Under the pieces are notes generated by a model that saw nothing but the letters and a program-made list of their open reading frames with translations, was not told the DNA's origin and ran no database searches. Below, in pieces: positions 1 through 36,785 of a DNA stretch of 36,785 bases. The position numbers and the translations under genes are program-made. The first letter of the stretch is position 1, and every line of letters begins with the position of its first letter. Source of the stretch: an uncultured Verrucomicrobiota bacterium (GTDB lineage Bacteria; Verrucomicrobiota; Verrucomicrobiia; Verrucomicrobiales; Verrucomicrobiaceae); NCBI GenBank assembly GCA_903960845.1, contig CAJCCF010000230.1:1-36785 (forward strand). Reading direction: 5' to 3'.

Positions 1-447
1 ATCACCCTCATGGTGGATGGCTTCGCCACACCCGTGTTCGAGATCGTTGAGAACCAGCGTTCCCTGGATGGCTATCACAATCTCAGCCACCATGGACAAT
101 CGAAGGCCAAGCTCGCTGAACTGGAAAAGATCGACCTCCAGCAGATGCGCCATCTGCGTGATCTCCTCGCCGCCCTTGCCGCCACTCCGGCTGCTGACAG
201 CTCGCGCCTGCTTGACCACACCATGGTGCTCTATGGCAGCAATCTCGGCGACGCCAATGTCCACAACAACACCAACCTGCCCATCCTGCTGGCCGGCGGC
301 GGCTTCAAGCATGGCCGGCACCTTGCCTTTGACCGCATCCGCAACACCCCGCTGAGCAATCTCTTCGTCTCCATGCTCCAGCAACTCGGCGCCGGGACGG
401 ACAAGTTCGGCAGCAGCAGCGGAGCCATCAGTGAAATCGCTTCATGA
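1..447 (+). CDS. DUF1552 family protein, C-terminal fragment (5' end outside window)
   Basis: Frame is open from base 1 (ITLMVDGF...). Motifs 'YHNLSHHGQS', 'MVLYGSNLGDANVHNNTNLPILLAGGGFKHGRHL' and 'LQQLGAGTDKFGSS' match DUF1552 C-termini and resemble the 19380 gene. Stop overlaps the next ATG (ATGA). Confidence 0.85.
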   Translation: MTLMVDGFATPVFEIVENQRSLDGYHNLSHHGQSKAKLAELEKIDLQQMRHLRDLLAALAATPAADSSRLLDHTMVLYGSNLGDANVHNNTNLPILLAGGGFKHGRHLAFDRIRNTPLSNLFVSMLQQLGAGTDKFGSSSGAISEIAS

Positions 448-3400
448 AAACGAAACGTCCTCCTCTTTCCTTGGATAAGCTTCCGGCGAAAAATCTGGCC
501 GGAATTCTTTTGCCGCAATTGCTATGCCTAACGCTAAGTGCTGCCGGTGCGGTTGATTTTGATTCCGAAATCCGTCCCCTGCTGCAGGAGCGCTGCATCG
601 AGTGTCACGGCGAAAAAAAGCAGAAGGGCGAGCTCCGTCTTGATGCCAAATCTTTTGCCCTCAAAGGCGGTCATGACGGACCGGCCATTGTTGCCGGGAA
701 CATTGACAAATCGCCGCTCTACCAGCGCATCATCCATCGCGATGAGAAAGAGCGCATGCCGCCAAAGGGCGATCCGCTCACGCCGGCGCAAATCAAAGCC
801 GTTGAAACCTGGATCAGTTCCGGTGCCGTCTGGCCGGAGAACGCCGCCGACAAGGCCGCCCTGGCTGACAAACGCCTCTCGCACTGGGCCTGGCAGCCCG
901 TGACCAGTCCTGCCGGCGCAGTGACCGTTGATTCGATCATCAGAGCCAGGCTTGCCGAACAAAAATTGCAACCATCCCCCGAAGCCGGGCGCCGCACGCT
1001 CATCCGGCGCCTGACCTTTGATTTGCACGGACTTCCGCCAGCGCCTGCTGAAGTGGAAGTCTTCGTTCAGGACAAGGACCCGAAGGCCTATGAAAAGCTG
1101 ATCGATCGCCTGCTCGATTCACCGCGCTACGGTGAACGTTATGCCCGCCACTGGCTCGACATCGCGCATTACGCCGACACCCACGGCTTTGAGCGCGATC
1201 AGCGCCGTGACAACGCCTGGCGCTACCGCGACTACGTCATCAGTGCACTCAATGCCGACAAACCCTATGATCTGTTTCTGCGTGAGCAGATCGCGGGCGA
1301 TGTCATTTCGCCAAATGATCCGCAGGCCATCGCCGCCACGGGTTTCCTCGCGGCCGGGCCGTGGGATTTCGTCGGTCAGGTTGAAGCAAAGAGTGAGGTC
1401 CTCCGCCGCAGCGCGCGCACGCTTGACCTTGATGACATGGTCACGCAGGTCATGACGGCCGCCTGTGGTGTCACGGTGAACTGTGCCCGCTGCCATGATC
1501 ACAAGCTGGATCCCATCTCGCAGCGTGAGTATTACTCGCTCTGGTCCGTGTTCGCCGGGTTGAAGCGCGGTGATCGTGATCTCGACAGCGCCGAGTCAGC
1601 CCGGCTTGCCTCCGCGCGGGCCAAAACGCAGACCCGGCTCCGCCAGGTCACCTCTGAACTCGCCAAACTCACCGGTGAAGGCCTTGATCTCGCCGACATG
1701 ATCGGAGGTGGCAATGGGCTCGGCACAGGCACGAAAGGCGCAGGCTTGCACATTGGCAACGGTAGCGTCGTGAAGGGCGGCCTCGGCTACCACAAAGACA
1801 TCAAGGCTAACCGCCTGCAAAAACCCGAGTGGGGCAGTGTCAATGCACCGAAGTTGGTGCAATGGCTCTTTGTCCCCGATGGCCGCGGGGAGGTGAATGT
1901 CACCGCCAGAACTCCCGTGAAAGGCGTGCCAGCCAGCTCCGCTCACACCTGGGATACCGTGCGGAACGGGCCGCTTGCCGCGCAGGTCTCAACCAGCATC
2001 GACGGCACCGATTTTGCCAAAGGGGGCCACAGCATGCTTGGCCTGCATGCTAATGGCGCCGTCACCTTTGATCTCAAGGAAATCCGCAAAGCCACCGGTT
2101 ATGGCAGGATGCGGCTCACGGCCATGCTTGGTTTTGGCGCTAACAAACAAGCTGCCAAAAGCGTCGCCGATTTCACGGTTTACATCGGCGGTGATCAGAA
2201 GTTTCAGCGACTCAAGATGCGCAAGGATGAATCGGCACGCATCGATTTGAGCATTCCCGTGGAAGCCCCCACGCTCACGTTGGTCGCCACTGACGGTGGC
2301 GATGGCATCAGCAACGATCTCTTGTTCCTAGGTGATGCCAAACTCACTCTGGACAAGGAATCGCAGACTCTCTCCGCCGCCGAAAAGGCTCGCGTCCAGA
2401 CACTGCGCGGTGAAGAAAAGCAACTCAGTGCCGAACTGAACGCCAAAGCCCACGCCGACAAAGTTTACGCCGTCATCGCTGACAAACCACCCGCCGTCCA
2501 TATCCTCAAGCGCGGCGATCCGGAATCTCCCGCTGACGAATCCATTCCGCCGGGTGCACTGAGCCTCCTGCGTGATCTCAAGCCTGAACTTGGAAATCCC
2601 GACACGCCTGAAGGAGACCGCCGCAGGGCGCTCGCCTCCTGGATCACTGATCCACGCAATCCGCTGACGCGGCGCGTCATCGTTAACCGTCTCTGGCACT
2701 GGCATTTCGGCCAGGGCATCGTCAACACGCCGAGTGATTTCGGGTTCGGTGGCGGCAGACCGTCGCATCCCGAACTTCTCGATTTTCTCGCGGATGAACT
2801 GCTGAAAAGCGGCTGGTCGCTGAAGCACCTGCACAAGCTGATTTTGATGAGCGCCACTTATTGTCAAAGCATCGACTTCAATCAACAGGCCTCCGCCATC
2901 GACGCCCAGAACCGGCTTCTCTGGCGTCAAAACCCGCGGCGCATCGAGGCTGAAGCCACGCGCGATTTTGTGCTGGCCATCACCGGCAGGCTCAATCTCA
3001 AGCAGGCGGGCGGACCGGGCTTCAGCGACTTCAACTACACTGAAGGTTATGCTCCCGTGTATCAGCATGTCACCGCCGACACACCCGAAATGTGGCGCCG
3101 CAGCATCTACCGTTTCGTCGTGCGCAGCACCCCGCAGAAATTTCTCACCACACTCGACTGCCCCGATCCTGCAAATCTAACGCCTGCGCGAATGACCACC
3201 ACCACTGCGCTGCAATCGCTCGCGCTGTTCAACAACGACTTCATCCTTCGTCAGTCCCGCTACTTTGCCGAGCGCCTGCAAAAGGAGGCCGGCCCGGAGC
3301 TTGGCCGTCAGATCCGGCTGGCCTATGAGCTCGCCTTTTCGCGTGAACCCACCGTCAGTGAACAGCAACTCGCCACCAGCTTCATTCAATCGAACGACCT

Positions 3401-3455
3401 CTTTGCCTTTTGCCGGTCACTCTTCAATGCCAATGAATTCGTGTATGTCGATTGA
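444..3455 (+). CDS. Secreted PSD1-type cytochrome protein: PSCyt1 (CIECHG), DUF1549, embedded NPCBM-like domain, DUF1553
   Basis: N-terminal hydrophobic signal, 'LLQERCIECHGEKKQKGELRLD', '[13 protein letters not shown]', 'NPLTRRVIVNRLWHWHFGQGIVNTPSDFGFGGGRPSHPELLDFLA', C-terminal 'RSLFNANEFVYVD'. Confidence 0.92.
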   Translation: MKTKRPPLSLDKLPAKNLAGILLPQLLCLTLSAAGAVDFDSEIRPLLQERCIECHGEKKQKGELRLDAKSFALKGGHDGPAIVAGNIDKSPLYQRIIHRDEKERMPPKGDPLTPAQIKAVETWISSGAVWPENAADKAALADKRLSHWAWQPVTSPAGAVTVDSIIRARLAEQKLQPSPEAGRRTLIRRLTFDLHGLPPAPAEVEVFVQDKDPKAYEKLIDRLLDSPRYGERYARHWLDIAHYADTHGFERDQRRDNAWRYRDYVISALNADKPYDLFLREQIAGDVISPNDPQAIAATGFLAAGPWDFVGQVEAKSEVLRRSARTLDLDDMVTQVMTAACGVTVNCARCHDHKLDPISQREYYSLWSVFAGLKRGDRDLDSAESARLASARAKTQTRLRQVTSELAKLTGEGLDLADMIGGGNGLGTGTKGAGLHIGNGSVVKGGLGYHKDIKANRLQKPEWGSVNAPKLVQWLFVPDGRGEVNVTARTPVKGVPASSAHTWDTVRNGPLAAQVSTSIDGTDFAKGGHSMLGLHANGAVTFDLKEIRKATGYGRMRLTAMLGFGANKQAAKSVADFTVYIGGDQKFQRLKMRKDESARIDLSIPVEAPTLTLVATDGGDGISNDLLFLGDAKLTLDKESQTLSAAEKARVQTLRGEEKQLSAELNAKAHADKVYAVIADKPPAVHILKRGDPESPADESIPPGALSLLRDLKPELGNPDTPEGDRRRALASWITDPRNPLTRRVIVNRLWHWHFGQGIVNTPSDFGFGGGRPSHPELLDFLADELLKSGWSLKHLHKLILMSATYCQSIDFNQQASAIDAQNRLLWRQNPRRIEAEATRDFVLAITGRLNLKQAGGPGFSDFNYTEGYAPVYQHVTADTPEMWRRSIYRFVVRSTPQKFLTTLDCPDPANLTPARMTTTTALQSLALFNNDFILRQSRYFAERLQKEAGPELGRQIRLAYELAFSREPTVSEQQLATSFIQSNDLFAFCRSLFNANEFVYVD

Positions 3456-3521
3456 CTCCATCAGCAGAAACCGGGCACACTTGTCCGGTTGCCAATGGTG
3501 TGTCCAAGTCCTTGCCCTCCA

Positions 3522-4919
3522 GTGAAATCTTCCCTCAGTCTCTCCCTCAGTGCACTGCTTCCACGCGGACGTGTGCTGACTTCTCCGGCGCAACTCGCCG
3601 GCTACGGGGCGGATGGACTGGGCTACAAGAAATACCTGCCGGATGCCGTGGTGATCCCGGCGGATGCGGAGGAACTCATTGGTTTCATGCACGGCGCGAA
3701 GGCGCTCGGAGTGCCAGTGGTGATGCGCGGTGCAGGCACCTCCCTCTCGGGTGGGCCGGTCGCTGCGCAGGGCGGTGTCATTGTCCACACGTCCGCGATG
3801 AAGACCATTCGCAGGATCAACACCGACGGTTTCTGGTGTGAGGTCGAGTGCGGTGTCACCCTCAATGATCTCGATGCCGCGCTGAAACCGCATGGCGTGT
3901 TTTATCCGCCTGATCCGTCGAGCGGTCCCGTGTGTACACTCGGCGGCAATGTGGCGTCGAACGCTGGCGGCGCGCACTGCTTCCGCTATGGCGTGACGAG
4001 CAACTACGTGCTTGGCGTCGAGGCGGTGATGCTTGATGGCCGGGTGCATCGTTTTGGCGGTCCGGCCGGAGGACGGGGGGCCTGGCGTGAGGATTGGAAA
4101 CGGTTCATGATCGGCTCCGAGGGAACGCTCGCGGCTTTCACGCGTTTCTGGCTGCGTCTGCTGCCGCTGCCTGAGAAAGTGTGGACCTTCCGCGCCACTT
4201 ATCCGGATTTGAAAACCGTTGAAGCAGCCATTCATGCGCTCGTTGCCCACCCATCCTATCCTGCGGCCATCGAGATGCTTGATCCGCGCGGTGTGGCGAT
4301 GGTGGAGAGCAGTCAGATGGCCTGCGGACTGCCCGAAGGCTCTTTCATGCTGCTGGTGGAGATTGATGGCCCCGAAGCGCTGGTGAATGCACGCGTGCAA
4401 TCCGTGGCCAATCTTTTGCGCCAGGCAGGTTCCGCTGACGTGATGTTCAGCGACAAGGACGACATGCGCCAAAAGCTCTGGAAAGCCCGCAAGGCCTCCG
4501 GTGGTCTGCTTGGCCAGCTTAGCCCGGATTACGTTGTGCAGGACGCCGTGATCCCGAAGCGCGCTCTGGCCGAGGTGTTGCAGCTTGTCTATGACGAGGC
4601 TGACGCGGCTGACATCCGCGCTGTGAATGTCTTTCATGCGGGCGATGGCAACCTGCACCCGAACTTTCTCTTCGACTCACGCGTGCCGGGTGAACTGGAG
4701 AAGGTGGAACTCATCAGCAAGCGGCTCATGCAGCGTGTCATCGAAGTCGGCGGCACGCTCAGCGGCGAGCATGGCATCGGCAATGACAAGTCCGCTTACA
4801 TGCCGCTCGTCTTCGGTCCTGATTCCATGCGGTTGCAGTGGGCCGTGCCCGCCGCCTTCAATCCCGCGCACCAGATGAATCCACTCAAGGTTTACGACCA
4901 TCGCCGCTTCATCGCATGA
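3522..4919 (+). CDS. glcD: FAD-binding oxidase, glycolate oxidase subunit GlcD-like (likely GTG start at 3522; ORF opens at TTG 3489)
   Basis: FAD_binding_4 motifs 'VVMRGAGTSLSGGPVAAQGGVIV', 'PPDPSSGPVCTLGGNVASNAGGAHCFRYGVTSNYVLGVEAVMLDG'; C-terminal 'FHAGDGNLHPNFLFD', 'GGTLSGEHGIGNDK'. Adjacent to GlcE-like and GlcF-like genes. Confidence 0.9.
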   Translation: MKSSLSLSLSALLPRGRVLTSPAQLAGYGADGLGYKKYLPDAVVIPADAEELIGFMHGAKALGVPVVMRGAGTSLSGGPVAAQGGVIVHTSAMKTIRRINTDGFWCEVECGVTLNDLDAALKPHGVFYPPDPSSGPVCTLGGNVASNAGGAHCFRYGVTSNYVLGVEAVMLDGRVHRFGGPAGGRGAWREDWKRFMIGSEGTLAAFTRFWLRLLPLPEKVWTFRATYPDLKTVEAAIHALVAHPSYPAAIEMLDPRGVAMVESSQMACGLPEGSFMLLVEIDGPEALVNARVQSVANLLRQAGSADVMFSDKDDMRQKLWKARKASGGLLGQLSPDYVVQDAVIPKRALAEVLQLVYDEADAADIRAVNVFHAGDGNLHPNFLFDSRVPGELEKVELISKRLMQRVIEVGGTLSGEHGIGNDKSAYMPLVFGPDSMRLQWAVPAAFNPAHQMNPLKVYDHRRFIA

Positions 4920-5860
4920 ACGTCTTCCCGCCAATGCAAAACGAGCGCCTGTTTGTGCCATTCCTTGATGAAGTGGATGGGACGCTCTGCCTGCCCGCCA
5001 ACGCTACGGCGGCCGAGGTTCGCGCGCTGATCAATCCGCATCATCTGCGCTTCCCACTTCTCCTGGATGATACCGCGACGCTGCGTGAGCAGATCGCCAG
5101 CAGCACTCATGCGCCAGCTTCCTGCCGCTTTGGTCCCTGGTGCGACAACATTCTGGGCATGAACTGGCGTCTGCCCGGCGGACGAGTCGCGCGCATCGGT
5201 GAGCGCGTGGTGAAAACGACCACCGGCTATGACTGGCTGCGATTCCTGCTGCACACCGGCACGCGTTTCGGCGAACCCACCGACTACGTCATGCGCCTGC
5301 GCCCCGATTGCGGCTTCACTGCGATCGCCCGCTTTGATGGCGATGCCAATGTGTTGAATGCCTGTGTCTCGAAACTTCTGCATAGCGGCTGGATGCACTG
5401 GTGGGATGCCGTGGATTTGATCGCAGAAGGCCAGGCTTCATTCGTCCGTGTGATATTTCACTGCGTGCCCGGGGAGGCGCCGATCTTCACTCAGCAGCTT
5501 CAATACATCGCCAAAAAAACAGGGGCGCAGCTCACCCTGCAAAACGATACGCAACCATCTCTCGATGGCCTGCCGGATCTGGTGATCAAGACCACACCCG
5601 ATCGCGCCACCAGCCTTGCCACCGAACTCTCACGGGACACTCTGCGCTGCGTGGCTTTGTGCTACAACGGTGTCATTCACGCCTACTTGAGCGCAGGTGA
5701 TGACCTTGCCGAGCGCATCCATGCGCTCGCACAAACACTCACGGCGGAATTGCACTCTCAAGGCGGTGACTGGCACTCACGCTGGCTGCCTGCAACACCG
5801 CCATCACTCATCGAATCCGCCTGGCTCAACACGCTGGAGCAAGCCATCCATGAAGCATGA
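4916..5860 (+). CDS. glcE: GlcE-like FAD-binding subunit of glycolate oxidase
   Basis: Starts at an ATGA overlap with glcD. Contains 'DNILGMNWRLPGGRVARIGERVVKTTTGYDWLRFLLHTGTRFG', typical of GlcE. Lies between glcD and glcF. Confidence 0.82.
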   Translation: MNVFPPMQNERLFVPFLDEVDGTLCLPANATAAEVRALINPHHLRFPLLLDDTATLREQIASSTHAPASCRFGPWCDNILGMNWRLPGGRVARIGERVVKTTTGYDWLRFLLHTGTRFGEPTDYVMRLRPDCGFTAIARFDGDANVLNACVSKLLHSGWMHWWDAVDLIAEGQASFVRVIFHCVPGEAPIFTQQLQYIAKKTGAQLTLQNDTQPSLDGLPDLVIKTTPDRATSLATELSRDTLRCVALCYNGVIHAYLSAGDDLAERIHALAQTLTAELHSQGGDWHSRWLPATPPSLIESAWLNTLEQAIHEA

Positions 5861-7116
5861 AGCGATCTCCCGCAGATTTTGAAAGAGACCCTTCCTTAAA
5901 GCTCTCTGACGGAAAGCAGCAGGATTACTTTTCCAACTGCACGCATTGCGGCTTTTGCCTTTCTGTGTGCCCGACTTACAAGCTCACGGGTGATGAAAAC
6001 AATTCGCCGCGCGGTCGCTTGCGCTTGTGGAGCGAGGAGGCGGCGGGCCGATTGCCGCAGGATGAGTGGACAGATTTTTACACGGCGGAGTGTGTTGGCT
6101 GCCTTGCTTGTGAAACCGCCTGCCCGGCCAATGTGCCATATGGCGAAATCTTCGAGCGCATCCGTCATGAGCACGTTGCCACGCATCGCTTCACGCCGAA
6201 GTTGCCGCTGCGCCTCGCTGCCGTCGCCGTTGCGCATCAGGCTTTGTTCAATCTTGCCTTGCTGCCCGCACGGCTGCTGCGCTGTCTCGGACTGCCGGTG
6301 CACCGGTTTCTTTTTCAAGGCCGCCCTGCCGTTCTGCAAAGCACCGCCGCGTATGCAGACGAACTCATGCAGCGGCATCGCCCCACCGGTCCGCGTGTGG
6401 CTTTTCTCACCGGTTGCCTGATGGAGGCGATGTTTCGCGAGATCAACTTCGCCACGGTGCGTGTGCTCATTGAAAACAATGTGCAAGTCATCATTCCAGA
6501 AGGGCAGGGCTGTTGCGGCGCGTTTCAGGAGCACACCGGTCTTGATGGTGTCGAGACACTGCGCGGACGGAATCGCCATGCTTTTGGTTCGCTCGATGTG
6601 GATGTCATTGTCAGCAACTCGTCCGGCTGCGGCTACGCACTCGGCAAGACGCTGCAACCCGGCAAACAAGTGCGCGACGTGCTCGGTTTCCTCGGCGAAC
6701 TCGGCCCCGTGCGCCGCCAGCGCGGTTTCGATGACGGCACGCGTGTCCATGTCGATCTGCCCTGTCATCTCGTGCATGGACAAAAATCGGCGGGCATTCC
6801 GGCGAACGTGCTTGATGCCACCGGCTACCGCTGGCAGCTCGCGCCCAAGGCCAGGGACTGCTGCGGTTCCGGTGGTGTTTACAACATTCAAAAGCCCGGG
6901 AATGCCCGCGAAATCCTTGCCGGAAAATCGGCTTTCCTCAATGAGGCCGAAGGCAATCCCGTCATTCTTGGCACCTCCAACCACGTCTGCATGATGCAGT
7001 GGCACAGCGCCGGTGCCACGGGCCTTGTCCAGCGTCCCTACGAGGTGAAGCACATCATCCAACTCCTCGATCCAGGCGAGAAGTTCAGCATCCCCTCAAC
7101 ATCACCGCAGCCATGA
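5857..7116 (+). CDS. glcF: Glycolate oxidase iron-sulfur subunit GlcF-like
   Basis: Two 4Fe-4S motifs (CTHCGFCLSVCPTY, CVGCLACETACPANVP) and CCG domains ('GCCGAFQEHTG', 'DCCGSGGVYNIQKP'). ATGA overlap with glcE. Confidence 0.92.
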   Translation: MKRSPADFERDPSLKLSDGKQQDYFSNCTHCGFCLSVCPTYKLTGDENNSPRGRLRLWSEEAAGRLPQDEWTDFYTAECVGCLACETACPANVPYGEIFERIRHEHVATHRFTPKLPLRLAAVAVAHQALFNLALLPARLLRCLGLPVHRFLFQGRPAVLQSTAAYADELMQRHRPTGPRVAFLTGCLMEAMFREINFATVRVLIENNVQVIIPEGQGCCGAFQEHTGLDGVETLRGRNRHAFGSLDVDVIVSNSSGCGYALGKTLQPGKQVRDVLGFLGELGPVRRQRGFDDGTRVHVDLPCHLVHGQKSAGIPANVLDATGYRWQLAPKARDCCGSGGVYNIQKPGNAREILAGKSAFLNEAEGNPVILGTSNHVCMMQWHSAGATGLVQRPYEVKHIIQLLDPGEKFSIPSTSPQP

Positions 7117-7145
7117 AACCCAACAACGACCTCACCCTGAGTCAC

Positions 7146-7212
7146 GACAAAAAGATTGGTGACAAAAAGATGAAGAAAAGAACCCCATTTTTCTGTCTCC
7201 AATCTTTTTGTC
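7146..7212. repeat. Inverted repeat GACAAAAAGATTGG / CCAATCTTTTTGTC with tandem GACAAAAAGAT
   Basis: Perfect 14-bp arms at 7146-7159 and 7199-7212. Direct repeat GACAAAAAGAT at 7146-7156 and 7161-7171. The start codon at 7170 lies inside the structure. Confidence 0.85.
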
Positions 7213-9791
7213 TTTTCATCGTCGCCCTCCACGCCGCCGAGCCGATCGATCCGAACCGGTTTGAAAAGGAAATCCTCGTTCCGGCTGCACGCGATGCGAT
7301 CCAGATGGAAGTGCTGCCGGGTGGCGATGTCATCTTTGCCGAGTTCTGGGGAACGATTAAACGTTGGGACGCGAAGTCAGGCGGCGTGAGCATCCTTGGT
7401 TCAGTCCCAACGTATGCGAAGGGCGAGATCGGACTGCTTGGCATGGCCGTAGCGCGGGACTTTGAGCAGAGCGGGCATTTGTATGCCTTGTTCGCTCCGA
7501 CAGCTAAACTGGGCACGGTGCGCGTTAGCCGCTTCACGGTGAAGGATGGTAAAATGCCGGTGGAATCCGAGAAGGAGCTGCTCTCCTATCCCTACGACAC
7601 GGAGCACGTCTTTCACATGGGCGGCGCGATGTGGATGGATGGGAAAGGCGATCTCTACATCGGCAATGGCGACAATTGTCACTATGATCCCGGTCTGCCT
7701 CAGGACACGCAGCCGGACCGCAAAAACTGGGATGCCTTCCGCTCGGCTGCAAACTCGCGCGACCTGCGCGGCAAGGTGTTGCGCATTCATCCGAAGCCGG
7801 AGGGCGGCTACTCGATCCCCGAGGGCAATCTTTTTGCCGATGGCAAGGACGGCAGGCCCGAGGTCTTCGCCATGGGTGTGCGCAATCCTTTCCGCCTAAC
7901 CGTCGATGACAAAACGGGCACGCTCTATTTCGCCGATGTCGGCCCGAACATCATGCCGGTGCTCGGCGTGAAGCCGGATGGTTATGAGGAACTCAATGCC
8001 ACGCAGACCGCTGGCAACTTCGGCTGGCCGCTCTTTGTCGGACCGAATGAGGCGCTGCCGCTCTATGATTACGCCGCGAACAAGGAGGGCAAACGCTACG
8101 ACCCGCAGTCCCCGGAAAATCTCTCACCGCGCAACACCGGCATCCAAAAGCTGCCGCCTGCCAAACCTGCGCTCATCTGGTATTCGAGCCTGCCTTCAAA
8201 GGACTTCCCCACCGTCGGCAGCGGCGGACGCTCCATCATGGCGGGCCCCGTGTATCGCTACGACGCGGCGAATCCATCGACCACGAAGCTGCCCGAGGCG
8301 CTTGATGGTCGCCTCTTCATTTATGAGTGGATGCGGAACTGGATTCAGACCGTGAAACTCGACACGGCCGGACCGGAGATCGAGCCCTTCCTGCCGGAGT
8401 GGAATCTGCGCCGCCCCATCGACATGAAGATGGGTCCCGATGGTGCGCTCTACATGATCGAGTATGGAGACCAGTGGTGGGAGAACAACGACAGCCGCGT
8501 CGTGCGCGTCGTGTATCGTCGCGGCAATCGTGCGCCTGTGGCAAAACTCACCGCCAATGAAACCGCAGGCAAACAACCGCTCGCGCTTACCTTTGATGCC
8601 GCCGCCTCGCGCGATCCTGATGGTGATGCTCTGAAGTTCGTGTGGAGCATCGCGGGCAAAGAACAGGCCGGCGATGCAGCGAAATTCGCGCATACCTTTG
8701 ATCAACCCGGCAGCTATGAAGTCAGCGTGACCACGCTCGATAGCAGCGGCGCGAAGAGCATTGCGAAAGAGATGATCCATGTCGGCAATGGGCGGCCTCT
8801 GGTGCGTTTCGAGTCGCCTGCGCATGGTTCGTTTTTCGATTGGGGCTCAGCGATTCCCTACCAAGTTTCCGTCACCGAAACCGATGGCGACACGGTGCAG
8901 ACCAACCTCGGCACCGTGCAGGGCGAGTTTCGCGGTCGCCGCTTTGCCAGCGAGGGTGATAAGGATGTGATCGATCCCGGACTCGCGATGATGCGCGCCA
9001 GCACCTGCTTTGCATGCCACATGGCCGACACACCATCCGCTGGCCCGCCTTACAAGACCGTCGCTCTGAAATACAAGGACGACGCCACTGCCGCCGAGCG
9101 ACTCGCGCAGAAAGTCCTCAATGGCGGCACCGGCGTGTGGGGGCAGCTTCCCATGCCGCCGCATCCGCAGCACAGCATCGAGCAACTCCGCCGCATGGTC
9201 GCCTGGGTGCTTTCGCTGAAGGACGATCCCGCCAGCCCGCCGCAGTCCGGAGCCAGCGGCATCTTCACCGCGCCGAAGAAGCCCGAGAAAGGCACCCGCG
9301 TGGACGAAGGCGTGCTCATCCTCACCGCCGCCTACACCGACGATGGCAAACAAGCCACGATGCCGCGCCTGCGCGGTGAAGGCACCGTGGTGCTGCATTC
9401 CCGCCGCAAAAAAGCCGCGCTCTATGATGAGAACCATGGCATGGCCTACGTTGAGCACGCTTACGGAGAAAAGGCCATCGTCGGCCACTTCAAAGACGGT
9501 ACCCACATCCTCTGGCGCGACCTGAACCTCACCGGCATCACGCAGATCACCGTGCGTGCCGGATGCTTCGACAAAAAAGGTGGCACCCTCGAACTCCGCA
9601 GCGGCTCACCCACCGGCCCCGTGCTCGCTAGCGTCACCGTACAACCCTCCGGCCAGGCCGACGAAGGCGAGTTCCTCAGCATCCCCGCCAAGCTCACCCA
9701 CACCACCGGCCTCACCGATATCTGCGTCGTCGCACGCTGCACCGACAAAACCACCGAACTCGGCCTGAACTGGATCGAGTTTCTTCCGTGA
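7170..9791 (+). CDS. Secreted PQQ-dependent sugar dehydrogenase-like beta-propeller with PKD, cytochrome c (CFACHM) and C-terminal CBM6-like region
   Basis: Signal peptide 'MKKRTPFFCLQSFCLFIVALHAAEP'; 'RGKVLRIHPKPEGGYSIPEGNLF', 'EVFAMGVRNPFRLTVD'; PKD-like 'PLALTFDAAASRDPDGDALKFVWSI'; heme motif 'STCFACHMADTPSAGPPY'. An alternative in-frame ATG lies at 7113. Confidence 0.85.
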   Translation: MKKRTPFFCLQSFCLFIVALHAAEPIDPNRFEKEILVPAARDAIQMEVLPGGDVIFAEFWGTIKRWDAKSGGVSILGSVPTYAKGEIGLLGMAVARDFEQSGHLYALFAPTAKLGTVRVSRFTVKDGKMPVESEKELLSYPYDTEHVFHMGGAMWMDGKGDLYIGNGDNCHYDPGLPQDTQPDRKNWDAFRSAANSRDLRGKVLRIHPKPEGGYSIPEGNLFADGKDGRPEVFAMGVRNPFRLTVDDKTGTLYFADVGPNIMPVLGVKPDGYEELNATQTAGNFGWPLFVGPNEALPLYDYAANKEGKRYDPQSPENLSPRNTGIQKLPPAKPALIWYSSLPSKDFPTVGSGGRSIMAGPVYRYDAANPSTTKLPEALDGRLFIYEWMRNWIQTVKLDTAGPEIEPFLPEWNLRRPIDMKMGPDGALYMIEYGDQWWENNDSRVVRVVYRRGNRAPVAKLTANETAGKQPLALTFDAAASRDPDGDALKFVWSIAGKEQAGDAAKFAHTFDQPGSYEVSVTTLDSSGAKSIAKEMIHVGNGRPLVRFESPAHGSFFDWGSAIPYQVSVTETDGDTVQTNLGTVQGEFRGRRFASEGDKDVIDPGLAMMRASTCFACHMADTPSAGPPYKTVALKYKDDATAAERLAQKVLNGGTGVWGQLPMPPHPQHSIEQLRRMVAWVLSLKDDPASPPQSGASGIFTAPKKPEKGTRVDEGVLILTAAYTDDGKQATMPRLRGEGTVVLHSRRKKAALYDENHGMAYVEHAYGEKAIVGHFKDGTHILWRDLNLTGITQITVRAGCFDKKGGTLELRSGSPTGPVLASVTVQPSGQADEGEFLSIPAKLTHTTGLTDICVVARCTDKTTELGLNWIEFLP

Positions 9792-9810
9792 GCTCCAACT
9801 CCATCACTCC

Positions 9811-10911
9811 ATGAAACTCTGCCTCCTACTGCTCTCCTTCGGTCTCGTCTCCGCTCATGCGGATGTGACCAAAGACAACTTTGGCACCACTCGCGGGGGT
9901 GACCCCGTCGAGCGCTACACGTTGAAGAACAAACATGGCCTCGTCGCCAAGGTCATCACGCTCGGCGGCATCATCACCGAACTGCACGTGCCCGACCGCG
10001 CGGGCAAGCTCGCCGACATCGCACTCGGCTTCGACACCTTGGCCGAATACGAGGAGCACAATGGCGGCGTTTATTTCGGCTGCATCACGGGGCGTGTCGC
10101 CAACCGCATCGCGGGCGGCAAGTTCGATCTCAAGGGGAAGTCCTACACGCTCGACCTGCATCCCAAGACGAGCTTTCACCTCCACGGCGGTCTGAAAGGC
10201 TTCAGCAAAGTCATCTGGAAAGCGGAGGTCATCACCGATCCGCGGGGAGCGGCGCTGCGGCTCGCATATCTGAGCAAAGACGGCGACCAAGGCTTCCCCG
10301 GCAATCTCAACACCAGCGTCACCTATGTGCTCACCGAGGACGACGCCCTCGTCATCGAGTATGTGGCCACGACGGACAAGGCCACGCCAGTCAACCTAAC
10401 CAATCACACCTACTTCAACCTCGCCGGAGCCGGCAGTGGCACCGTGTTCGATCACCTCCTCACCTTGCAGGCGCAGCATTATCTCGAGACCGATGAGAAC
10501 CTGGTGCCCACGGGAAAGCTGCTGCCTGTCGCAGGCACCGCCTATGATTTCACCAGGAGCGAAGTCATCGGCAGCCGCGTCAATCAAATCTCCATCGGCG
10601 GTTACGATCATGCTTTTGTCCTCGCCGACAAACCCCAGCCCAAGCCCGCCCTCGCCGCCGAGGTGTTCGAGAAGAAGAGTGGCCGCGTGATGCAGATCCG
10701 CACCGATCAGCCCGGCATCCAGCTCTACACAGCCACCTACACCACGCCGCTCAATGGCAAGAACGGCATGAGCTATGACCGCTTCCACGGCCTCTGTCTG
10801 GAGACGCAGCATCAGCCCGACTCGGTGCATCACGCCGCCTTCCCAAGCACCATCCTCGAACCCGGTCAGACATATCGCACCACGACCATTCACCAATTCA
10901 CCACGCGCTGA
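9811..10911 (+). CDS. galM: Secreted aldose 1-epimerase (galactose mutarotase family)
   Basis: 'GFDTLAEYEEHNGGVYFGCITGRVANRIAGGKF', 'FHLHGGLKGFSKVIWKA', 'VNLTNHTYFNLAG', 'GIQLYTATY', 'CLETQHQPDSVHHAAFPSTILEPGQTY'; N-terminal signal peptide. Confidence 0.94.
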   Translation: MKLCLLLLSFGLVSAHADVTKDNFGTTRGGDPVERYTLKNKHGLVAKVITLGGIITELHVPDRAGKLADIALGFDTLAEYEEHNGGVYFGCITGRVANRIAGGKFDLKGKSYTLDLHPKTSFHLHGGLKGFSKVIWKAEVITDPRGAALRLAYLSKDGDQGFPGNLNTSVTYVLTEDDALVIEYVATTDKATPVNLTNHTYFNLAGAGSGTVFDHLLTLQAQHYLETDENLVPTGKLLPVAGTAYDFTRSEVIGSRVNQISIGGYDHAFVLADKPQPKPALAAEVFEKKSGRVMQIRTDQPGIQLYTATYTTPLNGKNGMSYDRFHGLCLETQHQPDSVHHAAFPSTILEPGQTYRTTTIHQFTTR

Positions 10912-10966
10912 ACTTCCAACGCGCCACGATTCCACTTTTAGCACCCTGAATCCCAAGAACTCCTTC

Positions 10967-12253
10967 ATGACCCAAGCCGCCCCCTCCAACACCCGCCGCG
11001 TGGTGCTCTTCTTCGCCGTGACTTTGGCCATCATCACTTATGTGGATCGTGTCTGCATTTCGCAGGCGGCTCCAACGATGCAGGCTGAATTGGGACTCAC
11101 GAAGATCCAGATGGGCTATGCATTCACCGCATTTGGCTGGGCTTATGCGTTGTTTGAAATTCCCGGTGGCTGGCTGGGAGATCGTATTGGTCCGCGCAAG
11201 GTGCTGATGCGTGTGGTGGGCATGTGGTCCATCTTCACGGTGGCGACGGGTTGGGCATGGAATCTCGGGGCGCTGGTGATCAGCCGCTTTTTCTTTGGCA
11301 TGGGTGAGGCAGGTTGTTTTCCCAATATCACGAAGGCTTTTACCAATTGGTTTCCGGCGGCCGAGCGCGTCAAAGCACAGGGCATCCTGTGGCTGAGTGC
11401 TCGCTGGGGTGGTGCCTTCACGCCGCTCATTGTCGGTTGGATGCTGGCGAGTGGTGGTGAGGGCAAGTTCGGACTCGGCCTGCATTACCGCTGGGTGTTT
11501 CTGATCTTCGGTCTGCTGGGCGTGGTGTGGGCGCTGATGTTCTACCGCTGGTTTCGCGATTACCCGAAGGATCATCCCAGCGTCAGTGCCGCCGAGTTGG
11601 CTGTCATCGGGGAAACGCAGTTCTGCGGTGACCATTCCATGCCATGGGGCAAGCTGCTGGCCTCCCGCACGGTCTGGATGCTTTGGGCGCAGTATTTTTT
11701 CATGTCATACGCCTGGTATTTTTACATCACCTGGTTCCCCACTTACCTGAAGGAACAGTTCACCAGCATGGGCGACATGCAGCGGGCCTTGCTGGCCTGT
11801 GTGCCGCTGTTTTTCGGTGGCATTGGCTCCATTCTCGCGGGTCTGCTTTCGGCGCGGTTGGATGTATGGCTCGGCAGCATCGCCCGAACGCGCCGGTGGC
11901 TGGGAGTGCTCGGTATGGGCGCTGCGGGGCTCATGCTGCTCATCTCGATGCAACTTCACACCCCTGTGGCCTCCGTGCTCGCCATTGGTCTCGCGGCTTT
12001 GTGCAGCGATCTCGCCATGCCCGGAGCCTGGGGCGCGTGCATGGATGTCGGCGGACGCCACACCGGCGCGCTTTCCGGCAGCATGAACATGATGGGACAG
12101 GTCGGTGGCGCGATCGCGCCGATGGCCGTGCCGCTTGTTCTCGCCGCCACGAACAACAACTGGACCATCAACATGGGCCTCTTCGCCATCAGCTACTTCC
12201 TTGGCGCCATCTGCTGGGCCTTCATCAACTCCGACGAACGCCTGCACGAGTAG
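10967..12253 (+). CDS. MFS transporter, anion:cation symporter/hexuronate-like
   Basis: Multiple hydrophobic segments; MFS motif 'GGWLGDRIGPRKVLMRV'; 'FFFGMGEAGCFPNITKAFTNWFPAAERVKAQG'. ORF opens upstream at 10775 but ATG 10967 fits best. Confidence 0.9.
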   Translation: MTQAAPSNTRRVVLFFAVTLAIITYVDRVCISQAAPTMQAELGLTKIQMGYAFTAFGWAYALFEIPGGWLGDRIGPRKVLMRVVGMWSIFTVATGWAWNLGALVISRFFFGMGEAGCFPNITKAFTNWFPAAERVKAQGILWLSARWGGAFTPLIVGWMLASGGEGKFGLGLHYRWVFLIFGLLGVVWALMFYRWFRDYPKDHPSVSAAELAVIGETQFCGDHSMPWGKLLASRTVWMLWAQYFFMSYAWYFYITWFPTYLKEQFTSMGDMQRALLACVPLFFGGIGSILAGLLSARLDVWLGSIARTRRWLGVLGMGAAGLMLLISMQLHTPVASVLAIGLAALCSDLAMPGAWGACMDVGGRHTGALSGSMNMMGQVGGAIAPMAVPLVLAATNNNWTINMGLFAISYFLGAICWAFINSDERLHE

Positions 12254-12310
12254 GTCCTGCGTCAAAAGGGATAGGCGGCGAATAAACTTCAGCCGACCGA
12301 AAGACGATGA

Positions 12311-12340
12311 ACGGTATACCGTATAAAAACGGTATACTGC
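12311..12340. promoter_or_regulatory. Probable GntR operator: ACGGTATACCGT palindrome plus a second ACGGTATAC
   Basis: ACGGTATACCGT (12311-12322) is a perfect 12-bp palindrome; ACGGTATACTGC at 12329-12340 directly abuts the regulator ATG. The same core recurs before the second GntR gene. Confidence 0.75.
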
Positions 12341-13000
12341 ATGCCCCCATCCTCGACCACCACCGCCCGCTCCGACATCACTGTCTCACGTCTCAGGCAG
12401 GAAATCCTTGATGGCGAAATCTCACCCGGTGCTCTTCTGGCTGAATCAGCCGTCGCTCTCAGACTCGGCGTGAGCCGCGTGCCGGTGCGGGAGGCGCTGT
12501 TTGCACTGGAGCGCGAGGGGTTGGTGGAATTCAGCGTGACTGGACGGGCTTACGTCAAGGACCTGTCGCCGCATGATTTTGAAGAGCTGTATGCACTGCG
12601 TCTCGCACTGGAACCCGTTGCCGCGCGATTGGCGGCACCCGTGTTCCTGGCGGACTCTTCACGGCTGGAGAAAAACATCAAGGCAACCGGCAAGGCCTCC
12701 ACGCTGCTCCAGGTCACCCATCTGGATCTCGATTTTCACGAGATCATTCTGGAGGCATCCGGAAATGCCCGGTTGCTGAAGCTGTGGCATTCCCTGCGCA
12801 GTGAGCTGGAACTTTGGCTGGGGCGTTTGCACCGCTCGAAACAGCTTCAGACCCGCGGCACACGCGCCGAGACTGTGACCAGTCATGAAGGTCTGGTGCA
12901 TGCTTTCAAAACCAAATCGCCAATCGAGTGCGAGCGGTTGATGCGCCAGCACATCCTGAGCTGGCGTGAATGGCTCCCGACGACGGAGGTGGATGCATGA
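12341..13000 (+). CDS. GntR family transcriptional regulator, FCD domain (copy 1)
   Basis: wHTH 'LRQEILDGEISPGALLAESAVALRLGVSRVPVREALFALEREGLVEF' and FCD 'LRLALEPVAARLA...LDLDFHEIILEASGNARL'. Confidence 0.95.
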   Translation: MPPSSTTTARSDITVSRLRQEILDGEISPGALLAESAVALRLGVSRVPVREALFALEREGLVEFSVTGRAYVKDLSPHDFEELYALRLALEPVAARLAAPVFLADSSRLEKNIKATGKASTLLQVTHLDLDFHEIILEASGNARLLKLWHSLRSELELWLGRLHRSKQLQTRGTRAETVTSHEGLVHAFKTKSPIECERLMRQHILSWREWLPTTEVDA

Positions 13001-15879
13001 GGCGATGGTTCTCCATCGCGCTCGTTTGGCCTGCGGCTGCTTTTGCGGATCAGGGGGGCGAATTCTTTGATTCGAAAGTCCGTCCGCTGCTGGTCGAGCA
13101 TTGCTACGAGTGCCACAGCGCGGAGAAGACGAAGGGTGACCTGGCATTGGACACGAAGGCTGGTTGGGAAAAGGGCGGAAAATCAGGGAAAACCATCGTG
13201 CCGGGCAAGCCGGACGAATCCCTGCTTATCAAAGCCGTGCGGTATCACGACGAAGACCTCGCCATGCCGCCGCAGAAGAAGGGCGGCAAATTGCCGGACA
13301 GCGCCATCGCGACGCTGACTGAGTGGGTGAAGATGGGTGCGCCTGATCCGCGTGTGGCCGTGGTCAAGATCGGTGGCATGAAGGCTGATGAGGCGAAGAC
13401 ATGGTGGGCTTTTCAGCCGCTCCCAAAGGCGGACAACTCACGGACCATCGATGAATTCATCCACGCGAAACTGGCTGAGGCAAAACTTCAACCCGCTGCG
13501 CCTGCGGACCCTCGCACGCTGATCCGCCGTGCGGCCTACGATCTGACCGGCCTGCCGCCAACGCCGGAAGCGGTGGATGCGTTTGTCGCGGCTCCGTCGC
13601 CGGATGCATTGGCAAGGTTCATCACCCGACTTCTCGACTCGCCGCAGTATGGCGTGCAATGGGGCAGGCATTGGCTCGATGTGGTGCGCTACGCGGACAC
13701 GGCGGGAGAAAACACAGACCGGCCCCTGCCTCATGCATGGCGCTACCGGAACTGGGTGATGGATGCCTTCAATCGCGACACGCCATATGATGAGTTTGTT
13801 AGACTGCAGCTCGCAGGTGATATCCTGAATGCCGGCAAACCGGAGCGCGAACATGGCGAAGGCATCATCGCCACGGGTTACCTCGCCATCGCCCGGCGTT
13901 TCGGGCACGACATCGACAAGGACATGCATCTCACTTTCGAGGATGTGATCGACACCGTGGGCAAGAACTTCCTCGGCCTAACCACCGGTTGCGCACGCTG
14001 TCATGATCATAAGTATGATGCCATCACCTCGAGAGACTACTACGCGCTTTACGGCATCTTTGAGAGCACGCGCTTTGCTTTCCCAGGCTGTGAACCCAAG
14101 GGGCAGCCGCGCGACATGGTGCCGCTGATTCCGGCCGCGCAAGTCGAGGTGCTCATGAAGCCGTGGCGTGAGCGCAACGCGCAAGTCGAAGCCGAGAAAA
14201 AGCGCCGCGCTGAGCTGGCGGGTGCTGCGCAGAAAGTCATCAGCGGCAGCGCTGCCGGGAGCACTCATCTCCTGGCGAGTGCTCAGGTTGGTGAAGGTCT
14301 GTCAGTGAACTTTGATGTGAAAAAGATCGCCGTGCGCAAAGGTGAAGTCATTCAACTCACCGTGTCGCCGAATGCGAACCATGGAGCCGACAGCACGCTC
14401 ATCGAATGGAGCATCCATGAGACAGGCGGTGCGCAGAGCACCTGGAGCGTGGCGGATCTCGTGCAGAGCCTCACGCGGCAGAATCCATCTCCGGGTCGCG
14501 ACGGAGCACTGTGGTGCTTCATTGAGAGCACCTCGACAGGTCCCGCTTTCCTCACTGACAAGGCCGATTCCATCGACGGCAACAGCGCTTTAAAGAAGTG
14601 GAGCATTGGCGATCTGCCATCCGTTTTTGTCAACTCCGCAGACCAGCAGGTGATGGTGTGGACCACGCTCCAGGCTGAGTCGTTCTTCATGCATCCGGGG
14701 CCGAGCCGTCCAGTCGCAGTCGCGTGGGTGAGTCCGCTCGATGGTGAGGTCGCGCTGACAGGCCGCGTCGCGGACGTGCATCCTGCCAAGCTTGATGGCG
14801 TGGCGTTTGAGATTCATCACATCGCAGCGCCTGACTACGGACCTGCGCTCGTCAGCGCGGGCAGGATCTTGAATGAAACAGCCATCAAGGCTGAACCTGC
14901 ACCGGTGATTCCCGTCGCGTATGCCGTCGTTGACGGCGCGGCAAAGAACTCACGCTTTCAGCTTCGCGGCGATCCTGAGAAGCCAGGCGAAGAAATGCCG
15001 CGCCGCTGGCTTTCCGTTTTCGGCGGTGACGCTGTGCCTGCAAATGCCGGCAGCGGACGCAAGCAACTCGGCGACTGGATCGTGAGTTCACCGCTCGCCG
15101 CTCGCGTGATGGTGAACCGCATCTGGGAATGGCATTTCGGCAGCGGGTTGGTGCGCTCGCCAAACGATTTTGGTGCGCGCGGTGAAAAACCAACGCATCC
15201 CGGGTTGCTCGACTGGCTTGCCGCAAAGTTTGTTGCCGGCGGTTGCAGCGTGAAGGCGATGCATCAGCTCATCATGAGCAGCGCCGCGTATCAGCGCGCC
15301 AGCGCCACCTCACACGCCTCTGATCCTGACAATCGTCTGCTGGCGCACTTCACCCGCCGCCGCCTCACGGCGGAGGAAATGCGCGACAGTCTGCTCACAG
15401 CCTCCGCGCAGCTCGATCCGACGCCAGCTGAGGCGCATCCCTTCCCTGCCGAGAGCACCTGGAAATTCTCCCAGCACGGCCCCTTCAACGCCGTGTATGA
15501 AACCAACAAACGCAGTGCCTACCTCATGGTGCAGCGTCAGCGGCGGCACCCCTTTCTCTCGCTCTTCGACGGTGCCGACCCCAATGCCACCACTGCCGCC
15601 CGCCAGACCACCACCGTGCCGACACAAGCACTCTATTTCATCAATGATCCCTTTTTCCATGCGCAGGCTTCAGCGCTGTCGAAAGTGCTCATCGCGCTGC
15701 CTGACGATGATGCCCGCATCACCAAAGCCTGGCGCATCCTCTTCCAAAGAAAACCAACCTCCGCCGAAATGCAGCGCACGAAATCCTTCCTCGCCTCCTA
15801 CCCCGCTGACGACGCCGAAAAATGGGCTGCGCAGGCGCGCGTGCTTATGGCGAGCAGTGAGTTTCTGCATGTAGATTGA
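12997..15879 (+). CDS. Secreted PSD1-type cytochrome protein (PSCyt1/DUF1549/embedded module/DUF1553)
   Basis: ATGA overlap with the regulator. '[17 protein letters not shown]', '[24 protein letters not shown]', '[42 protein letters not shown]', '[11 protein letters not shown]'. Confidence 0.92.
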
Positions 15880-15905
15880 ATCATGAAACCAATTTTACGA
15901 AAAAG

Positions 15906-18368
15906 ATGAAGCCCGCCCTCAACCCCCGCTCCTCCCTGCCGCTCGCAGCCCTGTTTTTCACCGCCAGCCTTGGATTGACTGATGCCGTCCGTGCTGCGGA
16001 ACCGTTTGAAGCTTTCCTGGAGACGCATTGCATCCGCTGTCACGGGCCGGAAAAGGAGAAGGGAGATCTGCGGATCGACCAGCTCTCGCGTGATTTCAAA
16101 TTGGGCGTGGACAGCCATCACTGGGCGGAGTCCATCGAGAAGGTTAACAGCGGCGAGATGCCTCCGAAGAAGGAGAAGAAACCGACGCAGGCGGAGATGG
16201 CGGTGTTTGTCACGAGTCTTGATGCGCGGCTGAAGGAGGGGCGGGCGGCGCGGATGGCGGCGCGGCCGGTGGTGACGCATTATCGTCTGAGCCGGAAGGA
16301 GTATCAGAACACCGTCTATGATCTGCTCGGCGTGCGCTATGATCCTGCCAAGCCGGGCGAGTTGAATGAGGACACGCGGTGGCATGGCTTTGAGCGCATC
16401 GGCTCGGAGCTTTCGCTCTCGCCCTCGCATGTGGACCGCTACTACCGAGCAGCGGAGACGGTGCTGGATCGTGCCTTTCCTGCCACGACGAGCAGCGAGG
16501 CACGGAAGGTCCGCAAAACCGCGGCGGATCTGCGCTACGGCGGCGGGAAGGACCAGCAGGCGGCGCTGGATCGTTTCGGCATCAAGCGGCCGCTGCGTTA
16601 TCTCCTGTTTCCAGGCAGCACCCAGAATGCGCTCTCGCCCAACTGGTTCGGAAAGACGGGGCCGGAGCACAGCGGGCTCTACAAAGTCCGCATTCAGGCC
16701 AGCGGCATTCGTCCGATCGGCGGCCAGCCTGCGCACCTGAGCATCGGCAAGCGGACGGGTGAGGAGACGGTGGATGGGGCCATTGAGTTTGACCTCACCG
16801 CGCCGGAGGATAAGCCGCAGGTGTATGAGTTCGAGGTGTTCCTCGAAATGCCGGCGTCGCTCGACTTCTGCGTGGTGGCCACGGATGTGGTGGACCGCAG
16901 AGCCGGTGCGGCTTTCCGCAATGCGCTCGGCAGCCGGGGCGGTTACATTTTCACCCATAGCAGCGAGACATTGCTCCTGAATCCGAACGCGCCGCAGATG
17001 TTTGATGACAAGGGGAACGGGCTCTTTTCCACAGTCATCCTCGATTGGATCGAATGGGAGGGGCCGCTGGTGTCGGACTCGGAAAAATCGAGGCGCAAGG
17101 ATGTGATGCCGCCGGATGATGCGACGGCCGAGGTGGTGGCGGAGCATTTGCACCGCTTCGCCGAGCGTGCGTGGCGTCGTCCCGTGAAGCAGGAGGAACT
17201 CGCGGAGTATCTGCAATCTTACCGCACGGAGCGCGAGGCAGGCGAGAAGATGGCCGATGCCTACCGTGTGGCGTTGCAGGGTGTGCTGACCTCGCGGCAT
17301 TTCATTTACATCGTTGAGGGCGATCCGGTGGCGCGCGAGCGTCTCACCGATTCGGAACTCGCCACGCGGCTTTCGTTTTTCCTGTGGAGTTCGATGCCGG
17401 ACGAGGCGCTCTTCACCGCAGCCAAAGGCGGACAGCTCAGCGGTGATGGCCTCAAGAAAGAAGTGGACCGCATGCTCACGGACAGCAAAGCCAGCCGCTT
17501 CATCGATGACTTCGCGCGGCAGTGGCTGCAACTGCATCGCGTGGGTATGTTCCCGCCGGACAAGAAGCTCTATCCCATCTACGACGCGTGGCTGGAGACC
17601 AGCATGAAGGCCGAACCCGTGGAGTTTTTCCGCGAGATGTTCGGCAAAAACATGCCCATCGAAGGGTTCATTGATTCCGGCTGGACCACGGCCAATGCGC
17701 GGCTCTGTGACTTCTACGGATTGCCGGAGCCGAAGTCGGGCGGCTTCCAGCGCGTCTCGCTCAAGCCCGAGGATCGTCGCGGCGGTCTGCTCACGATGGG
17801 GGCGGTGCTCGGCTTGACCTCGGACGGCACGCGGCATCGCCCGGTTCACCGGGGGGTCTGGCTCAGCGAGGTCGTCCTTGGCAAATCACCACCGCCGCCA
17901 CCGGCCAACGTGCCCGCCATCGAGCCTCCGACGCCGCAAAGTCCCAAAGCCACGCTGCGTCAAAAGATCGAAGCCCATCGCAACGACGCCAACTGCGCTG
18001 CCTGCCACGCGAAGATCGATCCGCTCGGCCTCGCCTGGGACAACTACGACGCCATCGGCCAGTGGCGCACGCGCGAAAAAATCGCCGCAGGCGTCGGCGA
18101 AGACCCCTTGATCAATCCCTCCGGCATGATGCCCGACGGCCGCCCCTTCCAAGACGCCAACGAGTTCAAGCAACGCCTTCTCGAAGACCGCGACAAGCTC
18201 GCCCGCGCCTTCATCGAACACCTCTGCACCTACGGCCTCCGCCGCGCCCTCGCCTTTGACGATCAGGATGACCTCAAGGCCATCGCGACCGAAGCCAGGA
18301 AAAACCAATACCGCATCAAGGACATCGTCCGCGCCGTGGCGATGTCGGAGTTGGTTAGGAAGCGATGA
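15906..18368 (+). CDS. Secreted PSD-type cytochrome protein (PSCyt1, DUF1587/1592/1588/1585)
   Basis: '[20 protein letters not shown]', '[19 protein letters not shown]', '[33 protein letters not shown]', '[25 protein letters not shown]'. ORF opens at 15876; ATG 15906 precedes the signal peptide. Confidence 0.9.
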
Positions 18369-18375
18369 CGAGTCA

Positions 18376-18465
18376 GGTCTCCAGCAGATTCAGGGAGGCC
18401 AGCAGATTATTCTTTCAAAATGAAATCAAAACCCAAACCCCAATCGGCGGGCCTCCCTGAATCTG
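18376..18465. repeat. Hairpin-forming repeat copy 1 (16-bp IR CAGATTCAGGGAGGCC / GGCCTCCCTGAATCTG)
   Basis: Arms at 18386-18401 and 18450-18465. The 43-bp left part (18376-18418) matches 19248-19290 with one mismatch. Confidence 0.9.
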
Positions 18466-19244
18466 AGGGAGATACCACCACCCATGCTTTCATCGGGCAT
18501 GCGATGAAGGTCCATTCATTGGTTGGGCCAGGACTAGACGAAGAGATATATCATCAGGAGCTTGTCGCGGCTCTGACTGCGGCTGGTATTTCACATTTTT
18601 CAAAGCCGAGGCGGGACTTGGTTTATCGCGGGATTGTTGCGGACACCTTTGAGCCGGATTTTGTCATCGAAAATCACTTCATTCCCGAGTTGAAGTGTCT
18701 GCGCGGATCATTCGCCCCGGAGCATTTGGTTCAGGTGTTCTGCTACTGTAAGTTCTGGCGGCTTCGCACGAGTCTGCTGGTGGATTTCGGCAAGCAAAGC
18801 CTGATTTGGAAGCGGCTTCTGTATCGTTCTCACTCAGCGAGTTTCACTGAGACCAGTCCTCCTGGATTCCTTTCCAATCCCGCGCTGGCTGCAAACATCA
18901 TTCGAGCTGTTGGCGAGTGTCTGAACGAATTCGGTCTCGGCTACCGGCAGAGCACTTGGAAGGGCTTGGTCAGGGCTGCGATCCAATCCGCAGGTCACAA
19001 TGTCCATGCTAACCCAACCGCCACCGTGCTCGATCGTCCACATGTCACGATGTCCAGTCTTGTCATCGACGACAACTGCGCCGTGTTTGTCACTGCCCTC
19101 ACAGACGGCATCAACGCAACGGATCGCGCCACACTTCAAACCCATCTCCGCTGGCTCAACCTCGACTGGGGCATCGTGTTCCACTTCGGCAAAACCACCG
19201 CTGACTTCACCTTTGTCCAACACCCGAAAAAGAAAGCCAGATGA
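18420..19244 (+). CDS. GxxExxY family protein (PDDEXK_3-like), two-lobed
   Basis: 'LVGPGLDEEIYHQELVAALTAAGI' carries the GxxExxY signature (GLDEEIY). 'DTFEPDFVIENHFIPELKCL' resembles a D...ExK nuclease motif. 'HLVQVFCYCKFWRLRTSLLVDFGKQSLIWKRLLY' matches the family C-terminal region. Confidence 0.88.
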   Translation: MKSKPKPQSAGLPESEGDTTTHAFIGHAMKVHSLVGPGLDEEIYHQELVAALTAAGISHFSKPRRDLVYRGIVADTFEPDFVIENHFIPELKCLRGSFAPEHLVQVFCYCKFWRLRTSLLVDFGKQSLIWKRLLYRSHSASFTETSPPGFLSNPALAANIIRAVGECLNEFGLGYRQSTWKGLVRAAIQSAGHNVHANPTATVLDRPHVTMSSLVIDDNCAVFVTALTDGINATDRATLQTHLRWLNLDWGIVFHFGKTTADFTFVQHPKKKAR

Positions 19245-19247
19245 ATG

Positions 19248-19349
19248 AGGTCTCGAGCAGATTCAGGGAGGCCAGCAGATTATTCTTTCAGAATGAAACA
19301 TTGACCAAAAACTCAATCTGCGGGCCTCCCTGAATCTGCTGGAAATCAC
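19248..19349. repeat. Hairpin-forming repeat copy 2 (18-bp IR AGCAGATTCAGGGAGGCC / GGCCTCCCTGAATCTGCT)
   Basis: Arms at 19256-19273 and 19323-19340, immediately downstream of the GxxExxY stop codon. Confidence 0.9.
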
Positions 19350-19379
19350 GAACACTCGAACAACGAACCAAGAACTTCT

Positions 19380-20753
19380 ATGAACATCCAAACCCAATCC
19401 TGGCTCCTCAACCGTCGCCATGCGCTCAAAGCGCTCGGCAGCTTCATTTCGCTGCCGATGCTTGAGTGCATGGTGCCGCTGCGTGCTGCAGAAACAGTCA
19501 CCGCCGCGCCAAAGCGCAGTGCCTTCATCTATCTCGCCAATGGCGTGCATTCGCTGAACTATCAGATCACCACGTCGGGGAAAGATTATAAGTTCTCACG
19601 GTCGCTGAAGCCGTTGGAGAAGCACCGTGAGGTCATCACGCCGATCAGCGGATTGCATCATCCGGGAGCGCTCAGTCACCATCACAACTGCATCTCCGTC
19701 TGGCTCACCGGCGGGAAGCTCGGGCCTTCGGATCGCAACATGATCTCCGCGGATCAGAAGATGGCGGAGATCACCGCGCCGCACACGCGTTACCCGTCGA
19801 TGGAGGTCGCGCTCACGCAGGGTTCGCTGGCGTGGACGGCGGACGGTGTGCAGTTGCCCACGCTGCGTCGTTGCAGCGAGATCTTCGCCTCGCTCTTTGA
19901 AGAACCGAAGGGTGGAAAGATGGCCCAGCGCCGCGCTTTGCGCCGCAAGGGCAGCGTGCTCGATGCCAACCTCGCGGAGGTGCGCCGGCTTGAGAAAAAG
20001 ATGGGCGCGGAGGATAAGGGGCGCATGGAACAATACCTCACCTCGGTGCGTGTGGCTGAGATCCGCACGCGACGCGCCGATTCGTGGCTCGACACACCGC
20101 TGCCGGCCATTTCCGAGGCGGATCGCAAGCGCACCAACCGAGACATCGCCGCCACCATGGCGGGTGATTACTTCCGCACCGTCTATGACCTCATGGTGCT
20201 CGCCTTCCAGACGGACATGACACGTGTGGCCACCTTCAGCCTCGGCGGTGAGGGAGACGCTTTTTCCATTCCGGAGATCGGCATCACCGAGTCTCGCCAT
20301 CAGCTCAGCCATCACGGCGGTGATGCCGGTTACATGGAAAAGCTCACCAACTACGACACCTTCGCCATCGAGCAGTTCAGCTACTTCCTCACCCGCCTCA
20401 CCGAAACGAAGGACCTCAATGGCAAGCCGCTCCTTGGCTCGACGATGGCGCTCTTCGGCAGCGGCATGTCCTACGGTCACAGCCACGGCAACGCCAATCT
20501 CCCGCTGGTGCTCGCCGGCGGATCGGACCTCGGCCTCAAGCACGGCAGTCATCTCGACTTCAACAAGGACGCCAAAGGTTTTGAAGGCTATTCGCTCGGT
20601 GCCGACGGTGCGCTCACCACCGCGCATTATCAGGTTTGCAGCCGCCCGGTGAACTCGGATGCCCACATGAGCAATCTGCTGCTGCTCATGACCCAGCGCA
20701 TGGGTGTGGAGACGGACCAGTTTGGCGACAGCAACAAGGTCATCGCGCTGTGA
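19380..20753 (+). CDS. DUF1552 family protein with Tat-like signal
   Basis: '[23 protein letters not shown]', '[20 protein letters not shown]', '[26 protein letters not shown]', '[18 protein letters not shown]'. Confidence 0.92.
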
Positions 20754-20863
20754 CGCCGAGGCGGGATGGAGAGTTGGAGTTCTGGAGTGATGCGATCAAG
20801 CCTTATCCGCCCCGCCACTCCATGTCTCCAGCGCTCCAACTCCCCACCATTCTTCAGTCGAAA

Positions 20864-22159
20864 ATGTCCCTTCCAACACTCCATCACTCCACCACTCCAT
20901 TGCGCCGCTGGCTCGTGGTGTTGTGCTTGGGGCTCATCGTGACCGCGACCTGCGCACTTGCAAAGGACGAGCCTTTCCGCCCCGAAACCGGGAAGTTTCC
21001 GCCTTTGGAAAAAGCCCACACCTACCGCGGCGAACTCGTGTTCGTGGATCATGCGAACCGTCGTGGCAGCATTCGCGTGACATCCCCGGGCGTGTTTCGC
21101 TTCACCGCGCCGCATCCGTTTGCACTGCTGCCGTATGCCCTCGTGCGCCATCACGGCGCACCGGCCGACCTGCGCGACATTCCACTGGGTACCATGCTGC
21201 ATGTTCGCGCGTTTCTCCCGCCGGACCCGAAAACTTCCGCCGTGCCGGTCTTGCCCGTCAACAACCGGGAGAAGACGAAAGCCGGAGCGCTTGGCGTCGC
21301 GCCCGCCGAGAATCACGTCCTTCTCCTCGAAGACGAGCCCAGCCACTGCATGCGCGAGGGCATGGTCTGGAAGCTCAAGGAAGTGGAGATCAAGAACCAT
21401 GAGGGAACGATCATCGCCAGCCGCGAACCCAAACAAGCTGGAGACGGTAAGGTCGTCGAGGAAACGCTGACCTTTGATGCCTCCACCCGTGTCTGGCGCG
21501 GTCGCGAATACCTCCGGATCGAACACCTGATCGCCGAGGGCGCGTGGCCTGCCAGCGGCAAAAAATCTCTCGGCGGCCAGTCCGTCCAACTGGGCATCAC
21601 CTGGAAACCCACGCCGGGCGGTGTGTTCTCGCGCTTCCACATCTCCGACATCTGGCTGGACGACGCCGCGATGGAAAATGCCACAGACCAACAGAACGAG
21701 ACGCACAAGGCCTTCATGCGCAGCCGTTGGATGCCCGGGTGGATCGATGCGGTCGAGTATGGCAAGTTCGGCCGGGCGACCGTGACGGCGACCTTGTTTG
21801 GTGGCATGGACTCATCGCTCTATGCCGATTTCAGAAAGGGCGGTTCCGCTCTGATGAATGGTGTCGAGAACACACTGAAGCATACCGAAGGCGGCACCGC
21901 CGGCCCAACGCAGATGGCCGCACGCGGCACTCTCCTCGACGTCAGCAAGACGCCTGGAAACGCCCCTCCGGGCAGCAGCGGCATTCAAATCCGGTTTGAG
22001 ACCGACCTCATCACTGAAGGCATGCGCCCTGCGCGAATTGTCCGGATCCGCCCCGCAGGCTGGCCCGATGTCCATGTGCCGCGTGAGGAGTATCTCAGCG
22101 ACGGGGCCTCCAGCATTGACGAGCGCTTCCCGACTCCTGCCATTTTTCCGAAATACTGA
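20864..22159 (+). CDS. Secreted protein of unassigned family, tandem paralog 1
   Basis: Signal peptide then 'DEPFRPETGKFPPLEKAHTYRGELVFVDHANRRGSIRV...RFPTPAIFPKY'. Closely similar to the next two genes. ORF opens upstream at 20636. Confidence 0.82.
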   Translation: MSLPTLHHSTTPLRRWLVVLCLGLIVTATCALAKDEPFRPETGKFPPLEKAHTYRGELVFVDHANRRGSIRVTSPGVFRFTAPHPFALLPYALVRHHGAPADLRDIPLGTMLHVRAFLPPDPKTSAVPVLPVNNREKTKAGALGVAPAENHVLLLEDEPSHCMREGMVWKLKEVEIKNHEGTIIASREPKQAGDGKVVEETLTFDASTRVWRGREYLRIEHLIAEGAWPASGKKSLGGQSVQLGITWKPTPGGVFSRFHISDIWLDDAAMENATDQQNETHKAFMRSRWMPGWIDAVEYGKFGRATVTATLFGGMDSSLYADFRKGGSALMNGVENTLKHTEGGTAGPTQMAARGTLLDVSKTPGNAPPGSSGIQIRFETDLITEGMRPARIVRIRPAGWPDVHVPREEYLSDGASSIDERFPTPAIFPKY

Positions 22160-22180
22160 TCTTCATCACCGCCACGCGCT

Positions 22181-23449
22181 ATGACACGCTTCCTTTTTGT
22201 TCTTGGTTCTTCGCTCCTGGTTCTTGGTTGGTGCGCGGCCAACGCCGCCGACGAACCCTTCCGCCCTGAAGCCGGCAAGTTTCCTCCGCTTGAAAAAGCG
22301 CACTCCTACCGTGGCGAACTGACCTTCGTGGATCACGCGAACCGGCGCGGCAGCCTTCGCGTTGAGGGCACGGGCAAGTTTTATCGAAACGACCCGCACC
22401 CCTTTGCCATGCTCCCCTATGGCATCGTGCGCTATCAAGGCGCCCCGGCGGACCTGCGGGACGTCCCGCTCGGCACGGTGATGCATGTGCGAGCCTTCCT
22501 CCCGCCGGACCCGAAGACCTCCGCCGTGCCCGTGCTGCCGGTGGACAGCAAGTCGAAGGACGCCGGTCACTATCGTGGCACCGGCATCTTCCCCGCCGAG
22601 AATCACGTGCTGCTGCTCGAAGACGAGCCCAGCCACTGCCTGCGCGAGGGACTCGTCTGGAAGCTGCACGAGGTGGAAATCAACAGCGGCGAAGGCATCA
22701 TCACCGCCACCCGCGAGCCGAAGCAAGGCGGCACCGCCAAGGTGGCCGAAGACATGATGACCTTCGACTCCGCCACCCGCATCTGGCGCGGCAGCGAACG
22801 CATCGGAGTCGCACGCATGGTTGCCGATGCAGCATGGCCTGCCAGTGGAAAGAAAAAGCTCGGCGGGCAGCCCGTCCACCTCGGAATCACTTGGAAACCT
22901 GCGCCTGGGGAAGGGTTGGGAGGTGCCTTCACCCGTTTCCACATCTCAGACATCTGGCTGGACGAGGCCGCCATCGAGCAGGCCGCTCAATTCCAGACCG
23001 AGACGCACAAAGGGTTCATTCGCAGTCGCTGGATGCCAGCCCGGGTGGATGCGGTCGAGTATGGCAAGTTCGGTCGCGCCACCGTCACCGCGACTCTTTT
23101 CGGCGGCATGGATGCCTCCCTTTATGCCGACTTCCAGAAAGGCATGCAGGCACAAATGAACGGAGCCGAGAACACCTTGAAGCATGCCGGCGGCCACTAC
23201 GGCCCCGGCCACATCGCCTCCAGTGGCCAAATCACGGCCATCACCAAGGCCGGCGGGAAAATCCCACTCAGCTCCAGCGGCATTCAGATCCAATTCGAGA
23301 CCGACCTCATCATCGAAGGCATCCGGCCCACACGCGTCATCCGGGTCCGCCCGCAAAGCTGGCCCAGCAGACAAGTGCCCCGCGAAGAATACGTCAACGA
23401 CAGCCTCGAAGAGCGCTTCCCGACTCCAGCCATTTTTCCGAAATATTGA
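22181..23449 (+). CDS. Secreted protein of unassigned family, tandem paralog 2
   Basis: 'DEPFRPEAGKFPPLEKAHSYRGELTFVDHANRRGSLRVE', 'DAVEYGKFGRATVTATLFGGMDASLYADF', 'RFPTPAIFPKY'. Confidence 0.85.
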   Translation: MTRFLFVLGSSLLVLGWCAANAADEPFRPEAGKFPPLEKAHSYRGELTFVDHANRRGSLRVEGTGKFYRNDPHPFAMLPYGIVRYQGAPADLRDVPLGTVMHVRAFLPPDPKTSAVPVLPVDSKSKDAGHYRGTGIFPAENHVLLLEDEPSHCLREGLVWKLHEVEINSGEGIITATREPKQGGTAKVAEDMMTFDSATRIWRGSERIGVARMVADAAWPASGKKKLGGQPVHLGITWKPAPGEGLGGAFTRFHISDIWLDEAAIEQAAQFQTETHKGFIRSRWMPARVDAVEYGKFGRATVTATLFGGMDASLYADFQKGMQAQMNGAENTLKHAGGHYGPGHIASSGQITAITKAGGKIPLSSSGIQIQFETDLIIEGIRPTRVIRVRPQSWPSRQVPREEYVNDSLEERFPTPAIFPKY

Positions 23450-23471
23450 TGCTCACCACTCTCCCGCTCAC

Positions 23472-24734
23472 ATGATGACACGATTACATTGCATTCTTGG
23501 TTATTCCATCCTGGCTCTTGGCCTGTGCGCTGCACACGCAGAGGATGAGCCCTTCCGCCCCGAAGCGGGTAAGTTCCCGCCTTTGGAAAAAGCGTACTCC
23601 TACCGGGGTGAGCTCGTCTTCGTGGATCATGCGAACCGCCGCGGCAGCATCCGTGTGCAAGGAGCGGGCACGTATTTTCGCAACCCGCCACATCCCTTCG
23701 CCATGCTGCCCTACGGCATCGTGCGTTATCACGGCGCACCGGCGGATTTGCGGGACATTTCGCTTGGCACGGTGCTGCACATTCGTGCCTTTCTCCCGCC
23801 TGACCCGAAGACCTCTGCCGTGCCGGTGCTGCCGGTCGATAGCCGCAAAAAAACCGCCGGCTACAGCGGCATCGGCATCGCGCCAGCCGAGAACCACGTT
23901 CTTCTTCTCGAAGATGAACCCAGCCACTGCCTGCGTGAAGGATTGATCTGGAAGCTGAAGGAAGTGGAGATCAAAAACCGAGAAGGCATGATCACCGCCA
24001 CTTGTGAACCCAAGCAGGGCGGAGATGCCAAAGCGACGGAAGAGAAGCTGACCTTCGATGCCGCCACGCATGTCTGGCGCGGCCGTGAATGCCTCGGCAT
24101 CGACGAACTCATCGCTGAAGGTGCGTGGCCTGCCGAAGGGAAAAAATCCCTCGGCAGCCAACCCGTGCTGCTTGGCATCACCTGGAAACCCACGCCGGAT
24201 GGCATCTTCACGCGTTTTCACATCTCGGACATCTGGCTGGACGACGCCTCCATGCAGCGCGCCGCCAAGAACCAGACCGAAACACACAAAGCCTTCATCC
24301 GCAGCCGCTGGATGCCCGCGTGGATCGATGCTGTCGAGTATGGCAAGTTCGGCCGCGCGACCGTGACCGCGACCCTGTTCGGCGGCATGGACGCCGCGCT
24401 CTACGCCGATTTCAAAAAGGATGTCTCCGCCGTGATGAACGGGGTCGAGAACACCCTGAAGCATGCCGGCGGCAACTACGGCCCCGCGCACATGGCCTCA
24501 AAGGGTTCCATCCTCGAAGTCATGAAAACACCCGGCGAAGTCCCGCTCGGCAGCAGTGGCATCCAGATCCGTTTTGAGACCGACCTCATCATCGAAGGCA
24601 TCCGCCCCGGCCGCATCGTCCGTGTCCGCCCAAGTGTCTGGCCCGCCGTGAACCTGCCCCGCGAAGAATTCGTCGGCGATGGCAGCAACCCCGAAGACCG
24701 CTTCCCCACTCCGACCATCTTCCCGAAGTACTGA
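23472..24734 (+). CDS. Secreted protein of unassigned family, tandem paralog 3
   Basis: 'MMTRLHCILGYSILALGLCAAHAEDEPFRPEAGKFPPLEKAYSYRGELVFVDHANRRGSIRVQ' ... 'RFPTPTIFPKY'. ORF opens upstream at 23184 inside paralog 2. Confidence 0.85.
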   Translation: MMTRLHCILGYSILALGLCAAHAEDEPFRPEAGKFPPLEKAYSYRGELVFVDHANRRGSIRVQGAGTYFRNPPHPFAMLPYGIVRYHGAPADLRDISLGTVLHIRAFLPPDPKTSAVPVLPVDSRKKTAGYSGIGIAPAENHVLLLEDEPSHCLREGLIWKLKEVEIKNREGMITATCEPKQGGDAKATEEKLTFDAATHVWRGRECLGIDELIAEGAWPAEGKKSLGSQPVLLGITWKPTPDGIFTRFHISDIWLDDASMQRAAKNQTETHKAFIRSRWMPAWIDAVEYGKFGRATVTATLFGGMDAALYADFKKDVSAVMNGVENTLKHAGGNYGPAHMASKGSILEVMKTPGEVPLGSSGIQIRFETDLIIEGIRPGRIVRVRPSVWPAVNLPREEFVGDGSNPEDRFPTPTIFPKY

Positions 24735-24754
24735 GGCTGCACTTGGTGACATTC

Positions 24755-24771
24755 AATCTGCTGGAAATCAC
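24755..24771. repeat. Possible remnant of the GxxExxY-element right end
   Basis: AATCTGCTGGAAATCAC is identical to 19333-19349 (17 bp, straddling the outer arm and flank of copy 2) and sits in an intergenic gap. Confidence 0.5.
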
Positions 24772-24812
24772 TAGCCACGACACCGGCAATAAGAGCCAAA
24801 ATCCACCATTCC

Positions 24813-26105
24813 ATGAAACCCGCCGCCCTGCTCACCTCTCTCCTGTTTGCCTCGCTCACGGCGCTGCAAGCGGCTGGTCCCGACCTTTCCAGGATCAGCT
24901 CACGCGCCGACCTCGATGCCGTCATCGCCGGCACCGCTGATGCGACTTCGAAACAAGCGCTCACCGATCAGGCTGCCGCCATTCTTGCCGCTGCGGAGCA
25001 GCACCCGCATGTCGAGGCCGTCATCCGCACGATCGAGAGTGCACCGGGCACGTTCACGAAGATCAACAGCACGCCCGAGGCCTTGAAGAAGGCGGCGGGC
25101 GGCGACATCGCGATCTTTGACACGCTCACACTCGTCAGCACCAGCATCCAGAGCGGCAAGGCGCACGTCTATCGCGGCACCAACGACGATCCCTACAACG
25201 CGGCCTTCATCGAGCATCTCGGGCACATCCCGGCCTTGGAATCCGTCAAGATCGTCGCGACCAGGATCGAAGACGCCTGGCTGCCGCCGCTGCTGAAGCT
25301 CAAGAACCTCAAATCCCTGAGCATCGAAGGAACCGCCAGGGGACTGCCCGGGAATCCAGCCCTCGGCGATCCCAGTCTCGCGCGATTCCAGGCGCTGACG
25401 CAGTGCCCCTCGCTCACCTCTCTCGAACTCGCCTACTTTGGCAAAGCCACCGATGCCGGCCTTGAACAACTGGCTGGGCTGAAAAACCTCGAGAGCTTCA
25501 CCTTCCGCGGCTCTCCGGTGAAAGGGCACGGCTTCGCCAAGTTCAAAGGATGGACCAAGCTCAAAAGGATCAACTTCCACAGCAACACCCTCGATGACGA
25601 AGGGCTCGGCTATGTCTGTGAAAACTTCCCCAACCTTGAGTTCATCAAGTTATGGCACTCCAAGCTCCTCACCGATGCCAGCGCCGGTCATCTCAAAAAG
25701 CTCAAGAAGCTGACGGGCATCGAGATCAGTTGTGCCAAGGCCACCGCCGGGCTCGTCAAGAACCTGCGCGAGTTGCCGATGGAATATGCGGCACTCGAAT
25801 ACGGCGTGAACGCCCCGGCATCGGAGGCTATCGCCACGGTCAAATCCATCCCCACGCTGCGCCGTCTCTCGATCGATGGCAAAGCCTTCACCGACGCCGA
25901 TCTCGCCGCCCTCGCCAGCGTGACCCAGGTCCGGGAACTCTCCCTCTCAAACCTCGACCTGCCCGACGCTCGACTCCCGCAGTTGCAGTCCTTCGCTCAC
26001 CTCAAGTCCCTCACACTCGTCCGCTATGGCCAGGGCTACCCCGAAGAAACGCAGGCCAAAGTGAAAGCCATGCTGCCCAAGATGGACGTGAAGTTTGTGA
26101 AGTGA
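24813..26105 (+). CDS. Secreted leucine-rich-repeat protein
   Basis: Signal peptide 'MKPAALLTSLLFASLTALQAAG'; LRR-like 'LKLKNLKSLSIEG', 'LTQCPSLTSLELAYFGKATDAGLEQLAGLKNLESFTFRG', 'VTQVRELSLSNLDLPDARLPQLQSFAHLKSLTL'. Confidence 0.82.
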   Translation: MKPAALLTSLLFASLTALQAAGPDLSRISSRADLDAVIAGTADATSKQALTDQAAAILAAAEQHPHVEAVIRTIESAPGTFTKINSTPEALKKAAGGDIAIFDTLTLVSTSIQSGKAHVYRGTNDDPYNAAFIEHLGHIPALESVKIVATRIEDAWLPPLLKLKNLKSLSIEGTARGLPGNPALGDPSLARFQALTQCPSLTSLELAYFGKATDAGLEQLAGLKNLESFTFRGSPVKGHGFAKFKGWTKLKRINFHSNTLDDEGLGYVCENFPNLEFIKLWHSKLLTDASAGHLKKLKKLTGIEISCAKATAGLVKNLRELPMEYAALEYGVNAPASEAIATVKSIPTLRRLSIDGKAFTDADLAALASVTQVRELSLSNLDLPDARLPQLQSFAHLKSLTLVRYGQGYPEETQAKVKAMLPKMDVKFVK

Positions 26106-26124
26106 TCGCCACCGCATCCAAACC

Positions 26125-27516
26125 ATGAACACACCACTCAGCCGTCGCCATTTCCTCCGCTCCGCTGCGGCCGGATCGCTCGTGTTTCCCGGCATCGTGC
26201 AACGGTTGCTTGCCGAAAGCGCCGACCCGCTCGCGCCGAAGGCTCCGCATTTTCCGGCGAAGGCGAAGAATGTGATTTTCCTCTTCATGACCGGCGGTGT
26301 GTCGCATGTGGACAGCTTTGATCCGAAGCCGGAACTGGTGAAAGGTCACGGCAAGGAGATCAAGGCCGACCATCCCGAGATCAAAGGGCGTCCGGGCTAT
26401 GAGCGCATCTATTTGAAGCGTCCGCAGTGGGAGTTCGCAAAGCACGGGCAGTGCGGCACAGAGGTGAGCGCGCTGTTTCCACACATCGCGTCGTGCGTGG
26501 ATGACATCGCGCTGATCCGCTCGATGCACACATCGCATTCGAATCACTACAACGCCACGCTCGGCATGCACACGGGCTCGTTTGCGCAGTCGCGGCCCAG
26601 CATCGGTTCATGGAGCACCTACGGACTTGGAACACTGAATCGCAACCTGCCCGGTTTCGTCGTCATCGCGCCGAAGCAGACCTATGCAGGCACGCAGGTC
26701 TTCGCGAGTGACTTCCTGCCAGGCGCGCATCAGGGCACGCTCGTGGTGCCTGGCGCGGAACCCATCGCCAACGTGGCGCCGCGTGTGCCTGCGAACCGCC
26801 AGCAACTCGAACTCGCGGCGCTGCGTGAGATGAATGCCGAGCATCTCGCCAAGCGTGATGGTGATCCACTGCTTGCCGCGCGATTGCAAACATTCGAAAC
26901 CGCTTTTGGCATGCAGATGGCCGTGCCTGACGCCTTTGATCTCAAGCAGGAATCCGATGCCACGCTCGCCAGTTATGGCCTGCAACGCGGCCAGACCACC
27001 GGATTCGGCTGGCAATGCCTTGCCGCGCGGCGACTTGTCGAGCGCGGCGTGCGCTTCGTGGAACTCATCGACACCGGCTCCTCCGGCAACTGGGATGCGC
27101 ATGGCGACATGATGACGCATGTGCCGCTCGCAAAGAACGTCGATCAACCCATCGCCGCCCTGCTGCGCGATCTCAAACAACGCGGCATGCTGGACGACAC
27201 GCTCGTCGTCTGGACCACGGAGTTTGGCCGCACGCCCTTCAACAACACTGCCGATGCCAAAGGTCGGGAGCATCATCCCTGGGCCTTCAGTTCATGGCTC
27301 GCTGGTGGCGGTGCGAAGCCTGGCTCGGTGCATGGTGCGAGTGATGAGATCGGGCTCCGAGCGGTGGAGAAGCCGGTTCATGTGCGCGACTTTCACGCCA
27401 CCATCCTGCATCTCATGGGTTTCGATCACGAGAAGCTCACCTACCGCCACGCCGGTCTCGATTTCCGCCTCACGGGCGTGGAGGAGAGCCACGTCGTGAA
27501 GGAAGTGCTGGCGTGA
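26125..27516 (+). CDS. DUF1501 family protein with Tat-like signal
   Basis: 'LSRRHFLRSAAAGSLVFPG', 'VIFLFMTGGVSHVDSFDPKPEL', 'LGTLNRNLPGFVVI', 'VVWTTEFGRTPFNN...GREHHPWAFSSWLAGGGAKPG'. Confidence 0.94.
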   Translation: MNTPLSRRHFLRSAAAGSLVFPGIVQRLLAESADPLAPKAPHFPAKAKNVIFLFMTGGVSHVDSFDPKPELVKGHGKEIKADHPEIKGRPGYERIYLKRPQWEFAKHGQCGTEVSALFPHIASCVDDIALIRSMHTSHSNHYNATLGMHTGSFAQSRPSIGSWSTYGLGTLNRNLPGFVVIAPKQTYAGTQVFASDFLPGAHQGTLVVPGAEPIANVAPRVPANRQQLELAALREMNAEHLAKRDGDPLLAARLQTFETAFGMQMAVPDAFDLKQESDATLASYGLQRGQTTGFGWQCLAARRLVERGVRFVELIDTGSSGNWDAHGDMMTHVPLAKNVDQPIAALLRDLKQRGMLDDTLVVWTTEFGRTPFNNTADAKGREHHPWAFSSWLAGGGAKPGSVHGASDEIGLRAVEKPVHVRDFHATILHLMGFDHEKLTYRHAGLDFRLTGVEESHVVKEVLA

Positions 27517-27550
27517 GACCCGGCAAACTTGAAAAGAAAGAACTTGATAT

Positions 27551-27584
27551 TGTATACCGTATTTCTTTCATGAAACGGTATACA
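27551..27584. promoter_or_regulatory. Probable GntR operator: TGTATACCGT-N14-ACGGTATACA
   Basis: Perfect 10-bp inverted repeat (27551-27560 / 27575-27584) ending 2 bp before the regulator ATG at 27587; shares the ACGGTATAC core with 12311-12340. Confidence 0.78.
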
Positions 27585-27586
27585 CT

Positions 27587-28246
27587 ATGAAGAACACACC
27601 TGCCTCCTCGTCCCGATCCGAATACGCCATCAACCTGCTGCGCCGCCGCATCATTGACGGGCAAAGCGAACCTGGCTCGCTGCTGGCCGAGGTGGCGGTG
27701 GCGCGGGATTTGGGCGTGAGCCGGGTTCCTGTGCGGGAGGCGTTGTTCACGCTGGAGCGCGAGGGCTTGGTGGAGTTCAGCGGCACTGGCAGGGCCTATG
27801 TCAAAGACCTGACGCCGCATGATTTTGAAGAGCTGTATGTGCTGCGTCTCGCGTTAGAGCCCGTGGCTGCGCGATTAGCTGCGCCGGCCTTGCGCGAAGA
27901 TTGCTCGCGTCTTGAGAAAAACATCAAGGCCACCAGCAAGGCCACCACGTTGCTTCAAGTCACGCATCTGGATCTCGATTTTCACGAGATCATCCTGGAA
28001 ACATCGGGGAACGCTCGACTGCTCAAGCTCTGGCACTCGCTGCGCAGTGAGTTGGAACTTTGGTTGGGGCGGTTGCACCGCTCAAAGCAACTTCAAACGC
28101 GCGGCACGCGTGCAGAGACGGTGACCAGTCACCAAGGTGTGGTGGAGGCTTTCAAAACCAAGTCACCCACCGAGTGCGAACGCCTCATGCGCCAGCACAT
28201 CCTGAGCTGGCGCGAATGGCTGCCGGTGCTGCCTGATAAAGAATGA
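27587..28246 (+). CDS. GntR family transcriptional regulator, FCD domain (copy 2)
   Basis: Nearly identical to the 12341 product from the HTH ('LGVSRVPVREALFTLEREGLVEF') to the C-terminus ('RLMRQHILSWREWLP'). Confidence 0.95.
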   Translation: MKNTPASSSRSEYAINLLRRRIIDGQSEPGSLLAEVAVARDLGVSRVPVREALFTLEREGLVEFSGTGRAYVKDLTPHDFEELYVLRLALEPVAARLAAPALREDCSRLEKNIKATSKATTLLQVTHLDLDFHEIILETSGNARLLKLWHSLRSELELWLGRLHRSKQLQTRGTRAETVTSHQGVVEAFKTKSPTECERLMRQHILSWREWLPVLPDKE

Positions 28247-28285
28247 TTTTGTCTGCGTCACAAACGTCCACTCACCTCTCCAACC

Positions 28286-31200
28286 ATGAGTCCGATGATT
28301 CGATTCGTCATTCCTTCTTTGGCCCTGTGCTTCACACTCCCGGCTGCCGCTGCCGATGGGGCCGCTGACCGGGCCAAGGCGTATGCGGAGCGGATTCATC
28401 CGCTGCTGGTGAAGACCTGCGGGAAATGCCACGGCAAGGAACCCGAGGACAACGACCTTGACCTCACGAGCCTTGGCACCGTTGAGGCGCTCCTCGCACA
28501 GCCAAAGGTGCTGGAGGACATTGCCGAGAGATTGAATGAGGGCGACATGCCGCCGAAGAAGGCCGTGCAGCCAAGCCTGACCGAGCGCGAGCAGTTGCTG
28601 GGCTGGATCTCGGCGGCGGTGGATGCGATGGCGGCGGCGCACGCGGGCGACCCAGGGCCGGTGACGCTGCGTCGTCTGACCAATGCGGAGTATGATCATG
28701 CGGTGCGCGATCTCACGGGTGTAGCGATACGGCCAACCGTGGCCGGTGAGTTCGCGCCCGACAGTGTGGGCGGCGAGGGCTTTGCCAATGTCGGCGAGGC
28801 GATGCCGATGACTCCAGGGTTGGTGGAGCGCTATCATCAGGCCGCACGCTATGTCGCGGCTCGGGCGGTTTTGTTGCCGACGGGCTTCCGGTTTTCGTCT
28901 TCTCCAGATGGTCCGGACTGGACGGCGGAGGCGGAGAAAGCACTGCGCAGTTTTCACTCCCGCTATGCGGATAAATGGGGAAGGCCACCGCTTGCGGCGC
29001 ATCTCGCGGCGACGTTGAAACATCGCGACCGGCTCACTCGCGGCGGTCCCGCTGCCATCACGGAAGTCGCTGCAGAGGAGAAGCTCAACGTGACTTACCT
29101 GGCAGCGCTCTGGGCCGGACTCAGCGTCCAGCCGACAGCGGTGCCCGATGCACAATCGAAGCAGTGGGAGGAGAAAGCCGCCCAAGTGGAGGCCGAGAGG
29201 AAACGGCGGCAGTCGGCTCTCGACTCGGCGCACCAGAAAATCGAGTCGCGCTGGGCTGCGTCGAAACGGGTGCTCATGGAGTCGAAGGTGGCGGAAGCGG
29301 GCTCGATCCCCTTCGAGAAGAAGGTGTCGGTTCGGCGCGGCGAGTTGCTGCTCCTGACCGTGCTGCCTAACCAAAGCTACGGAGCCGACAGCACGCTCAT
29401 CGAATGGGACATCCGCGAAACGACCGGCGATCAGCGCACCTGGAGCGTCGCCGATGTGATTCCCGATCTGTTGAAGGGCAACCCCAGGCAGGACAAGCAC
29501 GGGGCCAGTTGGAGCTTTCTGGAGACAACATCCACCCCGGTGTTCCTGACTGAACCGCGCGACAGCAACGCCGAGCGAAGCGAGGTGAAATCGTGGAGCC
29601 TCGGCTCCGAGCCCTCGGTCTTCGTGAACACCGCCGCAAATCCATTGCAGGTCTGGACGAAGTTGCCCGCACGGTCGGTCTTCGTGCATCCGGGACCTAA
29701 GCGCCATGTGACGGTCGCCTGGACAAGCCCAATCGATGCCGAGGTCGTCGTCTCAGGCCGTGTCGCCGATGCCCATTCTTCCGGGGGCGACGGCGTGGCC
29801 TTCGAACTCTCGCATCTCACCGCACCGGAGCTGGGGCAGGCGCTGGCCGTTCTGGGAGAGCGGCCCGCCATCCTGCCGGGCGCTGGTCTGCCGAAGAACA
29901 TGCTCGGCTTGGTCCGCGAAACATGGCACGACGCCACGAGCGATCCCGCACCCATTCTCGCAGCGATCACGGCCATGCAGGACAAGTTGTTCGCGAGCCG
30001 CTACCTCAAGTATAAGCACAGTGTCCTGGCGGTGGGCAACGGCTTCCCTGCATGGGGGGATGCGACACGCATCGTCGCGCTGGAGCGCGTGCAGAGCGCG
30101 GCGCGCGAGCCAGTGTTTCGATTGGTCGTGCGGCAGGTGGCTCCGGCGGTGCCTGGCACGTTCGTGGTGTGGGACAAACTTCGATTGGAAGGTGGCGATG
30201 CACCCCCGCTCATCCTGGCGCAGCATCCCGAACTGCGCGCAGCCATCGAGGCTGCTTGCGGGCTTCACTTTGGTCAGCATCCACAAGGTCGCTCAGTGCC
30301 AGCGACGGCGCTGATCACCGGGGCAGGTTCGGAGTTGCGCATCGATTTGAAAAAACTGCCGGCACCGCTCTTGAAGGCCCTCGCCTTGCCGCGATTGCTG
30401 CACGCCGACGTGAGCCTCGATGCCGGCAGCCCGGAGACCGCCACGGTTCAGGCGCTGCTGCTGGCGGAGCCGGACTTCACAGACGCGAAGGATCCGAAGA
30501 AGCTCAATCCCCAGCGGACCAACCCAACTACTTTTCGCTCGGGCGACCCGCTCGTTGTGGACGAACCTGAGCTGCGTGTCGCACAGATCGTGCATCCTCG
30601 TGTCGCTGCTGAGCGCGCTCGACCTGCCGCTGATTTTCGCGCTCTGTTTCCACCCTCGGTGCTTTTTGAGCCGATCATCCCGCGTGATGCGCAGGGCAGC
30701 CTGTTCATGTTCCATCGCGAGGACGAACCGCTGCGTCGTCTCATGCTCAACGATGCGAGCCGCGAGGAGCTGGAGCGCCTGTGGAGCGAGCTGCATTTCC
30801 TGCGCGAGGACGCTCATGCCCACGCGCTGATGTATGCGGAGTTGCTGAAGTTTTACGCGAATCCGAACGGCGCACCGCGCATGGATTTCTTCTTCAATCC
30901 GGTCATCGGAGAACGTGTGAAGCGGGAGGAAGCGGCGCTGCTGGCCCAACAAGTCGCCGCCGAACCGAAGCACCTCGATGCGCTGCTCGCTTTCGCCGCA
31001 AGGGCCTGGCGTCGGTCCCTCGACACCGATGAACGCGAGACCCTTGTCTCTGCGTATCGCGCTGATCGTGCCGAGGGCATCAAGCATGAACCGGCATTTC
31101 GCGCCGCGCTGGCCCGCGTGCTGTCATCGCCGTGGTTCCTTTATCGGGTGGAGCAGCCGGCGGCCGGACCGCGCTGGCAACCGGTGTCGGGCAATGAATT

Positions 31201-32224
31201 GGCCACGCGGCTGAGCTTCCTGCTTTGGGACTCGATTCCTGATGATGAACTGCGTGCAGCAGCGCCGCGTCTGCACGAGGCCGCCGTGCTGGAGGCGCAG
31301 GTGCGCCGGATGATCAAAGACAGCCGCACGCGCGGCATGGCCGAGGAGTTCGGTGCTCGCTGGCTCGGCGTGCGGGACTTCGTCGCCAACCATGGCCGCA
31401 GCTTGAAGGACTTCCCCGAGTTCACGCCTGCCGTGCGTGACGCGCTAGCCGAGGAGCCAGTGCGTTTCTTTGAAGACCTGCTCATCAACGACCGCGCGGT
31501 GAGCGACGTGATCGCCACCGATGCCGTCATCGTCAATGACGTGCTCGCCAAGCACTACGGCATCCCCGGCGTGAGGGGGGCGGAGTGGCGTCGCGTGGAA
31601 AAAGTCGCCGCCCACGGTCGCGGCGGCCTGCTGGGACTCGGTGCGGTGCTCGCCAAGCAATCCGCCGCCGCCCGCACCAGCCCCATCAAGCGCGGTGCCT
31701 GGGTGGCCCACATGCTCGGTGACCGGCTCCCGAAGCCCCCGCCCAATGTGCCGCCGCTGCCCGATGCTGTGCCGGTCGGCCTGAGCGTGCGCGAACTGAC
31801 CGAGCGCCACCGCAAGGATGCCAACTGCGCCGCCTGCCACGTCCGCATCGACCCGTATGGGATGACGCTGGAGCAGTTCGATGCCATCGGCCGCTTGCGG
31901 CCCGCCAGCGCGATGAAGCCCGGCGAGAGCCGCGCGACGCTGCGCGACGGCACCGATGTCCATGATTTCGTCGGCCTGCGAAACTACATCGCCGGCCCGC
32001 GACGCGAGGACCTGCTGCGCACACTCGCCCGCAAGCTGACCGGCTACGCCCTGAGCCGCGCCGTGCTGCCCTCGGACCGCGCGCTCGTTGATGAAGTGAG
32101 CAAGACCATGATCACCGGCGGACGCTGGTCAGACGCCCTGCTCGTCATCGTCCGCAGCGAACAATTCCGCTGCATCCGGCCCGCAGCCGAAACACAGAAA
32201 TCGGCAGTCAACCGGACCAAATGA
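28286..32224 (+). CDS. Large PSD-type cytochrome protein (PSCyt1, DUF1587, embedded module, DUF1592/1588/1585)
   Basis: Signal peptide, 'LLVKTCGKCHGKEPEDNDLDL', 'LRRLTNAEYDHAVRDLTG', '[39 protein letters not shown]', 'CAACHVRIDPYGMTLEQFDAIGRLRP'. Confidence 0.9.
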   Translation: MSPMIRFVIPSLALCFTLPAAAADGAADRAKAYAERIHPLLVKTCGKCHGKEPEDNDLDLTSLGTVEALLAQPKVLEDIAERLNEGDMPPKKAVQPSLTEREQLLGWISAAVDAMAAAHAGDPGPVTLRRLTNAEYDHAVRDLTGVAIRPTVAGEFAPDSVGGEGFANVGEAMPMTPGLVERYHQAARYVAARAVLLPTGFRFSSSPDGPDWTAEAEKALRSFHSRYADKWGRPPLAAHLAATLKHRDRLTRGGPAAITEVAAEEKLNVTYLAALWAGLSVQPTAVPDAQSKQWEEKAAQVEAERKRRQSALDSAHQKIESRWAASKRVLMESKVAEAGSIPFEKKVSVRRGELLLLTVLPNQSYGADSTLIEWDIRETTGDQRTWSVADVIPDLLKGNPRQDKHGASWSFLETTSTPVFLTEPRDSNAERSEVKSWSLGSEPSVFVNTAANPLQVWTKLPARSVFVHPGPKRHVTVAWTSPIDAEVVVSGRVADAHSSGGDGVAFELSHLTAPELGQALAVLGERPAILPGAGLPKNMLGLVRETWHDATSDPAPILAAITAMQDKLFASRYLKYKHSVLAVGNGFPAWGDATRIVALERVQSAAREPVFRLVVRQVAPAVPGTFVVWDKLRLEGGDAPPLILAQHPELRAAIEAACGLHFGQHPQGRSVPATALITGAGSELRIDLKKLPAPLLKALALPRLLHADVSLDAGSPETATVQALLLAEPDFTDAKDPKKLNPQRTNPTTFRSGDPLVVDEPELRVAQIVHPRVAAERARPAADFRALFPPSVLFEPIIPRDAQGSLFMFHREDEPLRRLMLNDASREELERLWSELHFLREDAHAHALMYAELLKFYANPNGAPRMDFFFNPVIGERVKREEAALLAQQVAAEPKHLDALLAFAARAWRRSLDTDERETLVSAYRADRAEGIKHEPAFRAALARVLSSPWFLYRVEQPAAGPRWQPVSGNELATRLSFLLWDSIPDDELRAAAPRLHEAAVLEAQVRRMIKDSRTRGMAEEFGARWLGVRDFVANHGRSLKDFPEFTPAVRDALAEEPVRFFEDLLINDRAVSDVIATDAVIVNDVLAKHYGIPGVRGAEWRRVEKVAAHGRGGLLGLGAVLAKQSAAARTSPIKRGAWVAHMLGDRLPKPPPNVPPLPDAVPVGLSVRELTERHRKDANCAACHVRIDPYGMTLEQFDAIGRLRPASAMKPGESRATLRDGTDVHDFVGLRNYIAGPRREDLLRTLARKLTGYALSRAVLPSDRALVDEVSKTMITGGRWSDALLVIVRSEQFRCIRPAAETQKSAVNRTK

Positions 32225-32231
32225 GAAACGC

Positions 32232-33440
32232 ATGAGAACCACTGTCACACTCATCACCACCCTCCTGCTCGCACCGCTGGCCGCGCTGCACGCACAAACC
32301 CCGGAGCCGGATGTCGGCATCGGGTTCGCCACTGCGTCCCCGCTGGCGGAGTTCCTCGGGGAACCGCTCCTGGTCCCGATGCAGAAAGTCTGGGAGAAAC
32401 GCGGCGGCTGGGGCGGCATCCTCACGGCGAAGGACGGCACGGTGATCGCCTTTCAGTCGCCTGGAGGCGGCAATTGCCGACGCAGTCGTGACGGTGGCAG
32501 GACGTGGGACGCCAATGTCCCGGTCGCGCCCGAGGCGAAGAACGGGCGAGGCCTGGTCGATGAGACCACGGGCGACGTCCTCTACGCCAATCCGGGAGCC
32601 GGCTGGCTTTACCGCAGCCGCGATCATGGCGCGAACTGGCAGCGGGAAAGTGCGCAAGCGCGGGCGGATGGATTCGGAAACATTCCCGGCAAGGATATCG
32701 GCGTGCTCGCCATGCAGTGCGGCATCACGCTCGCATTCGGGAAACACCGGGGAAGGCTCATCATGCCGGCGCGGGTCGCGGGACCGAAGGACTCCAATGC
32801 GGTGGAATGGCGGCCGTATCATTACAGCAGCGCACTCTACAGCGACGACGGCGGCGCGACGTGGCGGACGAGCAAGCCCTTTCCCGTTCTCGGCACCGGC
32901 GAGGCTGCGCTCGCGGAGCTTTCCGATGGGACCATTCTCTACAACTCCCGAGAGCACATGACGCGCGGCAACCGCTTCATGGCGCACAGCGACGACGGCG
33001 GCGACCTCTGGCTCGGGGCCTACCGCAGCGCCGACCTGCCCGATGGCGTGCGCGGCACCTCGTATGGCTGCCTTGGCGGCATGGTGCGGCTTCCCATCGC
33101 CGGGCATGACATTCTTCTCTACAGCAATCTGGATTCCGATGCTGGCAGGATGCCCGCGCAAACCGGCGGCTCCACCCGCGATGGAAGCGAGAAGGTTACC
33201 GTCTGGGCCAGCTTCGATGGAGGCCGCACCTGGCCGGTCAAACGGCTCGTCCACGACGGCCCCGGCGCCTACTCCACGCTCGCGGTGGGCCGCACCGGCA
33301 CGCCGAGCCAGGGGAAGATCTACCTGCTCTTCGAAGGCGGCCCGAAGGCGTGGGACGAGGCCGTGCACGTGGCGGCCTTCAATCTGAGCTGGGTGCTCAA
33401 CGGCCGCGACATCGACCCCTTACTAGGCAAGGCACGCTGA
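32232..33440 (+). CDS. Secreted sialidase-like (BNR) protein
   Basis: Signal peptide 'MRTTVTLITTLLLAPLAALHAQ'; Asp-box-like 'SRDGGRTWDANV', 'SRDHGANWQRE', 'SDDGGATWRTS', 'SFDGGRTWPVKRLVHDGPGAYSTLAV'. Confidence 0.88.
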   Translation: MRTTVTLITTLLLAPLAALHAQTPEPDVGIGFATASPLAEFLGEPLLVPMQKVWEKRGGWGGILTAKDGTVIAFQSPGGGNCRRSRDGGRTWDANVPVAPEAKNGRGLVDETTGDVLYANPGAGWLYRSRDHGANWQRESAQARADGFGNIPGKDIGVLAMQCGITLAFGKHRGRLIMPARVAGPKDSNAVEWRPYHYSSALYSDDGGATWRTSKPFPVLGTGEAALAELSDGTILYNSREHMTRGNRFMAHSDDGGDLWLGAYRSADLPDGVRGTSYGCLGGMVRLPIAGHDILLYSNLDSDAGRMPAQTGGSTRDGSEKVTVWASFDGGRTWPVKRLVHDGPGAYSTLAVGRTGTPSQGKIYLLFEGGPKAWDEAVHVAAFNLSWVLNGRDIDPLLGKAR

Positions 33441-33462
33441 TCCTCAACGACAGAACCAGAAG

Positions 33463-35736
33463 ATGAAATCCACCGTCACACTTATCACCGCCATCCTGCT
33501 CGCGCTGCTGGCCGCGCTGCACGCCGCTGAACCTGTCACCATTGATCTCACCAAGCGCACCTGGCAGGGCATCCCCGGCCATGAACGCACGGAGAAGGGC
33601 CGCGTGTTTGTCTCGTGGTTCACGGGTGGAACGCATGAGCCACAACCGGAGAACACGGTCGTGCTTTCGCAAAGCGACGATGGCGGCAAGACCTTCTCCG
33701 CGCCGCAGGCGATGGGTTTGCCTCTGAATGATGGCACGCGCTGCTACGACCCGTGCCTGTGGATTGATCCGAAAGGGCGGCTCTGGTATCTCTTCAATCG
33801 CAGCGTCAAGGACAGCACCCGGCATGGAGTCTATGCACGCATCTGCGATGCCCCGGATGCCACGCCGCCGGTCTGGGGCGCGGAGTTCCGTGTCGGATTC
33901 GATAGCCCCTTCAGCTTCCGCATGAACAAACCCATTGTGCTCTCATCCGGCGAATGGGTGCTGCCGGTGGTGCATGCGCTGGAGCCGTTGGCGGGCTGGG
34001 CGGGATTCGATCCGAAACAGGTCTTCGGCGGGGCGATCTCCACCGATGAAGGCAAGACCTGGAAGTTGCATGGCGCGGTGAAGACCGAGAAGGCAGGTCT
34101 CGAAAACATGATCGTCGAACTGAAGGACGGACGTCTGTGGATGCTCATCCGCACCGAGAAGGTGCTGTGGGAGAGTCATTCCTCCGACAAAGGTCGCACC
34201 TGGACGAAAGGCAGGCCGACCACCATCGCCACGCCGCATTCGCGCTTCTTCATCCGGCGTCTCGCCTCAGGCCATCTGCTGCTGGTGAACCACTACAAGT
34301 TCACCGGACGCAGCCACCTCAGCGCGCAGCTTTCCACCGACGACGGCGCGACGTGGAACGACGGCCTGCTGCTCGATGAACGCAGCGGCGTCTCCTATCC
34401 CGACGGCGTGCAGGACAAGGACGGCCTCATCTGGATCACCTATGATCGCGATCGCGGCGGCGCAGGCGAGATCCTGCTCGCGAAGTTCAAAGAAAAAGAC
34501 GTGGCTGCAGGCAAGAACGTCTCCGGTGCCGTGAGCCTGAAGCAGGTGGTGAACAAGCTCAAAAAGCCTGCCACTGCCCCGAAGCCCGCCGTCAAGATCA
34601 CGCAGGAGCTTCTCAACAGCGTCCACGTCACGCCGAAGCTCATCTTCGATCCGATGCCCGCCTATGGCCAAAAGTATCTGCCCTTCGCGATGGCGGCGAG
34701 CATGGAGTCCACGAAGAAAGGCCGTCTCTGGACCTGCTGGGCGGGCGGGCAGGATGGACCAAATGCCTACCTGCTGGCGAGTTACAGCGATGACCAGGGC
34801 AAGTCGTGGCGCGATCCGGTTTTCGTGATCGACCCGCAGGCGCATGGCTTGAAGATGGGCACGCGGCTCGGCTCCTTTTGGTGCGATCCGAAGGGGCGGC
34901 TCTGGCTCTTCTTCCATCAGTCCGTCGGCATGTTCGACGGCAGTTGCAGCAACTGGTTCGTCCGCTGCGACGATCCCGATGCGGAGAAGCCCGTGTGGAC
35001 GCAGCCGGTTTACATCGGCTTCGGCGCGTCATTGAACAAACCCATCGTGCGCAAGAACGGCGAATGGATTTTGCCCGTGTCACTGTGGGAGCGCTGGCAC
35101 ATCGACAAGCCCTTCGCGGATTGCTACCACGAACTCGATGCCGTGCGCGGTTCGAACGTCTTCGTCTCCGATGACGAAGGCAGTCACTGGCGCTATCGCG
35201 GTGGGATCATCTACAAGGACAGTTGCTTCAACGAGCACACCGTGGCGGAGTTGAACGACGGGCGTCTCTGGATGCTCTCGCGCGGCATGAAGGCGACCTT
35301 CCAGAGCTTTTCCGCCGATGGCGGCAAGACCTGGCAGCCGCAGTCCATCGCCTTTCCGCATGTGAACAGCAAGGCCGTCATCCGCCGCCTGCAATCCGGC
35401 AACCTGCTCGTCATCCGTCACGGCCAGGACATGACAAAGGCCACCGATGGTCGCAAAGAACTCACCGCCTTCCTCTCCACCGATGACGGCAAGACCTGGT
35501 CCGGCAAGCTGCTGCTCGACGAACGCGACAACGTCTCCTACCCCGACATCGCCCAGGCCTCGAACGGCGACATCTACGTCCAGTACGATCGCGAGCGCAC
35601 CGGCGCAGCGGAGATCCTCTTCGCCCGCTTCCGCGAGGAGGACGTGCAGGCTGGCAGTCTTGTCAGCAAAAACACCGCGCTGAAAAACCTCGTGAAGAGC
35701 AAGCTGGGGATGAATCACGGCTCCGGCGGCAACTAA
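33463..35736 (+). CDS. Secreted protein with two tandem sialidase/BNR domains
   Basis: Asp boxes in both halves: 'SDDGGKTFSAP', 'SSDKGRTWTKG', 'STDDGATWNDG' and 'SDDQGKSWRDP', 'SADGGKTWQPQ', 'STDDGKTWSGK'. The halves share 'LLLDER(S/D)(G/N)VSYPD' and 'IWITYDRDRGGAGEILLAKFKEKD' / 'IYVQYDRERTGAAEILFARFREED'. Confidence 0.9.
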   Translation: MKSTVTLITAILLALLAALHAAEPVTIDLTKRTWQGIPGHERTEKGRVFVSWFTGGTHEPQPENTVVLSQSDDGGKTFSAPQAMGLPLNDGTRCYDPCLWIDPKGRLWYLFNRSVKDSTRHGVYARICDAPDATPPVWGAEFRVGFDSPFSFRMNKPIVLSSGEWVLPVVHALEPLAGWAGFDPKQVFGGAISTDEGKTWKLHGAVKTEKAGLENMIVELKDGRLWMLIRTEKVLWESHSSDKGRTWTKGRPTTIATPHSRFFIRRLASGHLLLVNHYKFTGRSHLSAQLSTDDGATWNDGLLLDERSGVSYPDGVQDKDGLIWITYDRDRGGAGEILLAKFKEKDVAAGKNVSGAVSLKQVVNKLKKPATAPKPAVKITQELLNSVHVTPKLIFDPMPAYGQKYLPFAMAASMESTKKGRLWTCWAGGQDGPNAYLLASYSDDQGKSWRDPVFVIDPQAHGLKMGTRLGSFWCDPKGRLWLFFHQSVGMFDGSCSNWFVRCDDPDAEKPVWTQPVYIGFGASLNKPIVRKNGEWILPVSLWERWHIDKPFADCYHELDAVRGSNVFVSDDEGSHWRYRGGIIYKDSCFNEHTVAELNDGRLWMLSRGMKATFQSFSADGGKTWQPQSIAFPHVNSKAVIRRLQSGNLLVIRHGQDMTKATDGRKELTAFLSTDDGKTWSGKLLLDERDNVSYPDIAQASNGDIYVQYDRERTGAAEILFARFREEDVQAGSLVSKNTALKNLVKSKLGMNHGSGGN

Positions 35737-35777
35737 AACTCCACCAAACCACATCACTCACACCCCAAACTCAACCC

Positions 35778-36785
35778 ATGAACATTCAACGCAACAACTG
35801 GCTCATCAGCCGCCGCCATGCGCTTCGCGGAATCGGGGCGACACTCGCCTTGCCTTTGCTCGATTGCATGAAACCAGCCCGGGCCGCCGCCGCGAGCACT
35901 GCCAGTCTGCCGCCGACGCGCACGCTGGTCACCTTCACCGGCATGGGCTTCCACTCGAAGCACTGGTGGGCCAAGGGCGACGGAGCCGCGATGGAACTCG
36001 GCCCTTGCCTGAAGCCGCTGGAGTCCTGGAAGGAGCGCATGGTTTTCCTGCGCGGCCTTTGGAACGAGCAGGCAAACAACGGAATCATCCACTGCATGCA
36101 GACGGGCAACATGCTCAGCGGCGCGACCATGGCGAAGAACGAGGTCCACACGGGTGTCAGCTTCGATCAGGTGATGGCGCGGCAGATCGGCGACCGCACC
36201 CGGCTGCCTTCGCTGGTGCTCGGCTGCGAGGAGGCTGTGCCCGGACTGCAGGATGGTCATCCGCTGCTCTACGGCTCGCACATTTCTTGGAGTTCGCCCG
36301 TGTCGCCAACCTGGACGGAAACACGGCCCGCGCTCGCATTTGACCAGCTCTTCCGCACCGAGCGCAACCGTGATGACCGCCGCGTCGTCGATGCCGTGCT
36401 CGAGGATGCCAAATCCCTGCAACGCAAGCTCTCCAGCACGGACCGTCAGCGCTTTGAGGAGTATCTCGGCTCCGTCCACGAGATCGAGGGCCGCATCAAA
36501 CGGGCCGGCAAGGAACGCGCGGCCGGTGAATGGAAACCGACCCTCACCAGCCCCGATCGCCCGCGCCCTACCGACGGCATCCCGGCGGATCTTCCCGAGT
36601 ATTGGAAGCTCATGAATGACATCCTCATTCTTGCCTTCCGCACGGACTCCACGCGCATCGCGACCATGAAATACTGCAACGACGCCTCTACCATCGTCCA
36701 CGCGCACCTCGGGATCCGCGATCACCATCACTACATCGCTCACTCGCAGCCGGACGATCTCATCACGCTCAACCAGTTCTTCATG
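35778..36785 (+). CDS. DUF1552 family protein, N-terminal part (3' end outside window)
   Basis: 'MNIQRNNWLISRRHALRGIGATLALPLLDCMKPARAA...TLVTFTGMGFHSKHWW...'. Open through base 36785, so it is missing from the ORF track, which needs a stop codon. Confidence 0.9.
   Translation, partial: MNIQRNNWLISRRHALRGIGATLALPLLDCMKPARAAAASTASLPPTRTLVTFTGMGFHSKHWWAKGDGAAMELGPCLKPLESWKERMVFLRGLWNEQANNGIIHCMQTGNMLSGATMAKNEVHTGVSFDQVMARQIGDRTRLPSLVLGCEEAVPGLQDGHPLLYGSHISWSSPVSPTWTETRPALAFDQLFRTERNRDDRRVVDAVLEDAKSLQRKLSSTDRQRFEEYLGSVHEIEGRIKRAGKERAAGEWKPTLTSPDRPRPTDGIPADLPEYWKLMNDILILAFRTDSTRIATMKYCNDASTIVHAHLGIRDHHHYIAHSQPDDLITLNQFFM

Follow-up and report, generated by a model that had tools for sequence, protein, structure and literature searches.

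A GxxExxY gene between two hairpin repeats suggests a mobile element without a known transposase

The window analyzed here (36,785 nucleotides, from an uncultured bacterium of the Verrucomicrobiaceae) is an entire contig, C230, of the 5.94 Mb draft genome G000. Between two co-directional genes it carries a small cassette, in which a GxxExxY gene is enclosed by two hairpins (Table 1). A first-pass annotation, made from the letters of the sequence, had placed this element exactly between a DUF1592-type and a DUF1552 gene, and the Pfam matches of both neighbors bear this out.

Table 1. Annotated features of the cassette and its neighboring genes (window coordinates).
Feature	Position	Strand	Remarks
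Upstream gene, planctomycete-type cytochrome/DUF1587-1592-1588-1585 protein	15876..18368	+	Pfam PF07631, PF07627, PF07626 and others; orthologues in 36 genomes
Hairpin copy 1	18378..18472	.	Arms 18378-18408 / 18442-18472; holds start and first codons of the GxxExxY gene
GxxExxY / PDDEXK_3 gene, protein P0001, 274 aa	18420..19244	+	D80, E90, K92 and GxxExxY motif kept
Hairpin copy 2	19251..19343	.	Arms ~19251-19281 / 19315-19343; ATG in loop, stop two codons on
Downstream gene, DUF1552 (HXXSHH) protein	19380..20753	+	PF07586, E 6e-81; orthologues in the genus

Both hairpins are contained in a direct repeat of 107 nt (18367-18473 and 19240-19346, 84% identity). The arms measure 31 nt in copy 1 (87% complementary) and 29 nt in copy 2 (93% complementary), and a 16-bp core, CAGATTCAGGGAGGCC...GGCCTCCCTGAATCTG, is common to both copies; the word family of the site is AGCAGATTC. 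Folded as single-stranded DNA the two copies reach z = -6.8 and z = -8.7, respectively, and none of 200 shuffled sequences was equally stable. The earlier description of an ORF between two hairpin repeats is thus confirmed. In the left parts of the repeats it had counted a single mismatch, which is too few: by eye there are two differences in about 45 positions. As it described, the GxxExxY gene starts at an ATG within the copy 1 loop, the right arm of copy 1 encodes GLPES, and copy 2, which begins directly after the stop codon, retains the series ATG AAA CAT TGA. Copy 2 has the look of an ORF-less derivative. A search of the region against Rfam returned no family at threshold, and the sub-threshold matches were to microRNAs only, as is usual for any hairpin.

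The protein, P0001, is a clear member of the GxxExxY family, scoring 95.1 bits against TIGR04256 (cut-off 35, E 3.6e-27) and 91.5 bits against PF13366 (PDDEXK_3; cut-off 22, E ~6e-26). PDDEXK_3 is the sole domain found by profile search. Residues E41, Y44, D80, E90 and K92 are invariant across 11 long-form homologues. The core was predicted with a pLDDT of 96.8, and its top match among solved structures is Cas4 SSO0001 (probability 1.00), followed by lambda-type exonucleases; the model points to a PDDEXK nuclease fold nearest to Cas4 and lambda exonuclease, and to a predicted nuclease activity. In the long form the domain is present twice, the second copy being degenerate and making up the C-terminal half (93.5% in a profile comparison, E 2e-7); the full-length model, of moderate confidence (pLDDT 76.8), shows two helix-strand blocks that resemble each other. 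With a dN/dS of ~0.10 the junction gene is under purifying selection, with the catalytic D/E/K kept. GxxExxY proteins occur in 46 of the 48 genus genomes and in many phyla, while no P0001 relatives were found in viral contigs. In the literature searched, which mostly excludes subscription papers and preprints and may therefore miss an existing description, we found neither a function for GxxExxY proteins nor a link of these proteins, or of these hairpin words, to repeats or mobility.

The repeat is not confined to this site, in keeping with the mobility first proposed for it. Genome G000 contains further members in an intergenic region (C487), in frame within a DUF1549/DUF1553 protein (C183), and in frame within isoleucyl-tRNA synthetase (IleRS; C66), here between the catalytic and anticodon domains. 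Across the genus the hairpin family was matched in 28 of 48 genomes, again at intergenic and at in-frame intragenic sites. CAGATTC hairpins within long reading frames are mostly read in one frame, yielding QSVGLPESAG-like peptides, and the N-terminus of the GxxExxY protein reads much the same. One IleRS linker carries in-frame hairpins of different words in different species (CAGATTC, CACAGATT, ATCCTGT, AGCAAGCGTCTCGCTTGC and GGAACAGGTTTCCAACCTGTT) and is short and plain in others; such differing words in one and the same linker are direct comparative evidence that hairpins have been inserted at a tolerated site. Since this concerns an essential tRNA synthetase, the hairpins remodel proteins as well. 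In the accessible text of PMC10969869, Rickettsia palindromic elements (RPE) are likewise short in-frame hairpins in essential or metabolic genes that encode a conserved peptide. The likeness is one of insertion pattern, the hairpins here being read mostly in one frame and encoding QSVGLPESAG; organisms and probably sequences differ, and an enzyme gene is proposed here, whereas none is described there for RPE.

Genomes that possess a P0001-type gene contain more CAGATTC hairpins (p = 0.0008; p = 0.018 without the gene's own flanks). For the wider set of P0001 relatives, with own flanks removed, the link is not significant (p = 0.10), and several genomes harbor many CAGATTC hairpins without a P0001-type gene (e.g. 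G008, with 21 matches).

The orthologous DUF1592-DUF1552 junction was compared at 36 loci/genomes of the genus. Six of these (G000, G045, G011, G005, G001 and G002) contain the GxxExxY cassette with CAGATTC hairpins. Five contain a four-helix-bundle gene instead (23S-IVS family, TIGR02436 / PF05635), with hairpins of the GGAGT or GAACCAAG type, four a lone hairpin of another word, and one (G008, L139) a 675-nt insert without a match to the GxxExxY or the four-helix-bundle profile; the remaining 20 junctions are near-empty (~24-53 nt). Empty sites and sites with one repeat, named by the first-pass annotation as the informative comparison, thus both exist, and no distant relative was seen to keep a GxxExxY gene at this junction without flanking repeats. 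In a tree built from the flanking proteins, the junction states require at least 13 changes, the GxxExxY state alone 4. Among the six genomes the synonymous divergence of the GxxExxY gene is about the same as that of its neighbors, and a recent transposition into the junction was rejected for this reason. The junction cassette is old, selected and vertically inherited, and has been lost or replaced elsewhere; it is no recent arrival. What stands of the unit originally proposed to move with its hairpin ends is therefore the repeat-bounded structure and the spread of hairpins without the gene, but not a recent hop at this junction. No clean target-site duplication was found, and the intergenic DNA is too diverged to define exact ones.

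Three minor observations concern this and similar junctions. In many of the "empty" junctions (L136, L137, L146, L154 and others) CTCCA words are repeated on one side only, ahead of the DUF1552 start; they may represent a single arm of an old GGAGT-type element. In G011 (L142:4962-5804) and G005 (L163:4947-5825) the GxxExxY frame extends into the downstream hairpin, which creates ADSGRPTDY- or AYLPESAG-like tails. Finally, the P0001 relatives L370-L373 (in G046, G034, G014 and G030) apparently lie, judged by eye, at paralogous DUF1592-DUF1552-like junctions, which suggests either that such sites are preferred or that the relatives were duplicated along with the gene pair.

The same architecture surrounds other GxxExxY genes. 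In G000, eight of nine are flanked by repeats on both sides, each with its own word (CGGAAT, GCAGAG, ACAGGAT twice, GGCAGNGGAAT twice, ACAGAAAG and CAGATT). At the ninth (C15), whose upstream side is cut by the contig end, no repeats were seen, and loci L048 and L073 show no clear repeats either. Most relatives of P0001 with 44-54% identity, located at other gene junctions, have related NGATTCAG hairpins. The examined stretch of L371 gave a low score, and L374 (29% identity), whose reading frame was not recovered, is not counted in this comparison. These data bear on the second scenario of the first-pass annotation, a tandem duplication with loss of the second gene copy, taken here as a local duplication of the gene and its leader hairpin without any mobility. 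The ATG at the equivalent place in copy 2 speaks for such an event. The scenario is already contradicted, however, by the genome-wide recurrence of the same repeats at unrelated sites, and neither the other cassettes at the orthologous junction nor the like architecture around unrelated GxxExxY genes fits it. We regard it as highly improbable; a plain duplication is also not needed, because most GxxExxY genes share the architecture and lone hairpins are common.

Flank words follow the protein. For 35 GxxExxY loci of the genus, flank-word similarity correlates with protein similarity at r = 0.683 (computed after dropping pairs with homologous flanks), a value reached by none of 5000 permutations, and r falls to ~0 when the windows are moved out by 400, 700 or 1000 nt. 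The known RAYT-REP pairing, as a positive control, gave r = 0.649, and four-helix-bundle genes gave r = 0.239 in the same test, which is weaker yet significant. The correlation alone could fit recognition of the word or co-transport of a gene with its ends.

A second data set covers 73 loci of another GxxExxY subfamily from 13 phyla, collected with a profile from a four-sequence alignment. Tandem CRCNRAG words are present on both flanks at 45 of the 73 loci, compared with 1 of 252 displaced window pairs; these 45 loci cover ten phyla, one of them archaeal, and both-sided clusters are missing in the other 28. Where each flank carries the words on a single strand, the sense word lies upstream and the complement downstream in 31 cases versus 2 (hand count), and loci with this inverted polarity place the ORF in the loop of a single long-range stem. 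The 7-nt words persist beyond the expected saturation of synonymous sites, which suggests selection on the word itself. Inverted tandem-word flanks are likewise more frequent at the four-helix-bundle loci of the phylum than in displaced windows (p = 6e-9).

In the light of these results "non-autonomous cargo", the label first given to the cassette, is not the best reading, since each GxxExxY subfamily goes with a hairpin word of its own, as RAYTs go with their REPs. In its strictest form the cargo hypothesis states that MITE- or REP-like hairpins are moved by an enzyme encoded elsewhere (e.g. a RAYT) and that GxxExxY is a passenger. Lone hairpins in genomes without a P0001-type gene would fit this, as would the presence of RAYT-type genes in 47 of 48 genomes. 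But the sampled RAYT genes carry other, GC-rich REPs instead of these words, and a RAYT as mobilizer was rejected on that ground; Y1_Tnp is represented in G000 by two weak matches only (one of them listed, in a 387-aa frame); and the match of word and GxxExxY subfamily persists even across phyla. We consider a passive passenger quite unlikely.

The cassettes share a strong orientation bias. In clear cases between co-directional genes they lie in sense in 15 cases versus 1 for the GxxExxY loci of the genus, in 33 versus 1 for the cross-phylum set and in 11 versus 0 for four-helix-bundle loci, compared with 2 versus 4 for RAYT genes. This bias may reflect selection for transcription and not the mechanism. 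It also speaks for an RNA-level scenario, in which the element is an insulator or self-processing cassette: the hairpins would be processing sites for RNase III or for GxxExxY itself that free the cassette from a polycistronic mRNA, as an IVS is freed from 23S rRNA, while the protein would target RNA or control its own mRNA and the spread would be passive. An ORF looped out by a long-range stem, with purine-rich words upstream and their complement downstream, agrees with this, and so does the 23S-IVS protein family with its own hairpins at the same junction. The nearest folds of P0001, by contrast, are DNA nucleases, and the lone hairpins in IleRS and other genes are not explained by RNA processing alone. 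We judge this scenario unlikely, though possible.

That the cassette can behave as a unit is indicated by two GxxExxY loci, G000 C288 and G039 C50, which share 82% DNA identity strictly from hairpin to hairpin while their flanks are unlike. In G040 the esterase gene that lies upstream of one locus directly adjoins the SGNH gene that lies downstream of the other, with no cassette between them.

A hairpin-bounded gene together with lone hairpins suggests a mobile element without a known transposase. Our preferred reading, to which we assign a probability of roughly 0.6, is that the site is an ORF-in-hairpin element in which the GxxExxY protein is paired with the hairpins bearing its word, as their cognate partner and probably also their mobilizer. 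It would belong to a widespread class of small units in which a GxxExxY gene lies between arms of degenerate tandem ~8-10 nt words, each word family being specific to a protein subfamily. The protein would recognize and cut its cognate hairpin, and cutting, via DNA or RNA, would move or maintain the hairpin family; lone hairpins would be ORF-less derivatives that have reached intergenic positions and also coding sequences, where they lie in frame. Observed are the recurrence, the turnover at orthologous sites, the protein-word match, the sense orientation in operons and the purifying selection; cutting and movement we infer.

The putative element appears to work like two known systems and to belong to neither. 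In REP/RAYT systems a gene lies between two palindromes that coevolve with it, repeat number follows the gene, and lone palindromes are scattered (PMC2817692). Here, too, gene and flanking repeats coevolve, to the degree seen in the control, and gene presence tracks the abundance of the cognate repeat, with exceptions. In contrast to RAYT-REP, a PDDEXK protein and no HUH Y1 transposase sits between the hairpins, the arms consist of tandem 8-10-nt words while the sampled RAYT genes come with GC-rich REPs, and orientation in operons is strictly sense. The intervening sequences (IVS) of 23S rRNA with an S23/four-helix-bundle ORF share with our element the small ORF inside a stem and the sporadic distribution (PMC4990558), and in five other species their protein family, PF05635, is found at this junction between tandem-word arms of its own. 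They differ in that the ORF here is GxxExxY (PDDEXK_3) and not four-helix-bundle S23, and that the element sits between protein-coding genes of an operon and not in a 23S rRNA helix. More broadly, GxxExxY nucleases and, in parallel, 23S-IVS four-helix-bundle proteins might serve as the dedicated enzymes of mobile elements that form an undescribed class in bacteria and archaea, with subfamily-specific tandem-word ends, sense insertion in operons and rRNA genes, and ORF-less hairpins in frame in protein genes, the classical IVS being one special case. We put this generalization forward tentatively, as possible rather than probable. The origin and function of 23S IVS have been called unclear (PMC4990558), and a junction used by GxxExxY genes and by the family of IVS proteins alike gives a concrete starting point for tracing their origin and movement; for GxxExxY proteins the cognate repeat provides a testable substrate.

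Two further loci of the data set deserve mention. At L035:3314-4192 and L050:1909- the right arm of a CGGAATAC-type hairpin is read as the signal-peptide end of the next gene (LSV.SVYSVGQ), so that the repeat has seemingly been recruited as coding sequence. At L040 (~300-1500; G000:C238) a GxxExxY cassette separates the true start of a DUF1501-type gene from a partial copy of it, a direct repeat of ~70 nt that is perhaps a trace of the insertion route.
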